A stretch of 64,000 nt of DNA. Origin: Phycisphaerae bacterium. Lineage in GTDB: Bacteria > Planctomycetota > Phycisphaerae > Sedimentisphaerales > Anaerobacaceae. Below are positions 1 to 64,000 of this stretch, one piece after another. The translations under genes and the position numbers were made by a program. Each line of letters starts with the position of its first letter. Positions within the stretch are counted from its first letter, which is position 1. The DNA lies in the NCBI GenBank assembly GCA_017993835.1, contig JAGOLX010000027.1:1-64000 (forward strand), read 5' to 3'. The notes beneath the pieces were generated by a model. The model was not told where the DNA came from and ran no database searches. It saw only the letters and a list, made by a program, of their open reading frames with translations.

Positions 1-303
1 TCGCTCGGACTGGCCTACGTCGTCAGTCAGAAGCTCATCCCGCGCAAGAACGGGCAGGGCCGGGTCGTCGCGATGGAGATCCTCAACAACACCTACGCCT
101 GCGCCAACCTGATCCGGACGGGCAAGATCGAGCAGCTCTACTCGCAGTTGCAGACCCGCACGCGGAACAAGCCGGACGAGAAGATGATTACCCTGGAGAA
201 GCACCTGTCCCTCCTCGTCAAGGACGGAGACGTGGACCTGCTCGAAGCCCAGAAGTGGGCGAACGACATCAAGGCGTTCGTGGATTGCATGCAGCGGGAT
301 TGA
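1..303 (+). CDS. pilT: Type IV pilus retraction ATPase PilT-like, C-terminal fragment
   Basis: The gene enters from upstream of the window; about 100 residues remain. The visible part has the C-terminal pattern of PilT-type twitching motility ATPases: a VVSQKLIPRKNGQGRV stretch, then VAMEILNNTYACANLIRTGK, followed by a helical tail. In PilT this segment follows the Walker and Asp/His boxes and belongs to the hexameric retraction motor in the cytoplasm, which depolymerises the pilus. The nucleotide-binding motifs lie outside the window, so PilT versus a close PilT paralogue (PilU-like) cannot be separated. It ends in TGA, followed by a repeat-rich spacer. Confidence 0.85.
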   Translation, partial: SLGLAYVVSQKLIPRKNGQGRVVAMEILNNTYACANLIRTGKIEQLYSQLQTRTRNKPDEKMITLEKHLSLLVKDGDVDLLEAQKWANDIKAFVDCMQRD

Positions 304-335
304 GCTGAGTGTCGTGGCCGCGGCTGCCTCCAGGG

Positions 336-465
336 AAAGCACGAAACACGAAAGTCGGAATCCGAAACAAATCCGAGTTGCCAGAATCCAAGATGCAAAA
401 CATGGCCTTCGGCCGGCGAAGCGTTTCGGTCATTCGAGCTTCGTGCTTCGAATTTGTTTCGGATT
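336..465. repeat. REP-like intergenic repeat with AT-rich inverted motifs
   Basis: Two word pairs occur in inverted orientation: AATCCGAAACAAAT at 359-372 with ATTTGTTTCGGATT at 452-465, and AAGCACGAA at 337-345 with TTCGTGCTT at 440-448. They are ordered A-B...A'-B', not nested, so a single simple hairpin is not formed. The composition is much more AT-rich than the flanking genes. This looks like an intergenic repetitive element between pilT and the next gene rather than coding sequence. Confidence 0.5.
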
Positions 466-511
466 TCGCAATTCGAATTTCGAGTTTATGGCCTTGCACG
501 ACCGGCGAACG

Positions 512-1408
512 ATGACTATCGAGTTCAACTGCCCGAAATGCGGCGCGTTGATCGCCTTCGACAGCAAGCACGCGGGCAAGCGTGCCAAGTGCCTGAGCTG
601 CGGCCAGAAATTTGTCATCCCTGCCGAGAGCTTCCAGAAGCCCAAGAAGGTCGAGCCCGAGCCCGCGCCGAAGGAAGACCCCATCCCCGGCTTCTACCAC
701 GCGGTCCTCGTCGACAGCTTCAAGGTGTTCGTCCATCCCGCCAATGTCACGGCGCTGGCGTTCGTGGTTGCGGTCGTGTGTTTCAAGTTCTTCCTCGCCC
801 AGGGCGCCTGCTGCCTGAACCACGTCGCCTACTTCGTCATCTGGGGCTGGCTCTTCGGCTTCTATCTGAGCCTCATCTCCCGCGTCGCCATCGACGACGA
901 CCAGCTCCCCGAGATCGACATCGGCACGTCGATCACGTTTCTCCTCTACATCCTCGGGCCGTTTTTCGTGTTCTTCGTCACGCTGTTCCTGGTGGAGGCG
1001 CCGTTCATCTTCGGCCTGGCCCTCGCGCAGGACCGCGGCATCACCTTCGCGAATCTCTTCTCCGGCTCGACCGGCCTGCATCGGCTCCTGCAGTTCTTCC
1101 TGCTCGGGGGGCTGTTCCTCTTCCCCGCTGCCATCCTCACGACCGCCGTAGGAGGGACATTCCTGCTGCTGCGTCCGGATTACCTGCTCGCACCGCTGCG
1201 GAAGGCGTTCTTGCCCTACCTGACCGCGTTCGCGTTGGTGGTCGCGACCTGCATCCTGGAGACACAGACCACGCAGTACACCGGCGCCGAACTGAAGGTC
1301 ACCGTCGCCCATCTGGCCCTGAACCTCCTGGTTCAGGCAGTCGCCATCTTCGCCATGCGCGCCATCGGCCTCTACTACCGCCACTACGGCTGTTACTTCA
1401 AGTGGTGA
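512..1408 (+). CDS. Zinc-ribbon multi-pass membrane protein
   Basis: About 298 aa from the ATG at 512, chosen because the protein then begins directly with a zinc ribbon (Cys7, Cys10, Cys27, Cys30 in CPKC...CLSC); the longer frame upstream only translates the AT-rich repeat. After a Lys/Pro/Glu-rich linker come about six hydrophobic segments between residues 75 and 295, so it is an inner-membrane protein with a cytoplasmic zinc-ribbon head. Similar MJ0042-type zinc-finger plus membrane architectures are common in Planctomycetota, but I do not recognise a specific function. It is unrelated in sequence to the pilT upstream and is followed by minus-strand genes. Confidence 0.7.
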   Translation: MTIEFNCPKCGALIAFDSKHAGKRAKCLSCGQKFVIPAESFQKPKKVEPEPAPKEDPIPGFYHAVLVDSFKVFVHPANVTALAFVVAVVCFKFFLAQGACCLNHVAYFVIWGWLFGFYLSLISRVAIDDDQLPEIDIGTSITFLLYILGPFFVFFVTLFLVEAPFIFGLALAQDRGITFANLFSGSTGLHRLLQFFLLGGLFLFPAAILTTAVGGTFLLLRPDYLLAPLRKAFLPYLTAFALVVATCILETQTTQYTGAELKVTVAHLALNLLVQAVAIFAMRAIGLYYRHYGCYFKW

Positions 1409-1590
1409 GAATGGACAAAATGCCTCGCAGAGCCCCCGCGTGAATTCCTGCGTGCAGGCGATACCGGCATCGCCATGTGCATCACGGGGACATCTGCGTG
1501 ACATTCCCAAATCCGCACGGGCGTTCTCGGTAACGCACATGATGTGCAGATGTACCATGCACACAAGTCACAGCACGACGTTCTTGCCGA

Positions 1591-2190
1591 CTACTCCTCC
1601 AGACCTGCTACGATGAGAGGGATCGCTTTCTTCATACAATCCTCCAAGGCGATCGTCAAGGACTCATCGACCTCGCCAGTGTCATTGCCGTTCACGTCGA
1701 ACTCCCTGACGACCTTGCCGCCACGGTGGATGGCCATCCGCAAGCACACATCGACAGTCGCGGCAAGAGGTAGAGCAAACGAGATGTTGGTCCCGTCGGC
1801 CCGCACTCTCGTCAGGCGCGTGGACACGCCACAATCCGCTGTCGGTGGCAGTCTGTCCACAACGTCCGGCACGAACCCTGCAGCCTTGAGTTCCACGCAA
1901 AGCGCATCCGCAATCCACTTCGGCACCGAGTCTGACGTGACTGTGTCGCCACTGTACATGCCCCATCCACCATGATCGACTTCCCCGATGACGTACGATC
2001 CATTTCTCGTCCTCCCCAATCCGGGACAATCGGGCGTTTCTACATATATGCGTCCTCCCTGATCGCTGTGAACCCCGCCCACCACCCGATTGTACATCAA
2101 ATGGACCTTCCGATCGCAGGAACCACAACCGGAGCCCAGGCAGATGAGCACGATAGTACCCACCTGGAACGCCGTTTTCAGTAATAGCAT
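1591..2190 (-). CDS. Putative lipoprotein, YajG-like
   Basis: 199 aa from the ATG at 2190, which places a signal sequence (LLLKTAFQVGTIVLICLG) directly at the N-terminus and a lipobox-like LGSGC. The mature part contains a SDSVPKWIADALCVELKAAGF segment, resembling YajG-type periplasmic lipoproteins in which a glycine-rich N-terminal half precedes an alternating alpha/beta region; the resemblance is weak. Likely anchored in a membrane facing the periplasm. Five cysteines remain after the lipobox, which is unusual and could indicate disulfides. Function unknown. It is the last of three minus-strand envelope-protein genes (3676 to 1591). Confidence 0.6.
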   Translation of the reverse strand: MLLLKTAFQVGTIVLICLGSGCGSCDRKVHLMYNRVVGGVHSDQGGRIYVETPDCPGLGRTRNGSYVIGEVDHGGWGMYSGDTVTSDSVPKWIADALCVELKAAGFVPDVVDRLPPTADCGVSTRLTRVRADGTNISFALPLAATVDVCLRMAIHRGGKVVREFDVNGNDTGEVDESLTIALEDCMKKAIPLIVAGLEE

Positions 2191-2377
2191 GAGTTCAGCT
2201 CTCTCAATTTCGTCCCATGCTGTCGGTGCCTCTGCCACCCAAGAGGATGCCCCAACAACGGATTCTCCGCTCACACAATAACGGGGGCGGGACAACCGCC
2301 GGTTAGGAATCGAGGTAGCCGGCGGTTGCCCCTGACCGTCATTCGGCTGCTCAGACGCGATGTCTGGAGGCGACCGG

Positions 2378-2887
2378 TCAATTGATCCTAATCAACCTTG
2401 GTCGGAGTTCCGGCGGGACTTGATCGATGGTCATGATCTTGAGAGCATCCCCTGTCGCGTTTGCCTGGGACCCAGGCTCCATATTCACGTGCAGGTCACT
2501 CAACGTCCACATGGCTCCTGTCAGGGGATCCACAACGAGATATCCAATCAGACCGCCAAAAATGAGATTTCCACCTGCATACCAGAGGCTCAGGCCGGTC
2601 TTGATTCGCGCCTCGCACGGAGCGCAGCCGGCCTTCTCGAACTTCACGGTGTACTTCTGCGCCGAGAAATAGCCCGCTCCACGCTTTAGCGTGACGGTGG
2701 CAGGCGTCGTTCCGTTGTCAATGGCTTCGCCCCTCTTGTTGTAGACCGTATAGTTCGCGCCTGTCGGCTCACTCGTGATCTTGACCGTCCCCTTCGATCC
2801 CTCAATGATCGACGCACACCCCTGAGTAAACACCATCATGCTCGCCAACACGACGACCAAAGCCAACACACCAAGTCTAACTCTCAT
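2378..2887 (-). CDS. Lipoprotein with PEGA-like domain
   Basis: 169 aa from the ATG at 2887, preceded by GGAG-type ribosome binding sequence. It has a hydrophobic signal (LGVLALVVVLASMMVF) and lipobox TQGC. Residues 25-90 read like a PEGA/surface beta-domain: SEPTGANYTVYNKRGEAIDNG, TPATVTLKRG, then YTVKFEKAGC. A second hydrophobic stretch (LSLWYAGGNLIFGGLIGYLVVDPLTGAMW) may insert in the membrane, a layout seen in many short lipoproteins of unknown function. No catalytic motif is visible. It sits between two other envelope genes on the same strand and may be co-transcribed with them. Confidence 0.65.
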   Translation of the reverse strand: MRVRLGVLALVVVLASMMVFTQGCASIIEGSKGTVKITSEPTGANYTVYNKRGEAIDNGTTPATVTLKRGAGYFSAQKYTVKFEKAGCAPCEARIKTGLSLWYAGGNLIFGGLIGYLVVDPLTGAMWTLSDLHVNMEPGSQANATGDALKIMTIDQVPPELRPRLIRIN

Positions 2888-3061
2888 AATCCATACTCCC
2901 TTTGTTCCAAAAGACACTCCACACCACGCACCCGTCTCGGGCTCAGACACTGTCGCGGCCGCCGCTCGCAACAGGCGGACGCGCCAATACAAGGGCCGAG
3001 AAACAACACTGACATTGCCGGCGTCCACAAGCCACCAGCGGACACACTCCTTTCTCTCTCC

Positions 3062-3676
3062 TTACTTGAACGCAATGAACACACCAAGCGAGAACTCGCC
3101 TGCCTTGATTCCTTCCGTGCCGCCGGTCCTGACATTCTCGATGTCCACCTCTGCGGTGTCATAGGCAGCTTCGACGCCGAACATGATCCTGTCCCGCTTG
3201 AGAAACTCGACGCCCACCGCGCCGAAGATGCCGACATTGCTCCCATCGCAGTAATCTCCATCGGCGATATGGTACGAGGGCCCCGCGCGGACGTAGACCG
3301 ATACGGGCTCGTTGGGAGCCAGGACATACCCGACGGTCGCATTCACAGGAAGCTGCCAGTGAACGTAGTCGTCATCTGCCCAACTCTCGGCGATGATGTA
3401 CATGAACGGGCCAAGGCCCGCTCCCAGCGTCAGTCCATTGTCCCACTGATAGTATCCCGAGCCCGAGATCCCAACCGGCCAGACGAAGGTATCAACGTCG
3501 ACATAGTCGAAGTACTCGCCTTCTTCGGCCTCGATGTTGTCCTCGTACTGATCCACGAGGTCATAGATCCCGTTGACATAGCTCAAGTGAATACGGAACC
3601 GCAGGTCCCCGGCCCTCGCGGCATCAACGGACAGACACAGCACACAGACCAGACACGCCAGCACCACACACCTCAT
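3062..3676 (-). CDS. Secreted beta-barrel outer-membrane-like protein
   Basis: About 204 aa. I chose the ATG at 3676, which lies 9 bases after a GGAGGG ribosome binding site; ATGs at 3682 and 3709 are alternatives. A cleavable signal (CVVLACLVCVLCLSVDAARA) is followed by alternating polar/hydrophobic strands, several Gly-Tyr-rich turns, and a C-terminus ending in an aromatic/basic pair (GVFIAFK), the usual look of small OmpA/OmpW-like 8-stranded barrels. An acidic loop follows the first strand. No specific ligand can be assigned. It is the first gene of the minus-strand envelope cluster. Confidence 0.65.
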   Translation of the reverse strand: MRCVVLACLVCVLCLSVDAARAGDLRFRIHLSYVNGIYDLVDQYEDNIEAEEGEYFDYVDVDTFVWPVGISGSGYYQWDNGLTLGAGLGPFMYIIAESWADDDYVHWQLPVNATVGYVLAPNEPVSVYVRAGPSYHIADGDYCDGSNVGIFGAVGVEFLKRDRIMFGVEAAYDTAEVDIENVRTGGTEGIKAGEFSLGVFIAFK

Positions 3677-3724
3677 GTGCATTGTCCCTCCAAATCGGAT
3701 GTGTTTCATCGTTGCACGCTCCAT

Positions 3725-4130
3725 GTCAGTTCTTGAGGGCAGCGTACTGCCACTTCACCTGTTCGCCTTCGACCACAGAGATCACCGTATAGGTGAATCC
3801 GACCACGACGCAGGCCCCACATCAGATCGCTATGGAAAGAAACGGGCTGTCGTCTGCGATTCGACCACATTGGCGACCTCGCCGTCCTTGCTGTATGCCC
3901 ATGTCGCTTCAGAAACCGGGGGAGAACGCTCCATGGCGAACGCCGAGCGTGCCACGATGGCAACATGTTGGCGCACACATTCAGACGATGCCCTTGCCGA
4001 ACTGGAACGGACCTCGCGACAAAACGCCGCATCAGGCGTCGATCCCGCTCCTGGCGTCGCACTGAATCGAGCCACTTCTCCCCTTGCCCTTGGCTTCGTC
4101 AAAACACCTCCCGCACCGAACCACCGTGCC
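3725..4130 (-). pseudogene. Possible decayed coding region
   Basis: On the minus strand, fragments with protein-like composition occur in different frames without one open frame: a stretch ending ATWAYSKDGEVANVVESQ before a stop near 3829, and a separate 29-residue tail reading FTYTVISVVEGEQVKWQYAA that terminates at about 3726. A stop separates the tail from its upstream frame. This could be a gene broken by frameshifts upstream of the beta-barrel gene, or simply non-coding DNA. The following stretch to 4478 (about 350 bases) shows no ORF, hairpin or promoter that I could support. Confidence 0.25.
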
Positions 4131-4478
4131 ACTCACAGACGCATCTGTATTTCGACAGGCAAGCTCGGAGTATAGCGTCGCGTGACAAACGAATCTATAC
4201 GTATTTCTACGTATTTTTCGGAGAATCTGCTACCTGCTGTCGATGCAGTAATTGCATACCCTTGTGACTTCTTGAGCATGGACATCCTGTGCTCGCATTG
4301 CCAGACGCTCGGACGCCAGCCGTTCGCAAAAAGGAGAAACGCAACCACAAATGAGCATAGACTGTGCCACACGGACTGTCTCAGGAGAAGTCGAGTGGCC
4401 GGACAGTCTCTGCCACGTGCCGGGCCGGCCCGCGCGTCATCACACGTATGTATCCGCACCCGACCGGCGGGACTCGAT

Positions 4479-4934
4479 CTACACGTGGATCTTGAACACC
4501 ACCTTGTGGACAGGGGACGGGTATGTGACCTGACAGGAGGGAAGATGGGCATCCTGCGGGTACAGGAGACAGAACAGACCCGGCACGAGCCTCGTCTGGG
4601 CGAGGATCGTGCCCACGCGATAGAACATGATGTCCTTGACCTCGTCGTAGGGCTCGACGACCTCCAGGCCGGTGATGGGCGACCAGCCCAGGACCTCCTG
4701 ACCTGCGATCAGCGCCTGGATGTCGATGTACTTCTTGTGCGACTCGAACCGGCCCTGATCGATGGGCTTGGTCGTATAGTGCTGGATAATGTAGTACAGA
4801 TCGTCGCCGTCCACCGGGTAGCGGCCGTCGGGCTTCTGGGCAATCGCCGGGTCCGCCAGGGTCGCGAAGGCTTGCCGGAATCGGTTGTGCAGAGGTTCGT
4901 ACAAACGCGCATTCTCAATTCGGTCAATAATCAT
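4479..4934 (-). CDS. YhcH/YjgK/YiaL family (DUF386) protein
   Basis: 151 aa, the usual length for this cupin-like family. Recognisable features are HYTTKP, then SHKKYIDIQALIAGQE and the C-terminal HLPSC...VHKVVFKI, which together supply the conserved His/Glu metal-binding cluster on the beta-barrel. Characterised relatives act as sugar anomerases or accompany sialic-acid or beta-galactoside catabolism (YhcH, EbgC); the substrate here is not determinable. It is the last gene of a minus-strand run glyS, toxin, antitoxin, DUF386, with 43 bases between the antitoxin and this start. No sialic-acid genes are nearby. Confidence 0.8.
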   Translation of the reverse strand: MIIDRIENARLYEPLHNRFRQAFATLADPAIAQKPDGRYPVDGDDLYYIIQHYTTKPIDQGRFESHKKYIDIQALIAGQEVLGWSPITGLEVVEPYDEVKDIMFYRVGTILAQTRLVPGLFCLLYPQDAHLPSCQVTYPSPVHKVVFKIHV

Positions 4935-4977
4935 TGTTTGCAGTCTCCAACAGCGATCACATCGAGTTCATGCGCAG

Positions 4978-5268
4978 CTAATGCCCCGCTTCCCGGAGTT
5001 TCTCCTGGAGCCACAGGTTGACCAGGGCATGTGGAGAGACCCCCCGTTCCTTGGCTGCCCGCTGAATAGTCTGCGAGAGCCCCTTCTCAACTGCATAGAA
5101 CGACTCCTCCGACTCCAGCCGTACGTCCACGCGGACAGCGCGGGTCTTCTCCCAGAAATCGGACAAGTCGTGCTGATCCCAGAAATCGCCTATCTCGGCG
5201 TATGAACCTCTCTTGGACAGAGTGCTCTTTCTGCTTCCCCTTTGCTGTCTACTACTGTTTCTTCTCAT
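4978..5268 (-). CDS. CopG-type antitoxin (BrnA-like)
   Basis: 96 aa from the ATG at 5268, preceded by an AAAGAAG ribosome binding sequence; an in-frame ATG at 5286 is the alternative. The N-terminus is very basic; the middle has the FWDQHDLSDFW signature of the CopG_antitoxin (BrnA-like) family, followed by a ribbon-helix-helix-like C-terminus (RAAKERGVSPHALVNLWLQE). Members neutralise a BrnT/RelE-fold RNase and autorepress their operon. The start overlaps the end of the toxin gene by 17 bases, so the two are translationally coupled, with toxin first as in brnTA. Confidence 0.8.
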   Translation of the reverse strand: MRRNSSRQQRGSRKSTLSKRGSYAEIGDFWDQHDLSDFWEKTRAVRVDVRLESEESFYAVEKGLSQTIQRAAKERGVSPHALVNLWLQEKLREAGH

Positions 5269-5539
5269 AGTGTCTTCTTTCAGCATCAGTCATGTTGCGT
5301 GCCGACAGGATCAACGCACGGTGGTCCGGCTTATGAACAAAGAACACGATCATATACCTGCCTGCCGCCGTCTGCCCAAGGACGGCGTACACATCCTCAC
5401 CGGATCGATGTCCCTTCTCCACATAACGGAACATTGCCAGCCCCTGGAGCACCTGATGTACCTCTTCTTGAGAAACACCATGCTTCGTATCGATCTTCTC
5501 GACAATCGAGTCCAGCCAGATGATTCCCCTCACCTTCAT
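5252..5539 (-). CDS. BrnT-like toxin
   Basis: 95 aa. It matches the BrnT layout: an N-terminal IIWLDSIVEKIDTKHGVSQE (typical KI..KHGVS..EV), a central GEDVYAVLGQTAAGRYMIVF sheet, and a C-terminal ALILSARNMTDAERRHYEK, the family hallmark (ISAR, ER..Y). BrnT proteins are RelE-fold ribonucleases that inhibit translation. The gene begins two bases after the glyS stop codon and is followed by its antitoxin, so it probably depends on glyS transcription unless a promoter lies within the glyS 3' end. No frameshift is visible, so the module appears intact. Confidence 0.8.
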   Translation of the reverse strand: MKVRGIIWLDSIVEKIDTKHGVSQEEVHQVLQGLAMFRYVEKGHRSGEDVYAVLGQTAAGRYMIVFFVHKPDHRALILSARNMTDAERRHYEKKQ

Positions 5540-5541
5540 TG

Positions 5542-7017
5542 CTACATGTCCAATTTCTCTCTCAGATAGGCTTTGATCTGGTCGGTCGAGACGCGGGCCT
5601 GGTCCATGCTGTCCCGCTCGCGGACGGTGACGGTGCGGTCCTGGAGGGTCTGGCCGTCCACGGTAATGCAGTACGGCGTGCCCGCTTCGTCCTGGCGACG
5701 ATACCGACGCCCGACCGCGCCCTTCTCATCGTAAAAGCACGTGAAGTACTTCTTCAGGTCGTCGTAGATGTTGCGGGCGATCTCGGGCATCCCCTCTTTC
5801 TTGACCAGCGGGAAGATGGCTGCCTTGACGGGCGCCAGGGCCGGATGGAAGCGGAGCAGGTTCCGCGTCTCGCCGCGGACCTCTTCCTCATCGTAGGCAT
5901 CGACCAGGAAGGCCAGCGTGCTGCGGTCCATGCCCGCGCTGGGCTCGATCACGTAGGGGACAAATCGCGACTTCTTCTCCTCGTCGAAGAAGGACAGCGG
6001 GCCCGACTGCCAGTCCTCGGCCTCGTCGGCCAGCTTGACCTTCGTGAGGTCCCGCCCGTTCTCGTGCCACCGGGTGACAGTCCTCATCCCTCGCTGGTGC
6101 TGGCGGAGGTCGAAGTTCGTCCGGTTGGCGATGCCTTCGAGCTCCTGCCAGTCGCCGCTGCCGAAGGGGAACCGGTACTCAACGTCCACGCAGGCCTTGG
6201 CGTAGTGGGCCAGTTCGTCCTTCTCGTGATCGCGGAACCGCAGGTTCTCCTTCTTGAGACCCAGATTCAGGTACCAGTTGCAGCGTTGCTCCTTCCAATG
6301 GTCGTACCACTGGTCGTCCGTGCCGGGCTCGCAGAAGAACTCCAGCTCCGCCTGCTCGAACTCACGGGTGCGGAAGATGAAGGCCTTCGTGGTCACTTCG
6401 TTGCGGAAGCTCTTGCCGATCTGGGCGATGCCGAACGGGACCTTGACTCGCGTACTGTCCAGGACGTTGCGGAAGTTCGCAAAAATGCCCTGGGCGGTCT
6501 CCGGTCGGAGGTACAGGATCATCGAATCGTCGACGTTGGCGCCCATCTGCGTCTCGAACATGAGCTTGAAGGGCATCGGCTCGGTGAACTGGCCTACCGT
6601 CCCGCAACTCGGGCAGACCTTGCGGCTCAGGTCCTGCGCCTGGGTCCCGAGGGCCGCGTGCTCCGTGTGCTCCTCGGCCTGCTTGCTGTTGGCTTCCTTG
6701 TCCTTGAGATGGTCCACGCGACTTCGCGTATTGCACTTCTTGCACACGGAGACGAGGTCCGCGAACTTGTCCGCGTGGCCGGAAGCCTTCCAGACCAAGG
6801 GATGCATCAAGATGCTGCAATCGAGACCGACGACATCGTCCCGCATCTGGACGACGCTCTTCCACCAGGCCCGCTTGACGTTGTTCTTGAGTTCGACGCC
6901 CAGGGGGCCGTAATCGTAGCAGCTCGCCAGCCCGCCGTAGATCTCGCTCGACTGAAAAATGAACCCGCGCCGCTTGCACAGCGATACGATGTCATCCAAC
7001 TTCGTCAGTTTTGCCAT
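5542..7017 (-). CDS. glyS: Glycyl-tRNA synthetase (dimeric, eukaryote/archaea-like class II type)
   Basis: 491 aa from the ATG at 7017, preceded by GGAGG. It begins LTKLDDIVSLCKRRGFIFQSSEIYGGLASCYDYGP, the class II motif 1 region of alpha2 GlyRS. Motif 2 is seen in FRNEVTTKAFIFRTREFEQAE and motif 3 near SAGMDRSTLAFL; a C-terminal anticodon-binding domain (APVKAAIFPLV) follows. A cysteine-containing insert (VCKKCNTRSR...VCPSCGTVG) probably binds zinc. The enzyme charges tRNA-Gly with glycine in the cytoplasm. It heads a minus-strand run with a toxin-antitoxin pair and has a good sigma70 promoter 30 bases upstream. Confidence 0.95.
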   Translation of the reverse strand: MAKLTKLDDIVSLCKRRGFIFQSSEIYGGLASCYDYGPLGVELKNNVKRAWWKSVVQMRDDVVGLDCSILMHPLVWKASGHADKFADLVSVCKKCNTRSRVDHLKDKEANSKQAEEHTEHAALGTQAQDLSRKVCPSCGTVGQFTEPMPFKLMFETQMGANVDDSMILYLRPETAQGIFANFRNVLDSTRVKVPFGIAQIGKSFRNEVTTKAFIFRTREFEQAELEFFCEPGTDDQWYDHWKEQRCNWYLNLGLKKENLRFRDHEKDELAHYAKACVDVEYRFPFGSGDWQELEGIANRTNFDLRQHQRGMRTVTRWHENGRDLTKVKLADEAEDWQSGPLSFFDEEKKSRFVPYVIEPSAGMDRSTLAFLVDAYDEEEVRGETRNLLRFHPALAPVKAAIFPLVKKEGMPEIARNIYDDLKKYFTCFYDEKGAVGRRYRRQDEAGTPYCITVDGQTLQDRTVTVRERDSMDQARVSTDQIKAYLREKLDM

Positions 7018-7053
7018 ACCGTAATTGCCTCCATAGGTCCAGAGTAAACCTTG

Positions 7054-7081
7054 ATTATATAGCCGACGAACGGGATTACAA
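7054..7081 (-). promoter_or_regulatory. sigma70 promoter of glyS
   Basis: Minus-strand -35 TTGTAA (7081-7076), 16-base spacer, -10 TATAAT (7059-7054). The predicted start near 7047 gives a roughly 30-base leader containing the GGAGG ribosome binding site. No T-box-like leader fits in that length. Confidence 0.7.
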
Positions 7082-7139
7082 GAGGCCGTGCCAAGGCCGC
7101 CTTCCCGACATAGGGAATTTCCCTGGAGCAACTATCGGA

Positions 7140-7168
7140 TTGGCAGGAACCGATGGTTTTTCTATACT
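7140..7168 (+). promoter_or_regulatory. sigma70 promoter of the 7242 gene
   Basis: TTGGCA at 7140-7145, 17-base spacer, TATACT at 7163-7168. It lies about 67 bases before the start of the small gene at 7242 and supports that gene being real. Confidence 0.6.
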
Positions 7169-7241
7169 TTGGGAAACAGGGGCGTTTCCGGCAGCCCCTG
7201 AGTCTTGAGGAAGCACGACCTACGCCAACGGAGGCAAGATC

Positions 7242-7640
7242 ATGAACCCGATCCAGAGCGCGGAAGGCGCAGCCTGCGCAGGCGGCATGCGCCCCGTCAC
7301 ACACGCATCGAGCAGTCCATCGACAAAGGGTCGCTCCACCGAGCCGCAGGGCAAACGCGCCGGCATGAAGGGAGCCCTGGAACTGTCGAGCGACTTCGTC
7401 AGGCAGACCATGATGGAAGGAGGCTTCGTCGACATCCAGGCCACCCATGTCCAGATGATCGAAGCGTTCACCCAAGACGGGCCTGCAGCGGAATCCGGCC
7501 CTACGGATGCCGGCATCGACATGGCCGCCGCCAGCGACATTGCGGCACGCATGGAGACGCAAACGCCGGACGGTGTGAACCAGGCCATGCGAGCCGTGGC
7601 CGACGTGGACCCCAACAGGGTCGCGGCGCTGCTGAAGTAG
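7242..7640 (+). CDS. Small protein of unknown function
   Basis: 132 aa, ATG preceded by GGAGGCAAGATC. No family is recognised. The N-terminal 45 residues are low-complexity (Gly, Ser, Thr, Pro, basic), the rest is predicted helical with many Ala/Met/Asp (SSDFVRQTMMEGGFVDIQATH, GIDMAAASDIAARMETQ, AMRAVADVDPNRVAALLK). No signal peptide or membrane segment. A clean sigma70 promoter upstream and a good ribosome binding site argue that it is expressed. It is divergent from glyS. The 520 bases that follow up to the GH97 gene hold only a doubtful minus-strand ORF. Confidence 0.55.
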   Translation: MNPIQSAEGAACAGGMRPVTHASSSPSTKGRSTEPQGKRAGMKGALELSSDFVRQTMMEGGFVDIQATHVQMIEAFTQDGPAAESGPTDAGIDMAAASDIAARMETQTPDGVNQAMRAVADVDPNRVAALLK

Positions 7641-7823
7641 GGCGCGGAATGGCCGATCAGGTGGACGTGACGCCACCGCCTGGACAATCCGACAATCTGC
7701 CGGTCGAGTTGCGGGCCCATCGTATCGCGGGCAACCTTCGCGACGCCGGACGGCAGCAGCCGGTGTGCCGACCCTCGCCAGTCGTACCAGCCACAGCACC
7801 AGATCCGCCGATCCACCCGTTCG

Positions 7824-8024
7824 CTAATCGCCAGGGCCATCCGGACCCTGCCGGACCAGATAGAGCACCGGCGTGTTCGATGCCCCCGAAGTCTTCGAAT
7901 GCTCCAGCCAACACCCCACGCCCACAGCAAGTCCGCAGAAGACGAGGAATGCGAGAGCCAGAGTGAATCGCCAGCGTCCGGAAAGACCTGCCCGCGTGCC
8001 ACAATGATTCGCTGCGCCAGTCAT
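7824..8024 (-). CDS. Doubtful short membrane-anchored ORF
   Basis: 66 codons with one convincing hydrophobic helix (FTLALAFLVFCGLAVGVGCW) flanked by basic residues, as in a single-pass anchor. The ribosome binding site is weak and the coding bias is not decisive. It lies in the 520-base gap between the small gene ending at 7640 and the GH97 gene and would be antisense to any leader of the latter. It may be spurious; no function can be proposed. Confidence 0.25.
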   Translation of the reverse strand: MTGAANHCGTRAGLSGRWRFTLALAFLVFCGLAVGVGCWLEHSKTSGASNTPVLYLVRQGPDGPGD

Positions 8025-8164
8025 GCGGCCACCGTATCGACCCAGCCGGTCCCTGTCAACCGATGGGCCGCAGTTGAAACCCGGTCGCATGTCGCGTATC
8101 CTGTGTTATTGAAGTATCCGCCCGTGCGGGCAGTCCGGCGAATCGATGCTCAAGGAGGCATGAG

Positions 8165-10150
8165 ATGATATCGAATGGCACGTGCAAGGCAGTCGCGGTC
8201 GTTCTTCTGGCCCTCGGGATGGCGCAAGCAGTCTTTGCCCAAACCACCATCGAGGTCAAGTCGCCGGATGGGCGTGTCGAGGTCGTGGTCAGGCTGATCG
8301 ATCCCGGTCAAATAGCGGACTATCCCGCAGGCAAGATACGACTATACTACGAGGTCAAATACGACGGCGCGGTCGTGCTGCCGTTGTCGCCGCTCGGCAT
8401 CTGCCGCCAGGATCAGGACTTTGTGGATGCCGTCGGATTCCTAAGACACGGGGGCCAGGGCAGTACGTATCAGATGTTTCAGATGCCGCATGGCAAGCGC
8501 AGGACCCGTGCCTTTGAAGCCATGGAGCACACGCTGGTCTTCGGCAGTCCCCGCGGCGGCAATGTCGAGTTGATCGTTCGGGCACAGAACGATGGCGTGG
8601 CGTTTCGGTATCGGTTCCCTGAGAACAGCGGTGAGAAACACGTCGTGGTCAGTGAGGCTACCGGATTCCGTCTGCCCGAGGGCGGCAAGGTCTGGGCTCA
8701 CCCCTATGACAAACCCAGCAAATACACGCCGGCGTACGAGACCTACAACGTCAACGGCGCACCCGTCGGCACGCCTTCCAGCAGCGAAGCGGGCTGGGCG
8801 TTCCCGGTGCTCTTCTGCAACGCCGACCGCAGCCGGTGGGGACTGGTGACCGAAGCGGGACTGGATGGATCCTACTGTGGATGCCGGTTGGAACAGAACG
8901 CGCCGCACGGAGTGTATCGGATTCGATTCCCCGAGCCGGGCGACGGCGACGGGACCGGGGCGGTGGAACCCTCGTGGACTCTCCCCTGGGCAACGCCATG
9001 GCGGGTGATCGTGCTCGGCGACTCGGTGGGCGACATCGTCGAATCGACGCTCGTCACCGACGTGTGCCCGCCGGCCATCGTGAAGGACACGAGTTGGATC
9101 CGGCCGGGACGGGCTTCCTGGAGCTGGCTCTTCGACCACGACAGTCCCCAGGACTGCACCAAGCTCAAAGCCTGGGTCGACCTGGCCGCCCAGATGGGCT
9201 GGGAGTACTCGCTCGTCGATGCCAACTGGGACCGGATGAAGAACGGCACGATCCACGACCTGATCGCCTACGCCGACAGCAAAGGGGTGGGCCTCTTGCT
9301 GTGGTACAACTCCGGCGGGCCGCACAACCACGTCTCCGAGAAGCCGCGTGGCCTGATGACCAACCGCGAGATCCGGCGCGAGGAGTTCCAGACGCTTCGC
9401 AGGTGGGGCATCAAAGGCGTCAAGGTCGATTTCTTCCAGAGCGACAAGCAGAACATCATCCAGCTCTACCACGACATCCTGCAGGACGCGGCGGACGCCG
9501 AGATCATGGTCAACTTCCACGGCTGCACGCTGCCTCGCGGCTGGTCGCGGACCTATCCGCACCTGATGAGCATGGAGGCCGTGCGAGGCGAGGAATGCTA
9601 CAGCTTCGACGAGAAGTTCACCACCGAGGCCCCCATCCACAACGTGATCCTGCCCTTCACGCGGAACGTCGTCGGCCCGATGGACTACACGCCCGTGATG
9701 TTCCAGGACAACGTCAACCGCCACCTGACGACGTACTGCCACGAGCTGGCGTTGCCGGTGATCTTCGAGTCCGGCTGGCTCCACTTCGCCGGCGGACCCA
9801 AGGAGTACCTCGATCTGCCCGAGGCACCGAAGGACTTCCTGAAGACGGTCCCCACGACCTGGGACGACGCGAAGTTCCTCGCAGGCGAACCAGGCGAGTA
9901 CGTCGTCCTCGCCCGTCGGAGCGAGAAGACCTGGTACGTAGCCGGCATCAACGGTCAGGACGCTGGTCGCGACGTGGACGTGGTTCTATCCTTCTTGGAC
10001 GACACCCACTACACCGTGACCTTGATCGCCGACGGCAAGACGCCCAGAGAATTCGAGACTGATTCGGAAGCCGTGACAGCCCAGGATCACCTGGAAGTCC
10101 GCCTGCTCCCTTACGGCGGCTTCGCCGCAGTCTTAACACCAACCAAGTAG
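8165..10150 (+). CDS. Glycoside hydrolase family 97, retaining type (alpha-galactosidase/alpha-glucosidase-like)
   Basis: 661 aa with a cleavable signal peptide (AVVLLALGMAQAVFA) and AAGGAGG ribosome binding site. N-terminal GH97_N beta-sandwich (to about residue 285), then a TIM barrel starting near WIRPGRASWSW and a C-terminal GH97_C sandwich. The barrel contains GIKGVKVDFFQSD with Asp422 in the position of the nucleophile of retaining GH97 enzymes, and MEAVRGEE (470-477), which carries the acid and calcium-site Glu residues. Presence of the VKVDF Asp favours the retaining subgroup (for example Bacteroides alpha-galactosidase) over inverting SusB-type glucosidases. Acts outside the cytoplasm on alpha-linked galactosides or glucosides. 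Confidence 0.9.
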   Translation: MISNGTCKAVAVVLLALGMAQAVFAQTTIEVKSPDGRVEVVVRLIDPGQIADYPAGKIRLYYEVKYDGAVVLPLSPLGICRQDQDFVDAVGFLRHGGQGSTYQMFQMPHGKRRTRAFEAMEHTLVFGSPRGGNVELIVRAQNDGVAFRYRFPENSGEKHVVVSEATGFRLPEGGKVWAHPYDKPSKYTPAYETYNVNGAPVGTPSSSEAGWAFPVLFCNADRSRWGLVTEAGLDGSYCGCRLEQNAPHGVYRIRFPEPGDGDGTGAVEPSWTLPWATPWRVIVLGDSVGDIVESTLVTDVCPPAIVKDTSWIRPGRASWSWLFDHDSPQDCTKLKAWVDLAAQMGWEYSLVDANWDRMKNGTIHDLIAYADSKGVGLLLWYNSGGPHNHVSEKPRGLMTNREIRREEFQTLRRWGIKGVKVDFFQSDKQNIIQLYHDILQDAADAEIMVNFHGCTLPRGWSRTYPHLMSMEAVRGEECYSFDEKFTTEAPIHNVILPFTRNVVGPMDYTPVMFQDNVNRHLTTYCHELALPVIFESGWLHFAGGPKEYLDLPEAPKDFLKTVPTTWDDAKFLAGEPGEYVVLARRSEKTWYVAGINGQDAGRDVDVVLSFLDDTHYTVTLIADGKTPREFETDSEAVTAQDHLEVRLLPYGGFAAVLTPTK

Positions 10151-10246
10151 GATGTGCCGTGCACACCGGTTCTTCTCGACCAGGCACAGAGGGCACCGAG
10201 GACAAAGAGAGAATTCAGGATACGGCTTCACACAAATGTGGAGTGT

Positions 10247-10741
10247 CTACGTGAACCGCACACCCAGCTCTCGGAGCATTTTGAACGTGTCCACCCAACG
10301 CACATGGAATTGCTCGCACACATTTGGGATTGGGACTTTTCGTTTTGCATCGAGTGCCAGAACTTCGTGAGTCACGATGACACGCCTCTTGGCCATGGCG
10401 TACGCTACCAGCCATCCATCCGCTCCCATGGCGAAATCGGCTTTGGCTGCATCGCTGAACTGAGCGTGCTTCTGCACCCAGCTCATGACTTGCCTGTACG
10501 AGTCGATGACATCCACATCATCCGTCGAACGGAATGCCTTGTGGAAGTCACCATTTGCCCATGCGGCAAGTTCGTCCTCTTTGCTCAATTCACCTTCTAC
10601 TCTATCTATGCTCTCCATCACTCCATTTTCAGCGTGTTGGCTCAGGATCTCCCAGAATCTCGTGCCCAAGTCGAATGCGTAGTAGCGACGCGCAGCTTCA
10701 ATGAACACACAGGCATCCAGAACATAGACAGGCTGCTCCAC
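10247..10741 (-). CDS. DUF4411 PIN-like putative toxin
   Basis: 164 aa if started at GTG 10741, directly after the stop of the upstream gene and behind its G-rich end; an in-frame ATG at 10774 overlapping that gene would add 11 residues. The start VEQPVYVLDACVFIEAARRYY matches DUF4411 proteins, in which the first Asp and later acidic residues (WLVAYAMAKRRVIVTHE) form a PIN-like metal nuclease centre. DUF4411 genes are typically paired with an HTH/ImmA-IrrE gene, exactly the neighbour here, so this is the likely RNase toxin of a two-gene module. Confidence 0.75.
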   Translation of the reverse strand: MEQPVYVLDACVFIEAARRYYAFDLGTRFWEILSQHAENGVMESIDRVEGELSKEDELAAWANGDFHKAFRSTDDVDVIDSYRQVMSWVQKHAQFSDAAKADFAMGADGWLVAYAMAKRRVIVTHEVLALDAKRKVPIPNVCEQFHVRWVDTFKMLRELGVRFT

Positions 10742-10742
10742 G

Positions 10743-11894
10743 CTATAGCCCCCCGATCCCAAGAGAAGCTGCATAGCGATCGAAGGTCTTTCCGTACAAT
10801 TCGGTCAGACGATAAGCCTCGGAGTAGAGGAGCTTGCCTTCCTTGGCCGCCCGAACCACGGCACTGGCGAACCGCCGCCCGACACGAAGATTCTGGTTCC
10901 GGTAGAAGTCCCCTCCTTCGGGGCGACGAGCGGCTTTACGCCGTTCATCGTCCAAGTAGTCACGGTAGAAGGCAAGGAACTCGTCTTTGCTGATCAGACG
11001 CAGGTCCAATGCTCTGCGTGCGGCAACTAATACGCTGACCTTAAACTCTCTGGCAAGGGATTGAAACCGATCCGGCGTGTCTCGTATAGATGGCCATATC
11101 TGACGAATTTCCAGTTGAGGAACAAGGAATTCGGACGCCACTTCATTACACGCCTGCTCGGTTCGGTTGTCTGCTGGAGACATCTCGCGAAGATCGAATG
11201 CGGCGCTGCTGCCAAAGAACACATGTGCCAGTTCATGCGCGAGCGTGAACATCTGTGCGGCTCTGCCGTCAGCACCGTTGACGAACACCAGCGGTGCCCA
11301 CTCGTCCACCAAGACGAAACCGCGGAACTCGTCCGGGTCGAGCTTGCGATGGGTATTGTTGCCGACAATTCCGTTGACAACCACCATGATTCCCGCGTCT
11401 TCCATCGCTTCTCGCAACACGCGGAGCGCCTCGGTCCAGGACGGCTCCCGCGCAGCCCACCCCATGTCCAAGCCCAGAGCTTTCCTAATTCGCTGTCCAA
11501 CTGCTGTGGATGGCTCATCCAACTCGGCGGATCGCACAAATGGCAGCATCCCCTGTCCCTGATCGACCAGGAACTCACGCAACCACGTTTGCCGCCGCTG
11601 CATAACATGAATCGTGTCGAGAAGATCGGGGCTGGAGTCGTGCGACACCTCATCACCATGCGTACGGAAGTAAGGTACGGGCAATGGTTCTTCCGGCGGT
11701 TCATCGAGGAAGAAGAAGCCCAGAGGGGTAACGGTGAATTTGGCGAGCGATTCGAGTTGGCGAAGTGTGGGTTGGCTCTGGCCAGATACCCATTGCCGTA
11801 ATCTCGGGAATCTGTGTTCTACGTCGGGCACAGTCAAGCCAGACCGATCTAATGCCCATCCCAGGATCTTCTCACTCACGGCCACTCTGCTCAT
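10743..11894 (-). CDS. HTH plus ImmA/IrrE metallopeptidase, putative antitoxin/regulator
   Basis: 383 aa from the ATG at 11894; a longer frame upstream has no ribosome binding site and runs past the promoter. Residues 1-60 form an Xre-like HTH (LDRSGLTVPDVEHRFPRLRQWVSGQSQPTLRQLESLAKF). Residues about 140-270 form the COG2856 metallopeptidase with HELAH at 220-224 and a downstream NEVASEFLVP Glu/Asn element. In phage and stress systems such proteins cleave repressors; in two-gene modules with PIN partners they are predicted antitoxins. Followed without gap by the DUF4411 gene and preceded by a strong sigma70 promoter. Confidence 0.8.
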   Translation of the reverse strand: MSRVAVSEKILGWALDRSGLTVPDVEHRFPRLRQWVSGQSQPTLRQLESLAKFTVTPLGFFFLDEPPEEPLPVPYFRTHGDEVSHDSSPDLLDTIHVMQRRQTWLREFLVDQGQGMLPFVRSAELDEPSTAVGQRIRKALGLDMGWAAREPSWTEALRVLREAMEDAGIMVVVNGIVGNNTHRKLDPDEFRGFVLVDEWAPLVFVNGADGRAAQMFTLAHELAHVFFGSSAAFDLREMSPADNRTEQACNEVASEFLVPQLEIRQIWPSIRDTPDRFQSLAREFKVSVLVAARRALDLRLISKDEFLAFYRDYLDDERRKAARRPEGGDFYRNQNLRVGRRFASAVVRAAKEGKLLYSEAYRLTELYGKTFDRYAASLGIGGL

Positions 11895-11952
11895 ACGCCC
11901 ACTTCCCGGACATCGATTCAGCCTGTCATTGATGCTGGTCTTGACGCAAACC

Positions 11953-11981
11953 AATCTACTGTGTCTCGCGGGCTGTGTCAA
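11953..11981 (-). promoter_or_regulatory. Promoter of the ImmA/DUF4411 operon
   Basis: Minus-strand consensus -35 TTGACA (11981-11976), 17-base spacer, -10 TAGATT (11958-11953), predicted start near 11946, about 50 bases ahead of the ATG at 11894. Such a near-consensus promoter on a self-contained two-gene unit fits a toxin-antitoxin-like module. Confidence 0.65.
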
Positions 11982-12022
11982 GGACGCGGCAGCATAGGCC
12001 CCCAGCCCCCCTCCAGTTTTCC

Positions 12023-12052
12023 TTGGACGATGCCTCGGCAGCGGGATACAAT
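12023..12052 (+). promoter_or_regulatory. Candidate promoter of the lipoprotein-rsmD-pcnB operon
   Basis: TTGGAC at 12023-12028, 18-base spacer, TACAAT at 12047-12052, about 50 bases before the ATG at 12106. Confidence 0.5.
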
Positions 12053-12105
12053 CCACATGGCTCTGTTGAAGAAGACTTGAAACGTGTCTTTGGAGGTGCA
12101 TAGGA

Positions 12106-12546
12106 ATGATCCGGAATCTGGTTTGTTTGGCTGTGCTGTCGGTTCTGCTGAGTGGCTGCATCTACGTCGAGGAGACCGAGCGAGTCAACAGCAAACCTGA
12201 GGTCTCGACGCACTCGCAGGTTGTCGAGGCCAAGGCCCCTGCCCGGCTGTTGCGACACGTCGTGCTGTTCCAGTTCAAGGAAGGCACCACCGCCGAGGAC
12301 ATCCGCAAGATCGAGAACGCCTTCAGCGCCCTGCCGAGCAAAATCCACGAGGTCTACGGCTTCGAATGGGGCACCGACGTGAGCGTCGAGAACCTCCAGA
12401 AGGGCTTCACGCACTGTTTCGTCGTCACCTTCCGCAGCGAGGCCGACCGCGACGCCTACGCCAAGCACCCGGCCCACGTCGAGTTCGGTGGGATGCTGGG
12501 ACCGTCTCTGGAGCAGGTGATGGTCATCGATTACTGGGCAAAGTAG
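12106..12546 (+). CDS. Lipoprotein with Dabb (stress-responsive alpha/beta barrel) domain
   Basis: 146 aa. A short signal ends in lipobox LLSGC (Cys18), so the mature protein is lipid-anchored. After a linker, residues 48-146 form a Dabb domain: LLRHVVLFQFKEGTTAEDIR, FEWGTDVS, THCFVVTFRSEADRDAYAKH and the C-terminal VMVIDYW. Dabb ferredoxin-like dimers occur in stress proteins and in some lyases and oxygenases; no catalytic assignment is possible. It is the first gene of a tight plus-strand unit: rsmD starts 5 bases downstream and pcnB overlaps rsmD. A link between the lipoprotein and the RNA genes is not obvious. Confidence 0.75.
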   Translation: MIRNLVCLAVLSVLLSGCIYVEETERVNSKPEVSTHSQVVEAKAPARLLRHVVLFQFKEGTTAEDIRKIENAFSALPSKIHEVYGFEWGTDVSVENLQKGFTHCFVVTFRSEADRDAYAKHPAHVEFGGMLGPSLEQVMVIDYWAK

Positions 12547-12551
12547 CAGCT

Positions 12552-13151
12552 ATGCGGATCATCGCGGGCACGAAGCGAGGGATGCACCTGTTGACTCCCG
12601 ACACCCGGGAGACGCGCCCGATCACCGACCGGGTGAAAGAGTCGCTGTTCATGATCCTGCAGAACTACGACCTGCTGGCGGGCGCCCGGATCGCGGATCT
12701 GTTCTGCGGCGTCGGTTCGTTGGGGCTGGAGGCGATCAGCCGCGGTGCGGCGTCCGTGACCTTCGTCGAAAAAAACGCCGAGATCCTCGCGGTCCTGGAG
12801 AAGAACATCGCGAAGGCCGGCTTCGCGGACCGTGCCCGCGTCGTTCGCGACAGCGCGTTTCGCGTCGGGGCGCCGCTCGGACCCAAAGGCGAACGGTATG
12901 ACCTGGTCTTCGTCGATCCGCCGTATGCGGCGACGCAGGATGTGGGCGAAGGCTCGACGCTGGCCGATCTGCTCAAGATCCTCCAGAACCAGGTGGTCCC
13001 CAAAGGCGTCGTAATCGTTCGGACCCGTCGCGACTGTCCCCCGCTCGACGACTACGGACTCTTCCACGCGGTGGACCGGAGGGAATGGGGCACGATGTCC
13101 GTCGTCCTGTTGCAGGCACGAGCCGATGAGCAATCAGCAAGCGGCCATTGA
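12552..13151 (+). CDS. rsmD: 16S rRNA (guanine-966-N2)-methyltransferase RsmD
   Basis: 199 aa. Begins MRIIAGTKRGMHLLTP, the typical RsmD N-terminus, followed by TRPITDRVKESLFMIL. SAM-binding motif I is IADLFCGVGSLGLEAISRGA, acidic loop VEKN, and motif IV is FVDPPY (N6/N2-methyltransferase type). It methylates G966 of 16S rRNA using S-adenosylmethionine. Start chosen at 12552, immediately after the upstream stop; the frame is open further upstream but that part is inside the previous gene. The 3' end overlaps the next gene by 26 bases, indicating translational coupling. Confidence 0.92.
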   Translation: MRIIAGTKRGMHLLTPDTRETRPITDRVKESLFMILQNYDLLAGARIADLFCGVGSLGLEAISRGAASVTFVEKNAEILAVLEKNIAKAGFADRARVVRDSAFRVGAPLGPKGERYDLVFVDPPYAATQDVGEGSTLADLLKILQNQVVPKGVVIVRTRRDCPPLDDYGLFHAVDRREWGTMSVVLLQARADEQSASGH

Positions 13152-14352
13152 GATCATCAACAAGCTGCAGGAGCACGGTTTCCAAGCCCTGCTCGCTGGC
13201 GGCTGCGTGCGTGACATGCTGCTCGGCCGGACGGCCAAAGACTACGACGTAGCGACGAACGCCGAGCCGGCGGCGGTGATGCGACTGTTCCCTCGCACGC
13301 TCAGGATCGGCGCCAAGTTCGGCGTCGTCATCGTCCTGATCCACAAGCAACAGGTGGAGGTCGCGACGTTCCGCGCCGAGACGGGATACGAGGACGGCCG
13401 GCACCCGACGGAGGTGCGATTCACCACCGCTGCCCAGGATGCGAGCCGGCGGGACTTCACCATCAACGGCATGTTCTACGACCCACGCACCGAGCAGGTG
13501 ATCGATTACGTCGAGGGCCGGGCGGATCTCCGGAGGCGGATCGTCCGCACGATCGGCAATCCGGAGGAGCGATTCAGCGAGGACTACCTCCGCATGCTCC
13601 GCGCGGTGCGATTCTCGACCCGGCTGGGCTTCGCCATCGAGCCCGAGACGTATGCCGCCATCGGGCGCAACGCAGCGAAGATCGCGAGGATCAGCGGCGA
13701 GCGGATCGCAATCGAACTGGAGGAAACACTCGTCCACCCGAATCGAGCCGCGGGGGCAACGATGCTGATCGAAACGGGATTGGCGGACGGGGTCTTTCCG
13801 GGCTTCGCAGGCGACGAGACCGCGCGTCAGACTGTCCCGGTGCTCAGGCGATTACGCCGAAACGTCGATTTCCCCCTGGCCTTGGCCGCCTTCTTCGTGG
13901 GCCATCCGACGGATTTCGCCATGTCCAAGTGCGAACTCCTCAAGCTCAGCAACAAACAGACCCAGCGGATCGAGTTTCTGCTCGCGCATCGGGGCCGATT
14001 GCTCGATTCCGCAATGTCGCTGGCTCAACTCAAGAAGTTTCTGGCCCAGCCCGCCTTCCGCGACCTATACGAGTTGGAGCGAGCCATCCAAAAGGCCTCG
14101 GCCTCGCAGGATGGTCTAGTCCGCTTGGCCGCCTTGCAGAGGCGAATCCGCGATCTGGGCGACGTCGAGGTCAAGCCCAAGCCCCTCTTGAACGGCCACG
14201 ACCTGATGCGTCTGGGCGCCGTATCGGGACCGTCGCTCGGGCAACTGGCAGAGGAACTCTATGTCGCCCAGCTCGAAAACGACGTCGCAACGAAGGACCA
14301 GGCCGAGCAATGGGTGACCGACTGGCTCGGTCGTCACCGTTCGACACAATAG
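13126..14352 (+). CDS. CCA-adding/poly(A) polymerase family nucleotidyltransferase
   Basis: 408 aa, class II nucleotidyltransferase. Motif A is LLAGGCVRDMLLGRTAKDYD with the DxD pair (DYD), followed by RRDFTINGMFYD and the RNA-binding region DYLRMLRAVRFSTRLGF characteristic of CCA tRNA nucleotidyltransferases and PcnB. No HD phosphohydrolase domain is visible. The enzyme adds CCA to tRNA 3' ends or poly(A) to RNA; sequence alone does not decide between them because the discriminating residues need an alignment. It overlaps rsmD by 26 bases and so belongs to an RNA-maturation operon. Confidence 0.88.
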   Translation: MSNQQAAIEIINKLQEHGFQALLAGGCVRDMLLGRTAKDYDVATNAEPAAVMRLFPRTLRIGAKFGVVIVLIHKQQVEVATFRAETGYEDGRHPTEVRFTTAAQDASRRDFTINGMFYDPRTEQVIDYVEGRADLRRRIVRTIGNPEERFSEDYLRMLRAVRFSTRLGFAIEPETYAAIGRNAAKIARISGERIAIELEETLVHPNRAAGATMLIETGLADGVFPGFAGDETARQTVPVLRRLRRNVDFPLALAAFFVGHPTDFAMSKCELLKLSNKQTQRIEFLLAHRGRLLDSAMSLAQLKKFLAQPAFRDLYELERAIQKASASQDGLVRLAALQRRIRDLGDVEVKPKPLLNGHDLMRLGAVSGPSLGQLAEELYVAQLENDVATKDQAEQWVTDWLGRHRSTQ

Positions 14353-14458
14353 CGCACCCTCGCGAGCAGAATCGTGAATATGGCACAGAACCGCCCTTTT
14401 GCGGTTGCCAGGCTGCAGATCGACAATGCGCTCCCCCTCCACAGAACGCGGATAATGT

Positions 14459-14486
14459 TTGTCTTGCCCCTGTCTTCTGTTAGAAT
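14459..14486 (+). promoter_or_regulatory. Candidate sigma70 promoter of the CotH-protein gene
   Basis: TTGTCT at 14459-14464, 16-base spacer, TAGAAT at 14481-14486. Predicted start near 14493, about 70 bases upstream of the ATG at 14562. A small AACCGC/GCGGTT hairpin lies just before it at about 14390-14407, without a T-run. Confidence 0.5.
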
Positions 14487-14561
14487 AGGGGCATCGATCG
14501 TGCGTCAGATCTGCCGTCGCGGCGGCCACATCGGGTCTTCATGCTGGAGTGAGGAAAGGCA

Positions 14562-17500
14562 ATGCAATTCGGATGGCGAAGGAACTCAATTTTCCTGTGT
14601 GCATATCTCGTCGGCTGCGTCTGTCTGTTCAGCATCGCGGGAGCCGCCTTGGCGGGCAGCCCGGTAGTCGTCAACGAGGTCATGGCGTCCAACGTCACCT
14701 CCTATGCGGACCCGCAGGGCGAATACGATGACTGGATCGAGCTGTTCAACACGACGGACGCGCCTGTCGACGCAGGCGGCCTGTATCTGACCGACGACGA
14801 ATCGGAGCCTCGCAAGTGGCAGATTCCGACGGACAACCCCTCGCTGACGACGATCCCGGCCCAGGGGTTCCTGCTGATCTGGGCGGACGGCGACACAGGC
14901 GATCCCGGACTGCACGCGGATTTCGGCCTGGGCGCCGACGGCGACGTGGTCGCCCTGTTCGACTCGGACGGGAGAACACTGCTGGACAGCATCTCTTTCG
15001 GCTCGCAGATCTCCGACTTCTCATACGGGCGCAACCCGGACGGGGGCGACGTCCTGATCCGCATGGCCCTGCCCACGCCCGGCGAGTCCAACGTCGGCAT
15101 CGCCCTGAAGGTCGTCGCCCAGCCGCAGTTCTCGCAGCAGCGAGGATTCCAGGACGGAGCGTTCACGCTGGAACTGGCGACCGCCACCGAAGGCGCGACC
15201 ATCTACTACACCCTGGACGGCAAGAGACCCCTCGACGCGGGCTCCCGCGGCCTGGTGGGAACACAGTACACCGGTCCAATCACGATCTTCACGACGACCT
15301 GCGTGCGGGCGGCCGCGGTGAAGACGGGCTGGCTCTCTTCGGCCACCGTGACGCACAGTTACATCTTCCCCTACCAGGTGATCCGCCAGAGCAGCTCGCC
15401 CGCGGGGTTCCCCACCTCGTGGGGCGGACGGGCCGCCGATTATGCCATGGACCAGCGGGTGGTCGAGGACGCCGCCTACCGCGACGAGATCGTGGATGAC
15501 CTGAAGTCCACCCCCTCGGTCTCCATCGTAGTCCCCAACGCGGAGTTCTTCGAGAGCGGCGGCATCTACGCCAGTCCCACTGTGACGGGCGACACATCTG
15601 AGCGGGCGGTATCCATCGAGTGGATCGACCCGTCGACCGGGGAGCGGTTCGGCGTCAACGCCGGCCTGCGTATCCACGGCGGACCCTACGGCCGCAGCGG
15701 CAACCCCAAGAACGCCTTCCGCGTCAACTTCCGGGCCGAGTACGGCTTGTCTCGACTGGAGTTCCCGCTCTTCCCCGACACAGACGTCACGAGCTTCAAC
15801 AGCCTGGCCCTGCGTTCGATCTGGAACTACTCGTGGTCCGGCGACAGCGGAGGCATGGCCCAACGCGCTGACTATCTCCGCGACGCCTTCGCACGGGATA
15901 CCGTGCGGGACATGGGACGTCTGACCCCGTACGGCAGGCCTATCCAGGTCTACATCAACGGCCTGTACTGGGGCCTGTACATCATGACCGAGAGGCCCAA
16001 CGCCAGTTTCGCGGCCGACCATCTCGGAGGGGATGAGGACGACTACGAGATCCTGGAAGCCCCCAGCGGCTACGGCGCCAGCACCACGATGGACATCGTC
16101 GCGGGAGACGAGCAGGTCCGTGCCGCCTGGACCGCCCTTTTCGCCGCGGCGGACAAGGACGTGACCTCCTCGCAAGGCTACGAAGCCGTCCAGGCGTACA
16201 TCGACATCCCGACGATGATCGACTACATGCTGATGGTCTACTACACGGGCAGCCGGGACGCACCAGTGTTTCTGGGCGATTCGTACACCCCTCGCAACTT
16301 CTATGCGATCCGCCAAGGGGACCCCGCGAGCCCGTTCACCCTCGTGCCCTGGGACACGGAGTGGGCCCTGGAGGACCCCTCGATCAATCGCGTGAACGTG
16401 GTGGGCGTGGTGAATCCTCACTACCTGATGGACCGCCTTGCCGCCAATGCCGACTTCCGCATGTTGCTGGCGGACCGCATCTACGAGCAATTCTACAACG
16501 ACGGCGCCCTGACGAAGGAACAGACGAAGAATCGCTATCTGGCGAGGGCCGACGAGATCCGCGGCGCGATCGTCGGGGAGTCCGCTCGCTGGGGCGATGA
16601 GCCCCGACCGTCGAAGCCGTACACCCGCGAGGACTGGCTGACCGAGGTGAGCCGGCTCGTGAACCAGTACTTCTCCGGACGCACGCAGACCGTACTGAAC
16701 CAGTTGAAGAACAGGGGCTGGTATCCCTCGGTCGAGGCGCCGAGCTTCCAGATCGACGGCACAGATCAGCACGGCGGGTACGCCGCCACCGGCACATCCC
16801 TGGGCATGGTGAAATCCGCCGGCGGCGCGATCTGGTACACGCTCGACGGCTCCGATCCCCGCGTCCCCGGCAGCGAGGGGACATCCACCGATCTGACGCT
16901 GGTGGCCGAGAACGCATTCAAGCGGGCACTGGTTCCCACCGCCGCCATCGACGACGCCTGGCGCAGCGACTCTGATTTCGACGATTCCACCTGGGCCAGA
17001 GGCCACGGCGGCGTCGGCTATGAACGAAGCTTCGGCTACGAGGACTTCTTCACAATCAACGTCCAAGCTCCCATGTACAGCAAGAACGCCAGTTGCTGTA
17101 TCCGGATTCCCTTCGAGGTCGCGGACGACGACCTGCAGAAGACATCGAGCCTGTCGCTCAGCGTGCGGTACGACGACGGCTTCGTCGCCTATCTCAACGG
17201 CGTCGAGGTGGCCCGCGCCAACTTCACAGGCGAACCCGCCTGGAACTCGAAGGCCAGTGCCTCCCATCCCGACGACGAAGCGGAGATTCTGCAGATGTTC
17301 TCCATCTCCGAGCACATCGATAAATTGAAGACAGGCAGCAATATCCTGGCCATCCACGGCCTGAACGAATCGACGTCGAGCTCGGACTTCCTGATCTCGG
17401 TCGAGCTGACGGCCGGTACGGACGATACAGGGAACGGCGGCACGCCGGGCGACCCACCCCTGGCAGCAGTCCGCTACACCGACCTGTTGACCCTGAATGC

Positions 17501-18065
17501 CAGCGTCCAGGTCAAGGCCCGCGTGCTCAGCGGCGCCGTCTGGAGCGCGCTGCACGAGGTCGTCTTCGCGGTGGGCCCGGTTGCTGAAAGCCTCAGGATC
17601 AGCGAGATCATGTATCACCCCTCCGACACGGGCAATCCTGACGATCCGAACACGGAGTTCATCGAACTGACCAACATCGGCGACGAGACGATCAACCTGA
17701 ACATGGTCCGATTCACCAACGGCATTGACTTCGCCTTCCCGAGCGTCGAGGTGGCCCCCGGCGACTACTGCCTGGTGGTCAAGGACCTCGCGGCATTCGA
17801 GTCCAGGTACTCGTCCGGCCTGCCGGTTATCGGGCAGTACGCCGGCAGTCTCAGCAATGCCGGAGAGCGGATCGAACTCCAGGACGCCCTCGGCAAGGCC
17901 ATCCACAGTTTCCGCTACGAAGACAACTGGTACAAGGCCACCGACGGAACCGGCTACTCCCTGACAGTCATCGACCCATCGACCGCCGATCCGAACACCT
18001 TCGGCGATTCCAGCCTCTGGCTGCCCAGCAAAGAGCCCGGCGGATCGCCAGGGACAGGCGAGTGA
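14562..18065 (+). CDS. Large secreted CotH/lamin-tail surface protein
   Basis: 1167 aa with signal peptide (LVGCVCLFSIAGAALAG). Order: lamin-tail domain (about 33-160, VVNEVMASNVTSY, DDWIELFNTTD), a chitobiase/hexosaminidase C-terminal-like module (TEGATIYYTLDGKRPLD), a CotH kinase-like domain (about 320-690, GLRIHGG, NPKNAFRVNFRAEYG, YWGLYIMTERPN, FTLVPWDTEWAL), a second YTLDGSDP module, a galactose-binding-like segment, and a second lamin-tail domain at the C-terminus (ISEIMYHPSD, EFIELTNIGDETINLN). CotH proteins are atypical protein kinases in spore coats; similar giant proteins are abundant in Planctomycetota but their substrates are unknown. Probably an extracellular adhesive or modifying protein. 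It precedes the sorting-signal protein at 18245. Confidence 0.88.
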   Translation: MQFGWRRNSIFLCAYLVGCVCLFSIAGAALAGSPVVVNEVMASNVTSYADPQGEYDDWIELFNTTDAPVDAGGLYLTDDESEPRKWQIPTDNPSLTTIPAQGFLLIWADGDTGDPGLHADFGLGADGDVVALFDSDGRTLLDSISFGSQISDFSYGRNPDGGDVLIRMALPTPGESNVGIALKVVAQPQFSQQRGFQDGAFTLELATATEGATIYYTLDGKRPLDAGSRGLVGTQYTGPITIFTTTCVRAAAVKTGWLSSATVTHSYIFPYQVIRQSSSPAGFPTSWGGRAADYAMDQRVVEDAAYRDEIVDDLKSTPSVSIVVPNAEFFESGGIYASPTVTGDTSERAVSIEWIDPSTGERFGVNAGLRIHGGPYGRSGNPKNAFRVNFRAEYGLSRLEFPLFPDTDVTSFNSLALRSIWNYSWSGDSGGMAQRADYLRDAFARDTVRDMGRLTPYGRPIQVYINGLYWGLYIMTERPNASFAADHLGGDEDDYEILEAPSGYGASTTMDIVAGDEQVRAAWTALFAAADKDVTSSQGYEAVQAYIDIPTMIDYMLMVYYTGSRDAPVFLGDSYTPRNFYAIRQGDPASPFTLVPWDTEWALEDPSINRVNVVGVVNPHYLMDRLAANADFRMLLADRIYEQFYNDGALTKEQTKNRYLARADEIRGAIVGESARWGDEPRPSKPYTREDWLTEVSRLVNQYFSGRTQTVLNQLKNRGWYPSVEAPSFQIDGTDQHGGYAATGTSLGMVKSAGGAIWYTLDGSDPRVPGSEGTSTDLTLVAENAFKRALVPTAAIDDAWRSDSDFDDSTWARGHGGVGYERSFGYEDFFTINVQAPMYSKNASCCIRIPFEVADDDLQKTSSLSLSVRYDDGFVAYLNGVEVARANFTGEPAWNSKASASHPDDEAEILQMFSISEHIDKLKTGSNILAIHGLNESTSSSDFLISVELTAGTDDTGNGGTPGDPPLAAVRYTDLLTLNASVQVKARVLSGAVWSALHEVVFAVGPVAESLRISEIMYHPSDTGNPDDPNTEFIELTNIGDETINLNMVRFTNGIDFAFPSVEVAPGDYCLVVKDLAAFESRYSSGLPVIGQYAGSLSNAGERIELQDALGKAIHSFRYEDNWYKATDGTGYSLTVIDPSTADPNTFGDSSLWLPSKEPGGSPGTGE

Positions 18066-18244
18066 CTTGCCAATGGTCCCAGACGGCTTGTCTTGTCTGA
18101 AATCCTCCCGTTGCCATCCGTGATTCTATCGGCCTGTATTCAGGCCACGCTGTGGGTCCGCACATGTGGTGGGTGCAGACTGTGTGCGCAGACCCCTGAG
18201 AACAGACGAACCTGATTCAACCTGTACCCATAAGAGGAGACTTG

Positions 18245-18880
18245 ATGAAGCACGTAGCAACAGCAGCAGTTCTGGTCCTTCTGGCAAGCGTAACCGCCGC
18301 CCCGGCCGCCATTACCGGCGTTGCAGGCGGCACAGGCGCACCCGCCGCTACGCTCGGCGGCTACACGATGACCGCGTTTCCTGCCGACGGGCTCGATGAC
18401 TTCACGGACATCACCTCGTTGCCTTCGCCCCTGGGCGGGACCCTGGGATTCGGCACAGAGGTGCAGACCTACACCGCCAACGACAGTTGGGCAACCTGGA
18501 GCCATAGTTACACGGGCGACATCTACTACTCGAACGGCGCCTACACACTGACCCTGACACTGCCCGACAACACCGGCACATTCTACTTCTACGCTGAGAC
18601 AGACATCAGGTCAGTATACAGCATCAGCGCCGCGGCACAGGATGGTACACCCATCAGTCAGGACGTCGATGGCAACGGCGGTGCCGCGTACTTCGGGTTC
18701 TATGGCACCGACGGCAGCCTCGTCACCAGCATCACCATCACGACCCCAATAGATTCGGGTGGCTTCGCCGTCGGCGAGTTCGGCATCGCAGCGGCTGGCG
18801 CACCTGCCGTTCCGGCCCCCGGCGCAATTCTGCTCGGCACCAGCCTGGTCGGCTGGCTCCGCAGACGCAGAGCGGTCTGA
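18245..18880 (+). CDS. Exported protein with PEP-CTERM-like C-terminal sorting signal
   Basis: 211 aa from ATG 18245, behind AGAGGAG. Signal peptide (LVLLASVTAAPAAI), a Gly/Ala/Thr-rich beta-type body with repeated Tyr-Thr patterns, and a C-terminal tripartite tail: VPAPGAILLGTSLVGWLRRRR. This has the Pro-rich motif, hydrophobic helix and Arg cluster of exosortase substrates, with PAPG instead of the classic PEP. Such proteins are processed by EpsH/XrtA-type exosortases and end up in the exopolysaccharide or envelope. No exosortase is present in this window. A strong terminator follows the gene. Confidence 0.75.
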   Translation: MKHVATAAVLVLLASVTAAPAAITGVAGGTGAPAATLGGYTMTAFPADGLDDFTDITSLPSPLGGTLGFGTEVQTYTANDSWATWSHSYTGDIYYSNGAYTLTLTLPDNTGTFYFYAETDIRSVYSISAAAQDGTPISQDVDGNGGAAYFGFYGTDGSLVTSITITTPIDSGGFAVGEFGIAAAGAPAVPAPGAILLGTSLVGWLRRRRAV

Positions 18881-18905
18881 TATGATCACCCCTTGCCATT
18901 CATGA

Positions 18906-18942
18906 AGAGCTGCCGCCTCCGGGTGGCAGCTCTCTTTCTTTT
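18906..18942 (+). terminator. Rho-independent terminator
   Basis: A 12-bp stem (18906-18917 with 18922-18933, one G-U pair, TCCG tetraloop) is followed by CTTTCTTTT. It terminates the 18245 gene. Confidence 0.85.
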
Positions 18943-19026
18943 GGGTTCTTCACGGAATTGCGGGGAAATCGGCACGGCTCTGAGAGACACGCAATGCACT
19001 CGTTTGTTCTCCACGTGCCTTCATTT

Positions 19027-19151
19027 GGGGGCGCCGAGGCTGTGAAATAATCGATTCGGTCGCCCAAAAACCTCGTTTTCGACCCTGCCAGGGGGGGCAT
19101 TTTGCCCTATCTGGACATTTTTTCACAGCCTCGCCGCCCCCAAGCCCCCGG
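19027..19151. repeat. 125-bp element bounded by 21-bp inverted repeats
   Basis: GGGGGCGCCGAGGCTGTGAA at 19027-19046 (plus one more A) is inverted at 19131-19151 with a single mismatch. The enclosed sequence is AT-richer than the genes and has a 7-G run. The shape is that of a small MITE-like or REP-like element; it carries no ORF. Only one copy is seen in the window. Confidence 0.55.
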
Positions 19152-19163
19152 CATTTGGCGCAT

Positions 19164-19251
19164 TGGGCCAGCAGCATGAAGATGGAGGAAAAGACGGCAA
19201 GACAAGCTCGGGTCGAGCGACCGATTCTTCTACCTCCATGCTGCTGGCCCA
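19164..19251. repeat. 15-bp inverted repeat, spacing 58
   Basis: TGGGCCAGCAGCATG at 19164-19178 pairs perfectly with CATGCTGCTGGCCCA at 19237-19251. It directly follows the 19027-19151 element and lies in the 770-base gene-free stretch between the 18906 terminator and ffh. Confidence 0.5.
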
Positions 19252-19429
19252 AAGCGGGAAATGCCCGCCGCATTGCAGCGGATTCCGAAGATATCCGTTC
19301 ATTCCTTCCGACAGGCGTCCCCGCAATTCCGTGATGAACCTTTCCTTTTGGCCCCCCGACGCCAGCCCTCCCGGAAGGGTGCGATTCGTGTTTGTAGGCA
19401 GATTCTCCCAACCCTTGGGAATCGACTCT

Positions 19430-19513
19430 GTCATTCGTGCGCCAAGCAGGAATCCAGGAGCCGCAGGACCGGGCCCATCATGGACAGTGGATTCCCGCCT
19501 GCGCGGGAATGAC
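19430..19513. repeat. REPIN-like pair, GTCATTCCCGCG family (copy 1)
   Basis: A degenerate left unit (19430-19456, beginning GTCATTCGTGC and ending AATCCA) faces an inverted right unit (19488-19513, GTGGATTCCCGCC...GGGAATGAC). The right unit is itself a hairpin. A further 12-bp inverted pair GTTTGTAGGCAG/CTGCCTACAAAC at 19391-19402 and 19552-19563 surrounds it. The same family recurs at 48363-48445. Confidence 0.6.
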
Positions 19514-19709
19514 AAAGTCAACGCCGAACGATCCACCACAGCAAACCAGAAACTGCCTACAAACGGGAACTGGACCCTCCCGGAAGTTTCGTTCGCTTGG
19601 GGCTTGCAGAGTCGGGGGCGCGCCTCTATAATGACCCGTCTATGGGTGCGCCGTCGCCTAATCCATGCGGATTATCCGACCAAACCCGTGGGAAAGGTAG
19701 AGGATTCCC

Positions 19710-21143
19710 GTGTTCGAGTCTTTGACTGAAAAATTCAGTTCGGTCTTCCGGTCGCTTTCCGGCCGGGGGCGGATTACCGAGGCCAACGTCTCCGACGCCA
19801 TGAACGACGTCCGCAAGGCGCTGCTCGAAGCCGACGTGAACTACAACGTCGTCAAGCAGTTCTGCAAGGACGTCCGCGACAAGGCGGTCGGCGCCGAGGT
19901 CATCAAGAGCCTCCACCCGGGCCAGATGATGATCAAGATCGTCCATGACGAGTTGATCCGGCTCATGGGCCCGGTCGATACGCGGATTTACTTCGTCTCG
20001 CCCGGTCCGACGGTCATCATGCTGGCGGGCCTCCAAGGCTGCGGCAAGACAACGACCGCCGCCAAGCTGGGCAAGTACCTCGTCGCAAAGGGTCGCAACC
20101 CCCTGCTGGTCGCGGACGACCTCCAGCGACCCGCGGCCATCGAACAGCTTCGCATCCTCGGCGAGCAGCTCGGCGTTCCCGTCTACACGGACGAGACCAC
20201 CAAGGACGCGGTCAAGGTCGCCAGAGACGGCGTACGAAACGCCAAGGAGAACGGCCGGGACGTGGTCGTGATCGACACCGCCGGCCGGCTGCACGTCGAT
20301 GAAGAGATGATGACCCAGGCAGCCGACGTCGCCAAGGCGGTCACGCCGCACCAGATCTACCTGGTCTGCGACTCCATGACCGGCCAGGACGCCGTCAATT
20401 CCGCCAAGGAATTCAATGCCCGCCTCGAACTCGACGGCGTTATCCTCACCAAGCTCGACGGCGACGCCCGAGGCGGCGCCGCCCTGAGCGTCAAGGCCGT
20501 CACCGGAAAACCCATCAAGTTCATCGGGGTCGGCGAGAAGCTCGACAAGATCGAGGAGTTCCACCCCGACCGCATGGCCTCGCGCATCCTGGGCATGGGC
20601 GACGTGGTCACCCTCGTCGAGAAGGCCCAGCAGGAATTCGACAAAGAAGAAGCCGAGAAGATGCAGAAGAAGATGGCCAAGGGCAGCTTCGGCTTCGACG
20701 ACTTCCTCAAGCAGATGCAGACGGTCAAGAAGATGGGCGGCATCAAGGACATGCTCAAGCTCCTGCCCGGCATCGGCGGCCAGATCCCCGACGTGGACCT
20801 CGACGGCCAGGAACTCAAGCAGATGGAGGCCATCGTCTACTCGATGACCAAGGACGAGCGCCGCGATCCCGACCTGATCGACGGATCGCGTCGCCGCCGC
20901 ATCGCGGCCGGCTGCGGCATGGAGGCCAACGACGTCTCGACCCTGGTCAAGACGTTCAAACGAAGCCGGGACATGATGAAGGCCATCACCGGCGGCAGCT
21001 TCGGCGGGCTCAAGGCCCTCTTCTCCGGCGGCTTCAACATGGAGGCCATGAACAACGCCATGATGCACGGCCGCAAGATCAAGCAGCGGTCCGCGCGAAA
21101 ACGCGTCATCAAACGTCACGGGAAGATCAAGAAAAAGAAATGA
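19710..21143 (+). CDS. ffh: Signal recognition particle protein Ffh
   Basis: 477 aa, GTG start at 19710 behind AGGTAGAGGA. N domain ends near residue 90, G domain carries G1 GLQGCGKTTTAAKLG, DTAGR (G3) and TKLDGDARGG (G4), and the methionine-rich M domain contains GSRRRRIAAGCGM with a long basic C-terminus (RKRVIKRHGKIKKKK). The G2 region reads VADDLQRPAA, where most relatives have an Ala before the Asp. With 4.5S RNA and FtsY it targets nascent membrane proteins co-translationally. The stop overlaps the next start (ATGA). Confidence 0.95.
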   Translation: MFESLTEKFSSVFRSLSGRGRITEANVSDAMNDVRKALLEADVNYNVVKQFCKDVRDKAVGAEVIKSLHPGQMMIKIVHDELIRLMGPVDTRIYFVSPGPTVIMLAGLQGCGKTTTAAKLGKYLVAKGRNPLLVADDLQRPAAIEQLRILGEQLGVPVYTDETTKDAVKVARDGVRNAKENGRDVVVIDTAGRLHVDEEMMTQAADVAKAVTPHQIYLVCDSMTGQDAVNSAKEFNARLELDGVILTKLDGDARGGAALSVKAVTGKPIKFIGVGEKLDKIEEFHPDRMASRILGMGDVVTLVEKAQQEFDKEEAEKMQKKMAKGSFGFDDFLKQMQTVKKMGGIKDMLKLLPGIGGQIPDVDLDGQELKQMEAIVYSMTKDERRDPDLIDGSRRRRIAAGCGMEANDVSTLVKTFKRSRDMMKAITGGSFGGLKALFSGGFNMEAMNNAMMHGRKIKQRSARKRVIKRHGKIKKKK

Positions 21144-21472
21144 CGACGCGGAGTGAGAAAACGAGGATTTCCGTCGAGCAGTACCTCGAAGAGGTCGCTC
21201 GATTCTGCGACGACCAGTACGGCAACCAGATTCGCGACCGGTTCCAGGACATGCAAGGGACCAGCGAGCTGGCCATGCTGGCGGCGCCCACCTGCGACGA
21301 GCTGGTGGAGTTGCGGCGGGCCGTGGCCATCATGACACCCGCCGAGAAGCAGAGCGCCGACCGGCTCTCGGACGAGCAGATCGAGAAGATCGCTCTCGAT
21401 GCCCGCGTCGATCCCGCGAACTTCGCGATTTTTATGAACGGCTACGCTTTGGTTTGTAAACGTGTTTCGTGA
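21140..21472 (+). CDS. Small protein of unknown function coupled to ffh
   Basis: 110 aa. Its ATG overlaps the ffh stop, so translation is coupled. It is acidic and predicted helical (ISVEQYLEEVARFCDDQYG, DELVELRRAVAIMTPAEK, LSDEQIEKIALDARVDPANF). There is no membrane segment and no recognised family. It occupies the place where YlxM/HTH proteins occur next to ffh in Firmicutes, but no HTH is evident. A role in SRP regulation or stability is suggested only by position. A structured repeat element begins 4 bases after its stop. Confidence 0.65.
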   Translation: MTTRSEKTRISVEQYLEEVARFCDDQYGNQIRDRFQDMQGTSELAMLAAPTCDELVELRRAVAIMTPAEKQSADRLSDEQIEKIALDARVDPANFAIFMNGYALVCKRVS

Positions 21473-21475
21473 TTA

Positions 21476-21546
21476 GTTTGTAGTGTGCCCGTAAGGGCAT
21501 CTCTTCCCAAGTGAGGAAGATAACGCCTTGCGGCGTCACTACGAAC
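21476..21546. repeat. Cloverleaf-forming palindromic element
   Basis: Outer stem of 10 bp with one G-T pair (21476-21485 with 21537-21546) closes three consecutive hairpins: 486-490/495-499 (TGCCC/GGGCA), 502-507/515-520 (TCTTCC/GGAAGA) and 523-527/532-536 (ACGCC/GGCGT), all counted from 21000. Together they form a four-way junction of 71 bases. It is not a tRNA: no T-loop, D-loop or anticodon pattern matches. It lies between the ffh-linked gene and rpsP. Confidence 0.65.
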
Positions 21547-21578
21547 CGGTCTCGGAAATTACTCTATATAGGTGAGTT

Positions 21579-21746
21579 GCTGGAAAATGAAGGATTGGGC
21601 CTACTTTGGAAATGAAAAATCTCTTCATCGATTTTTCATTTCCAAACCGTGACGGTCTGGCGGAACACGGGGTAGGCCGATTCTTCAAGGAAATCGAGGA
21701 ATGAGATTTCCTTGAAGAATATAGGCCCAATCCTTCATTTTCCAGC
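21579..21746. repeat. Three-arm perfect-palindrome element
   Basis: A perfect 25-bp inverted repeat (21579-21603 with 21722-21746) encloses two further perfect hairpins: 17 bp (21605-21621/21630-21646) and 16 bp (21680-21695/21705-21720), plus a 5-bp CCGTG/CACGG stem (21647-21651/21666-21670). There are no mismatches in the three long stems. An alternative pairing GGCCTAC (21598-21604) with GTAGGCC (21672-21678) is possible. It is AT-rich compared with the genes and ends 25 bases before rpsP. Confidence 0.7.
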
Positions 21747-21770
21747 GCTCCAAGAACAGAAAGGTCAGAC

Positions 21771-22202
21771 ATGGCAGTAAAACTCAGACTCACCCGCATG
21801 GGCCGACGGCATCGTCCCTTCTTCCGTCTCAACGCGGTCGATTCCCGCACGCCTCGTGACGGCAAGATCATCGAAAAGCTCGGGCACTACGACCCGCTCG
21901 AGAAGGACACGACCAAGCAGCTCGTGCTGAATCGCGAGCGCATCGAGTTCTGGCTTGGCCAGGGCGCCGTCCCCAGCGATACCGTATCCGAGATCCTGCT
22001 TCGCAACGGGATCAAACACAAGTACGCGAAGGACAAGGCCGCTCGCCAGGCCCAGGCCCGCAAACTGGCCCACGCCAAGGGCAGGCTGTTCACAAAGACA
22101 GAGCGCGTCCTCGCAGAGAAGAAAAAGGCCGCCGAAGAGGCTGCTGCAGCGGCAGCCGCAGCCGAGGCAAAGCCCGCCGAGGCGAAACCTGAGGGCGCGT
22201 AA
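21771..22202 (+). CDS. rpsP: 30S ribosomal protein bS16 with extended tail
   Basis: 143 aa. The N-terminal 80 residues are canonical bS16 (AVKLRLTRMGRRHRPFFRLN, DSRTPRDGKIIEKLGHYDP, RIEFWLGQGAVPSDTV). The remainder is a lysine-rich then alanine-rich low-complexity tail (KKKAAEEAAAAAAAAEAKPA), longer than in most bacteria (around 80-90 aa). It is a structural component of the 30S subunit. The gene is 25 bases downstream of a large palindromic element and is followed by a strong terminator-like hairpin before trmD; rimM, usually next, is absent. Confidence 0.95.
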   Translation: MAVKLRLTRMGRRHRPFFRLNAVDSRTPRDGKIIEKLGHYDPLEKDTTKQLVLNRERIEFWLGQGAVPSDTVSEILLRNGIKHKYAKDKAARQAQARKLAHAKGRLFTKTERVLAEKKKAAEEAAAAAAAAEAKPAEAKPEGA

Positions 22203-22251
22203 CCCGCGTCGTTGGGCACCACAGAGACACAGAGGCCACTGAGAAGAACAG

Positions 22252-22297
22252 ACGTAGGAAAGGCAGCAACTCAAGGCTCCTTTCCTACGTTTCTTTT
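22252..22297 (+). terminator. Terminator-like hairpin between rpsP and trmD
   Basis: A perfect 12-bp stem (ACGTAGGAAAGG at 22252-22263, CCTTTCCTACGT at 22279-22290) is followed by TTCTTTT. Flanking words ACCACAGAGACACAGAGG (22218-22235) and CTCTGTGCCCCCGTGGT (22325-22341) are imperfectly inverted, resembling a widespread ACCACAGAGG-type repeat, so terminator and repeat may be one element. Confidence 0.7.
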
Positions 22298-22345
22298 CTG
22301 GAGTCGTCTCGGTTCTCTGCGTTCTCTGTGCCCCCGTGGTAAACT

Positions 22346-23047
22346 ATGCGGATAGACATCCTCACACTGTTTCCGGAGATGTTCGAGTCTCCCCTTCGCT
22401 ACTCGATCCTCAAGCGAGCCCAGGAACAGGGGATCGTCTCCATCTCGATCACGAACATCCGCGACTTCGCCAGCGACAACTACCGCAAGGTCGATGACCG
22501 GCCTTACGGCGGCGGCGCAGGCATGGTGATGATGTGCGCCCCCCTCTTCGCTTGCTTCGAGCACGTCGAGAAGCTCGCTCCGACCCGCGGTCGGGTCATC
22601 ATGCTGACTCCCCAGGGCGAGCCCTTCCGCCAGGCGAAGGCCCAGGAACTGGCCCGCGAAGAGCGTCTGATCCTGATCGCAGGTCGGTACGAGGGCTTCG
22701 ACGAGCGAATCCGGCTCGGCCTGAACGCCGAGCAGATCTCCATCGGCGACTACATCCTCAACGGAGGTGAGTTGCCCGCCATGGTCCTGGTGGACGCGGT
22801 GGTGCGCTTGCTGCCCGGCGCCCTCGGCGACGAGCAATCCGCCCAGGACGACTCCTTCAGCGACGGCCTGCTCGAATACCCCCACTACACCCGTCCCGAG
22901 ATCTTCCGCGACATGAAAGTCCCCGAGATCCTCCTCTCCGGCGACCACGCCAAGATCGCCCAATGGCGACGCCAGCAGGCGATGGAACGCACCAAGAACT
23001 GGCGACCCGACCTGCTCCCGAACGACCCGCCGGAAGGCGTTTCGTAG
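22346..23047 (+). CDS. trmD: tRNA (guanine-37-N1)-methyltransferase TrmD
   Basis: 233 aa, typical length. Begins [17 protein letters not shown]; has [22 protein letters not shown] and the SPOUT trefoil-knot signature [11 protein letters not shown]...[13 protein letters not shown]. It methylates G37 of tRNAs with a G at position 36 to prevent frameshifting. No Shine-Dalgarno sequence is evident directly before the ATG. The stop codon lies inside a REP-type repeat (23044-23128). Expected neighbours rimM and rplS are not here. Confidence 0.95.
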
Positions 23048-23128
23048 CACGGGCATCTTGCCCGTGAATCTCCCAGATCCACATGGGCGGGACGCCCATG
23101 CTACTCACGGGCAAGATGCCCGTGCTAC
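23044..23128. repeat. Triple-hairpin REP cluster overlapping the trmD stop
   Basis: A perfect 24-bp inverted repeat (23044-23067 with 23105-23128; GTAGCACGGGCATCTTGCCC at its left edge) surrounds an 8-bp hairpin (CATGGGCG 23082-23089, CGCCCATG 23093-23100). Each 24-mer is also a hairpin on its own, so the element is three tandem hairpins. The left unit supplies the TAG stop of trmD. Confidence 0.75.
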
Positions 23129-23264
23129 TGAGTCCTTGGACCGGTGACAATCCCCTGAACCAGTGGTATCCTATCGGCGTAGTTCCATTAGCAGGACAAG
23201 CGTATGTGCCACAACGCGGACGCGACATCCGACGCAGAATCGAGGCAACTGAAGGGAGAGAGCC

Positions 23265-24395
23265 ATGGACACGTCGGAACAAAGTAACGTCGAACTCGTG
23301 CGAACCAGCGTGCCCGCTGCTGTAGCTTGTGTGTTGGCGGCTGTGAGCCTGCTGCTGATGCCCGGATACATGTGGGCATTCAAGAGGGACACGCCGGAGC
23401 CTGTGCAGAACCTGTATCTGCTGAGCCAGTTCATCGCGTGGTTCTTGGCCGGGGTGTTGGGTGTCGTCGGTCTTGCCGAAATCGGCACGAGTGGGGGTCG
23501 GCTCGTCGGAAAGGGACTCGCGTGGGTGGGGGTCGGTGTCCCGTTCGCTCAGTTCCTTCTCTTGGCGCTCTTCGTGGCACTCTTCGGGAAGACGCACAGC
23601 ATCTCTTACGAGATAACCTGCGGTACCAATCTGTCCGGCATCGGGAAAGCCATGCTGATCTATGCGAACGACTACGAAGGCGAGTTGCCGCGAGCGGGTG
23701 GACTGAGCAGCCAGTGGACCGGGCGGATCGCTGATTGGACCGCCTCTGATCGTCAGAGTGCCTACGGATTGTCATTCGACGGATCTGGCGGCCAAGTGAG
23801 CGTCAGCGCCAGCTTGTATCTGCTCGTCAAATACGCTGAGGTGCCACCGAAGGCGTTCCTCTGTGGCGGGACCAGCCGGGGAAGCAGAGAGAAGGGAGTC
23901 ACCGAGTTCAAGGTGAGCACATATCGCGTTCAGAATAGAGCGGCTGAGTTGATTGATTTCTGGGATTTCGGCCCGAACCCGCCAATGCACTGTAGCTACG
24001 CTTATCACATGCTCTATGGTCCACACGGCCTGACGGTCTCCTCGCCACCTAGCGTCGTAGTCATGGGTGACCGCAATCCGTGGATGGATTCGCCCTCCAC
24101 GAGGGCGAAGGACTTCTCCAGGTTCGTGCCCGACATCGCTCCCTACAATGGCACGAGCGAACAAGGTCTCGTCGGCAACACGTTCCGTCACAAGGGACAG
24201 GGCCAGAATGTCATGTTCCTCGACACCCACGTGGAGTTCGAGAAGCGGCCCTTCTGCGGCCTGGACGACGACAATATCTACACGTCCTGGGACGGCCAGG
24301 ACAAAGCTCGCGGCGTGCCCCCCAAGCTCGGCAGCGCCCCCGCCGACACGAGAGACTCCCTCCTCGTCAACGACCTGGTCACTCCGGTCAAGTAG
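23265..24395 (+). CDS. Membrane-anchored DUF1559-like protein
   Basis: 376 aa. Residues 15-110 hold about three hydrophobic segments (VPAAVACVLAAVSLLLMPGY, FIAWFLAGVLGVVGL, FLLLALFVALFG) instead of the type IV prepilin N-terminus usual for this family. The remainder resembles planctomycete DUF1559/prepilin-like proteins: AMLIYANDYEGELPR after the membrane part and, near the end, HKGQGQNVMFLDTHVEF, equivalent to the H-x9-DG/N-V-x-F-x-D-x-H signature. Function of this family is unknown; an extracytoplasmic role is likely. It follows trmD after a REP cluster and has its own ribosome binding site. Confidence 0.7.
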   Translation: MDTSEQSNVELVRTSVPAAVACVLAAVSLLLMPGYMWAFKRDTPEPVQNLYLLSQFIAWFLAGVLGVVGLAEIGTSGGRLVGKGLAWVGVGVPFAQFLLLALFVALFGKTHSISYEITCGTNLSGIGKAMLIYANDYEGELPRAGGLSSQWTGRIADWTASDRQSAYGLSFDGSGGQVSVSASLYLLVKYAEVPPKAFLCGGTSRGSREKGVTEFKVSTYRVQNRAAELIDFWDFGPNPPMHCSYAYHMLYGPHGLTVSSPPSVVVMGDRNPWMDSPSTRAKDFSRFVPDIAPYNGTSEQGLVGNTFRHKGQGQNVMFLDTHVEFEKRPFCGLDDDNIYTSWDGQDKARGVPPKLGSAPADTRDSLLVNDLVTPVK

Positions 24396-24432
24396 AGACG
24401 ATGGCAACTTCCGACACGATGGTTTGTAGATT

Positions 24433-24508
24433 GTAGGGTGGGGCTTGCCCCACCGGTTCCTTTGACATCGACCGCTCAAGAGGTTCGTGGGGCAAGCTCC
24501 ATCCTACC
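24433..24508. repeat. REP-like inverted pair, GTAGGGTGGGGC family
   Basis: GTAGGGTGGGGCTTGCCCCA (start 24433) and the inverted GTTCGTGGGGCAAGCTCCAT (start 24484) form an imperfect palindrome about 76 bases long. A related short unit is at 62365-62395. Confidence 0.6.
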
Positions 24509-24518
24509 CATGACCACG

Positions 24519-24570
24519 GCCTATTCCATATGGAAATAGGCTTTCCTCGCGGGCCGATCTCGTGTAGAAT
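24519..24570 (+). promoter_or_regulatory. Near-palindromic operator candidate and -10 box before the GyrI-like gene
   Basis: GCCTATTCCATATGGAAATA (24519-24538, plus GGC) is a palindrome interrupted by one extra A. It touches a weak -35 (TTTCCT, 24542-24547) that is followed, after 17 bases, by -10 TAGAAT (24565-24570). The ATG is at 24634. The arrangement suggests a repressor or activator site for the GyrI-like gene. Confidence 0.4.
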
Positions 24571-24633
24571 AGCGGCACGCTGGCGAATTCCGGCAGCGGG
24601 TCTTCACCGTACCGGATTGTTGGAGAACGTGCG

Positions 24634-25101
24634 ATGAGCGACGTGGTCATCAAGAACGTGGAACCCCGGCTGGTCGTGGGGATGCGCAAGCGAGGCACCT
24701 ACGCCCAGATTCGTCCGATGCTCGCCGGCGTTCGCAAGTACATCGAGGCCCACGGGGCCCAGATCGTCGGGCCGCCCGCATTCATCTGCCACGAGACCCC
24801 CAAAGACGTCGTCCGCGCCAACTTGCAGCACAACGCCGATGTGGAGGTCGTGATTCCCGTTTCCACGCGGATCGCGGGCGACGAGGAGACCACGTGCTAC
24901 GAGCTGGCGGGCGGCGATATGGCGGTGGTGACGCACAAGGGTCCCTACGAGAAGTCCGCGGTGACCTATAAAAGGCTCTTCGCGTGGATCGCGGAGAATC
25001 ACAAGAGAGTGGCCGGACCGACGCGGGAAGTGTACCTCAACGACCCGGCGAAGGTGACGCCGGAGGAACTCCTGACGGAGATCTACGCGCCGGTGGCATG
25101 A
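24634..25101 (+). CDS. GyrI-like small-molecule-binding domain protein
   Basis: 155 aa, a stand-alone GyrI-like/AraC effector-binding (SOUL-like) domain: VVIKNVEPRLVVGMRKRGTYAQI at the start, HETPKDV, then DVEVVIPVSTRI and ELAGGDMAVVTHKGPYEKSAV, ending REVYLNDP...LLTEIYAPV. The Glu in VYLNDP...LTEIY is the usual ligand-binding acid. Such domains bind amphipathic cations or act as cyclopropanoid hydrolases. No DNA-binding domain is attached. The gene is convergent with the PTS-like gene, with no spacing between the two stops. Confidence 0.85.
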   Translation: MSDVVIKNVEPRLVVGMRKRGTYAQIRPMLAGVRKYIEAHGAQIVGPPAFICHETPKDVVRANLQHNADVEVVIPVSTRIAGDEETTCYELAGGDMAVVTHKGPYEKSAVTYKRLFAWIAENHKRVAGPTREVYLNDPAKVTPEELLTEIYAPVA

Positions 25102-25578
25102 TCAGCCGCCCTTGTCGAAGAATGCCCAAACCTGCTCGGCGGTCGGCAGACTCGCGACGACGTCGGGCGTCGAAGGGTCCTGGCAGATCCTGGCCAGACT
25201 GCTGAGCGCCTGGAGATACGCGCCCGGCGCGGTCTTCGGCGCGAGGGTCAGCACGACGAGTTTGACAAGACTGTCCGGCCTGAGGGGATCGTACACAATC
25301 CCTTGCAACGAGGTCGCCACTCCCACGACGAGACCGTCAATCGCCTCCAGGCGGGCGTGGGGCATCGCCAGCCCCGGCGCTACGAGGGTCGCCAGATCCG
25401 TCTCACGCTCCAGAACCGCCCGATGCGCCTGCTCAATGCTGCCGATCCCCCGACGGCGGGCCAATACCTCCAGCAGACCCCGGAGGACCTTGTCGCGATC
25501 CTTCTCCTCGGTCTGGCACACCACGTCGGCGGGACTGAAGAGCGATGAAAACTGCGTGTGGTTGTTCTCGACGGCCAT
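25102..25578 (-). CDS. PTS EIIA type-2 (PtsN/fructose-like) domain protein
   Basis: 158 aa from ATG 25578; an in-frame GTG at 25596 is possible. A single EIIA-2 domain with the phospho-acceptor His74 in GLAMPHAR, preceded by LARRRGIGS and followed by LVVLTLAPKTAPGAYLQALSSLARI. No EIIB/EIIC, HPr or EI gene is in the window, so it may act as a regulatory PtsN-like protein rather than in transport. It lies 91 bases downstream of the membrane-fused sigma factor on the same strand, and could share its transcript. Convergent with the GyrI-like gene. Confidence 0.85.
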   Translation of the reverse strand: MAVENNHTQFSSLFSPADVVCQTEEKDRDKVLRGLLEVLARRRGIGSIEQAHRAVLERETDLATLVAPGLAMPHARLEAIDGLVVGVATSLQGIVYDPLRPDSLVKLVVLTLAPKTAPGAYLQALSSLARICQDPSTPDVVASLPTAEQVWAFFDKGG

Positions 25579-25669
25579 GGCCTCATAAGGCCGCACGCTG
25601 GTGGATTAGTCAAGGGCAAAATCGCTCCCCACAGTCCGGAAGATGAGCCGGGCGGAATCCAGCCGAGGT

Positions 25670-27109
25670 CTACTCATCCCCACGGGGCATTCGGCTCCTG
25701 TGAGAGACGTGTCGTGCCGCGAAGAGAACGAGAAGACCGACGAAGGTGCCGAGGACGATCAGGTTGATCGTCGTCAGGCTGACGTCGTTGATCGGATCAT
25801 AGTGCGTGGACTGCCGGTAAGCGTTTGTCCAGGCCGCCCAGCGGAGGTTGACAACCGTCAGCGTCATGGCCAGGAGCACGCAGACCATCCAGGTCGCGAC
25901 GGACCAGTATCGTTTCCGATCTCGCTGGGTGATCGCCGTAACGGTCAGCAGGAGCAGGACATCACAGGCGAGAATGGCGCCGATAGAGGCCCAGTCCCCT
26001 GCGATCCACGCAAAAGGCAGCATCCACGCGGTCCCGCCGAAGATGCCGCCGCCAAAACTGGAGTAGAGGCCCCGTGTGGTGATGGAAGCCGGCCCTGGCG
26101 GTCCGGGCTTGCGATACGTCCCGTCCTCGATCTGAATCCGTCTCTGGCGGGCGTTGCTCCACAGGATCAGAGGCAACAGAAGCGTGAAGAACGCCGCGAA
26201 GCACGACCAATACGCCCACCTGGGAATGATCCCGGCCAGGGCCGCTGTCAGCGGCAGGCCGATCAACGCGAACAACAGAAACCACACCAAGACAGTCATC
26301 CGGATCATGAACTGACGCTCGCGAGGCGAGCGGGTATTCTTGATGCTGCACCAGGAACCGAGGACGCCGCCGAGCAGGCCGAGGATCGGACCAAGGATAG
26401 CGCCGCTCAGGCCGGCGGCAGCGACCGTCTTGGTGACCGGCACACCTTTCGCCCCGACGCCGATGACAGCAGCAGTCGCTGGCGGCGTGATCAGCGCGGG
26501 CAACGCCGCGACGACTGCGATGGCGAACGTCTTGCCAGGACCGGAGCGGGCGAGCGTGTCCTCCACCAACGAAGAGACCTCCACCTTGATGAGCTGCCGG
26601 CCTCGATGGAGCCGCTGGCGAACGGTGTCTTCCGACAGGTCCAGATCGGCGGCGACCTCGCCGACGGACCGCTGGCTGCGATAGAACAGCACGAGCGGCT
26701 CGCGATATGGCAGGGGGAGACGACCTACCGCTGCCCAGACGATCTCCTGACGTTCCCTCGCGAGCGCGACCTCGTCGGGCTCCGGCCCGGTGGCCGGCAA
26801 TCCCGCTGCCCTTTCGAGCGGTTGGACCTTCCCCTTGCGGCCGGTTCGCTGCGAAGTACTGGCGAAGTTTCTCGCGATCGTGCAAAGCCAGGCGCGGAAC
26901 TTGCCCGGGTCGTGCAGTTGCGAAAGACTCTGCCAGGCACGGACGAAAGCCTCCTGGGCCAGCTCTTCACTCGTGCCGAAATCACCGGTGGCACTGTAGG
27001 TAATGGCACAGATCAGCGATTGGTATCGTTGGACGATCTCCCCGAAGGCCTCCCGGCTTCCCGCCAGACTCGCTCGCAGCAGCTCACATTCACCGGCCCA
27101 ATCACTCAT
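25670..27109 (-). CDS. ECF sigma factor fused to multi-pass membrane domain
   Basis: 479 aa from ATG 27109, behind GGAGAG; a TTG 15 bases upstream is the alternative. Residues about 10-85 are sigma2 (AFGEIVQRYQSLICAITYSA, SEELAQEAFVRAWQSL, FRAWLCTIARN) and 125-175 sigma4 (LPLPYREPLVLFYRSQRSVG, LDLSEDTVRQRLHRGRQLIK). The C-terminal 280 residues hold about seven hydrophobic helices with Gly-rich segments (GLSGAILGPILGLLGGVLG). ECF sigma factors with membrane extensions are known in Planctomycetota; the extension probably replaces a separate anti-sigma factor. No anti-sigma gene is adjacent. Preceded by a sigma70 promoter. Confidence 0.88.
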   Translation of the reverse strand: MSDWAGECELLRASLAGSREAFGEIVQRYQSLICAITYSATGDFGTSEELAQEAFVRAWQSLSQLHDPGKFRAWLCTIARNFASTSQRTGRKGKVQPLERAAGLPATGPEPDEVALARERQEIVWAAVGRLPLPYREPLVLFYRSQRSVGEVAADLDLSEDTVRQRLHRGRQLIKVEVSSLVEDTLARSGPGKTFAIAVVAALPALITPPATAAVIGVGAKGVPVTKTVAAAGLSGAILGPILGLLGGVLGSWCSIKNTRSPRERQFMIRMTVLVWFLLFALIGLPLTAALAGIIPRWAYWSCFAAFFTLLLPLILWSNARQRRIQIEDGTYRKPGPPGPASITTRGLYSSFGGGIFGGTAWMLPFAWIAGDWASIGAILACDVLLLLTVTAITQRDRKRYWSVATWMVCVLLAMTLTVVNLRWAAWTNAYRQSTHYDPINDVSLTTINLIVLGTFVGLLVLFAARHVSHRSRMPRGDE

Positions 27110-27133
27110 CGGGGATCTCTCCAAGGAAACACC

Positions 27134-27162
27134 AGTATAGTTCCACTATCAGAGAGTGTAAA
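27134..27162 (-). promoter_or_regulatory. Promoter of the membrane-fused sigma factor
   Basis: Minus-strand -35 TTTACA (27162-27157), 17-base spacer, -10 TATACT (27139-27134); predicted start near 27127, about 18 bases ahead of the ATG. It looks like a housekeeping promoter, not an ECF autoregulated one. Confidence 0.65.
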
Positions 27163-27234
27163 CGCCGTCTGAATGTGACAAGAAACGCGGCGGTCACCGA
27201 GGCCCGACGGACGGGAGACGCCAATGAGGAGCGG

Positions 27235-27870
27235 CTACTTCAGCTCGACGGACCAGTAGGCATGGTCGAGGAATTGTCTCCACGAACAATACCGCTGGTG
27301 GCCCAGGTGGATGTGGAGCATGGGATTGTGCTTGGGCTTGATGGGCTTTTGAATCAGGACCATGCCGGCCTGCTTGGGGGTCCGACCGCCCTTCTTGACG
27401 TTGCAGCCCGTGCAGGCACAGACGATGTTCTCCCAGGTCGCCTTGCCGCCCATGCTGCGAGGGATCACGTGATCCAGGGACAACTCGGTCGTGGGGAATC
27501 GCTTGCCGCAATACTGGCAATGGTTCCTGTCCCGAGCGAAGATGTTGCGGCGGTTGAATTTGACATCCGTGCGAGGCAGGCGATCGTAGAACAGCAGACG
27601 GATGATCCGCGGCACGGCGACATACAGGTTCACCGTCGAGACCCAGTCATAGGCGTCCGGCTCGAACTGATGCCGCGACTGGCTCACCTCGACCCAACTC
27701 TTGAAGTCGTAGTTCGTGTAGACGTCGTGCTCGCAGGAGACCACCTCCGCCAACTCGCGGCACAACAGGGAAAACGCGCGTTTCGCACCGACAATACGGA
27801 TGGCCATGTAGTGCTTGTTGAGCACCAGGACGCTGCAATCAAGCCCGGATTGGTACTCACCATCGGCCAT
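27235..27870 (-). CDS. HNH endonuclease
   Basis: 211 aa from ATG 27870, behind AAGGGG. N-terminal 100 residues (SVLVLNKHYMAIRIVGAKRA, LLCRELAEVVS) match the domain usually seen in planctomycete and cyanobacterial HNH proteins; the HNH core has Cys118-x2-Cys121, SLDHVIPRSMGGKATWENIV with Asp133-His134 and Asn148, and Cys153-x2-Cys156 for structural zinc. Such stand-alone HNH nucleases are widespread and mostly uncharacterised; no restriction or mobile-element genes flank it. Strong promoter immediately upstream. Confidence 0.88.
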   Translation of the reverse strand: MADGEYQSGLDCSVLVLNKHYMAIRIVGAKRAFSLLCRELAEVVSCEHDVYTNYDFKSWVEVSQSRHQFEPDAYDWVSTVNLYVAVPRIIRLLFYDRLPRTDVKFNRRNIFARDRNHCQYCGKRFPTTELSLDHVIPRSMGGKATWENIVCACTGCNVKKGGRTPKQAGMVLIQKPIKPKHNPMLHIHLGHQRYCSWRQFLDHAYWSVELK

Positions 27871-27891
27871 AATAACCCCTTGCTGTACGGG

Positions 27892-27920
27892 ATTATACAC
27901 CCCAGAGGTCCCGGCTGCAA
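27892..27920 (-). promoter_or_regulatory. Promoter of the HNH gene
   Basis: Minus-strand TTGCAG (27920-27915), 17-base spacer, consensus TATAAT (27897-27892). Start near 27886, leaving a short leader of about 16 bases. Confidence 0.7.
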
Positions 27921-27968
27921 GAGGTAAAATGGGCGATCTTTCGGCAAGACACGCCGATCACCGGCGCC

Positions 27969-28196
27969 CTATGGCAAAGGCTGCTTCTGGGAGGGGAGCT
28001 TAAGGACGACATTGGTCGCTCGCAGCCCTTTCTCCCCCTCGGCGATGTCAAACAGGACGACAACCCCCTCTTCCAAGGTTTTGAAGCCGTCTCCGGCGAT
28101 GCTGGAGTAGTGCACGAACACGTCGCGACCATCATTGGTTCCGATGAATCCGTACCCCTTGCGCGGATTGAACCATTTGACTGTTCCTTCCAACAT
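27969..28196 (-). CDS. Cold-shock domain protein
   Basis: 75 aa, single [23 protein letters not shown] contains RNP1-like KGYGFI and [10 protein letters not shown] contains RNP2 (VFVHY). It binds single-stranded RNA/DNA and acts as an RNA chaperone. Slightly diverged from CspA ([17 protein letters not shown] instead of VEF-D). Located between HNH and HU genes, all on the minus strand, with its own ribosome binding site (AGGAGCC). Confidence 0.93.
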
Positions 28197-28279
28197 ACTC
28201 TGAGGCTCCTATAGAACGACTCGCCGGAAGAATCATCCGTACCTCCGGCACCATACCCCGACGGGCGCCGCTGGGACCT

Positions 28280-28600
28280 TCACAGGCCCGGCTTGGCCTG
28301 CGCCGAGGCCCGAGCAGACGCGGTCAGGTGCTCTCGCATCAGCCGGCCCATCTTGAACTTCACTGTACGTTTCGTCGGAACCTCTACACGCTCGAGGGTC
28401 TTGGGGTTCTGCGCCGTCCGCGAGGCGCGAGTGCGGGTCTCGAACACCCCGAAATCCCTGAACTCCAGCCGATTATCCAGACACAGCTCTTTCACGATCT
28501 CATCCAGAAAAGCCTGTACGATCCGCTTCACAGAAACCCGCTTGGCCTGCGTGTGTTCTGCGATGCGATCGATCAGTTCTTTCTTCGTGACTGTCGCCAT
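28280..28600 (-). CDS. HU/IHF-family DNA-binding protein
   Basis: 106 aa. MATVTKKELIDRIAEHTQAK and FLDEIVKELCLDNRLEFRDFGVFETR are the HU dimerisation and beta-arm base; the arm carries NPKTLERVEVPTKRTVKFKMG. The sequence ends with a Ala/Lys tail. A nucleoid-associated protein that bends DNA; HU and IHF cannot be separated by eye, but RDFGVFE and RTAQNPKT are nearer to IHF-like forms. Promoter about 120 bases upstream. Confidence 0.92.
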   Translation of the reverse strand: MATVTKKELIDRIAEHTQAKRVSVKRIVQAFLDEIVKELCLDNRLEFRDFGVFETRTRASRTAQNPKTLERVEVPTKRTVKFKMGRLMREHLTASARASAQAKPGL

Positions 28601-28726
28601 AGGTTACCTCACCAAAAGAAAAGAGCCATGCCGACGGACACCTTCTCGACGGTCAGCCCACGGTGCAATCCCACAACTGCCGGGCCCAATGCCACCGGAA
28701 ACACCAAGGATGAACTTCTGCAAACC

Positions 28727-28755
28727 ACTATACAATAAAGACTTCTATGCGGCAA
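28727..28755 (-). promoter_or_regulatory. Promoter of the HU-family gene
   Basis: Minus-strand TTGCCG (28755-28750), 17-base spacer, TATAGT (28732-28727). The leader to the ATG at 28600 is about 120 bases. Confidence 0.6.
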
Positions 28756-28925
28756 GTACATTCGGGCAAAATTTTTCCACGGTTGACCGTCGCTGTCCCC
28801 GGCGGCATAATGGCCCTCTTGTGATCGCGTGGCCCGGACGCCTTGTCGATGAGACGGACCCAAGAGAGCCCGTCGGCGCCGCACGAGACCTGGAAGGCAG
28901 TCCCCTGCGGACAGGACAGGAACTG

Positions 28926-30563
28926 ATGGCTGAGAATCGAACGGACAGGACCGACAGAACCAGACCCGTCGTGAAGAAGAAGGACCGCGTGGCCGAGGTC
29001 GCCAACACCTTCGAATGGCTCATCACCGCCTTCATTCTGGCATTCGTGTTCCGGGCATTCGTCATGGAGGCTTTCCGGATCCCGACGGGCAGCATGGCCG
29101 ACACCCTCAAGGGAGCGCATTTCCGCCTGCGTTGCCCCCAGTGCGGGTATCAATACGATCACGGGTTCGTGCCGACGAACTACGGCATGGCGGACGACAC
29201 GATCCCGCCCGGCGCCATATCGATCCGCCAGCAGACGCGATGTCCGAGCTGCGGATACAGCACACCCGCCGGAGACAAGGTCCCGGTCGCCAACGGCGAC
29301 CGCATCCTCGTCCTCAAGTGCATCTACCAGTTCCAGGAACCCAGGCGATGGGACGTCGTCGTCTTCAAGAACCCCATCAACCCCTCGGAGAATTACATCA
29401 AACGTCTCATCGGGTTGCCCGGGGAGACCATCGAGATCATTGACGGCGACATCTACATCGACGAAGTGATCGCGCGCAAGCCTCCGCAGGTGCAGAAGGA
29501 ACTGTGGATGCCGATCTATGATAACGACTTTCGGCCGGTCAATCCGAACGAGCGCGCGGGTTTCAACGAGCATCGTTGGCAGCCCCCGTTCAACCTGGCC
29601 AGCTCGGCGTGGACGATCGACGAACAGAATCCCACCCGCCTGCTGTTGGATTGCCCCGCCGGAGAGCCCAGCGTGCTGACCTACGGAGGCCCGTCGGCCA
29701 ACGACTTCGCCGCGAGTTACGCCTACGACGATCTGTACATCAACAACCGCGTGCCGGTGGCCAGCGACCTGATGGTCCGCTTCTACGTGAATCCTGCAAG
29801 CTCCGAGGGGCGAGTCGGCATCACGCTGGCCAAGAACGGGATCGACTACAAAGCCTGGGTGGACCTGGCCGGCTCCATGGCCCTGACCAAGGTCGACAAC
29901 GGACAGGAGACCATCCTGGTCAGCAAAGAGGTTTCCTCGCCCCCGAAGCCAGGGGCGTACACGCTGGTCAAGTTCGCCAACGTGGATCACCGCCTGCTGT
30001 TCGATTTCGACGGCAACAGTCTGTCGTTCGATCTGGGACGGTTTCGTGATTCGCTGGAGAAGGGTTCGTCGCCGTCGCCTCGCGCCGAGATCTTCGGGGC
30101 CGGCAAGCTGGCCCTCTCGCACGTCGCGATATTCCGCGACGTCCACTACACAGGACGGGAAGGCGGGCGGCCGATCCGGGCCGTCGAGGACTCTCCATTC
30201 GAGCTCAGCGAGGACGAGTTCTTTGTGCTGGGCGACAACAGCCCGTGCAGCGAGGACGGCCGATGGTGGGGCCAGCCGACCGTCGCCAGCAAGGGCTGGA
30301 AGCCGCCGCGGGCCGGCATCGTGCCCCGCTACTACCTGGTGGGCAAGGCCTTGTTCGTCTACTGGCCGAGCGGTTTCGAGTTTCCCTGGCCCGAGCGTCT
30401 GAAGACCTCGCTGGTCGTCAACAGCAATCAGAATGGGGTGTTCCGCCTGCTGCATGGGCTTGTCTCGCTTCGGTGGATTCCGAACGTCGGCCAGATGCGA
30501 TTCATCTACGGCGGATCACCCGAAGAAACGAAGCCTTTGTCCCAGCAGTCGCAGAACAACTAG
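28926..30563 (+). CDS. lepB: Signal peptidase I with zinc-ribbon and beta-sandwich insertions
   Basis: 545 aa from ATG 28926; the frame is open to 28293 but that stretch is antisense to the HU gene. One N-terminal membrane helix (WLITAFILAFVFRAFVMEAF), catalytic Ser56 in PTGSMADTL, general base Lys159 in NYIKRLIGLPGE, and box E GDNS at 436-439. Two insertions are unusual: a zinc ribbon straight after box B (Cys70, Cys73, Cys106, Cys109) and about 240 residues (190-425) between boxes D and E that look like a concanavalin/LamG-type beta-sandwich (DLMVRFYVNPASSEGRVGI). Cleaves signal peptides on the periplasmic side. Next gene is a secreted GH78. Confidence 0.92.
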   Translation: MAENRTDRTDRTRPVVKKKDRVAEVANTFEWLITAFILAFVFRAFVMEAFRIPTGSMADTLKGAHFRLRCPQCGYQYDHGFVPTNYGMADDTIPPGAISIRQQTRCPSCGYSTPAGDKVPVANGDRILVLKCIYQFQEPRRWDVVVFKNPINPSENYIKRLIGLPGETIEIIDGDIYIDEVIARKPPQVQKELWMPIYDNDFRPVNPNERAGFNEHRWQPPFNLASSAWTIDEQNPTRLLLDCPAGEPSVLTYGGPSANDFAASYAYDDLYINNRVPVASDLMVRFYVNPASSEGRVGITLAKNGIDYKAWVDLAGSMALTKVDNGQETILVSKEVSSPPKPGAYTLVKFANVDHRLLFDFDGNSLSFDLGRFRDSLEKGSSPSPRAEIFGAGKLALSHVAIFRDVHYTGREGGRPIRAVEDSPFELSEDEFFVLGDNSPCSEDGRWWGQPTVASKGWKPPRAGIVPRYYLVGKALFVYWPSGFEFPWPERLKTSLVVNSNQNGVFRLLHGLVSLRWIPNVGQMRFIYGGSPEETKPLSQQSQNN

Positions 30564-30687
30564 CACAGGCGCCCCTCCGCGTGCGGGAGGGCCGATCCTG
30601 CCCATGTGTCCGCGACGAGGTCGTTTCAATCTTGCGGTCTGAGGACCGCACGTCCTCGCCACATTTTTCAGTAGGAGGTCGAGCACC

Positions 30688-33600
30688 ATGAAGACGTATG
30701 GATTCGTTCCCGGCACGATTATCGCAATGGCGTGCGTCGCGGGATTCGCCGCGACCGCGTCGTTGGCAAGCCCATTCGGAGGGGCAATACAACCGCGGGA
30801 CCTGCGATGCGAGTACCGGGCCAACCCGCTGGGGATCGACGTCGCCGAGCCGCGATTGAGCTGGACGCTCCAGTCCGGGCAGCGAGGCCAGGCCCAGACC
30901 GCGTACCGAATCCTGGTCGCCGGCGACCCGAAGCAGCTCGCCAGCGAGACGGGCGATCTGTGGGACAGCGGCAAGGTCGCCTCGGATCAGTCGATCCAGA
31001 TCGCCTATGCCGGCACGCCGCTGACATCCGGCATGGCCTGTCACTGGAAGGTGCAGGTTTGGGACAAGAACGGCAAACCCTCATCCTGGAGCAAGCCGGC
31101 CTGCTGGACGATGGGCTTTGTCGGCCGGGACTCGTGGAAGGCCCAGTGGATCGGGTTCGATGCCTCCCGCAATCGCGACCCCTCCGGGCGTAAGCTCGAT
31201 TTGTCCGGCGCCCAGTGGATTTGGCTGCCCGGCGAGAACGCTAGAAACGCCGCCCCTGTGGCGACGCGGTACTTCCGCAGAGAATTCACCGTTCCCGAAG
31301 ATCGCGACCTTGCCTCTGCGGTCTGTGCCGTCTCGGCGGACAACGGCTTCACGATGTTCTTCAACGGTCAACAGGTCTGCACCGGCGGCAGCTTCAAGGA
31401 AGCCGTGACCGCCGACCTCGCGAAGCACGTGCGCAAGGGCGCCAACGTGGTCGCGATCGAGGCCCAGAACGTGGGCGACGGCGCGAACCCCGCCGGCGTG
31501 CTGGCCGTGCTGGTGGTCCGCTTCAAGACTGGCAACCCCGAAACCATCGTCACAGACGGGCAATGGCGCAGTTCGGACATCGCAGCGGCCGGCTGGACCG
31601 ATGCGGGCTTCAACGCTGAGGGATGGCGCAATGCGGAGGCCCTTGGCGCCGAGGGCATCGGCCCCTGGGGCAAGGTGACCGTGGGACCGGCGGAGCTGTT
31701 CCTGCCTCCCGCTCAGTTCCTCCGCAAAGAGTTCAACGTGGAGAAGCCCGTCCAGCGAGCGACGGTGTACGCCTCGGCGCTGGGCAACTATGAGCTGCAT
31801 CTCAACGGTCGTCAGGTGGGCGACGCCTACTTCGCCCCCGGCTGGACCGACTACAACATCCGCGTCTACTACAACACGTTCGATGTCACCAACCAACTGA
31901 AGAAGGGCTTCAACACCCTGGGCGGCATCCTCGCCGACGGGTGGTACAGCGGCCATATAGGCTGGGGACGCCTTCGCGACCACTACGGCAAAGACACGCG
32001 GTTCTCGGCCCAGTTGACGATCGAATACACCGACGGCAGTTCCGAGACCATTCTCACGGACAAGACGTGGACCGCAGCCACCGGGCCAATCCTCGAAGGC
32101 GACTTCCTGATGGGCGAGACGTACGACGCTCGCAAGGAGATGCCCGGTTGGAGCACGCCCGATTTCGACGACGCCGCATGGAAGCCCGTCGATGTCACGG
32201 ACAAGCTCGCCGCTGCAATCGAGTCCTATCCCAGCGTCCTGGTCCGCAAGTTCCAGGAGATCAAGCCGCTGAGCGTGACCCAGGCGAAGGACGGCGCCTG
32301 CATCTACGACATGGGGACCAACTTCGCGGGCTTCGTTCGTCTGAAGGTTCAGGGCGCCGAACCGGGTCGCAAGATCGTCCTGCGGTTCGCCGAACGGCTC
32401 AATCCCGACGGCACGATCTACACGACGAACCTCCGCGGCGCCAGGACCATCGACACCTACATCTGCAAAGGGGACGGCAAGGAGGTCTGGCAGCCCCGGT
32501 TCACCTTCCACGGCTTCCAGTACGTGGAAGTGACGGGCTATCCCGGAACGCCCGGTCTCGATGCGATCACCGGCATCGAGTTGACGTCGGACACTCCCAT
32601 CGTCGGCAGTTTCGCCTGCTCGGACGCGATGACCAACACGCTGTACCACAACGTCTGCCAGACACAGCGGGCCAACTTCATCGAGGTCCCGACGGACTGC
32701 CCGCAGCGCGACGAGCGACTCGGCTGGATGGGCGACGCCCAGATCTACGTCCGAACCGCCACGTTCAACACGGACGTCTCCGCGTTCTTCACCAAGTGGA
32801 TGGTGGACGTGGAGGACGCCCAGCTCGAAAACGGCGGCTTCTCCGATGTCTCCCCGCGAAAGGTCGCCAACGGCGGCGGCACCGCCGCCTGGGGCGACGC
32901 CGGCGTGATCTGTCCCTGGACGATCTACACCGTCTACGGCGACACGCGAATCCTCGCCAGGCACTACGACGCCATGCAGAAATGGATCGACTACTGCAAG
33001 GGCACGACGAAGGGCACGCTGCTCCGCCCGGCGGAAGGCTACGGCGACTGGCTGAGCATCAAGGCCGACACGCCCAAGGACGTGCTCGCCACCGCCTACT
33101 TCGCCCACAGCACTCGTCTCGTCGCCCAGACCGCCGCGGTGCTCGGGAAGGTCGACGACGCAAGGACGTACCACCAGCTCTTCGAGCAAATCCGCGAGGC
33201 GTTCAACAAGGCGTACGTCTCCGCAGACGGTCGCATCAAGGGCGACACGCAGACCGTCTACGTCCTGGCCCTGGCGTTCGACCTGCTGCCGAAGGAGAAG
33301 CGTCCTATGGCGGCGCAGCATCTCGTCGACAACATCCGCGACCGCGACTGGCATCTCTCGACCGGGTTCGTGGGCACCAAGGACCTCATGGCCACCCTGA
33401 ACGCCATCGGGCGGACGGACGTCGCCTACCACCTGTTCCACAACGAGACGTTCCCGTCCTGGGGCTTCTCGATCCAGCACGGGGCCACGAGCATCTGGGA
33501 GCGTTGGGACGGCTGGACTCCCGAGAAAGGCTTCCAAGACCCCGGCATGAACTCCTTCGCCCACTATTCGTTCGGAGCGGTTTGCGAGTGGATGTTCCGG

Positions 33601-33963
33601 ACCATCGGCGGCATCGACACCCAGCTTGCCCCCGCTGAGGCAGGCGGACCTGCGTACAAGCACATCATCATCCACCCGCAGATGGGCGGCCGCCTGTCCT
33701 GGGCCAGAACCAGCTATGACTCCCTCCGGGGCAAGATCGCCACCGCGTGGAAGGTGGACGGTGACACGTTGAAGCTCGACGTGACGATCCCGGCGAACAC
33801 CACCGCGACGGTCTACGTCCCCGCCGTGGACGCCGCGAGCACACGGGAAGGACGAACGCCCGTGGCACAGGCTGAAGGCGTCCGCCTGGTCGACACGAAG
33901 GACGGCAACGTCGTTCTGGAGGTCGGGTCCGGCGTCTACCACTTTACGTCGCGAATGCCGTAG
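30688..33963 (+). CDS. Alpha-L-rhamnosidase, glycoside hydrolase family 78
   Basis: 1091 aa with signal peptide (AMACVAGFAATASLAS) and AGGAGG. Order: N-terminal FN3-like region (LRCEYRANPLGIDVAEPRLSW), Bac_rhamnosid_N/CBM67-like sandwiches (FRREFTVPEDRDLASAVCAV, ATVYASALGNYELHLNGRQVG), then the alpha/alpha6 barrel with the hallmark DCPQRDERLGWMGDAQ (Asp670 to Gln685) and WDGWTPEKGFQDPGMNSFAHYSFGAVCEW near the end, followed by the C-terminal sandwich. Inverting hydrolysis of terminal alpha-L-rhamnosyl residues from plant or algal glycans outside the cytoplasm. A 98-base leader contains a 7-bp hairpin (TGCGGTC/GACCGCA). Confidence 0.93.
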   Translation: MKTYGFVPGTIIAMACVAGFAATASLASPFGGAIQPRDLRCEYRANPLGIDVAEPRLSWTLQSGQRGQAQTAYRILVAGDPKQLASETGDLWDSGKVASDQSIQIAYAGTPLTSGMACHWKVQVWDKNGKPSSWSKPACWTMGFVGRDSWKAQWIGFDASRNRDPSGRKLDLSGAQWIWLPGENARNAAPVATRYFRREFTVPEDRDLASAVCAVSADNGFTMFFNGQQVCTGGSFKEAVTADLAKHVRKGANVVAIEAQNVGDGANPAGVLAVLVVRFKTGNPETIVTDGQWRSSDIAAAGWTDAGFNAEGWRNAEALGAEGIGPWGKVTVGPAELFLPPAQFLRKEFNVEKPVQRATVYASALGNYELHLNGRQVGDAYFAPGWTDYNIRVYYNTFDVTNQLKKGFNTLGGILADGWYSGHIGWGRLRDHYGKDTRFSAQLTIEYTDGSSETILTDKTWTAATGPILEGDFLMGETYDARKEMPGWSTPDFDDAAWKPVDVTDKLAAAIESYPSVLVRKFQEIKPLSVTQAKDGACIYDMGTNFAGFVRLKVQGAEPGRKIVLRFAERLNPDGTIYTTNLRGARTIDTYICKGDGKEVWQPRFTFHGFQYVEVTGYPGTPGLDAITGIELTSDTPIVGSFACSDAMTNTLYHNVCQTQRANFIEVPTDCPQRDERLGWMGDAQIYVRTATFNTDVSAFFTKWMVDVEDAQLENGGFSDVSPRKVANGGGTAAWGDAGVICPWTIYTVYGDTRILARHYDAMQKWIDYCKGTTKGTLLRPAEGYGDWLSIKADTPKDVLATAYFAHSTRLVAQTAAVLGKVDDARTYHQLFEQIREAFNKAYVSADGRIKGDTQTVYVLALAFDLLPKEKRPMAAQHLVDNIRDRDWHLSTGFVGTKDLMATLNAIGRTDVAYHLFHNETFPSWGFSIQHGATSIWERWDGWTPEKGFQDPGMNSFAHYSFGAVCEWMFRTIGGIDTQLAPAEAGGPAYKHIIIHPQMGGRLSWARTSYDSLRGKIATAWKVDGDTLKLDVTIPANTTATVYVPAVDAASTREGRTPVAQAEGVRLVDTKDGNVVLEVGSGVYHFTSRMP

Positions 33964-34012
33964 TCAACCAGGGGGCCGACGGACCCGGGTGCATCCACAC
34001 GACGATTCACAC

Positions 34013-34072
34013 GGAGACGCCGGAACAGGATAGAGCGCTATGGAAGGCTCTTCTCCATGTTCCGGCGTCTCC
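34013..34072. repeat. 15-bp perfect inverted repeat between GH78 and ADH genes
   Basis: GGAGACGCCGGAACA (34013-34027) pairs with TGTTCCGGCGTCTCC (34058-34072) across a 30-base loop that has its own small GAGC/GCTC stem. No T-run follows, so it is more like a REP-type palindrome than a terminator, though it could stop transcription after GH78. Confidence 0.55.
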
Positions 34073-34159
34073 TCGCATTTCTGCGTGCATCCGCGCAGAA
34101 ATTCGTTAAGATAGCCGCCAAAACGGTATCGACACGACGCCATTCGAGAAGGAGCTACG

Positions 34160-35347
34160 ATGAATACAAGTTTCAATTTCTACATGCCGACGCGGATCCT
34201 GTTCGGACGCGGGAAGCTCCAGGAGCTGGGGACGACGCCGTTCTTGCCGGGGAAGAAGGCCCTGATCGTCATTGGGGCCTCGGGTGCCATGAGGAAACAG
34301 GGCTATCTCGGGCAGGTCACCAAGCTGCTCCGGCGCCATGGCGCCGGCTCGACCGTGTTCGACAAGATCCAGCCGAACCCGGTCTTTGAACACGTCGAAG
34401 AGGGTGCCAAACTCGCCAGGCAGAACCGGTGCGACTTCGTGCTCGGCCTGGGCGGCGGCAGCACGATCGACTCGGCCAAGAGCATCGCCGTGATGGCGAA
34501 GAACCCGGGCAAGTATTGGGACTACATCGCCGGAGGCAGTGGCAAGGCCAAGACCCCCGCCAGGGGCGCCCTGCCCATCGTCGCGGTCCCGACGACTGCA
34601 GGCACCGGGACCGAGGCCGATCCGTGGACCGTTATCACCAAGAGCGACACGAACGAGAAGATCGGCTGGGGCTGTGCCTTGACGTTTCCCACGCTGTCCA
34701 TCGTCGATCCGGAACTGATGGTGAGCGTCCCCCCTGCCCAGACGGCCTACACCGGCATGGACGCGTTCTTCCATTCCATCGAGTGCTACTTGGCGAACGT
34801 GAATCAGCCGACCAGCGACCACCTGGCCCTGGAGGCGATCCGCCTGATCTCGAAGCATCTGCCCCTCGCGGTCAAGGACGGACGCAACATCGAGGCCCGA
34901 ACCGCCCTCGCCTGGGCCAGCACGGAGGCGGGCATCTGCGAGTCCCTCTCCTGCTGCATTTCACATCACTCGATGGAGCACGCGCTGAGCGCCTATTTCC
35001 CGGAGGTCCCACACGGCGCCGGTCTGACGATGCTCTCCGTCGCGTACTTCGGCTATCTGGCCGAACGGACGTCGGACCGCTTCCCGGACCTCGCGAGGGC
35101 GATGGGCGAGAAGATCGACGGCCTGCCCAGGAAGGCCCAGGCAATGGCCTTCATCACGGGCCTCAAGAAGCTCATCCGCAAGGTCGGCCTGCAGGAGCAC
35201 AAGCTCAGCCACTTCGGCGTTCAGCGAAGCGATCTGCGGAAGCTGGCGGAGAACTCCTTCCACACGATGGGCAAGCTGTTCGAGTTGACGCCGATCCCGC
35301 TGACCGTGGAGGATGCCGCAGCAATCTACGAACGGGCCTACGCGTGA
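34160..35347 (+). CDS. Iron-containing alcohol dehydrogenase
   Basis: 395 aa, standard length. Starts FNFYMPTRILFGRGKLQELG; NAD(P)-binding GLGGGSTIDSAKSIAV; PTTAGTGTEA; metal ligands in YTGMDAFFHSIECYL (Asp, His) and HHSMEHALSAYFPEVPHGAG (two His). Reduces aldehydes or oxidises alcohols with Fe2+; the substrate (butanol, 1,2-propanediol, lactaldehyde) is not defined by sequence. Directly downstream of the rhamnosidase: rhamnose catabolism yields lactaldehyde, whose reduction is carried out by an enzyme of this family (FucO), so a functional link is plausible but unproven. Confidence 0.9.
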   Translation: MNTSFNFYMPTRILFGRGKLQELGTTPFLPGKKALIVIGASGAMRKQGYLGQVTKLLRRHGAGSTVFDKIQPNPVFEHVEEGAKLARQNRCDFVLGLGGGSTIDSAKSIAVMAKNPGKYWDYIAGGSGKAKTPARGALPIVAVPTTAGTGTEADPWTVITKSDTNEKIGWGCALTFPTLSIVDPELMVSVPPAQTAYTGMDAFFHSIECYLANVNQPTSDHLALEAIRLISKHLPLAVKDGRNIEARTALAWASTEAGICESLSCCISHHSMEHALSAYFPEVPHGAGLTMLSVAYFGYLAERTSDRFPDLARAMGEKIDGLPRKAQAMAFITGLKKLIRKVGLQEHKLSHFGVQRSDLRKLAENSFHTMGKLFELTPIPLTVEDAAAIYERAYA

Positions 35348-35409
35348 GCCCGGCCCGCCCGGCGGGAACAACGTACACGACGTGAGAATCGCGTGAAAGG
35401 GATTGGAGA

Positions 35410-36234
35410 GTGGTTGGACGAGCAGCGTTGGTGGCATGTATTCTGTTGGCTGGCGGAGCCGGCGCCTATGGGGAAGACCAGACCTCGGAGTCTCTGGGGC
35501 CGCGGGTGTGGAAGATCGCCCCGGAAGTGTCGCGGTACAAGTACAGGGAACCCGGCGTCATGACCAACGAGGGCACGCTCTACGGCGTGGTCGCATCCTG
35601 CACGTTTCACGGACTGGGACGCAGCGTCCTGACGCCATTCGGGACCGACGGCAACGAGACACTGGCAATCGAAGGCCGTCTCGGTTTCGGCGAGGTGGAC
35701 TACGAAGGCTCCGATATGGATACGGGTACGCCCATTTCCATGGGCGGAAACGACGACTTTCTCATCGATCTGCGCGTGCTGCTGGGCAGCGAGTGTCTCG
35801 CGGCGAAGGGCCTGGACATGGTCTATGCCGGGCTTGGATACCGGTATCTGAATGACGACTCCTCCTCGCAGCTCGGCGGCTATGAACGCGAGTCGAACTA
35901 CCTTTATATCCCCCTGGGCCTGCGGCCGGACATCAAACTGACAACTCGCTGGACCCTGTCGCCCACGTGCGAGCTCGACATCCTGCTCATCGGGCATCAG
36001 ATCTCGCACCTCAGTGATGCGGACCCGCAGAAACCCACCGTCCGAACCTGGCAGTGGCCGGGATTCGGAGCGGGCCTCTTCCTCGACTTGCGGCACCGGG
36101 GTCGCCACGTGGACTTCGCCCTGGCGCCGTTCCTGCGGTACTGGTGGCTCGCCGATTCGAGCACCTCCGAAGGCTACTACGAGCCGGAGAATAACACCTT
36201 CGAATATGGCCTGAGCCTCGTCGGACGGTTCTGA
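35410..36234 (+). CDS. Secreted beta-barrel protein of unknown function
   Basis: 274 aa, GTG start at 35410 behind GGAG. Signal peptide (VACILLAGGAGAYG), no lipobox. The mature chain alternates aromatic and polar residues in about ten strands with turns rich in Gly, Asp and Ser (LAIEGRLGFGEVDYEG, MVYAGLGYRYLNDDSSSQLG, FEYGLSLVGRF) and ends in Phe, the typical C-terminal residue of outer membrane barrels. It resembles the barrel at 3062-3676 in style but not in detail. No specific channel or receptor family recognised. Confidence 0.6.
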   Translation: MVGRAALVACILLAGGAGAYGEDQTSESLGPRVWKIAPEVSRYKYREPGVMTNEGTLYGVVASCTFHGLGRSVLTPFGTDGNETLAIEGRLGFGEVDYEGSDMDTGTPISMGGNDDFLIDLRVLLGSECLAAKGLDMVYAGLGYRYLNDDSSSQLGGYERESNYLYIPLGLRPDIKLTTRWTLSPTCELDILLIGHQISHLSDADPQKPTVRTWQWPGFGAGLFLDLRHRGRHVDFALAPFLRYWWLADSSTSEGYYEPENNTFEYGLSLVGRF

Positions 36235-36380
36235 AGACGCGCCCGGGAGACAGAATGTCCCTCCTCGGATTCTGTGGAATCTCCGGGGCGAGCAGAACCG
36301 CGACACCGATTGCCGCGTAAAGGTTCAGGTCCGTGGAGTCAGGTGAATTCCCGATATCCATCGTGCTGAAGGAGAACGCC

Positions 36381-36566
36381 ATGAGAGCCTACGTGACGGA
36401 AGACTGCATCGCCTGCGGCCGCTGCGTGGACATCTGCCCGGAGGTCTTCGAAATGGGAGAGGATGTCGCCCAAGTCAAGACGGACAAGATCCCCGAGGAA
36501 TTCGAGGGGGCCACGCAAGAAGCGGCCGACGAATGCCCTGTCTCCGCCATCGTCGTAGAACGGTAG
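36381..36566 (+). CDS. Single-cluster [4Fe-4S] ferredoxin
   Basis: 61 aa from ATG 36381, behind AAGGAG. CIACGRCVDICPEVF supplies Cys9, Cys12, Cys15 and Cys19, and the distal DECPVSAI gives the remaining cluster Cys, as in monocluster bacterial ferredoxins (VTEDCIACG start). An electron carrier in the cytoplasm. The WrbA-like flavoprotein gene begins 27 bases downstream, so the two probably form a redox operon. Confidence 0.93.
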   Translation: MRAYVTEDCIACGRCVDICPEVFEMGEDVAQVKTDKIPEEFEGATQEAADECPVSAIVVER

Positions 36567-36593
36567 GCATGGATCCGCCAAAGGAGTGAGATC

Positions 36594-37214
36594 ATGAACA
36601 TCCTCGTGGTTTACTACTCTCTATATGGGCACAGTCGGACAATGGCCGGCGCCGCACGGGAGGGCGCCGCCTCGGTCCCAGGCATCAACGTGACGGTGCG
36701 ACGCGTCGCGGAGTTCCCCGAGACCGAGGAGTGGATTCAGACGAGCCCGCACGCCAAAGCGGTCTGGGAACAGCAGAAGAACACCCCCGTCTGCACGCTC
36801 GACGACCTGCGACAGGCGGACGGCCTGCTCCTGGTTTCGCCCACACGATTCGGGAACATGACGGCACAGGTCAAACGGCTGATCGACTCGGCCGCCCCGC
36901 TCTGGCTGGACGGGGCCATGGAGGGCAAGCCGGCGGGTCTATTGACCTCCACAGCCACCACGCACGGCGGGCAGGAAAGCACGCTGTTGTCCATGATGAT
37001 CCCCCTGCTGCATCTGGGCATGATCGTGGTGGGCGTGCCGTACTCGACGCCGGGAATGCTCCATACAGAGGGTCGCGGCGGGACGCCCTACGGCGCCTCG
37101 ACGATCACAGGACCGAAGAATGATCTGGAGCCACCCCAGCAGGACATCGAAATCGCCAAGGCCCTTGGTCGGAGGGTCGCAGAGTGTGCCGTCAAGCTTC
37201 ATAAGCCCTTGTGA
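36594..37214 (+). CDS. WrbA-family NAD(P)H:quinone oxidoreductase
   Basis: 206 aa. FMN phosphate loop YYSLYGHSRTMA, SPTRFGNMTAQVKRLID, and the flavin-binding TSTATTHGGQESTLLSM match type IV NQO/WrbA proteins. WrbA enzymes are tetrameric flavodoxin-like quinone reductases that use NAD(P)H and protect against oxidative stress. Preceded by the ferredoxin gene, followed after 82 bases by a response regulator. No terminator with a T-run on this strand follows. Confidence 0.9.
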   Translation: MNILVVYYSLYGHSRTMAGAAREGAASVPGINVTVRRVAEFPETEEWIQTSPHAKAVWEQQKNTPVCTLDDLRQADGLLLVSPTRFGNMTAQVKRLIDSAAPLWLDGAMEGKPAGLLTSTATTHGGQESTLLSMMIPLLHLGMIVVGVPYSTPGMLHTEGRGGTPYGASTITGPKNDLEPPQQDIEIAKALGRRVAECAVKLHKPL

Positions 37215-37296
37215 AAAAAGGGGTTGTGCGACGATAGTGCAGCGGTAACATGAAGGGAGGCCCCGATCGCAGGATATCGAAGACGAGGATACAGCG

Positions 37297-37950
37297 ATGA
37301 GCATTCGAATCGTGCTGGCTGACGACCACGCCATCGTGCGCCAAGGACTGGGCCAGGGTCTCCAGCGGGAGGAAGGCATGGAAATCGTCGGGGAGGCCAG
37401 CGACGGGCGATCGACCGTGGAGATGACCAAGGAACGCCGGCCGGATGTCGTCATAATGGACATCTGCATGCCGGACCTCAACGGCATCGAAGCCACGCGA
37501 GAGATTCAGAGAGATGTGCCGGGGGTGAGGGTGGTCGCCCTGTCGATGCACTCCGCAAAGCGGTATGTAACCGAGATGTTCCGCGCGGGAGCGTCCGGCT
37601 ACGTGCTCAAGGACTGTGACTTCGCCGAACTGGCTCAGGCCATCCGTGCCGTTGTGCAGGGCAAGACTTACATCAGCCCCGCGATCAGCGACGCGACCGA
37701 AGGCGACCTCTCGCAGACGACCGGCCAGGTCGAACCCACCGCGTTCTCGACGCTGACGCAGCGTGAGCGAGAGGTGCTCCAGCTTCTTTCGGAAGGCAAG
37801 ACCACCAAGCAGATCGCGCTGCGCCTGCATATCAGCCCGAAGACCGTCGAAGCGCATCGCCTCCGCGTAATGAACAAGCTGCAGATCGACAACGTCGCAC
37901 AACTCACCAAGTACGCCATCCGGGAGGGGCTGACCTCCGAGGAAACGTGA
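37297..37950 (+). CDS. NarL/FixJ-type response regulator
   Basis: 217 aa. Receiver domain with Asp9-Asp10, phospho-acceptor Asp55 in VIMDICMPD and the Lys in GYVLKD; C-terminal LuxR-type HTH (LTQREREVLQLLSEGKTTKQ, IALRLHISPKTVEAHR). A DNA-binding two-component regulator. No histidine kinase gene is in the window, so the partner must be elsewhere. The 260 bases after it hold only a doubtful minus-strand ORF and the GlgP ribosome binding site. Confidence 0.94.
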   Translation: MSIRIVLADDHAIVRQGLGQGLQREEGMEIVGEASDGRSTVEMTKERRPDVVIMDICMPDLNGIEATREIQRDVPGVRVVALSMHSAKRYVTEMFRAGASGYVLKDCDFAELAQAIRAVVQGKTYISPAISDATEGDLSQTTGQVEPTAFSTLTQREREVLQLLSEGKTTKQIALRLHISPKTVEAHRLRVMNKLQIDNVAQLTKYAIREGLTSEET

Positions 37951-38210
37951 CGGAGACCGCACGACCCCTTCGCAAGCGACACTCCTTGGCTTCTCCGCAC
38001 CCTCTTCAGGCAGGCGCTTGCGCCGACATGTGGATTTCGCGTATTTCCAGAACGCGGGTCCTTCTGCCCTTGACGAGATAGGCAAAACAGGGTAAGCAGA
38101 ACACTTCTTCGTCGCCTCGGACCGCCCAATAGGCAGGATGGAGGGCGAGCGTCGGGCGACGAAACGTACAGTAGCTTTGCGATCGTCGGAACTGACAAGG
38201 AGTGTTGTTT

Positions 38211-39962
38211 ATGACAAAACCGAAGCCAGGAAGGGCTTGCCGACGCGGGGCATCGCATTCGGACGCCCGCACAACCCCCTCTGGAACGTCCGTTGCCTAC
38301 TTCTCGATGGAAATCGGACTGAGATCGGACATCCCTACCTACAGCGGAGGGTTAGGCATCCTGGCGGGCGACACGATTCGTGCCGCAGCCGACCTGGCAG
38401 TTCCTATGGTCGCCGTGACCCTGCTGACGCGACGAGGGTACTTCCACCAGAAACTGGACGACCAGGGCAACCAGATCGAGACCCCCGAGGCATGGAACGT
38501 CGCCGACCGGCTCAAGCCGCTCAAGGCTCGCGCGTCGGTCGTTATCGAGAAACGCCGGGTCCAGATCCGGGCCTGGCAATATGACGCCGTGGGGGTCACC
38601 GGCGCCGTCGTCCCGGTGATCTACCTGGATACCGACCTGGCAGGCAACGACAAGCAGGATCGCCAGATCAGCCAGTACCTCTACGGCGGCGATTCGCGAT
38701 ACCGTCTCTATCAGGAATACGTGCTCGGCGTGGGCGGCGTCCGTATCTTGCGGGCGATCGGCTACGACCGGATCAACCGGTTCCACATGAACGAGGGCCA
38801 CGCTGCCTTCCTCGTCGTGGAGCTGCTCGACGAGGAGATGGGCAAAGCCCGCGGCGGCAGGATCAAGCCTCAGCACATCGAGGCCGTCAAGAGCAAGTGC
38901 GTGTTCACGACCCACACCCCCGTGCCGGCCGGACACGACAAGTTCTCGATGGGCATGGTCCGCACGATTCTCGGCAAACACCCGGTCTGGAATCTCCAGG
39001 AGCGGTCGGACGGCGACACGCTGAACATGACCCATCTGGCTCTGAGCTTCAGCAGCTACGTCAATGGCGTCTCGAAGAAGCACGGCGAGGTTTCGCAGGC
39101 GATGTTCCCCTCGCATCGGATCGACTCGATCACGAACGGGGTACACGCCGGGACGTGGGTCGCGCCGCTGTTCCAGAAACTGCTGGATCGCTACACTCCC
39201 GGCTGGCGAAAGGACAACCTCGCCCTCCGGTACGCCATGTGCATCCCGCCCAAGGAGATCTGGGACGCCCACCTCAAGTGCAAGGCCAGGCTGATCGACT
39301 ATGTGGCGAAGCACCTCAAGGTCAAGCTCGATCTGAAGGCGTTCACTATCGGCTTCGGCCGCCGGGCCACCGGCTACAAGCGGGCCGACCTGATCTTCCG
39401 GGACCTCAACCGGCTCAAGCAGATCGCATCGAGCGCCGGCGCGTTCCAGATCGTTTACGCCGGCAAGTCGCATCCGCAAGACCAGCCGGGCAAACAACTG
39501 ATCCGACGGGTATTCGAGGCCGCCCGGCAGCTCGGGCGCAAGGTCCGCGTCGTGTACCTGCCCAACTACGATATCGATCTGGCGAAGATCCTGATTCCCG
39601 GCGTCGATGTCTGGCTCAACAATCCCCAACTACCGCACGAGGCCTCCGGCACCAGCGGCATGAAGGCTGCGTTGAACGGGGTCCCCTCCCTGAGCATCCT
39701 CGACGGCTGGTGGATCGAAGGCTGCGTCGAGAACCTCACCGGCTGGGCCATCGAAGGCAAGGCCCGCAGGGGCGCCAAGGACACGTCCGCCCAGGACGCC
39801 GACGCGCTGTACGACAAGCTGCAACGTGTCGTCTTGCCGATGTTCTACAAGAACCGCGAACAGTACATCGGCATCATGCTGGCCGCCTTGGCGCTGAATG
39901 GGTCGTTCTTCAACACGCAGAGGATGGTTCAGGAGTACGTGGTGAAGGCATACAAACGGTAG
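38211..39962 (+). CDS. glgP: Alpha-glucan (glycogen) phosphorylase, short form
   Basis: 583 aa from ATG 38211, 9 bases after AAGGAG; a GTG at 38202 is in frame. Short GT35 type: VAYFSMEIGLRSDIPTYSGG and GGLGILAGDT at the N-terminus, RFHMNEGHAAFL, VFTTHTPVPAGHD, ITNGVHAGTWV, and the PLP-binding EASGTSGMKAALNGV with Lys485. Releases glucose-1-phosphate from alpha-1,4-glucans. It lacks the first about 100-150 residues of the TIGR02094 long form, but the family has short members starting at the YFSMEIGL motif. Followed by MarC 25 bases later. Confidence 0.92.
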   Translation: MTKPKPGRACRRGASHSDARTTPSGTSVAYFSMEIGLRSDIPTYSGGLGILAGDTIRAAADLAVPMVAVTLLTRRGYFHQKLDDQGNQIETPEAWNVADRLKPLKARASVVIEKRRVQIRAWQYDAVGVTGAVVPVIYLDTDLAGNDKQDRQISQYLYGGDSRYRLYQEYVLGVGGVRILRAIGYDRINRFHMNEGHAAFLVVELLDEEMGKARGGRIKPQHIEAVKSKCVFTTHTPVPAGHDKFSMGMVRTILGKHPVWNLQERSDGDTLNMTHLALSFSSYVNGVSKKHGEVSQAMFPSHRIDSITNGVHAGTWVAPLFQKLLDRYTPGWRKDNLALRYAMCIPPKEIWDAHLKCKARLIDYVAKHLKVKLDLKAFTIGFGRRATGYKRADLIFRDLNRLKQIASSAGAFQIVYAGKSHPQDQPGKQLIRRVFEAARQLGRKVRVVYLPNYDIDLAKILIPGVDVWLNNPQLPHEASGTSGMKAALNGVPSLSILDGWWIEGCVENLTGWAIEGKARRGAKDTSAQDADALYDKLQRVVLPMFYKNREQYIGIMLAALALNGSFFNTQRMVQEYVVKAYKR

Positions 39963-39987
39963 ACCCAGAGGGCAGATAGCCGCCGGG

Positions 39988-40605
39988 ATGAGTGTGGCGA
40001 TGGAGATCCTGTCAACCGCACTGCTGTTGTGCTTGGTCCTGGACCCGGTGGGGAACATCCCTGCGTTCCTCGCCGTGCTCAACAATGCGCCGCCTGCCAG
40101 GCATGGATGGATCATCATCCGCGAGATGCTGATCGCCCTGGGGGCGCTGCTGGTGTTCCTGTTTCTCGGAGAGCATATTCTCGCGGCCTTGCAGGTCTCC
40201 TACGGCTCCCTTGGCGTCGCCGGCGGCATCATCCTGTTCCTGATCGCTGTGCGGATGGTGTTCCCCAGCCCCAAAGGGGTGTTCAACGAGGAATCGGAAG
40301 AAGGCGAGCCGTTCATCGTACCGCTGGCCATCCCGTTGGTCGCCGGTCCCGGCGCCATGGCCACCCTGATGCTGCTGACGGCCCGCGAGCCCGCCAAGTG
40401 GCCCGTATGGCTCGCCGCCCTGCTGCTGGCCTGGCTGGTCTCCGGCGTGATCATGCTGTTCGCGGAGCGCCTGGGCCGCCTGCTGGGCAGACGAACGCTC
40501 GCTGCCGTCGAGCGGCTCATGGGCCTGATCCTCACGACTGTCGCTGTCGAGATGCTCATCAACGGCATCGGGCAAGCGTACAGCAGATTCGTGCAGGTTC
40601 AATAG
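39988..40605 (+). CDS. MarC/YhgN-family integral membrane protein
   Basis: 205 aa with six hydrophobic segments; LVLDPVGNIPAFLAVL, IPLVAGPGAMATLMLL and the central Gly-rich helices are MarC signatures. Alternative ATG at 40000. MarC proteins were once linked to multiple antibiotic resistance, but the function is unknown. 25 bases after glgP and 52 bases before the GH5-like gene. Confidence 0.9.
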   Translation: MSVAMEILSTALLLCLVLDPVGNIPAFLAVLNNAPPARHGWIIIREMLIALGALLVFLFLGEHILAALQVSYGSLGVAGGIILFLIAVRMVFPSPKGVFNEESEEGEPFIVPLAIPLVAGPGAMATLMLLTAREPAKWPVWLAALLLAWLVSGVIMLFAERLGRLLGRRTLAAVERLMGLILTTVAVEMLINGIGQAYSRFVQVQ

Positions 40606-40657
40606 ACCCTGTACGCGGCATTCGCTTTCCAGAGCCGGAGTTTCTGAGGAACTGCCG

Positions 40658-42814
40658 ATGAAACGGAACCGATACCCGCATTGCCTGGCCTTGGCTTGTG
40701 CGGTCCTCACAGCGCACGTCGCCTCAGCGACGGCCGACATCTCCCTGAGAGCCCAGCAGGAGCACGTCGGACGGTACGAGCGAATCGAGCTGTCCATCGA
40801 GGTCAGCCGGGAGTACGAGAACCCCTTCGATCCATGCGAGGTGAAGGTCGATGTCCTGATTGCAGATCCCCAGGGCCGATCACACGTCCTGCCCGCCTTC
40901 TGGGGACAGGATTACGAACGACAGGACCTCGTGCAAAGCGGCAAAGCCATCGCGTGGTGCTATCCCAAAGGCATCGGCTCGTGGAAGGCCCGTTTCGCTC
41001 CCATGGAGTTGGGGACGCACACGGCACGCGCCGTACTGCAGGATCGTCAGGGCGAGACATCGTCCGAACAGGTAAGATTCGAATCGACGGCATCGTCGTG
41101 CCAGGGTTTCCTGCGGACCGCAAGAGACGATCCGAGGTTCCTCCAATTCAGCGAAGGGCGACCCTTCTTCGCCATCGGGCAGAATCTCGCTTTCATCGGC
41201 GAAGGCCAGTACGTCACCGTGCCGAAGGCGGAACAGGTCTTCGCGAAACTCGCCGCAAACGGCGCCAACTTCGTTCGGGTCTGGACCTGCTGCCAGGACT
41301 GGGCACTGGCTATCGAGGCCCGCAAGAGCGCCTGGGGCCGGTCGTGGGCGGGAAGACTGCCCATCGTGCCCGTGCCCTGCAGCGAAGGCGAATCTCACCC
41401 CCGCAAGTGCGTCCGAATCGAGGGTGTCAGCGGAGCGTCGCTCGCAGCAGAACCCTCGCACAACGTGGCCCTGCGGCCTGCTACAGGATATGTCCTTTCC
41501 GGGAAGATCCGTACCGCCGGCGTCCGGGCCTTGAGAGTCGTAGTCCTGGGCAATCGGTGGGATCTCCCCGCGAGCGGCGACTGGCAGCAGTTCGAGAGGG
41601 AATTCTCCACAGGCGAAAACGGACGATGGCTCGGGCGGATCGTCTTCACCCTTGTGGGCGAAGGCACGGCGTGGCTGGACGGATTGTCTCTCCGCGAGAC
41701 CGCCGGCGGGCCCGAACTGCTCTGGGAGGCAGACGTGAATCGTCCATCGCGAGGTTACTACAATCCGCTGGACTGTTTCCTGCTGGACCAGATCGTCGAG
41801 GCCGCCCAACGCAACGGCATCTACATCATGCTCTGCGCGATTACGCGCGACCTCTATATGGATTCGCTCTCGAACGCGGATAGTCCCGAGTATCGCAAGG
41901 CAACGCATGACGCCCAGAAGTTCATGCGGTACGCCGTGGCGCGATGGGGCTACTCCACCAGCGTGGCCGCCTGGGAGTACTTCAACGAGATGGACCCGGG
42001 CAAGCCGACCGACAGGTTCTACGCCGAACTGGGCGACTACCTCGCGACAATCGATCCCTATGACCACCTCCGCACCACAAGCACGTGGGCTCCTTCCGCG
42101 AGGGACTGTCGCCACGCGCAGCTCGACATCGCGCAGGAGCACCATTACATGCGCCCGGACGACGATGATTTCAAGGACGAGGTCGAGTCCATCGTTCGCC
42201 AGAGCCGGTGGCTCCGTGAGCACGCGCCCGCCAGGCCCGCCTTGATCGGCGAGTTCGGCTTGGCGGACGCCAAATGGGGCCTGAGCGACTACATGAAACA
42301 GGATCGCGAGGGTCTGCACTTCCACAACTGCCTGTGGGCCTCGGCCCTGAGCGGCGTCTCCGGCACCGCGATGTTCTGGTGGTGGGAGGTGCTCGACCAG
42401 CAGGACCTCTACCGGCACTACAAGCCGCTCGCGGAGTTCCTTGCCGACCTTCATCCGGCAGGCCTGCGACCGGCCACCGTGACAACCTCCGAGCCCCGCG
42501 TGCGAATCGTCGGGCAGCAAACCGACGATCGCGCCTACCTTTGGCTCGTGGACCGCCAGGCAACATGGTGGAATCTCGTCGTGGAGAAGCGCCGGCCCGA
42601 TCCCATTGCATCAGCAACGGTCACCATCGAGGGCCTCAGGCCGGGTGAATACGCCGTCCTCTGGTGGGACACGCACGAGGGAGTCGCCACGGCCCGGCAG
42701 ATCGCCTCCACGGAGAACGGCCGACTGACGGTGACCGCTCCGCCGTTCACACGGGACCTCGCCTGCAAGATCCTCGCCACATCGATCCCCGCTGCCAAGC
42801 CCGACAGGAATTGA
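40658..42814 (+). CDS. Secreted clan GH-A glycoside hydrolase with DUF5060-like N-terminal domain
   Basis: 718 aa, signal peptide (LACAVLTAHVASATA). N-terminal beta-sandwich (about 27-140, SIEVSREYENPFDPCEVKVDVL) is like DUF5060. The TIM barrel begins at RPFFAIGQNLAFIGEG and is interrupted by a carbohydrate-binding-like insertion (about 240-345, KCVRIEGVSGASLAAEPSHN). Clan-A catalytic pair: Glu444 in WEYFNEMD and Glu532 in LIGEFGLAD. Retaining beta-glycosidase, probably GH5-related; substrate (mannan, glucan) not defined. A C-terminal beta domain follows. Convergent with the PQQ-propeller gene. Confidence 0.8.
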   Translation: MKRNRYPHCLALACAVLTAHVASATADISLRAQQEHVGRYERIELSIEVSREYENPFDPCEVKVDVLIADPQGRSHVLPAFWGQDYERQDLVQSGKAIAWCYPKGIGSWKARFAPMELGTHTARAVLQDRQGETSSEQVRFESTASSCQGFLRTARDDPRFLQFSEGRPFFAIGQNLAFIGEGQYVTVPKAEQVFAKLAANGANFVRVWTCCQDWALAIEARKSAWGRSWAGRLPIVPVPCSEGESHPRKCVRIEGVSGASLAAEPSHNVALRPATGYVLSGKIRTAGVRALRVVVLGNRWDLPASGDWQQFEREFSTGENGRWLGRIVFTLVGEGTAWLDGLSLRETAGGPELLWEADVNRPSRGYYNPLDCFLLDQIVEAAQRNGIYIMLCAITRDLYMDSLSNADSPEYRKATHDAQKFMRYAVARWGYSTSVAAWEYFNEMDPGKPTDRFYAELGDYLATIDPYDHLRTTSTWAPSARDCRHAQLDIAQEHHYMRPDDDDFKDEVESIVRQSRWLREHAPARPALIGEFGLADAKWGLSDYMKQDREGLHFHNCLWASALSGVSGTAMFWWWEVLDQQDLYRHYKPLAEFLADLHPAGLRPATVTTSEPRVRIVGQQTDDRAYLWLVDRQATWWNLVVEKRRPDPIASATVTIEGLRPGEYAVLWWDTHEGVATARQIASTENGRLTVTAPPFTRDLACKILATSIPAAKPDRN

Positions 42815-42837
42815 GAGGTGCGCCGTACGCGCCGTCC

Positions 42838-44361
42838 TCACGGCGACCTTTGCAGCGCGTAGAGCTTCTTCATCGTGGTTACGTACAGGACGCCGTTGGC
42901 GGCCACAGGCGTCGCGGCCGCTGCGCTGTCCAATCGAACCTCGCCAAGCACCTTCTTCTCGCGTCCCGCCGCGAAGATCCAGAAGTCCCGCCGCCGCGTG
43001 CCCACGTACACCTTCCCGTCGGCGACCAGCGTCGAAGCCCAGATATCGCCCTTGGTCTCGTGGGACCAGCAGACCTGCCCGGTCGCCGCGTCGATGCAGC
43101 GGACCATCCGCCCGCAATCCGCGACGTAGACGAGCCCCTTGTGGACCGCCGGCGTCGAGCAGCAATGCTCGCTCAACTCGCAGGACCAGACCAGCGCCGA
43201 GTCGGTAACGTCGCCCGTCTTCGTCGCGTCGATGCACTTGAGCCACGCCTGGTCCTTGCCCCACCAGATGTCGCCCGCGTGGGTCACGTACAGGCGATTC
43301 TCGGAGAACACCGGCGTGCTCTTGATGTTGCTCGGGCTCACCTCGCGATTGCCCATATACTGGCTGACATTCTCCTTCGGCGCGGTGGGATCGGGATCGA
43401 ATCGCCAGACCCGCTTGAGCATCTCGACCTGTCCCTCGGGCGGCGCCGATTGCAGCGGTTCGAAGGCGTAAACCACGCCGTCACCGCCGCAAAAAAAGAC
43501 GAGCTTGCGGCCGTTGACGACCCCCATCGCAGGCGACGACCACGTCGAATGGAAGATCCGTGGTCCGATCCCCTCGTTGTCTCTCGCCAGCAGCCGGCCG
43601 GTCTTCTTGTCCAGTACGATCAGGCTCGGTCCGTCGGGCCGGCGGATCGCACGATGCGTGTTGTCCACGCCGTTGCTCGTATTGACATAGAGGAAATCGC
43701 TATCGATGAGGATCGAGCCATGGGCGCCGTCGTGCGGCCAGGTCCCCGCCTGGTTCGGGATGTCGAACAGCCAGAGGATGTCCGCGTCGATAGCGGTGAC
43801 CTCCAGCGGCTCACCGTCGCTCGGGACCATGTGCCGGCCCTCGTCGGTGTACGGGCCGTCGTTGCCGTTGCGCTGTCCTTCGATGTCCAGGCACACGGCC
43901 TCACCGCGGTTCGTGATGACGTACACGCGGTTCCCCTCGACCGTCGCAGGCGAGACGATCCCCGCCTTGGGCCAGTCGAGATATGGATCGGACCCGAGCT
44001 TGGGTACAACGAGCTGCCACAGAAGACTGCCATCCTTCTCGTCGAGGCACAGCAGAACCGAACGGTCGCCCTTATGCCGGGGATCGCGAGGCGGATCGTT
44101 GTTCGTCCCGATGAACACCCGCCCCTGGGAGACCGTCGGCGTAGCCCACGTCTCGCTGCCCAGCGGCGCGACCCATTTGACGTTTCGCCCGGTGGCCGGG
44201 TCGAAGTCCTCAACCAGCCCGGTCTCATCGGAGACCATATTCCGAGTCCACGCCTGGCCCCACTGTGCGTGATCGCCCGCGAGGGCACAGGCAGCAGCAA
44301 GAGTGCCGCCCAGAAGAACCGCGAGCAGATGTCGGCAATCGTATCGCAAGCATTGGCTCAT
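42838..44361 (-). CDS. Secreted PQQ-type beta-propeller protein
   Basis: 507 aa from ATG 44361, behind AAAGGG. Signal peptide (LLAVLLGGTLAAACALAG). About seven propeller blades with recurrent WxTPTVxxGRVFIGT, GSLLWQLV, ATVEGNRVYVITN, LVFFCGGDGVVYAFEP and STPAVHKGLVYVADC units, as in PQQ-like/WD40-like proteins of planctomycetes (TolB/BamB-like). No PQQ-dehydrogenase catalytic Asp region is apparent, so this is probably a binding protein rather than an enzyme. Followed on the same strand by the GH172-like gene upstream. Confidence 0.85.
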   Translation of the reverse strand: MSQCLRYDCRHLLAVLLGGTLAAACALAGDHAQWGQAWTRNMVSDETGLVEDFDPATGRNVKWVAPLGSETWATPTVSQGRVFIGTNNDPPRDPRHKGDRSVLLCLDEKDGSLLWQLVVPKLGSDPYLDWPKAGIVSPATVEGNRVYVITNRGEAVCLDIEGQRNGNDGPYTDEGRHMVPSDGEPLEVTAIDADILWLFDIPNQAGTWPHDGAHGSILIDSDFLYVNTSNGVDNTHRAIRRPDGPSLIVLDKKTGRLLARDNEGIGPRIFHSTWSSPAMGVVNGRKLVFFCGGDGVVYAFEPLQSAPPEGQVEMLKRVWRFDPDPTAPKENVSQYMGNREVSPSNIKSTPVFSENRLYVTHAGDIWWGKDQAWLKCIDATKTGDVTDSALVWSCELSEHCCSTPAVHKGLVYVADCGRMVRCIDAATGQVCWSHETKGDIWASTLVADGKVYVGTRRRDFWIFAAGREKKVLGEVRLDSAAAATPVAANGVLYVTTMKKLYALQRSP

Positions 44362-44481
44362 GATGACCCTTTCGACCCGATGCCTGCGGCTCATCCAACC
44401 TCCGAGGCGGCTGCCCAGACACCCCTATCGACCAACACTGCCATTGTACCGCAGCCTCTGAGCCAACAACAGCCATTCCCC

Positions 44482-46827
44482 TCACTGAGCCGGCGTGAAG
44501 ATGACGGCGTCGATTCCCGCGTAGAAGCCGGTCGAGTGGGGATTTCGACCTACCGCCTCGATGCGCAGGGCGTTGACCTGCGACTTCATGTCCACGGCGC
44601 CCAGGTCAAGGAACTTCGCGCCGATCTCGGGCGAGTAGCCGTCGAGCGGCTGGCCCAGCGATGTGCCGTTGAGACTGACGCGGACGATCCCATAGTCGTC
44701 GGCGGTGACCAGACGGAGCTTCAGCACATATCGCCCTGCTTTGACCGACGAGGGGAAAGCCAGGTCGATCCTGTCCCCCTGTTGTCGCAGGCGAACGAAG
44801 AGCAGCTTGCCTCCCGAGAGCGGCGGAAGCAATGCCAGACCGATCTGCTGCGGCTGCACGGTCACCTGCTCACTGGCGACCCTGACCTCCAGCTCCTCCG
44901 CTTCGAGGGCATCGCGAAGGCGGAACGGGCTGGACCAATTCCCGATCCAGACAGAGGAGTCTCTGCTGTTGCCGTGGACAGAATAGACGTCGAAGTCGCC
45001 GGGATTGAACCGTCCCGGGCAGTCGTAGCGGTACTGCTGGCCCCAGGGATCGGCGGGAATCTCATCCACGTACGGCCAGTTTCCCGCCCGTGCCCGGACA
45101 CCTCGGGGACGTTCGACGAGGTCCCCAAGCTCGGTCGGATAGCGTCCCACATCCTCATGGAAGCGTCTGATTGCGGCGTCCAGCTCGGCAACGACGCGCG
45201 TTGCCTGGTCCACCCTCTCTGAGAAGAGCTTCTCCTCGTCGGCCAGGTACCGCTGGAACTGGCCCTGGAGGTCGTCCCAGGGGAAACGACGCAGCGAGAT
45301 GCCGTCCAGGCGGCAGTTCAGGCCAGGCTCGTCCGATTCGAGCACTTTCGTGAGCGGATTGGACCCGACGCACTCGAAGTGGAACACGTAGTCGCCGGGC
45401 GGCAGATCGTGGATGCCAACCTTCTTCTCGAACCAGGTGCCATAGAGGAAGTTCTCGGGCCGGTTCTCCAGCAGAGCCAGATACGGATCGTAGAAGTCCA
45501 TCGCCCGATCGAGCAGGATCTCGCCCGCCGGACCCTTCATTGTCACTTTCCAGATCCCTCCGGTCCTGTAGAGGCACTGGAAGACCGAGATCGAGTACTT
45601 GCCTCGCTCGTCCACGCGACAGGGGACGTCGAACCAGCCGCCGAGGGCGGTGTTGTCCACGAACAGAGCGTGCTTGAGGTTGCAGACGCGGTTGCTGCGG
45701 TCCGCGACCGTCACGCCGGGCGAGGTCTTGATCTGGGAGGCCAGTTCCGTCGTCTCCAGGACGATCTCGCGGTTCACCCGCTCCTCGACCGGCGGGAACC
45801 GGTCGAAGGGCTCGGCGACCGTCTTCTGATACCAGAACGCCACCGAGGAGCAAAAGTCCGGGCGGTACTTGAAATCGTATTGCTCGCGTTTGCCGGTCTG
45901 CGGATCGGTCAACTGCACGTAGCTGCGGCGCTCGATGTCCACCTTGAGCGACTTTCGGAACGTCACAGGCGCCTGCGTGTGCCAGCGGTAGGCGGTGAAG
46001 CGGCAGTCTTCGCCGTTGGCCTCTTTGATGGTGACACCCGTGTTGTCGTTGGTGAAGAGCCGCAGGTTCCAGGCGTCGTTGAAGAAGTCCTCGCAGCCGG
46101 TGCCCACGATGGAAGGTTCCGCTTCCCCGTCGATGTAGAACCGGTCGTCGGACTCGCCGAACCAACTGGCGTAGCTGCACTGGATCGAGAAGACGGTCCC
46201 CACGTAGTGTCCCTCGCCCTTGCCTTCGAAGATCACGTACGGCGAGAAGGGCTTGGCGGGGAACTCCTGCCGGTAGCGGGCGTGGAAATAGAGCATGTCC
46301 GCGGGCGCCTTCGGGAACTCCATCCAATCGAATTGCCAGTAGACGCTGAGCCGGTTTTGCCCTTCGTTCGTCAGCGTGAACCGGGCGGTTTTGCGGAACG
46401 GCATCCGCCAGTAGCAGTTCAGGGCCCGCCCGTAGGAGGTGACCTGGATCGGCAGGGAATTCACGTTGGCCTTCATCCCGTTGCCCGCGGCGAAGAAGTC
46501 GCCGATCGGGGTTTCCACCGACGGCGTCTGGGCGCCGTCCCAGTAGATGCGCAACACGAGCGTACGGGGATAACGCCGGTCCCGTCCCGCGATGGTGAAC
46601 CACATGTGTCGAATCTCGCCCGGACCCTGGAGCGTCGTCAGCTCGACGGTCTTGCCCGGTGCGATGTGCCAGCAATCCTGGTTCGATTCGGGATCATACA
46701 AGCCGCTCGACGCCCGGCGGGCCTGGCCCTCCACGGTCCGCGCGATCTCGCCCAGCGAGTCCGCACCCACGGCCGGCACAACGCACAGAATCAACACAAG
46801 CACAATGTACAGGATGTGTGTCCGCAT
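44482..46827 (-). CDS. DUF2961/GH172-like enzyme with internal GspG-like module
   Basis: 781 aa from ATG 46827, behind AAGGAG. Signal peptide (LVLILCVVPAVGA). Residues 20-370 are the DUF2961 (GH172) jelly-roll pair: GPGEIRHMWFTIAGRD, YWDGAQTPSVETPIGDFFA, YFHARYRQEFPA, GTGCEDFFNDAW, with the conserved Glu in GCEDFF. Characterised GH172 members act on fructofuranosides or arabinofuranosides. Residues about 540-640 look like the C-terminal domain of the type II pseudopilin GspG (AELDAAIRRFHEDVGRYPTE, IPADPWGQQYRYDCPG, DVYSVHGNS). A carbohydrate-binding-like tail follows. Flanked by PQQ propeller and PqaA-like genes. Confidence 0.8.
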   Translation of the reverse strand: MRTHILYIVLVLILCVVPAVGADSLGEIARTVEGQARRASSGLYDPESNQDCWHIAPGKTVELTTLQGPGEIRHMWFTIAGRDRRYPRTLVLRIYWDGAQTPSVETPIGDFFAAGNGMKANVNSLPIQVTSYGRALNCYWRMPFRKTARFTLTNEGQNRLSVYWQFDWMEFPKAPADMLYFHARYRQEFPAKPFSPYVIFEGKGEGHYVGTVFSIQCSYASWFGESDDRFYIDGEAEPSIVGTGCEDFFNDAWNLRLFTNDNTGVTIKEANGEDCRFTAYRWHTQAPVTFRKSLKVDIERRSYVQLTDPQTGKREQYDFKYRPDFCSSVAFWYQKTVAEPFDRFPPVEERVNREIVLETTELASQIKTSPGVTVADRSNRVCNLKHALFVDNTALGGWFDVPCRVDERGKYSISVFQCLYRTGGIWKVTMKGPAGEILLDRAMDFYDPYLALLENRPENFLYGTWFEKKVGIHDLPPGDYVFHFECVGSNPLTKVLESDEPGLNCRLDGISLRRFPWDDLQGQFQRYLADEEKLFSERVDQATRVVAELDAAIRRFHEDVGRYPTELGDLVERPRGVRARAGNWPYVDEIPADPWGQQYRYDCPGRFNPGDFDVYSVHGNSRDSSVWIGNWSSPFRLRDALEAEELEVRVASEQVTVQPQQIGLALLPPLSGGKLLFVRLRQQGDRIDLAFPSSVKAGRYVLKLRLVTADDYGIVRVSLNGTSLGQPLDGYSPEIGAKFLDLGAVDMKSQVNALRIEAVGRNPHSTGFYAGIDAVIFTPAQ

Positions 46828-46847
46828 GGTGACTGGCTCCTTCAATC

Positions 46848-48203
46848 CTATTTGCTGGGTTCCCACAGGCGGGGTAATGACCCTCTCGACGTGCGTTCCA
46901 CCACCGGGGCATCGGTGAGCTTCTGTGGCGTGCTGGACACATACCCCGGCAGCCCGTTCGCGATGTCCCCCACCTCGATCATAAAGGCATCCGGGATCTT
47001 GCCGTACAGGGGGACCTCGTAGTGATCCCCGACCCGACGCATCAGCAGGTGGTACCACATGAGGTCCCGCCAGGCGGGATCGTCGCTGTAGGCATACCAC
47101 GCCTTCACAATCTGGATCTTCGCGTCGCTCTGGACTCTCGCCCGAAAAACGACCCTGCCCTCCTGGCGCTCGCAGCGCACCTCGCTGATCCGGCTCACCG
47201 GGCGGCCGTCGTGCACGTGCGACACCCACATCGCGAAGTCCATGAACTGGATCTCGCTGAAATTCGCATGGCAGTAGTTCGGGATCATCTCGACCGTCAT
47301 GGGAGTCTTCAGACGCTCCTGCAGGATGTTGACGTTGAACATCTTGTAGCCGTCCTCGTTCGTGGCGCCGAGGTAGAAGACCGGCACGGTCACCTGGTCC
47401 TGGAAGAAGGCGTGATGGAAGGACAGGTGCCATTCGACGCGGTCCGTCACGTAGACGCCCTCGTTGCCCATGATGATGGCGGAGGCGACGCGAGGGTCCA
47501 TGGCTGCGGCGACCGTGGCGCTGCGGCCCCGCTTGGAGTGCCCGCCAACCACCGCCTTGAGGTCGTCCAGTCCGAGGAACTGCTGAAAGGCATTCATCGC
47601 CTGGATGTACACGACCGCCAGTTGGCAGTTCATGTTATAGTAGTTCTTGCCGGTCTGCTTTCGCAGGGTCGTGAGGATGCCCATATCCCGCTCGATCTCG
47701 CTGCCGTCGGGATACTGGCCGGGGTTGGACAGGACCATCGTCGGATAGCCCGTCCGGGACACGATCAGCTCGCCGTACTTGTCCACGTGGATAGGGAAGT
47801 AGTCGCCGTCGGGCGAGCCCACGATAACCACCTTGCCCTTGCGCTCGGGGGTCAGATTCCGGCTGTTGTCCGCAGGCGTGAAGACCACACAAGGATGTCC
47901 CCACTTCTTGCCCGCCAGCTCAATGCTCCAGAAATGGGCGGTCACCTTCCGCAGCTTCTGCGAAGGGTCGCTATCGCTGGTCACGATCTCGTCCGAGCGG
48001 ACCGTCCACTCCAGCGGCACGGTGTCCTCTCGCACCAGCGGCCAGATCTCCCTTGGCTTGGGCACGTCGCGCGAGGCCTCCTCGAAATCGAACGGTTTCG
48101 AGGCCGTCGCCTCCTGGGCACGCACGCAAGGGATCGGGTCGAGCCAGACCGCGACCGCCACGCCGCACAGGAGCATCGAAACGGTCAAATGACGGCATTC
48201 CAT
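46848..48203 (-). CDS. PhoPQ-related (PqaA-like) secreted alpha/beta hydrolase
   Basis: 451 aa, signal peptide (LLCGVAVAVWLDPIPC..AQ). Nucleophile Ser223 in VVGGHSKRGRSATVAAAMDPRV, the SKRG pattern of the PhoPQ-activated pathogenicity-related family, which is close to glucuronoyl-esterase-like hydrolases. C-terminal His lies probably near HVHDGRPVSR. Likely an extracytoplasmic esterase or deacylase working on glycans; the natural substrate is unknown. It is the first gene of the minus-strand trio, starting 20 bases before GH172. Confidence 0.75.
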   Translation of the reverse strand: MECRHLTVSMLLCGVAVAVWLDPIPCVRAQEATASKPFDFEEASRDVPKPREIWPLVREDTVPLEWTVRSDEIVTSDSDPSQKLRKVTAHFWSIELAGKKWGHPCVVFTPADNSRNLTPERKGKVVIVGSPDGDYFPIHVDKYGELIVSRTGYPTMVLSNPGQYPDGSEIERDMGILTTLRKQTGKNYYNMNCQLAVVYIQAMNAFQQFLGLDDLKAVVGGHSKRGRSATVAAAMDPRVASAIIMGNEGVYVTDRVEWHLSFHHAFFQDQVTVPVFYLGATNEDGYKMFNVNILQERLKTPMTVEMIPNYCHANFSEIQFMDFAMWVSHVHDGRPVSRISEVRCERQEGRVVFRARVQSDAKIQIVKAWYAYSDDPAWRDLMWYHLLMRRVGDHYEVPLYGKIPDAFMIEVGDIANGLPGYVSSTPQKLTDAPVVERTSRGSLPRLWEPSK

Positions 48204-48362
48204 GACGACTCCTTCTCAAAGGACACCCGCCGACCAGCCAATCCGGATGCGATTATGACGACTCGGGGACACAGTGTCAACCGCGGCGGCAATCGGGAAC
48301 CTGCAACGGGTGTATGACCGCAGTCGCACGCATCCGATGGAGGTTCACGGGGACCAGGGATT

Positions 48363-48445
48363 GTCATTCCCGCGAAAGCGGGAATCCACTCCCCGAATCG
48401 CGCCATATCCCACGGTCTCTGGATTCCTGCTTTCGCAGGAATGAC
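48363..48445. repeat. REPIN-like pair, GTCATTCCCGCG family (copy 2)
   Basis: Left unit 48363-48388 and inverted right unit 48420-48445 (26 bases each) are separated by 31 bases. They differ at two positions that pair with each other inside each hairpin (C-G in one, T-A in the other), a compensatory change. Same family as 19488-19513. The rest of the 395-base gap between the PqaA-like and the small membrane gene shows no gene. Confidence 0.75.
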
Positions 48446-48598
48446 AGAGTCGCGGCAATGTTTCGTCACTCTGCGGGAGGTCGCAACCACGGTCCTGCGT
48501 CCAACGACCGCAGACCTGCGGCATCCCGGATGCTTCACTTCGTTCAACATGACAAGTTGGGCTGTCGGCGAGGCGCCTTGCTGCCTGCTACGGATGAC

Positions 48599-48931
48599 TC
48601 ACGACTCCGGGACGCCGCCCGGAGGAAGCTCGCTGCGCAGCATCCCCTCCTCCCGCAGGAGTTTGATGAGCACGTCAACTCGCTTGCTCATGGCTGCGTT
48701 GTAGGTCCCGACCAACCACGCGAGAGCCAACACGACAGTGTACAACAGCCAGTCCTCTCTGCGGCCGCTGACGTACAGCCAGCCTGTCATCAAGACGAAG
48801 ACCACACTCTCAGCGAGCCACATCTGCCATGACAGATGCTCGCCGGTCAGGAACTCGATCGCGCCCATCCGACGATTCAGTTTCTCGATGAGATGCATTG
48901 CCTCTACATCATTGATGACGCGTCTGGCCAT
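48599..48931 (-). CDS. Small two-helix membrane protein
   Basis: 110 aa from ATG 48931, behind AGGAGAGGCGGCT; a longer start at 48952 is also possible. Basic helix (MARRVINDVEAMHLIEKLNR), then two hydrophobic segments (WQMWLAESVVFVLMTGWLYV, WLLYTVVLALAWLVGTYNA) with a short basic loop, then a C-terminal helical tail. No family recognised. It is on its own between a REP pair and the glycosyltransferase gene. Confidence 0.55.
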   Translation of the reverse strand: MARRVINDVEAMHLIEKLNRRMGAIEFLTGEHLSWQMWLAESVVFVLMTGWLYVSGRREDWLLYTVVLALAWLVGTYNAAMSKRVDVLIKLLREEGMLRSELPPGGVPES

Positions 48932-49028
48932 AGCCGCCTCTCCTTTGCCCATGGTATGGTGAATTCAATGTACACGCCTGGTCATGTGCATATTCTCCGG
49001 TACAGGCGACTGAAATGCAAGACACTGT

Positions 49029-50069
49029 CTATCGCTGTAACTGCTCGACGACCTTGGCGTAGACTTCGTCGAGGGTGATGTTCTGGATCGCATGGGCGGG
49101 ATTGCGGCTGCGGATCGCGAGGCCCCTGGTCGCGGCGTCGCGGGCGACGACACATTCCGGCCGGCCATAGGGCCCGACTCGCAAGGGGTTCGACCAACTG
49201 AACATCATCACCAGCGGCCTGCCCAACGCGGCGGCGATGTGGCCGGGACCGGTGTCGTTGCTGACGACGAGTTTCGCCCGCCGGAGCACCTCGACCAGCT
49301 CGGGCAGCGAAGTCCGACCCGCGAGATTGAAGATGGGGTGTTTCGCGAGGCTCTGGATCTGCTCGATCATCGGGCTTTCGGACTTGCTGCCGGTGGCGAC
49401 GACCGCCAGACCGTGCTCTTCGACCAGCCGGTCCGCGAGGGCTGCGAACCGATCCGCAGGCCAGCACTTGCTGACTTGCGCGGAGCCTGGAATGACCACG
49501 GCGTACCGATCCACGTCGATCCGGTGCTGGGCCAGCAGCGTCTGCACCGCGGGCACAGCCGCAGGCTTCTCGGCCAGTACGAATTCCACGCCCAAATCGC
49601 CCGCACCCATCGCCTCGATCAGCTTGCGGTAGTAATCGATCACGTGGACCCATTCCGGCCGGGGAGGAATGGCCGTCGTGTAGAACCAGTGCGCAAGCTC
49701 CCGTCTCCAGATCGGTCCGAAACGACGCTTGCAGCCGGAGAGCCAGGCCAGCGAGGCGGTGCGAAAAAGCCCCTGCAAGTCGAGCACCGCATCGTACCGG
49801 CCGCTGCGGAGACGCTGAATGAGGGACATCAGCCCCCGGAACGCCGCGGGACTGTGCCAGGCTTGAGCCAGGAGCTTGCGGTCGAACAGGATGATTCCAT
49901 CGAGGTACGGATGGCCGTCCAGGATGGGGGCGAACTCCGGACGCACCAGCCAGGTGATCTTCGCCTGCGGAAAGCTCCGGCGGAGTGACGACAGAGCCGG
50001 CAGCGCCATCACGATGTCGCCCAGCGAGCTGGGTTTGACGAGCAAGATGTTGCGATACGTCTCGGGCAT
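49029..50069 (-). CDS. Glycosyltransferase family 9 (heptosyltransferase-like)
   Basis: 346 aa. GT-B fold of ADP-heptose:LPS heptosyltransferase type: ILLVKPSSLGDIVMALPAL at the N-terminus, GRYDAVLDLQGLFRTASLAW, VVIPGSAQVSKCWPADRF, and SNDTGPGHIAAALGRPLVMM with the catalytic Asp region. Transfers heptose or other activated sugars to LPS core or related glycolipids at the cytoplasmic face. Tail-to-head distance to the Nudix gene (divergent) is 127 bases. No other LPS gene is adjacent. Confidence 0.88.
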   Translation of the reverse strand: MPETYRNILLVKPSSLGDIVMALPALSSLRRSFPQAKITWLVRPEFAPILDGHPYLDGIILFDRKLLAQAWHSPAAFRGLMSLIQRLRSGRYDAVLDLQGLFRTASLAWLSGCKRRFGPIWRRELAHWFYTTAIPPRPEWVHVIDYYRKLIEAMGAGDLGVEFVLAEKPAAVPAVQTLLAQHRIDVDRYAVVIPGSAQVSKCWPADRFAALADRLVEEHGLAVVATGSKSESPMIEQIQSLAKHPIFNLAGRTSLPELVEVLRRAKLVVSNDTGPGHIAAALGRPLVMMFSWSNPLRVGPYGRPECVVARDAATRGLAIRSRNPAHAIQNITLDEVYAKVVEQLQR

Positions 50070-50196
50070 AAGGACGGGATTCTACGCCATGACGACCGAC
50101 AAGGCAATCCGCATCCGGCCTTTGCCCTTGCGGCCAGGCACAGGCAACATACAATGGCGGGTGCGTCCCTTGAAGGGCGGAAAGGAGCCGACGCAG

Positions 50197-50679
50197 ATGG
50201 CGGAAAAAGGCAGGTACGTCTACGAGTGGCCCAGGCCGATGGTGACGGCAGATGCGGCGGTATTCGCGTTCCTGGACGGCAGGCCCCATCTACTGCTGAT
50301 CCGGCGTAAGATCGACCCCTACAAAGGCTGTTGGGCACTGCCCGGCGGGTTCGTCGAGATCGACGAGGACCTGCCCGACGCAGCGGCCCGCGAACTGGCC
50401 GAGGAGACCGGACTGGAGGATGTCCCCCTGGAGCAGCTTCGCGCGTTCGGTCGGCCGGGTCGAGACCCGCGAGGGCGGACTATCACCGTCGCCTTCTTCG
50501 GCGTCGTCGAGAAGGGCTGGGACCGCATCCAGGCGGCCGACGACGCGGAGCACGCCCAATGGTTCGACGTCGAGAGCCTCCCGCCGATGGCCTTCGACCA
50601 CGACGAGATCACTCGCTGTGCCATCGAGCGGCTCAATAGACGACCGGATCGAGACCCGGCGTCGTCACCTGCTCGTTGA
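50197..50679 (+). CDS. Nudix hydrolase
   Basis: 160 aa from ATG 50197, behind AAAGGAG. Nudix box GFVEIDEDLPDAAARELAEE followed by TGL is complete (G-x5-E-x7-REL-x-EE-x-G-L). Preceded by VTADAAVFAFLDGRPHLLLIRR and GCWALPGG, as in ADP-ribose/NADH pyrophosphatase-like or MutT-like enzymes. Hydrolyses nucleoside diphosphate derivatives with Mg2+. Its 3' end overlaps the tail of the minus-strand GGCT fusion gene by 47 bases. Confidence 0.9.
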   Translation: MAEKGRYVYEWPRPMVTADAAVFAFLDGRPHLLLIRRKIDPYKGCWALPGGFVEIDEDLPDAAARELAEETGLEDVPLEQLRAFGRPGRDPRGRTITVAFFGVVEKGWDRIQAADDAEHAQWFDVESLPPMAFDHDEITRCAIERLNRRPDRDPASSPAR

Positions 50680-52576
50680 ATCGCTTCAATCGGGTTTCGA
50701 TCGCGCTGACCGCGTAATCGATATAGTGGAGCTTGTGGGCCGGCTGGCAATGGCGTTCCTTCATCAGGCCGCGATGGACCGTATCCAGGAACCGCTGGAT
50801 CGTCCGACCGCCGATCTCCGCTGGCTGGTGGGCCCATTCCTTCAGCTCCTGGTACCGGCGAGCCAGGCGGGGGTTCTCCTTCATCTGGTCGGCGGTGAGG
50901 TAGTCGCCCGGATTGTACTCCAGTTGCAGCCCTTTGAGGCCCATAATCAGCGGCTCGTAATCCGTTTGCTTGTCCAGGCGGATGAACTTGTACTGCTGGA
51001 TGCACGTCATCGCCTGGGCGGGCGGCCTGTCCGCGACATCATCGCCGCCGCCAAGGTACCAGTTGCGCCGGCTCGTCCTGGCAAAGACGAATTCCTCGCC
51101 GTAGGTGTGCTGGATGATCTCGTCTTTACAGATACGTGAGATCCACATCCCGCCGGGCCAGCGTTCGAGCCCCCCGCCGAGCGCGAGCAGGCACTGGACG
51201 AATCCCAGGGGCAGCGTCCGCTGGCGGCCGATCTGACACTTGCGCATCTGGAACGACAGGTGCAGGCTGTGCGGACGGATCTGGAAGAACATGATCAGCT
51301 CGTGGATCAGCCGACTGAGCACCCAGGGGTCGGCCGTCGCCGGCCGGGACAGCTCGCCCGCAACGCTGAGCCGGCCCGGTGCAATCTCGAAGAACCCCTG
51401 CCGACGAGGGCGGTCGTTGTATCCGCTGTGGTCGTCGATGTAGCCGCCGAGCTTCCAGCACAGGACGTCCAGGCGGAAATCGTAGAAGTACTTGAAGCCG
51501 TCATAGGCCGCGTCCTTTGCGTTCGAGGCGCTCCGCAGCGGCTCGACCGCGGCGGCGCCCAGATTGCTCAGTTCCAGCTCGCACCCCAGCGGCACCAGGC
51601 CCGGCTGGAGGCTCGATCGAATCCGGCTCAGATAGTCCTCCGCCATGCGGGGATCGAAGATGCTCTTGACCACACCGACAGCGTACTTGACGTAGTCGAT
51701 CAGATCGTTCTTCTCATACGGCATGGCGTCCAGGCACTTCTGGATGATCGGCTCGACCACGCTGTTGTTGGCGTTGAGGATCTGCAGGCATGCGAACAGG
51801 CTGACGGTGCGTGCGAAGTACCGCAGACTGGTCCTCATATGCTCCAGCTCGTAGCGGAACCGGCTCTCCATCTGTTCCTCGAACTGGTTGAGCAGGACCT
51901 GGCGGATCACGAGGGCCAGGTAGTTTCGGATGTACGGCCGGGCCTGCGGCTCGTTGTGCAGGGCCTTGATGCTGGGGCGCGGCCGATCCAGCTCCCGCTC
52001 CAGGTAGTAATCGCTGACGGCGTCCCTACGGTAGTGCGCCATTACGAGGTCGCGTTCGGTCGCCGCGAGCAGTTCGCGCTCTGCCTGGCGCTCCAACTCG
52101 GCGTCCGCGGTCCGGTCGCCCGGACGGGTATGCCTCTTGAGGAACTGTTGGATCCGCTTGCGGAGCCACAACTCGTGAATCAGGTTCACATGGAAGCGGT
52201 CGCCGAACTGCTTGCGCATCGATTCGGTGGTCACGAGGTAGGCCAGGGCCTCCTCGACCCCGTGTCCGGTGTGAACCCGCACGATCTCGCGACAATAGCG
52301 TTTTCCCTCATAGCGATCGATCTCCGCGACGGCGGTCATGGGGACATCGTGGATGATGTAGCCTTCGATCCTGCCGGCTGCCGACGGCACGGCATAGTAG
52401 TAAACATTATCCGGGCTGACCCTCCGGTAGTGTGGCAGAAACGCCAGCTCGGCAAACAACGTCTTGTCGTCCAGCCGCGAGGGTCTGCGTGTGAACGCAT
52501 AGCCGCTGACGGACTGGAAGATCCGGCTGTCCCGGAGCGAGCCGTAGACAAAGAGATTGACTTTCTGATCGTGCAT
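50633..52576 (-). CDS. Fusion of gamma-glutamylcyclotransferase-like and amidoligase-like domains
   Basis: 647 aa. The N-terminus (about 5-125) is AIG2/GGCT-like: VNLFVYGSLRDSRIF and AVAEIDRYEGKRY, where Glu is the expected catalytic acid. The rest is long and helical, then from about 328 reads GLVPLGCELELSNLG (Glu333 and Glu335 in ELE), FFQIRPHSLHLSFQM, and RLDVLCWKLGGY, resembling COOH-NH2 ligases of the glutamine synthetase/GCS2-like amidoligase type, which have an ExE metal motif and a distal His. AIG2/amidoligase neighbours are known from comparative genomics (peptide-bond and gamma-glutamyl metabolism). Last gene of the membrane-protein/GT2 operon. Confidence 0.6.
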   Translation of the reverse strand: MHDQKVNLFVYGSLRDSRIFQSVSGYAFTRRPSRLDDKTLFAELAFLPHYRRVSPDNVYYYAVPSAAGRIEGYIIHDVPMTAVAEIDRYEGKRYCREIVRVHTGHGVEEALAYLVTTESMRKQFGDRFHVNLIHELWLRKRIQQFLKRHTRPGDRTADAELERQAERELLAATERDLVMAHYRRDAVSDYYLERELDRPRPSIKALHNEPQARPYIRNYLALVIRQVLLNQFEEQMESRFRYELEHMRTSLRYFARTVSLFACLQILNANNSVVEPIIQKCLDAMPYEKNDLIDYVKYAVGVVKSIFDPRMAEDYLSRIRSSLQPGLVPLGCELELSNLGAAAVEPLRSASNAKDAAYDGFKYFYDFRLDVLCWKLGGYIDDHSGYNDRPRRQGFFEIAPGRLSVAGELSRPATADPWVLSRLIHELIMFFQIRPHSLHLSFQMRKCQIGRQRTLPLGFVQCLLALGGGLERWPGGMWISRICKDEIIQHTYGEEFVFARTSRRNWYLGGGDDVADRPPAQAMTCIQQYKFIRLDKQTDYEPLIMGLKGLQLEYNPGDYLTADQMKENPRLARRYQELKEWAHQPAEIGGRTIQRFLDTVHRGLMKERHCQPAHKLHYIDYAVSAIETRLKRFNEQVTTPGLDPVVY

Positions 52577-52615
52577 GGTGGCGGTGGTCCCCAGGTGAAA
52601 TCGATGGCAACGGCG

Positions 52616-53359
52616 CTATCCATCGGACAGGATGCGCCCGCGAAGCTTGATGACTTCCTTGAACGCCCGCAGAATAACCTTCAGGTTGCCGCCGGTTGGC
52701 TTGCCGGCCGTTCGCGGATAGTGGTGTACCCCTTTCTCCGTGATCTTGTACCCCTTTCGGGCGGCGCGAGCGAGGATCTCCGTGGCGATCAGCGCCCCCT
52801 GGCTCTCCATCCGGATGTGGTCGAAGATCGACCGCTTGAACAGCTTGAACGCACAATCCAGGTCGCGGAGGTTCAGCGAGAACAGGATGTCGTTCATCCG
52901 CGTCCAGAGCCAGCCGTTCAGTCTCCGCAAAGGCGGGTCCTGGCGATTCATGCGATAGCCGCTGACAATGTCGTAGTCCGCCATCAGGGGCAGCAACGGC
53001 GGCAGTTCCTTCAGATCGAATTGCCCGTCGCCGTCCGTGTAGAACACCAGTTCCTTGGTCGCGGCGCGAAAGCCCGATTGCAGAGCGGCGCCGTAGCCAA
53101 GGTTGCGGGGGTGATGGATCACGCGGACCCGCCGGTTCACGGCCGCGATCTGGTCCGCGACCCGGGCGGTGCCGTCGGCGCTGCCGTCATTGACGATGAG
53201 AATTTCGTAGTCCGCCCGCAAGCCGTCGAGCACCTCGACAGCTTGTTGAACCACCTTGCCCACATTCTCCTGCTCGTTGTAGCACGGGAAGAACACCGTG
53301 AGGGAAACAGGCGGCGTCGAATCGCTTTGCGGGCCGGGACCGGCGCCTTGCTCTGCCAT
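52616..53359 (-). CDS. Glycosyltransferase family 2 (dolichol-phosphate-mannose-synthase-like)
   Basis: 247 aa. GT-A fold: VFFPCYNEQENVGKVVQQ, EILIVNDGSADGT (DGS), VIHHPRNLGYGAALQSGFRA, and the acceptor/metal site FYTDGDGQFD. No C-terminal membrane helices. Transfers a sugar from a nucleotide donor, probably to a polyprenyl phosphate as in DPM-like GT2 enzymes. Starts 3 bases after the stop of the upstream membrane-protein gene and precedes the GGCT fusion by 39 bases; an envelope glycan role is likely. Confidence 0.88.
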   Translation of the reverse strand: MAEQGAGPGPQSDSTPPVSLTVFFPCYNEQENVGKVVQQAVEVLDGLRADYEILIVNDGSADGTARVADQIAAVNRRVRVIHHPRNLGYGAALQSGFRAATKELVFYTDGDGQFDLKELPPLLPLMADYDIVSGYRMNRQDPPLRRLNGWLWTRMNDILFSLNLRDLDCAFKLFKRSIFDHIRMESQGALIATEILARAARKGYKITEKGVHHYPRTAGKPTGGNLKVILRAFKEVIKLRGRILSDG

Positions 53360-53362
53360 GGG

Positions 53363-56089
53363 TCACCACCTTCTTGTCCTCAGAATTCGTTCTCGCTCGT
53401 CCTCGTAGAGGTTCTTCCGACGGGCATATTCCTCGGCCGACGCCTTGTCCTGATTCGTCAGAGCGATCTGCTGCATCCTGATCATGGCCAGACGAATCGC
53501 TTCCAGGCGGAGGTTGAAGCCGTTCTGCCGGGAGTAACTGGCCTTGTTCTTTTCGAAATCCTGCACGTACTGCTCGCACACCTCGTTGATCCGCGGCCTG
53601 AGATCGACAGCCATATCCCCGATCGTCAGCATCTCGTACAGGGGCGCCGGCGCGAACATCGCCTTCATCGCCTCGACCAGCATCTCCAGACCTCTCTTCT
53701 TCCGCGAGACATCCGAGAGCACCAGGAGACTGTGGCCGACGGTCAAGTTGCGGGAGTACTCGTCCGGAAAGACCGTTTCGCCCGTGAACATGCCACGGAA
53801 CAGCTTCTCGCCCTCGGGCGTCGTCGTGTCCGCGAAGAGTCGCTGCTTGTCGTCCATGTACACGGTCCGCCAAGTCTGACTGCACTCGATTCCATCCACG
53901 AAGGGCTTGCCGAACTGGCCGTTGGGCATCAAGACGACCCACACGTTCTGCTTCTTGAGCTGCTCGCCGATCCAGGCGGCGATCTGGAGACACTCATTGC
54001 GGTTCGCCCGACGGCCCGCCATGAGGGCCGGAGTAGCGGAAGGCCCGCCGGACATGATGTTCGTCCAGAGATCGAACGTGTTCACGTCGTAGGCGGCCTG
54101 CGCCCGGCCATCCATGAACAGTTGCAGCGGGACCTTGCCGGTGTTGGGATCGGGGTCCTGGCCCCAGGCGATGAAGCCGCCCTCGGTCCAGTAATTGAAC
54201 ATCTTGCCGCGGAGCTTGTTGACCCGGATGAACTCGCAGGCGGCAAACGGCTTGGCGTCCGACGCGGTCATTCGCATGAACACCGACGTGTACTTGTAGT
54301 CGGCGGGCCAGGAATCCAGGTACACAGTGTAGAACCGCAATCCCCATACGACGCCGAATGCCAGGACGACCACTCCACCCGCGACGAGAAGACCCCGGCG
54401 CCACACCGTGGGGATGGAGGGCACTTCGAGCGTGCCTGTCCCGCGGGCCTGCACCATTGCCGCGAGGGCCCGCACCAGACAATCGATCAGAAGGGCAAGA
54501 ATCGGACAGGCAGCGAAGCCCGCGATCGGGATGAACCGACGGGATCGAATCGCCATGTAGATGGTCATGGCCGCGATGACCAGCAGGGACAGATCCATCC
54601 GCGGCCAGGCGTAGGCCATGGGCGTCTTGGCTTTTTTGCCCCCCGCGGCGACTCGGGCCCGGGAGACATACACATAGGCGACGACCCAGGCCACAACCAC
54701 CAGCCAGGCGAGAATGTACATGGCCAGGAAAGGCGCCGCGGTGCCGACCGGATTGGTCCAGTCGAAGGCCCGATGCCATTCGTGGACGTCGCGCCACCGC
54801 TCTGCGTGCTTGCTGACCGAGATCTCGAAGGTGTGCGTGAGGTTCGTCAGATGGAAGGGATTGAAGACCACCATCGCGACAAACGCCACGGCGCTGGCCG
54901 CGAGCGAGTGGAGGACGCCCCTCCAGGACATCGTCAGCACCACCTTGTCCTTGAGGGATGCGACGACGGCGCCGACGAGCATGGCGAGCGAGAAGACAGC
55001 GAGATACGCCAGGCGCGAGCCCGCGATGTAGATCTCGAGTTCCCCCCGGTTCTGGCGGCTCAACTTCGTGTCCACCGCCGGGAAGAAGCGAGACAGCAGG
55101 ATCAGGAACAGGATGCACGACGCGACGATGTGACAGACGAGGACCACGCGGTCGTCCACCTTGCGATGGACCGCCAGCGCGACGCTGCCCCCGATCGCGA
55201 GGACGACCAGATAGAACATCGCGTCCTTGGTGGCCGCGACGGCTCTGAGACCCTCATGACCGAGGAGTCGGTACGCCATGCCATAGAGCGTCAGCCACAG
55301 CAGGATGCTGTACGCCGCGACCATCCACCGTCGGGGCAGGTTCATGATCGCGTGCCAGCCGATGAACGGGACCAGGACGATGAAGGCATAGATGTAGCCG
55401 CCGTGGACGTTCGACCAGAAGACGATCAGCGGCACCAGCAGCCAGATGAACAACGCGTTCCGATAGCTGGCCAGGGCCAGGACCAGCATGAAGACCGCCA
55501 CGAGCAGATTCGAGAATCCCGCCGGACGGACGTCGAAGAAGGACCGTCCGATAAAGAGGGCAAAACAGACGAAGATAACCGCCAGGGCCCGGTTCACGCC
55601 GTAGATTCGCGACGTGCCGTACAGCGCCGCCGCCGCGAGGATGTAGACCGCGAATTTCCACAGGACCAGGGCGTCATAGTACGGCTCGGACTCTGAACCC
55701 AGCGACGTGGTCAGCCGGTAGAAGATCACGTGCGTCAGCCAGTTCTGGTTCACCCAGCCGGTCGGGTGCCAGCGCCGAACGGTATCGAGCCCCACCTTGT
55801 CCGTGATCCACTGGGCCCATTGGGGCCACTTCTGGACCTCTTCTGCGGTCGGGCCGGCCTTGTGCGAATTGGCGCTGAAGGGCTCGACCGTATCGACGCC
55901 GTGATTGACGAAGTGCCGCCCGCAGGCCATGGCCACCCAGGTGTCCCCCGCCGCGACCATGTGCGTGCAGGCGTGGAAGGCAAAGACCAGCATGGCGACC
56001 CAGCCGATAATCATCGGCCAGCCTGCGAACGCCTCGCGAGCCGGATTCCCCAGCGACTCGCCTGTTCCGAGAGTATCGTTCACGCTCAT
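53363..56089 (-). CDS. Large polytopic membrane protein
   Basis: 908 aa with about 12 to 14 hydrophobic helices up to residue 600 (for example MIIGWVAMLVFAFHACTHMV, FAVYILAAAALYG, AFIVLVPFIGWHAIMNL, WLVVVAWVVAYVYVSRA) and a soluble C-terminal part (about 610-908). The GGFIAWGQDPDPNTGKVPLQ and LFMDGRAQ region resembles the GGYLxW/DGR pattern of large membrane glycan-processing or oligosaccharyltransferase-like proteins, but I do not recognise a family. First gene of the operon with GT2 and the GGCT fusion, driven by the promoter at 56132-56160. Probably part of an envelope-glycan or protein-glycosylation system. Confidence 0.7.
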   Translation of the reverse strand: MSVNDTLGTGESLGNPAREAFAGWPMIIGWVAMLVFAFHACTHMVAAGDTWVAMACGRHFVNHGVDTVEPFSANSHKAGPTAEEVQKWPQWAQWITDKVGLDTVRRWHPTGWVNQNWLTHVIFYRLTTSLGSESEPYYDALVLWKFAVYILAAAALYGTSRIYGVNRALAVIFVCFALFIGRSFFDVRPAGFSNLLVAVFMLVLALASYRNALFIWLLVPLIVFWSNVHGGYIYAFIVLVPFIGWHAIMNLPRRWMVAAYSILLWLTLYGMAYRLLGHEGLRAVAATKDAMFYLVVLAIGGSVALAVHRKVDDRVVLVCHIVASCILFLILLSRFFPAVDTKLSRQNRGELEIYIAGSRLAYLAVFSLAMLVGAVVASLKDKVVLTMSWRGVLHSLAASAVAFVAMVVFNPFHLTNLTHTFEISVSKHAERWRDVHEWHRAFDWTNPVGTAAPFLAMYILAWLVVVAWVVAYVYVSRARVAAGGKKAKTPMAYAWPRMDLSLLVIAAMTIYMAIRSRRFIPIAGFAACPILALLIDCLVRALAAMVQARGTGTLEVPSIPTVWRRGLLVAGGVVVLAFGVVWGLRFYTVYLDSWPADYKYTSVFMRMTASDAKPFAACEFIRVNKLRGKMFNYWTEGGFIAWGQDPDPNTGKVPLQLFMDGRAQAAYDVNTFDLWTNIMSGGPSATPALMAGRRANRNECLQIAAWIGEQLKKQNVWVVLMPNGQFGKPFVDGIECSQTWRTVYMDDKQRLFADTTTPEGEKLFRGMFTGETVFPDEYSRNLTVGHSLLVLSDVSRKKRGLEMLVEAMKAMFAPAPLYEMLTIGDMAVDLRPRINEVCEQYVQDFEKNKASYSRQNGFNLRLEAIRLAMIRMQQIALTNQDKASAEEYARRKNLYEDERERILRTRRW

Positions 56090-56131
56090 TCAATCGCTTT
56101 CAATGTGGTTCCGAAAACAAGACCCACGCGG

Positions 56132-56160
56132 AGGATACGTCTTTTCCTCTATATCGTCAA
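56132..56160 (-). promoter_or_regulatory. Promoter of the membrane protein/GT2/GGCT operon
   Basis: Minus-strand TTGACG (56160-56155), 17-base spacer, TATCCT (56137-56132); predicted start near 56125, about 36 bases before the ATG at 56089. Confidence 0.6.
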
Positions 56161-56235
56161 CAATCCGTCTGCTCGTTCGATGCTCGACTGGAAATGATCG
56201 CCCAAACCGGCGATTTCTACCGTCGCCGGGATGCG

Positions 56236-56607
56236 TCAGCGGGTGCTGTTGATGTCGGACAGATTCGTGTCGGATGCGCCCAGGCCATTGTGGTCCCGGG
56301 CATATGCCTGCGTGGCGGCGCCGTTCATGTCGGCAATCGGTCGTCCCTGTCGTCCCGCAGGTACGCCGAACCGAACGATCACGGACGCCGTGACGATGAC
56401 CGCCGCGGCCACACCCGCCCAGCGTACCCACCGCGACCACATCGGGACGCAGCGAGTCGCCGGTTGCCCCTCGCCGGCCACAGGGATGCCCGCCATGAGC
56501 CGGCCCCTGAGCGACGAAGGCGGCTCGACCGCAGACATCGCCTTCAGTTGCCTCCGGACCCAATCCAGCGAGACCTCTTCGTGCCCGTATCCAGGATTTG
56601 TATTCAT
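56236..56607 (-). CDS. Putative anti-sigma factor
   Basis: 123 aa from ATG 56607, behind AAAGGTGG; its first ATGA overlaps the sigma gene stop. Cytoplasmic N-terminal helix region (LDWVRRQLKAMSAVEPPSSLR), one membrane helix (AGVAAAVIVTASVIVRFG) and a short periplasmic tail. No zinc-binding HxxxCxxC motif is visible, so it is not a classic ZAS-domain anti-sigma. Position, topology and coupling to the sigma gene nevertheless argue for a transmembrane inhibitor of the preceding ECF factor. Confidence 0.6.
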   Translation of the reverse strand: MNTNPGYGHEEVSLDWVRRQLKAMSAVEPPSSLRGRLMAGIPVAGEGQPATRCVPMWSRWVRWAGVAAAVIVTASVIVRFGVPAGRQGRPIADMNGAATQAYARDHNGLGASDTNLSDINSTR

Positions 56608-57155
56608 GGTTCCACCTTTCCGGCCAGTCGTTTCCGCAGATTCTCCAGGGCTCGGCTCGTGATCCACTTGACGGTCCCGTTCGGCCGCCTGAGGGTTCGG
56701 GCCATTTCCCGATAGCTCTGGCCGTCTACATAGTGCAGCAGCAGTGCCGTTCGCTCGTCGAGATCGAGTCCTTGCAGCGCGAGGGCAACCTGCGAGACAC
56801 ATTCATCCGCCACGATCCCGGCCAGCGGGTCATCCGCGACGTCGCAATCGCAACCGGACAACGCACCGGCAAGTGTCTTGTCCCGCTCGCGTCGCCGCTG
56901 TGCGTCGAGGAACGCGTGGTACGCGATTCGGTGCAGCCAGGTCCGGATCGACGAGTCGCCCCGGAAGCCGTCCAGCGACCGCCAGGCCGAAGCGAACACC
57001 TCCTGCGTCAGGTCCTCGGCAAGGTGCGCATCGCCCCCCAGAAACAGGAGAAACCGATAGACGGACCGGTAGTGCGTGTCGACGACCTCGACGTACGCCT
57101 CGCGCCGCCCTTGACGAAGGGCCTTGAGAGTCCGTCGTTCAGCTCGATCCCGCAC
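56604..57155 (-). CDS. ECF RNA polymerase sigma factor
   Basis: 183 aa, GTG start at 57155. Sigma2 region: HYRSVYRFLLFLGGDAHLAE and DLTQEVFASAWRSLDGFR; sigma4 region: LDLDERTALLLHYVDGQSYR and EMARTLRRPNGTVKWITSRA. A cysteine pair (GCDCDVADD) sits in the linker. Controls a regulon in response to an extracytoplasmic signal, presumably with the adjacent membrane protein. The 250 bases upstream hold no gene; a promoter could not be identified with confidence. Confidence 0.88.
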   Translation of the reverse strand: MRDRAERRTLKALRQGRREAYVEVVDTHYRSVYRFLLFLGGDAHLAEDLTQEVFASAWRSLDGFRGDSSIRTWLHRIAYHAFLDAQRRRERDKTLAGALSGCDCDVADDPLAGIVADECVSQVALALQGLDLDERTALLLHYVDGQSYREMARTLRRPNGTVKWITSRALENLRKRLAGKVEP

Positions 57156-57410
57156 GCAACGTCTCCACGACCAGGCCTACCCAGACTGCGAACGCGGCCC
57201 ATTTTCCCCCATAGACGACGAAAATGCCACAGGTGTTGGCGCATTCCGCCACGGGATTCCCCCTCACGCAGTCCGATGGCGCGACAGAATGACGCAGTCA
57301 CAACGCCAGCGCCAGGCATACGTGAGCCGGCATCAATGCCCACTCGCTTCGGGGCTGGCACCATGTCCGAAAGCCCGGACCTCTACGCCAATTCCCAACC
57401 CTCGCGGCAT

Positions 57411-57776
57411 GTCATTGCGAGCGCAGCGAAGCAATCTCCCGCTCACTACATGGACAGGTCCCTCCATTCGGGATTGAGCAACTCAATGAGTCGTATCTTC
57501 TTTGCCCGGGAGCCTGCTTTGATCCGCTTCTCTGCGGCGATCGCGTCAGTAATCCGACAGAACTCCTCGTAGAAGACCAGTTTGTGGGTTTTGTACTTGC
57601 TCGTGAAGGCCGAGCCCGTGCCGGCCTTGTGTTGAGCCACCCTCCTCGCCAGGCTGTTCGTGACGCCGGTATACAACACACGGTTGCCGCCATTCGTCAT
57701 GATGTAGACCCAGTAACTGCGCACATCATTCTCCCTGGGGTGGAGATTGCTTCGTCGCTTCGCTCCTCGCAATGAC
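57411..57776. mobile_element. REP - GIY-YIG gene - inverted REP element
   Basis: A REP unit at 57411-57438 (starts GTCATTGCGAG, ends AAGCAATCTC) and its inverted partner at 57743-57776 (GAGATTGC...CTCGCAATGAC) tightly enclose the GIY-YIG gene: 7 bases from the left unit to the stop, 18 bases from the start codon to the right unit. Total 366 bp. The two units match apart from a 6-base indel. Two further forward copies are immediately downstream (57882-57909, 57973-58000). Confidence 0.6.
57446..57724 (-). CDS. GIY-YIG endonuclease (UPF0213-like, URI domain)
   Basis: 92 aa from GTG 57724, behind AGGGAG; the frame is open to 57937, but that longer reading translates the REP repeat and is not protein-like. 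The chain SYWVYIMTNGGNRVLYTGVT contains the GIY (VYI) and YIG (YTG) motifs, then NSLARRVAQHK with the catalytic-site Arg, FYEEFCRITDAIAAEKRIK with Glu65, and LIELLNPEW with Asn84: a complete single-domain nuclease. Such small GIY-YIG proteins are widespread, poorly characterised and often occur as isolated accessory genes. Here it lies exactly between inverted REP units, which suggests that it belongs to a small mobile unit. Confidence 0.85.
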   Translation of the reverse strand: MRSYWVYIMTNGGNRVLYTGVTNSLARRVAQHKAGTGSAFTSKYKTHKLVFYEEFCRITDAIAAEKRIKAGSRAKKIRLIELLNPEWRDLSM

Positions 57777-57881
57777 ATTCCGCGCGTTGTTGCGCCACAT
57801 GCGTGAAGCGGAGCACGCTCCATCCCAACGTCCGCAAAGCCTGTGGAACAGGCTCTCACCGCAGCCACAGCGCGACGCCAT

Positions 57882-58000
57882 GTCGCTGCGAGCGCAGCGA
57901 GGCAATCCCGCGTCCCGTCCTGCACGCACAAGACCATGGAACAGAAGACGGCTGCCGTTGCGCCACAAGCATGTCATTGCGAGCGGAGCGAAGCAATCTC
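57882..58000. repeat. Two more GTCATTGCGAG-family REP units
   Basis: 57882-57909 (degenerate: GTCGCTGCGAGC...GGCAATCCC) and 57973-58000 (GTCATTGCGAGCGGAGCGAA then GCAATCTC) in the same orientation. A partial repeat GTTGCGCCACA precedes both a copy near 57791 and one near 57958. Confidence 0.7.
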
Positions 58001-58039
58001 CCAACTATCGGACAGCGGCCCGAACCACGGACGGCCAAG

Positions 58040-59227
58040 TTAGCCCAGCCACTTCTCCATGCGATCGAGGCCCTTGGTGATCTGCTGCATCGAGGTCGCG
58101 AAGCTGAGACGCACGTTCTTGTCGCAGCCGAAGGGCAGGCCCGGCACAACGCCCACGGTCCCCTGCTCGAGCAGGGCCTTGGCGAAGTCCATGCTGCCGG
58201 TGACTTTGACGCCGCCGAAGGTCCGGCCGTAATGCGCGGACACGTCGGGGAAGCAGTAGAACGCCCCGGTCGGCTCGGTGCATTCGACGCCCTTCATGGC
58301 CCGCAGACGCTCGGCCATGTACTTGCCACGCTTCTCGAACTCGACGCGCATCTTCTCGATGGTCTCCGCGGACTGGGGTCCCATGGCCGCGATGGCCGCG
58401 TATTGGGCGAACGTGACGGGGTTGCTGGTCATGTGGTCCTGCAGGCGGGACATTGCCTTAATGACGTCGAGCGGGCCCGCGGTGTAGCCGAGCCGCCAGC
58501 CGGTCATCGAGTAGGCCTTGCTCAGACCGTTGAGGGTCAGCGTGCGGTTGTACGCATCGGCGCTCAGGGCCGCGAAGCTGATGAACTTCGTGTCGCCGTA
58601 GATGAGCTTCTCGTAAATCTCATCCGACATGACGACGACGTTCGTGCCTTCGAGCACCTTGGCCAGGGCGCGAAGCTCGTCGGGCGTATAGGTGAACCCG
58701 CCGGGATTGCTGGGCGAGTTGAGGATCAGCATCGCGGTCTTGGGGCCGATCGCCTTCTTCAACTGCTCCGGCGTGATCTTGTAGCTGTTGGCCTTGTCCG
58801 TCTCGAGGACCTTCACGGTCGCACCGGCCAGGGAGGCCGCTTCGGGATAGGTCACCCAGTACGGGGCGGGCAGCAGCAGCTCGTCGCCGGGATCGAGGAC
58901 GGCCTGCATCGCTTCGTAGACCGAGTGTTTGCCGCCGATATTCACGACGATCTGGTCGGCGGTGTACGTGAGCCCGTTGTCCTTCTTGAGCTTGGCGGCG
59001 ATGGCCTCGCGCAGTTCCGGAATGCCCTTGGCAGGGGTATACTTGGTCTTGCCTTCCTTGAGGGCCTTGATCGCGGCTTCCTTGATGTAGTCCGGCGTGT
59101 CGAAGTCGGGCTCTCCGGCGCCGAAACCGACCACATCGATCCCCTGGGCCTTCAGTTCCTTCGCTCGATTCGTGACGGCGAGCGTCGCCGACGGGGCAAC
59201 CGCTTTGGCTCTCTGGCTAACCTTCAT
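58040..59227 (-). CDS. aspC: Aspartate aminotransferase (class I, subgroup I-gamma/AspAT Ib)
   Basis: 395 aa from ATG 59227, behind GGAAAGG. Fold type I PLP enzyme: GFGAGEPDFDTPDYIKEAAIK, GGKHSVYEAMQAVLDPGDELL, NSPSNPGG (usual SPSNPTG), VVVMSDEIYEKLIYGD, and the PLP lysine Lys237 in NGLSKAYSMTGWRLGY. Transfers the amino group between aspartate and 2-oxoglutarate, and possibly other keto acids (prephenate). Sigma70 promoter about 100 bases upstream. REP-rich DNA follows its stop. Confidence 0.92.
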   Translation of the reverse strand: MKVSQRAKAVAPSATLAVTNRAKELKAQGIDVVGFGAGEPDFDTPDYIKEAAIKALKEGKTKYTPAKGIPELREAIAAKLKKDNGLTYTADQIVVNIGGKHSVYEAMQAVLDPGDELLLPAPYWVTYPEAASLAGATVKVLETDKANSYKITPEQLKKAIGPKTAMLILNSPSNPGGFTYTPDELRALAKVLEGTNVVVMSDEIYEKLIYGDTKFISFAALSADAYNRTLTLNGLSKAYSMTGWRLGYTAGPLDVIKAMSRLQDHMTSNPVTFAQYAAIAAMGPQSAETIEKMRVEFEKRGKYMAERLRAMKGVECTEPTGAFYCFPDVSAHYGRTFGGVKVTGSMDFAKALLEQGTVGVVPGLPFGCDKNVRLSFATSMQQITKGLDRMEKWLG

Positions 59228-59330
59228 CTGCGCAAACCTTTCCAATGCGTAGTCTATTGTCTGAAGATGGGACCGGCGACCGCGGGGGCACAAACCCACA
59301 GGCACCAGCCTTCGGACTGAACCAGCGGGA

Positions 59331-59359
59331 TATCTAAGCACAAATCCTCGCCCGGTCAA
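59331..59359 (-). promoter_or_regulatory. Promoter of the aspartate aminotransferase gene
   Basis: Minus-strand TTGACC (59359-59354), 17-base spacer, TAGATA (59336-59331). The leader to ATG 59227 is about 97 bases and has no obvious hairpin or riboswitch. Confidence 0.55.
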
Positions 59360-59547
59360 GAGAATTTGATCTCGCGACGACCCCGGCAGTCCACGCGGGG
59401 AATTGGCGCGTGCAGTCCGGACCGACTGCCGGCCGTCTGCAGGCACCATAACGTCAACCCCTCCCATCTTGGCAGGACGCCAGCAGATTTGGACGGCCAG
59501 GCGGATTCTCGGTTGCCCTCGGCGGCGACAGATGCATTCGTCACTGG

Positions 59548-59645
59548 TGTCACCAGTGTCACCGGAGATTTCCATCCTATTCTATATGGATGCAATTCGA
59601 ATTTCCCAGAGTATCAATGAAGAATTGCTGGTGACACTGGTGACA
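59548..59645. repeat. 16-bp inverted repeat before the GH36 gene
   Basis: TGTCACCAGTGTCACC (59548-59563) pairs perfectly with GGTGACACTGGTGACA (59630-59645), 66 bases apart; each half also contains a CACTGGTG-like short palindrome. The region between the AspC promoter and the GH36 start (59360-59791) has no gene. Confidence 0.6.
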
Positions 59646-59791
59646 AACCATGCCCAGACGCCGGAAAATGGCGGTTACAGTGCTCTCATTGCCCAGGAGA
59701 TGCCTGTTGAGCCCCGCTGGGGATGGCGGTACACTGACGCCAAGCGGTTTCCAGAGAAAGGGGATAGACACATACGAACCTCAGGAGAAAC

Positions 59792-62329
59792 ATGATGATG
59801 TCGCGAATCGGTCTCGACAGCGTCTTTCTGGTGAGCTTGTTCATCGGCGTGGCAACGCAGGCGGTCGTGCCGCAGGCGGAGGAGTTCGGCCTCCGCGGAC
59901 GGTGGATGGACGCACTGACGGATCAACAGCAGGCGGCGCCTCCGTCGCACCTGGAGGTGCTCTATGAGGACGCGTCCGACGGGGTCTCGCGAGGGAAGTC
60001 CTGGCGAGGCACCCCTTACCAGCTTGGCGACAAGACCTATACGAACGGCCTGGCGTTCAACTCCACGAAGCACCTGCTGGTCGTCCTCGACCGTCCGGCC
60101 CAGCGGTTCGTCGCCGACGTCGGGCTGGAGAACAACGACGACACCCAGCGAGGCGCAACGATGGGCAACGGGTCCGTGACATTCCATGTCCTCGTCGAGG
60201 GCAAGGAGGTCCTGGCGACCCCCGTGATGCGCCTGAAGGATGGGGCCCGCGCAATCGATATCCCGCTCAACGGCACCCGCCAATTCGAGATCCGCGTCAA
60301 AGATGGCGGCGACGGACGCGGCTGGGACCAGGCCCTCTGGGCCGACCCGACCGTCAAACTCCAGGACGGCGGCAGCGTCCGGCTCCAGGACCTGCCTCTC
60401 GGAGAGACCGGCGTAAAGACGATCTCCGCGACGGAGCCCCCCTTCTCCTTCGTCTACGATGGCAAATCGTCGAGCGAACTGCTCAAGACCTGGCGTCTCA
60501 GTCGCGACACGAAGAAGCTCGACGCCCAGCGGACGCAACACACGCTCATCTACACCGACCCCGCGACCGGCCTGCAGGTCCGCTGCGTGCTGGTCAAGTA
60601 CAATGACTTCCCCACCACGGAATGGACGCTGTACTTCAAAAACACCGGTTCGACGGACACGCCGATCATCGAGAAGATCCAGGCGCTCGACGTGCAGATT
60701 GGCCGCAGCGGCGATGGCGAGTTCCTCCTTCACCACAACGTGGGCTCGCCCGCCAACGGCAACGACTACGGCCCGCTGGAGACGACGCTCGGTCCCGGCG
60801 TCAGCAAGCACCTGGGCGGCGCCGGCGGCCGACCGACCAATACCGACTGGTCCTACTTCAACCTCGAATGGGGCAACGAAGGCGTCATCGTCTCCGTCGG
60901 CTGGCCCGGCCAATGGGCCGCCGAGTTCGTCCGCGACAAGGCCAAGGGCCTGCACCTGTCCGCCGGCCAGGAACTGACTCATTTCAAGCTGCTTCCCGAC
61001 GAGGAGGTCCGCAGTCCGCTGATCGTCGTGCAGTTCTGGAAGGGCCACTGGGTGGTCGCCCAGAACGTCTGGCGACGCTGGATGATGGCGCACTCGATGC
61101 CCAAGCCCGACGGCGTCCTGCCCCCGGCCAAGCTGTTCGCCTCCAGCTCGCGCCAGTACAACGAGATGATCGACGCCAACGAGGCCAGGCAAATCCTGTT
61201 CATCGACCGCTACCTCGAAGAAGGCATCAAGCTGGACTACTGGTGGATGGACGCGGGCTGGTACGTGCATCACAGCGGCGGATGGCCTCGCGTCGGCACC
61301 TGGGAGGTGGACAAGGCCCGGTTCCCTCGCGGCCTGCGGGCGGTCTCCGACCACGCCCACAGCAAGGGTCTCAAGATCCTCGTCTGGTTCGAGCCGGAAC
61401 GGGTGGCCGCAGGCACCTGGCTGACGGAGAACCACCCCGAGTGGATCTTTGGCGGCGCCAAGGGCGGCCTGCTCAATCTCGGCAACGACCAGGCCAGGCA
61501 GTGGCTCACCGAGCACGTGGACGGCCTGCTGAACTCGCAGGGCATCGACCTGTACCGCCAGGATTTCAACATGGACCCGCTGAACCACTGGCGCAGCGCG
61601 GACGCGCCCGATCGCCAGGGCATCACCGAGATCCGGCACGTCACCGGCTACCTCGCCTATTGGGACGAGCTGCTCCGCCGGCACCCCTCGCTGCTCATCG
61701 ACTCCTGCGCCAGCGGCGGGCGGCGTAACGACGTCGAGACGATGCGCCGGGCGGTGCCCTTGTGGCGAAGCGACTACGCCTACGAGGCCACCGGTCATCA
61801 GTGCATGACGTACGGCCTGTCCATGTGGCTGCCCTACCACGGCACCGGCACGGTCGCCACCCGCAACGCCCCCTACTACGGCAGCGGGCCGACCCCAGTC
61901 GAGCCCTACGCCTTCTGGAGCAACGCGGCGCCGGGTCTGGGTCTCGGCATCGACGTACGTCTGAAGGACCTGGACTACCCGGCGCTGCGACGCCTGATCC
62001 GCCAGTGGCGACAGGTCGCGCCGAACTACTACGGAGACTTCTATCCGCTGACGCCCTGGACCCGCGACAACGGCGCGTGGATGGCGTGGCAATTCGACCG
62101 CCCGGAGGCGGGCGAAGGCCTGGTGCAGGCATTCCGACGGCACGAGAGCATCTACGAAGCCGCCCGCCTGCGCCTGTGGGCTCTGGACACAGCGGCAACG
62201 TACCTGGTGACCAACCTCGCCACGGGCGAGCAGCAATCGCACAGCGGCCGTAACCTGCTCGACCAGGGTCTGCGGATCACCATGTCCGACAGGCCGGACG
62301 CCGCGACCCTGACCTATCGCAGACAGTAA
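59792..62329 (+). CDS. Alpha-galactosidase (GH36/melibiase type) with NPCBM domain
   Basis: 845 aa, signal-like N-terminus (SVFLVSLFIGVATQAVV) behind AGGAGA. N-terminal NPCBM-like beta-sandwich (about 30-205; YTNGLAFNSTKHLLVVLDR, QFEIRVKDGGDG), linker, GH36 N sandwich (HNVGSPANGNDYG), then TIM barrel with LDYWWMDAGWYV, LKILVWFEPERVAAGTWL, LYRQDFNMDP (nucleophile Asp591) and DSCASGGRRNDVE (acid/base candidate Asp647). Retaining exo-alpha-galactosidase acting on galactomannan or raffinose-type oligosaccharides. The Cys-Ala-Ser-Gly-Gly start fits GH36 more than GH27. A C-terminal sandwich ends the protein. Confidence 0.88.
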   Translation: MMMSRIGLDSVFLVSLFIGVATQAVVPQAEEFGLRGRWMDALTDQQQAAPPSHLEVLYEDASDGVSRGKSWRGTPYQLGDKTYTNGLAFNSTKHLLVVLDRPAQRFVADVGLENNDDTQRGATMGNGSVTFHVLVEGKEVLATPVMRLKDGARAIDIPLNGTRQFEIRVKDGGDGRGWDQALWADPTVKLQDGGSVRLQDLPLGETGVKTISATEPPFSFVYDGKSSSELLKTWRLSRDTKKLDAQRTQHTLIYTDPATGLQVRCVLVKYNDFPTTEWTLYFKNTGSTDTPIIEKIQALDVQIGRSGDGEFLLHHNVGSPANGNDYGPLETTLGPGVSKHLGGAGGRPTNTDWSYFNLEWGNEGVIVSVGWPGQWAAEFVRDKAKGLHLSAGQELTHFKLLPDEEVRSPLIVVQFWKGHWVVAQNVWRRWMMAHSMPKPDGVLPPAKLFASSSRQYNEMIDANEARQILFIDRYLEEGIKLDYWWMDAGWYVHHSGGWPRVGTWEVDKARFPRGLRAVSDHAHSKGLKILVWFEPERVAAGTWLTENHPEWIFGGAKGGLLNLGNDQARQWLTEHVDGLLNSQGIDLYRQDFNMDPLNHWRSADAPDRQGITEIRHVTGYLAYWDELLRRHPSLLIDSCASGGRRNDVETMRRAVPLWRSDYAYEATGHQCMTYGLSMWLPYHGTGTVATRNAPYYGSGPTPVEPYAFWSNAAPGLGLGIDVRLKDLDYPALRRLIRQWRQVAPNYYGDFYPLTPWTRDNGAWMAWQFDRPEAGEGLVQAFRRHESIYEAARLRLWALDTAATYLVTNLATGEQQSHSGRNLLDQGLRITMSDRPDAATLTYRRQ

Positions 62330-62364
62330 TGGTCGTCGTGCACGCCGCGTAGATGCGTAGCTGC

Positions 62365-62395
62365 GTAGGATCTTGGTGGGCACAGCCCACCCTAC
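62365..62395. repeat. Short GTAGG-GTGGGC hairpin
   Basis: GTAGGATCTTGGTGGGCACA (start 62365) continues to GCCCACCCTAC at 62395; GGTGGGC/GCCCACC and GTAG/CTAC pair. Related to the 24433-24508 pair. Confidence 0.5.
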
Positions 62396-62400
62396 ACCAG

Positions 62401-62548
62401 GGCGAACGCAAAGTCGCCGGACGAGTCTCACGGATGTCATTGCGAGGAGCATCGCGACGAAGCAATCTCGATTTCCGGCGTGGGAGATTGCTTCGCTGCG
62501 CTCGCAATGACATTCCCGATAACTCTCTGAAACGACTTTGCGTTCGCC
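62401..62548. repeat. 148-bp nested palindrome containing a REPIN-like doublet
   Basis: Outer perfect 16-bp inverted repeat GGCGAACGCAAAGTCG (62401-62416) / CGACTTTGCGTTCGCC (62533-62548) surrounds an inverted pair of GTCATTGCGAG-family REP units (62436-62469 and 62484-62511) separated by 14 bases. The inner units belong to the same family as those bracketing the GIY-YIG gene, 5 kb away. Confidence 0.8.
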
Positions 62549-62570
62549 TTGCCTGGAGCCGAAGGGCTCG

Positions 62571-62599
62571 TTGACAACGGGCCCAACCGCGGCTAGAAT
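62571..62599 (+). promoter_or_regulatory. Consensus sigma70 promoter with start at the next ATG
   Basis: TTGACA (62571-62576), 17-base spacer, TAGAAT (62594-62599). The next base run TACGGAT ends at 62606, and the ATG is at 62607, exactly where transcription would begin (7-8 bases after -10). Confidence 0.75.
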
Positions 62600-62606
62600 T
62601 ACGGAT

Positions 62607-63461
62607 ATGGTTCGTACCTTATTTGTTGTACTGATAGGCCTGGGGCTGATGGTCGGCCCGACCGGGTGCAAGACCAAACCCCAGGCGGAAGAGGAGATCT
62701 GGAGGCAGGTCAAGATCGGAGAACTTGCCCCGCCGCCCGGCGAGCAGCTCTCCACGCCGCAGTTCTTCCCGACCGTCTCGATGGACGTCTATGTCCTGGA
62801 GTTGCCCGCAGACCGGGTCGATCGTCTCGACGATGTTTGGTCACTCCTCTCCGCGGACCCCATCAAGCTCATCAGCTACAATGCCTTCACGGAAAACGCC
62901 TTCCGGATGCGGTACGGTCGAATGGACGTGTGGTCGCAGATCCAGTCGCTGCTCGCGGGAGCGGACGCCCTGAAGGTAGCGACGAACGCCATGGTCCTGC
63001 CGGTCAATGATGTGACGGATCTGCCCGTGGCCCGGTTGCCCGTCGCGAGGGAGATCGCCTTCGTGGACACGAACCTGCTCCGGCAGACCGCTCGCGTCGG
63101 GCCGGGCATCCTGGCGTTGCGCCTGCGTCCCGAGCCGATTCCGTGGGCCCGCGGCGTGCACAAGATCATCGGGTATCCGACGTACGTGGTCCCGACCGCC
63201 AGCACGATCCCCGAGCTGCAGGCGAAGGCACGCGAGAACGAGTATTACTTCGCCCCGGCGGCGTTCGCCGTCCAGATGGCGCCGGGCGACCTGATCGTGA
63301 TCGGGCCGGACAAGTACACGGGCGAACGCCAGACTCTGGGCGGCCTGTTCTTCTCCAAGCCGGAGGGGACCCTGTTCTTCAACCCGACCAGACGGACGCC
63401 GCCCCAGGTCAAGCCCGCCGTCCGCGTCTACGTCCTCATCTGCACCGCCATCAACGATTGA
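62607..63461 (+). CDS. Putative lipoprotein, leaderless transcript likely
   Basis: 284 aa from ATG 62607. A short signal (LFVVLIGLGLMVGPTGC) ends with Cys at position 22 in GPTGC, the likely lipobox. The mature part is mixed alpha/beta with SMDVYVLELPADRVDRLDDV, FTENAFRMRYGRMDVWSQIQ and a C-terminal beta-rich region (GDLIVIGPDKYTGERQTLGG). No ribosome binding site precedes the ATG, but a consensus promoter places its transcription start at the A of the ATG. Function unknown. The DUF362 gene starts 7 bases downstream. Confidence 0.7.
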   Translation: MVRTLFVVLIGLGLMVGPTGCKTKPQAEEEIWRQVKIGELAPPPGEQLSTPQFFPTVSMDVYVLELPADRVDRLDDVWSLLSADPIKLISYNAFTENAFRMRYGRMDVWSQIQSLLAGADALKVATNAMVLPVNDVTDLPVARLPVAREIAFVDTNLLRQTARVGPGILALRLRPEPIPWARGVHKIIGYPTYVVPTASTIPELQAKARENEYYFAPAAFAVQMAPGDLIVIGPDKYTGERQTLGGLFFSKPEGTLFFNPTRRTPPQVKPAVRVYVLICTAIND

Positions 63462-63467
63462 GTCCCT

Positions 63468-64000
63468 ATGCCGCCAGTGAAAGTCGCGCTCTCCCGCTGC
63501 GAGGACTATGAACCTGCCAGGGTCGCGCAAGCCGTCCGACGACAGGTCGATCTCCTCGGCGGCATCGAAGCGTTTGTCAAGCCGGGCGACTCGGTGCTCA
63601 TCAAGCCGAACTTCATCACCCCGCGTTCCCACCATCACGGCGCCGCCCAGACCCACCCGGCAGTGATCCTCGAGCTGGCCCGCCTGCTGAAGGACTGTGG
63701 AGCACGACCCTTCGTCGCCGACTCGCCCGCCTGGGCGGACGTGCACGCCTGCGCCCGCGCGCTGGAATTGACGGAGCCCCTGGAGAAACTGGGCGTTCCG
63801 ATTCGGCAGTTGAACCAGCCCAGGAAGTGCCGGCTCGGACATGGCGGCCCGCGCGTGGGCATCAGTTCCCTCGCACTCGATGCGGACGTCATCATCAACG
63901 TCCCCAAGTTCAAGGCCCATCAGCAACTGACCGCCACCTTCGCGGTCAAGAACCTGTTCGGCTGCGTCAGCGGCAAGCACAAGGCCCTCTGGCACTTCCG
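63468..64000 (+). CDS. DUF362 protein, N-terminal part
   Basis: About 177 residues are visible; the gene runs off the window. The start PVKVALSRCEDYEPARVAQA and the motifs VKPGDSVLIKPNFITPR, VPKFKAHQQLTATFAVKNLF and GKHKALWHF are characteristic of DUF362. Family members often carry a C-terminal 4Fe-4S cluster and are suspected to act in redox or metal-cofactor processes; the function is not established. Starts 7 bases after the lipoprotein stop, so both are probably on one transcript. Confidence 0.85.
   Translation, partial: MPPVKVALSRCEDYEPARVAQAVRRQVDLLGGIEAFVKPGDSVLIKPNFITPRSHHHGAAQTHPAVILELARLLKDCGARPFVADSPAWADVHACARALELTEPLEKLGVPIRQLNQPRKCRLGHGGPRVGISSLALDADVIINVPKFKAHQQLTATFAVKNLFGCVSGKHKALWHF

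Follow-up and report, generated by a model that had tools for sequence, protein, structure and literature searches.

Two dispersed palindromic repeats upstream of rpsP in a Phycisphaerae bacterium, one with a stop-poor sub-family found in frame within genes

Two palindromic elements lie between the ffh and rpsP genes in the window, i.e., the whole stretch of 64,000 nucleotides analyzed here. The explanation that best fits the data as a whole, and which is very probably correct, is that the element proximal to rpsP (element 2) is a non-autonomous MITE-like palindrome whose outer stem represents its terminal inverted repeats, and that the distal one (element 1) is a separate mobile repeat. We also put forward, as a plausible but tentative reading, that element 2 is a self-correcting mobile palindrome: once inserted, even within genes, its nested stems may serve as templates for their own repair and inversion, and one lineage may have given rise to a stop-poor coding sub-family spreading to many genes as in-frame protein insertions, independently of the Rickettsia elements. 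The main interest of these repeats lies in this coding sub-family and in the co-evolution of the arms within the same element.

Two mobile repeats between ffh and rpsP

The locus is organized in the order ffh, a 110-amino-acid ORF with no assigned function (21140..21472, + strand), elements 1 and 2, and the start codon of rpsP (21771..22202, + strand), which is located 24 nt past element 2. Genes were called here using a simple model of codon usage developed for the purpose. As proposed by an earlier sequence-only reading, element 1 (21476..21546, + strand) can be folded as a cloverleaf with a 10-bp outer stem and three hairpins, one of the ten pairs of the outer stem (GTTTGTAGTG/CACTACGAAC) being T.G. 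Element 2 (21579..21746, + strand; model match of 166 bits), of which the window contains a single copy, has the perfect 25-bp outer stem also described in that reading, formed by a left arm (21579..21603, + strand) and a right arm (21722..21746, + strand). This stem encloses two perfect hairpins on the + strand, hairpin A with a 17-bp stem (21605..21646, arms 21605-21621 and 21630-21646) and hairpin B with a 16-bp stem (21680..21720, arms 21680-21695 and 21705-21720).

The folding energy of the 301-nt region was -150.3 kcal/mol, compared to -82.4 +/- 5.2 kcal/mol for dinucleotide shuffles (z = -13.1), and none of the 100 shuffles reached the value of the native sequence. A chance origin of both elements was thus dismissed, in agreement with the initial view that the perfection of the stems is beyond chance. 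The absence of an overlapping ORF, also noted earlier, holds true for real genes, but a mechanical ORF of 110 aa on the minus strand, not called coding, crosses the element region. A search of Rfam at a lax threshold between positions 18000 and 25000 gave no match at the elements, and only sub-threshold microRNA look-alikes were found elsewhere; these chance-like hits can be attributed to a long imperfect inverted repeat upstream of ffh (19134-19281, 57-nt arms, 75% complementary). ARAGORN detected no tRNA at the elements, and element 1, already described as lacking tRNA hallmarks, was not recognized as a tRNA or tRNA-like gene.

Many separate copies of each element were found when the genome of the window was searched with the region, and the suggestion that they are mobile palindromic repeats, for which a search for other copies had been advised, proved right for both. 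Element 2 is a dispersed repeat unit of ~165 nt. Among 61 genomes searched with a covariance model, the nine of the genus all contained it, as did five more of the family, each belonging to another genus; these genomes are draft MAGs, and the numbers of copies should be taken as minimum values. When named genomes were scanned with a pattern, element 2 was also found in MAGs of uncultured Phycisphaerae and Planctomycetota obtained by independent studies, and it is therefore not an artefact of a single assembly. The idea of nested insertions of unrelated hairpins was rejected for the copy in the window, since the three stems are dispersed together, as a single repeat unit. Two copies elsewhere (L030 and L031) are interrupted by arrays of another GTAG REP (GTAGCCCAGCCGCCC..GGCTGGG), i.e., by nested insertions, and the same REP also surrounds a Y1 transposase gene (L096). 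Three shortened relatives of ~106-140 nt in G007 (L199, L202, and L197) apparently miss part of the interior.

Signs of mobility were seen in the young copies of two genomes, G017 and G021, in which 9 of 23 copies were bordered by strong direct repeats of up to 11 nt, mostly 10, located at a fixed distance of ~7 nt outside the ends of the model; none were obtained with shuffled flanks. Direct repeats of 7 nt were observed at the same offset for further copies, including in G004 and G007. Given the fixed offset, the true ends of element 2 lie ~7 nt beyond those of the model (such as CTGGAGTTCTGCAAAATGG in G007), and the full terminal repeat of the copy in the window may likewise begin ~7 nt upstream of its left arm. 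Complementarity of the flanks beyond the model ends, considered as host sequence copied in inverted form, was found to be mostly the outer part of the terminal repeat. Element 2 thus combines two features of a MITE, terminal inverted repeats (with CTGGAGTTCTGCAAAA-type ends) and target-site duplications, the latter being of 7-11 nt in the youngest copies. In the genome of the window, target duplications of element 2 were not above chance. The orthologues of eight host genes provided empty sites. In two clean comparisons of this kind (GH127 and hydrogenase), the net insert was 165 nt, and a duplication was not visible.

A search with the terminal repeats recovered only full copies, shortened variants of ~106-140 nt, and fragments at contig ends. 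In the five genomes analyzed, no transposase or longer element with element 2 ends was found, nor any parent insertion sequence with the one terminal pattern used, the draft genomes being broken at repeats. With respect to a phage vector, one hairpin pattern gave no match in viral contigs. Mobilization of element 2 would be ensured by a transposase acting in trans.

Element 1 is a mobile repeat separate from and unrelated to the element 2 family. Its covariance model matched positions 21476-21548 with a score of 94.7 bits. The element consists of a head-to-head pair of GTAG-tagged REP units, GTAGTG-TGCCCGTAAGGGCA (21480..21499, + strand) and GTAGTG-ACGCCGCAAGGCGT (21523..21542, - strand), around a third, central hairpin. 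The GTAG tetranucleotide is found at the foot of a short hairpin, and at least 40 copies are present in the genome of the window; 28 of the 30 copies examined were located outside genes, frequently at 10 nt or less past a stop codon. Element 1 was likewise present in the nine genomes of the genus, and it also occurred in three other genomes belonging to the family. GTAG REPs have already been reported from Planctomycetes (PMC3733652). The sequence of element 1 is conserved and its two-sided changes were not above shuffles, so that no structural claim is made from its covariation. Genes encoding Y1 transposases are present in the genome, and element 1 lies within 1.5 kb of one of the five Y1 hits of this genome (L094) and of two of 26 other loci, an association too weak to claim a RAYT as its mobilizer.

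Two copies of element 1 (L056 and L058) fall inside called ORFs, and the REP pair may also be read in frame. The window contains two other GTAG-tagged repeats. The first (23044-23128) is a GTAG REP pair from a family other than that of element 1, with a perfect 24-bp inverted repeat (GTAGCACGGGCATCTTGCCCGTGA) whose arms are 37 nt apart; its translation (TGILPV...GQDARAT) matches many places in the genome, some of them inside long open frames. The other (24433-24507) is an inverted repeat (GTAGGGTGGGGCTTGCCCCAC) with arms that are 90% complementary.

Coupled changes in the arms and inverted interiors of element 2

In an alignment of 25 copies of element 2, 98.2% of the stem cells were able to pair, and 28 of the 53 pairs had changed on both sides. 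Two-sided cells numbered 101, compared to 23.9 in shuffles, so the covariation proposed earlier as a check was observed for element 2 but not for element 1. Orthologous copies were then compared between species, although these pairs are few and were aligned so as to fit the structure: five intergenic comparisons, which are not fully independent because two share the same copy (L117), gave 31 two-sided changes where 5.4 were expected, and three in-gene comparisons gave eight where 1.2 were expected. Coupled changes of the arms continue after insertion. Moreover, at four orthologous intergenic sites, the interior of element 2 was inverted between species, whereas the three in-gene pairs kept the same orientation.

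Template switching between the arms of inverted repeats is known to homogenize these arms and to invert spacers (PMC8604942). Such switching at the DNA level would homogenize the stems of element 2 and flip its spacer, and would explain both the coupled arm changes and the flipped interiors. As the sole cause, however, it does not predict that stems diverge less than loops, as was observed between genes (0.14 versus 0.51) and inside genes (0.07 versus 0.24). This difference instead favors the alternative that the arms remain paired owing to selection on structure, either for mobility or for a role as RNA or DNA, and not to template switching. We regard this alternative as possible but rather doubtful, as coupled changes also accumulated inside coding sequences, where no benefit of an RNA structure is anticipated, and as selection on pairing leaves the flipped interiors unexplained. 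The coupled arm changes and spacer flips recorded naturally in the orthologous pairs could be used to distinguish template switching from an effect of selection on RNA structure.

The rpsP leader in sister species

The leader of rpsP was read in six sister species, using as anchors rpsP and the 110-aa ORF, a conserved upstream neighbor. Both elements are found in this leader in G000. In G006, element 2 alone is present and inverted, with its hairpins in the opposite order, and G004 contains a remnant that looks like a shortened outer stem. In G002, one short hairpin was found where element 1 would be, and the leaders of G003, G005, and G008 contain neither element. The rpsP leader is thus an insertion polymorphism and not a conserved leader. 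The connection of the elements with rpsP is incidental, and neither of them is a dedicated rpsP regulator: this candidate, suggested earlier as a structured leader acting on rpsP, was rejected in view of the polymorphism of the locus, as the elements are not conserved upstream of the orthologues. A structure ending 24 nt upstream of the rpsP start codon may nonetheless affect rpsP expression.

A broader version of this proposal, in which element 2 would be a structured RNA leader regulating rpsP or translation-related genes in cis, can draw on the proximity to rpsP, on the retention after insertion of stems that diverge less than the loops, and on the location of intergenic copies, 40 of which lie between co-directional genes and 17 between divergent genes, compared to four between convergent genes. 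On the transcribed strand of co-directional copies, a slight excess of G.T over A.C pairs was also observed (41 versus 23), but this may stem from the G.U preference of the model itself, and no such bias was seen in the in-gene copies (17 G.T versus 22 A.C). The polymorphism of the rpsP leader, the absence of an Rfam match, and the occurrence of copies upstream of many unrelated genes, as well as within ORFs in both orientations, make a cis-acting leader very unlikely.

Copies within genes and comparison with known repeats

The copies of element 2 fall into two groups. Group I includes the copy in the window and all of G017, G007, and others; its copies contain many stop codons and are found between genes. 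Group II, characterized by the stem GGAAAAAGGCAGATCGGGCC, is poor in stop codons. Copies located in frame within ORFs, with a coding signal on both sides, accounted for 18 of 30 in group II compared to 3 of the 72 other copies (Fisher p = 1.6e-9), and by eye these three exceptions appeared to be group II copies with mutated ends. Since the sub-family contains few stop codons, an insert can be read through, and would add ~55 amino acids to the host protein. The commonest insert peptide is SEKGRSGLYSSTKSLGSISLKNG...PPQSRPDLPFS; other frames and the other orientation are also used.

The host genes belong to unrelated families, several of them in core metabolism, and encode 4-phosphoerythronate dehydrogenase PdxB (pdxB), NAD synthetase (nadE), PurQ (purQ), RNase R (rnr), an AhbC-like radical SAM protein, an [FeFe] hydrogenase, GH127, a URO-D protein, and a PfkB/HAD fusion. 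Orthologues of the host genes in sister species are devoid of the insert, the clearest empty-site case being PurQ, with six orthologues that are 79-90% identical outside the insert. Inserts at the same site were also shared by two species, in PdxB (G000 and G005) and in GH127 (G000 and G004). In PdxB, the sole host mapped on a structure, the insert is located between residues 302 and 308 of 3oet, where the NAD-binding part meets the C-terminal domain. The same pdxB gene (L020) contains, at residues ~131-156, a second in-frame insert of the REP type (TGILPV...GQDAPAT...GRDAHA), which is common to the G005 orthologue.

The host genes would be translated through the insert. An alternative, in which the RNA would lose the in-gene copies or the ribosome would jump over them as with mitochondrial bypassing elements, could be envisaged because a 160-nt hairpin in an mRNA is an obstacle to translation and the hosts include core-metabolism genes. 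It is most improbable, as the inserts keep a length that fits the host frame and an open frame, the latter being unnecessary for removal or skipping, with a coding signal on both sides, and as two species retain insert peptides at the same site.

The best-known palindromes of 100-150 bp read in frame within genes are those of Rickettsia and Wolbachia (PMC3767692, PMC10969869), and shorter REP insertions within genes are known in other organisms (PMC3733652). The present example in Planctomycetota is large, and is accompanied by matched empty alleles in sister species and, in the same genomes, by a closely related intergenic sub-family; it makes the question of the passage from selfish DNA to protein testable.

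The two elements can be compared to three known types of repeats. Element 1 shares with GTAG-tagged REP pairs the GTAG tag followed by a dinucleotide before a 5-bp stem, the head-to-head arrangement, and the many intergenic copies close behind stop codons; it differs from them by the third, central hairpin between the two units and by the weak association with Y1 (RAYT-type) genes. Like prokaryotic MITEs, element 2 is short, non-coding by itself, and bounded by terminal inverted repeats, with target duplications of 7-11 nt in young copies; in contrast to them, it carries two further long perfect hairpins within its outer repeats, and no parent insertion sequence was found for it in the five genomes analyzed.

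Finally, group II behaves, by analogy, as an RPE-like element in Planctomycetota, outside the Rickettsiales. As with the palindromic elements of Rickettsia and Wolbachia, palindromes are found in frame inside unrelated genes and at the same site in the orthologues of related species (PMC3767692, PMC10969869). The likeness is one of behavior, and group II is accordingly classed as working like these elements and not as a member of their families. Element 2 differs from them by its phylum, by its nested three-stem layout of ~165 nt, by a sister sub-family with stop codons that, in the same genomes, is found at intergenic sites only, and by interiors that are flipped between species.

Follow-up and report, generated by a model that had tools for sequence, protein, structure and literature searches.

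Does a small nuclease gene that stands between two inverted REP units have a part in the spread of those repeats? The question is raised by a locus in a 64,000-nucleotide stretch of planctomycete DNA (the window), for which a first-pass annotation had suggested that a GIY-YIG enzyme takes the place of the Y1 transposase of REPs. The gene lies on the minus strand at 57446..57724 and is intact, with a GTG start at 57724 and a stop at 57446. It encodes a 92-residue GIY-YIG nuclease of the G-S-R subclade (KAGSRAKK), identified by PF01541 (E 9e-15, the only Pfam match at E <= 0.001), by alignment, by an AF2 model and by fold search. On its stop side is a short-type REP unit on the plus strand, TGTC-ATTGCGAGCGCAGCGAAGCAAT-CTCCC (57410..57440, core 57414-57438). 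On its start side is a long-type unit on the minus strand, TGTC-ATTGCGAGGAGCGAAGCGACGAAGCAAT-CTCC (57742..57777, core 57746-57773), inverted relative to the short-type unit. The domain match and the unit search thus bear out the complete gene between inverted units that had been described, and the reported gaps of 7 and 18 bases between gene and units are about right, varying with the repeat edge that is counted. Two solo units had been placed beyond the gene. Both are present, the first degenerate with three mismatches (57885..57907, plus strand) and the second of the short type (57972..58002, core 57976-58000, plus strand). A REPIN-like doublet of the same family, formerly placed near 62436-62511, was found at 62434..62513 and consists of a long-type unit (62439-62466, plus) and a short-type unit (62487-62508, minus). 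The gene therefore stands between a long and a short unit, the combination that also makes up the doublet at 62 kb, a feature not noted before.

The neighbouring genes encode a sigma-70-like factor (56604-57155) and an aminotransferase (58040-59575). A transposase domain was found in none of the five neighbouring frames tested, and a search of the whole genome did not find a second gene of the window type. Across the 6.37 Mb of this genome the pattern ATTGCGAGN{2,14}GAAGCAATC had 31 matches and the reversed control none. Folded as a single strand, the 62-kb doublet gave -28.4 and -28.2 kcal/mol (z of -6.2 and -6.8 against shuffles). The two gene-flanking units alone folded no better than shuffles (z +0.8 to +1.4), and solo REP units likewise folded no better than shuffles in the energy model. 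Two units of another type, REP-D (dRS3/CGTC-1 type), also occur in the window, at 19490-19511 (minus) and 48365-48386 (plus).

The conserved Tyr, Arg, His/Tyr, Glu and Asn of GIY-YIG enzymes have catalytic roles. The window protein has Y7, Y18, R28, H32, E65 and N84, all invariant in a 13-row alignment of the subclade, and both its fold and these conserved residues place it in the GIY-YIG superfamily. The AF2 model, made with 13 sequences, had a pLDDT of 93.1 and a pTM of 0.84. Its nearest solved fold, and the sole match below 0.001, was UPF0213 (1zg2, E 1.7e-4), and the protein resembles such stand-alone GIY-YIG proteins in fold and length. Weaker matches were Slx1, a structure-selective nuclease (E 0.03 and weaker), and the UvrC nuclease domain. 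Of 15 pairs taken for dN/dS, 2 were not computable; among the other 13, the ratio was 0.05-0.21 in 12, and the closest pair had 0.52. These values indicate purifying selection and hence a protein that works.

We then considered the repeats. The REP-A family, ATTGCGAG..GAAGCAAT, was represented by 56 distinct 28-nt units whose outer stem, ATTGC/GCAAT, was fixed by the search. In the inner stem 88.8% of the cells were paired, compared with 78.6% in shuffled units and at most 50.2% when the stem was slid, and 51 cells were changed on both sides against a shuffled mean of 18.5. Counted instead by pairs that show any double change (5 vs. 4.0), the units were within the range of the shuffles (80/500). 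The commonest non-pairs of the inner stem, at columns 9-19 and 10-18, were G.A and A.G (19/56 and 22/56), which together form a tandem G.A motif. GCGAAGC, a DNA mini-hairpin of well-known stability, is frequent at the apex. Between families the outer stems change on both sides and keep their plan, being ATTGC/GCAAT in A, ATTCT/AGAAT in B and ATCCT/AGGAT in C, as seen by comparison and with no formal count.

The tag of REP-A is GTC, mostly TGTC. It occupied columns -3 to -1 in all 31 units of one genome (G138) and in 97-100% of the 39 units of another (G000). In G138 conservation begins at GTC|ATTGCGAG, the letters after the tag being fixed by the search, and is at background level outside; in G000 it begins at GTC before ATTGCGAG too, with some longer sharing. 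Because conservation ends at the tag, the doublets, about 80-90 bp long, are discrete units whose surroundings are mostly unrelated. Head-to-head doublets were present in 20 of 21 genomes, compared with 0 for the reversed control. The combination of a long and a short unit was seen in doublets of G000 and G138, with no formal count over all doublets.

The association of gene and repeat was examined in two initial sets, the 30 best loci of the phylum and 80 loci obtained by searching bacterial and archaeal genomes with the G-S-R alignment, the latter being the top 80 among at least 571 relatives. At the 30 phylum loci G-S-R genes had close inverted REP-A units, often 15 nt past the match end and 35-50 nt before the match start, and genes with W in place of GS (W genes) were mostly without them. 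Over these 110 loci a REP-A half-site lay within 120 bp of 83/83 G-S-R genes and on both sides of 64. REP-A was absent from 17 of 22 W genes and stood on both sides of four of five others. Forty further loci had REP-A on both sides of 2/2 G-S-R genes and none at 24/28 W genes and 8/10 others; for W genes these early counts of unflanked genes hold for REP-A and REP-B only.

REP-B was first seen on a Planktothrix plasmid, where a KGW-type gene lies amid TGTCATTCTGAG..GAAGAATCTC arrays. Across 151 loci it accompanied 17 of 27 KGWxRxKK genes vs. 1 of 85 G-S-R genes. The rule was retested on loci not used to find it, with 50 genomes reached by a KGW query from the loci of the bacterial and archaeal scan, and with motif words of 9 letters where there had been 10. 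REP-B was on both sides of 12/20 xWxR.KK genes, 0/7 G-[SNPA]-R genes and 0/16 xWxR.WK genes, and REP-A was on both sides of 5/7 G-[SNPA]-R genes. A variant, C (ATCCTGAG..GAAGGAT), was found along with REP-B. A test free of motifs, which took the longest exact match of one flank of a gene to the other flank inverted, gave at least 11 bp for 57/95 G-[SNPA]-R, 17/39 xWxR.KK and 15/37 xWxR.WK genes, compared with 5/285, 0/117 and 1/111 shuffles, respectively. It was because of this test that a fourth hairpin, GTCATTCCCGCGNAAGCGGGAATCCA (REP-D), was found around xWxR.WK genes. These genes were accordingly dropped as a negative control, since the REP-D family surrounds them.

The link therefore extends, beyond what the first-pass annotation had described, to other GIY-YIG subclades with other REPs. 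We scored 177 full-length genes (at least 80 aa) out of 205 distinct genes in 241 loci. REP-A is the partner of G-[SNPA]-R genes; the hairpins of xWxR.KK genes are of the ATTCTGAG/ATCCTGAG types (B/C), whose words are one letter apart and inseparable when one mismatch is allowed; and that of xWxR.WK genes is ATTCCCGC..GCGGGAAT (REP-D), the neisserial dRS3 type, whose letters are, in our reading, those of the dRS3 consensus. Every one of the 95 G-[SNPA]-R genes had REP-A within 150 bp, on both sides in 79, so that homologues of the window gene are indeed nearly always flanked by REPs. Among 37 xWxR.KK genes, B was present at 30 and on both sides of 24, and A was on both sides of 4. Among 38 xWxR.WK genes, D was present at 32 and on both sides of 18, none had A, B or C on both sides, and 20 were without a family on both sides. 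When a single family stood on both sides, it was A for 77 G-[SNPA]-R genes, B/C for 27 and A for 4 xWxR.KK genes, and D for 18 xWxR.WK genes. Of the 126 genes that a single family brackets, 122 thus fit the pairing of subclade and hairpin, in a count for which families C and D were defined after all loci had been seen. Two G-[SNPA]-R genes had both A and D, and 42 genes had a family on one side or none. The count omits three UPF0213-like rows and keeps apart four other rows (A on both sides of 2, D of 2), two of which are G-S-R genes (L090, L102) that the class pattern missed, both with A. In the later-fetched set alone the pairing fits 27/29, C and D having been defined with that set in view. 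The G-[SNPA]-R genes with REP-A on both sides include members of 16 named phyla.

For comparison, a loose half-site occurred in only 9% of 362 control intervals (150-bp stretches 550-700 bp from the genes), and the background per interval was 5-9% overall. Of 22 other GIY-YIG stretches in REP-bearing genomes none was bracketed by a single family; this set includes two pieces resembling UvrC, a spurious match and a gene counted twice. Unlike the genes of the subclades above, full-length UPF0213-like rows had a family on both sides in only 1/3, with one mismatch allowed. The GS/W position falls in the turn between the last two helices according to the alignment and the AF2 model. On a tree of 171 proteins, stringent labels (A, B or none) on 138 rows needed 8 changes; this tree is poorly resolved, with 24 of 168 inner branches starred, and is built from few columns, the GS/W site among them.

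At the genome level, 392 genomes of the phylum were compared, 95 of which have a relative at E <= 1e-5. REP-A was found in 14/14 genomes with an identified G-S-R gene (3-253 copies, median 28.5) and in 25/378 other genomes (median 9 among those; Fisher p 8e-16). REP-D was found in 12/18 genomes with an xWxR.WK gene vs. 25/374 without (p 1e-9). These Fisher values overstate independence, as genomes of one phylum are related, and the figures of 14 and 18 are lower bounds, matches weaker than about 1e-10 being mostly unclassified. The gene of one of the 14 genomes (G358) has a stop codon; of the 18, one gene has a stop (G374) and one is a fragment (G345). Copy number among REP-A carriers was higher in genomes with the gene (p 0.005), a comparison that the first-pass annotation had called for. 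The refuting observation that it had named, repeats just as frequent where the gene is missing, was not borne out for the phylum as a whole and was borne out in part by some genomes that are rich in REPs. G248 and G138, with 103 and 49 copies of REP-A, have only other GIY-YIG subfamilies, and G168, with 105 copies, has REP-flanked remnants of the nuclease gene (codons 64-89). The xWxR.WK gene was not found in the window's own genome, which has 168 REP-D by pattern, and G126, with 257 REP-D, had no GIY-YIG match at E 1e-5. According to passages of PMC3733652, REPtrons were lost after their spread in some species. In our reading, the REP-rich genomes without the gene may likewise have lost their enzyme after spread.

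Tag and plan place the repeats in the CGTC superfamily that Di Nocera et al. 2013 described (PMC3733652), a kinship that had not been recognised in the first-pass annotation. They have an unpaired CGTC or TGTC tag before an AT stem and mostly form head-to-head dimers; the sections of that survey on the superfamily describe a CGTC or TGTC tag, stems that start with AT, and head-to-head dimers that are often heterodimers. In the same sections the superfamily includes dRS3, the CGTC-1 elements of Neisseriae, and the rickettsial RPE-6/RPE-4. These REPs are said there to 'apparently lack a dedicated transposase', which was left as an open question. In contrast to that survey, which found no enzyme dedicated to these repeats, the present work links them to a GIY-YIG gene. 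A search of the open-licence literature, mainly of titles and abstract openings, found no GIY-YIG link to REP repeats among the matches listed, which does not by itself show its absence in print. The matches listed for short REP DNA words were unrelated, and longer words and peptide words gave none. In the part of PMC9465073 concerned, RAYT and GIY-YIG endonuclease are merely separate rows of a gene list.

The tight subclade-specific linkage, the covariation of the hairpins, the discrete ends of the doublets, the purifying selection and the decayed REP-flanked remnants argue that the GIY-YIG gene is probably the dedicated partner enzyme of the CGTC/TGTC REPs that flank it, each subclade being cognate to its own hairpin. 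The linkage and its subclade specificity are seen directly in the genomes; that the enzyme cuts DNA, where it cuts and that it mobilises the repeats are what we infer from them. The earlier suggestion that a GIY-YIG enzyme replaces the Y1 transposase of REPs thus passed the computational tests of linkage and of genome-level association, and its mobilising part still has the standing of a proposal. In such a mechanism, the nuclease would recognise its cognate tagged hairpin, probably as single-stranded or cruciform DNA at replication forks, and would nick or cut it at or near the GTC tag. Repair or re-ligation elsewhere could then spread the pair of hairpins, whether or not the gene lies between them. 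REP-gene-REP would be the autonomous unit, and REPIN-like doublets and solo units would be its non-autonomous derivatives.

The main rival, which we consider unlikely, is that the gene is a homing endonuclease that invades gene-less REP doublets by cutting and repair and that the repeats spread otherwise. GIY-YIG is a known fold of homing endonucleases, and in homing endonucleases and Penelope-like retroelements, too, the nuclease lies within a mobile DNA unit (text of PMC1564403 on these elements). The window gene sits between a long and a short unit, the pair that also forms gene-less doublets, but flanking units in other genomes are not always one long and one short. Unlike those systems, the 92-aa protein has no extra DNA-binding domain, intron or reverse transcriptase, and its repeats are dispersed whereas a homing endonuclease has one allelic target site. 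Homing enzymes cut gene-less sites; here, however, the subclade tracks the repeat sequence across phyla, and the presence of REPs tracks the gene, which fits an enzyme in the service of the repeat. An orthologous site, or doublet, with and without the nuclease gene was not seen among the loci searched, and no insertion event was caught among the loci compared. For two doublet loci of genome G088, two congeners and four other relatives were searched for empty sites, and no clean one was found. In the congener G239 the gene end and a further stretch match at one locus, and 186 unalignable bases replace about 403. The unit is thus absent there, though no joint is readable.

It is quite improbable that RAYT (Y1) or other TIR transposases mobilise the REPs and that the GIY-YIG gene is their cargo. 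Y1_Tnp matches occurred in all 14 genomes tested, but an exact REP-A half-site was found within 400 bp of the stretch centre at 0 of 30 Y1 loci examined, which are part of the matches listed and include three (L230, L235, L246) that are clipped by a contig end, so that the centre is not the gene's. A RAYT adjoining the same REPs was therefore rejected for these loci. Di Nocera et al., in their passages on CGTC repeats (PMC3733652), likewise found no tyrosine transposase gene flanked by them, and a cargo gene would not follow the repeat sequence by subclade. On the other side, doublets in G088 ride in a MITE with its own terminal repeats. This 158-bp element has inverted ends of about 24 bp starting with CTAGTA (L166:1463-1621) and recurs in about 24 further places in G088 at roughly 87-98% identity, some of them only partial. 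Carriers of other kinds also spread REP doublets. The inverted ends belong to the 158-bp carrier; in G138 it is the tag itself that terminates the units. G088 also has eight copies (L143-L150) of a REP-flanked derivative of the nuclease gene, about 200 bp (201 bp) long and with one shared internal deletion, which sit within a larger shared unit. Because its doublets lie in the MITE and its derivatives in the larger unit, copy number in G088 may be the work of another enzyme. We have withdrawn the multi-copy derivatives as proof of REP-to-REP movement, in view of the larger shared units and of the MITE with its other ends.

We regard it as very unlikely that the flanking repeats serve to regulate a housekeeping repair nuclease, be it as terminators, mRNA stabilisers or autoregulatory operators, and that their genome-wide spread is unrelated. 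Repair nucleases are among the nearest folds, and a role of REPs in termination and in the stability of mRNA has been hypothesised (PMC3733652). However, the same units are scattered as discrete doublets amid unrelated flanks, the orientation and distance of the gene-flanking units vary among loci, and a relative at E 1e-5 is found in only 95/392 genomes of the phylum, unlike a housekeeping gene. That REPs merely pile up by chance in the intergenic gaps beside small genes is scarcely credible, since REPs are mostly intergenic (in the account of PMC3733652) but the background of 5-9% stands against 95/95, sister-subclade genes in the same genomes are mostly without REP-A, and the other GIY-YIG stretches gave 0/22.

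The partner enzyme and its repeats resemble the RAYT/REPtron/REPIN system in several respects. Both have short imperfect palindromes with a fixed unpaired tag, which occur as solo units, inverted doublets and clusters, and in both an enzyme gene lies between or beside repeats of the same family, in family-specific enzyme-repeat pairs. The enzyme here is a GIY-YIG nuclease of about 90 aa, whereas that of RAYT is an HUH/Y1 transposase (PF01797), and the tag is TGTC/CGTC rather than GTAG. GIY-YIG enzymes are not known to pass through a covalent protein-DNA step. The system resembles RAYT by function and yet fails its defining features, and because the Y1 enzyme and the GTAG tag are absent we do not file it under RAYT.

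For one large class of REPs the enzyme behind their spread has been missing, and the nuclease is so far the strongest candidate for it. CGTC REPs, including dRS3 and the Rickettsia RPE, have lacked an enzyme, and the candidate is small, comes with a prediction of specificity and is directly testable. If the proposal is true, it would suggest at least two origins of REP/REPIN systems, with enzymes that are unrelated, one more fold would join the bacterial mobilising nucleases, and many short palindromes in metagenome-assembled genomes would be accounted for. There is a fair chance that the system will rank as a new class once mobilisation is shown. The broader claim is evenly balanced: one GIY-YIG family of about 90 aa may mobilise the whole CGTC superfamily, from planctomycete and chloroflexote REPs to dRS3 and alphaproteobacterial palindromes, with a few residues at one helix turn (GS versus W) accompanying the switch of hairpin. 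It would then be a new class of bacterial mobile element whose sole enzyme is a hairpin-specific GIY-YIG nuclease that co-diversifies with its repeat.

Homologues from a plasmid collection (39 matches, 14 regions analysed, of which L221 was in the first set and 13 came later) had an inverted flank match of at least 11 bases in 11/13 cases vs. 0/65 shuffles, the two failures being from Photobacterium and R. tumorigenes. These plasmid loci are the independent evidence as regards the CGTC type at large. A homologue from the gonococcus stands between REP-D units, and the palindromes at rhizobial, azospirillar and sphingomonad genes are, by eye, of the CGTCATCC, CGTCACCC or CGTCGCCC type.

Units of the form ATTGCGAG..GTGGCAATC occur close to four xWxR.RK genes (KSWSR/KSWNR; L052, L191, L348, L357), and the two may constitute a fifth enzyme-hairpin pair. 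On the Planktothrix agardhii plasmid (L221), the KGW-type gene and its REP-B arrays have an MmeI-like restriction gene on one side and the DISARM gene drmA on the other. On a plasmid of Azospirillum lipoferum 4B (L463), the gene and its CGTC-type units lie between sufB and sufC, apparently within an operon.
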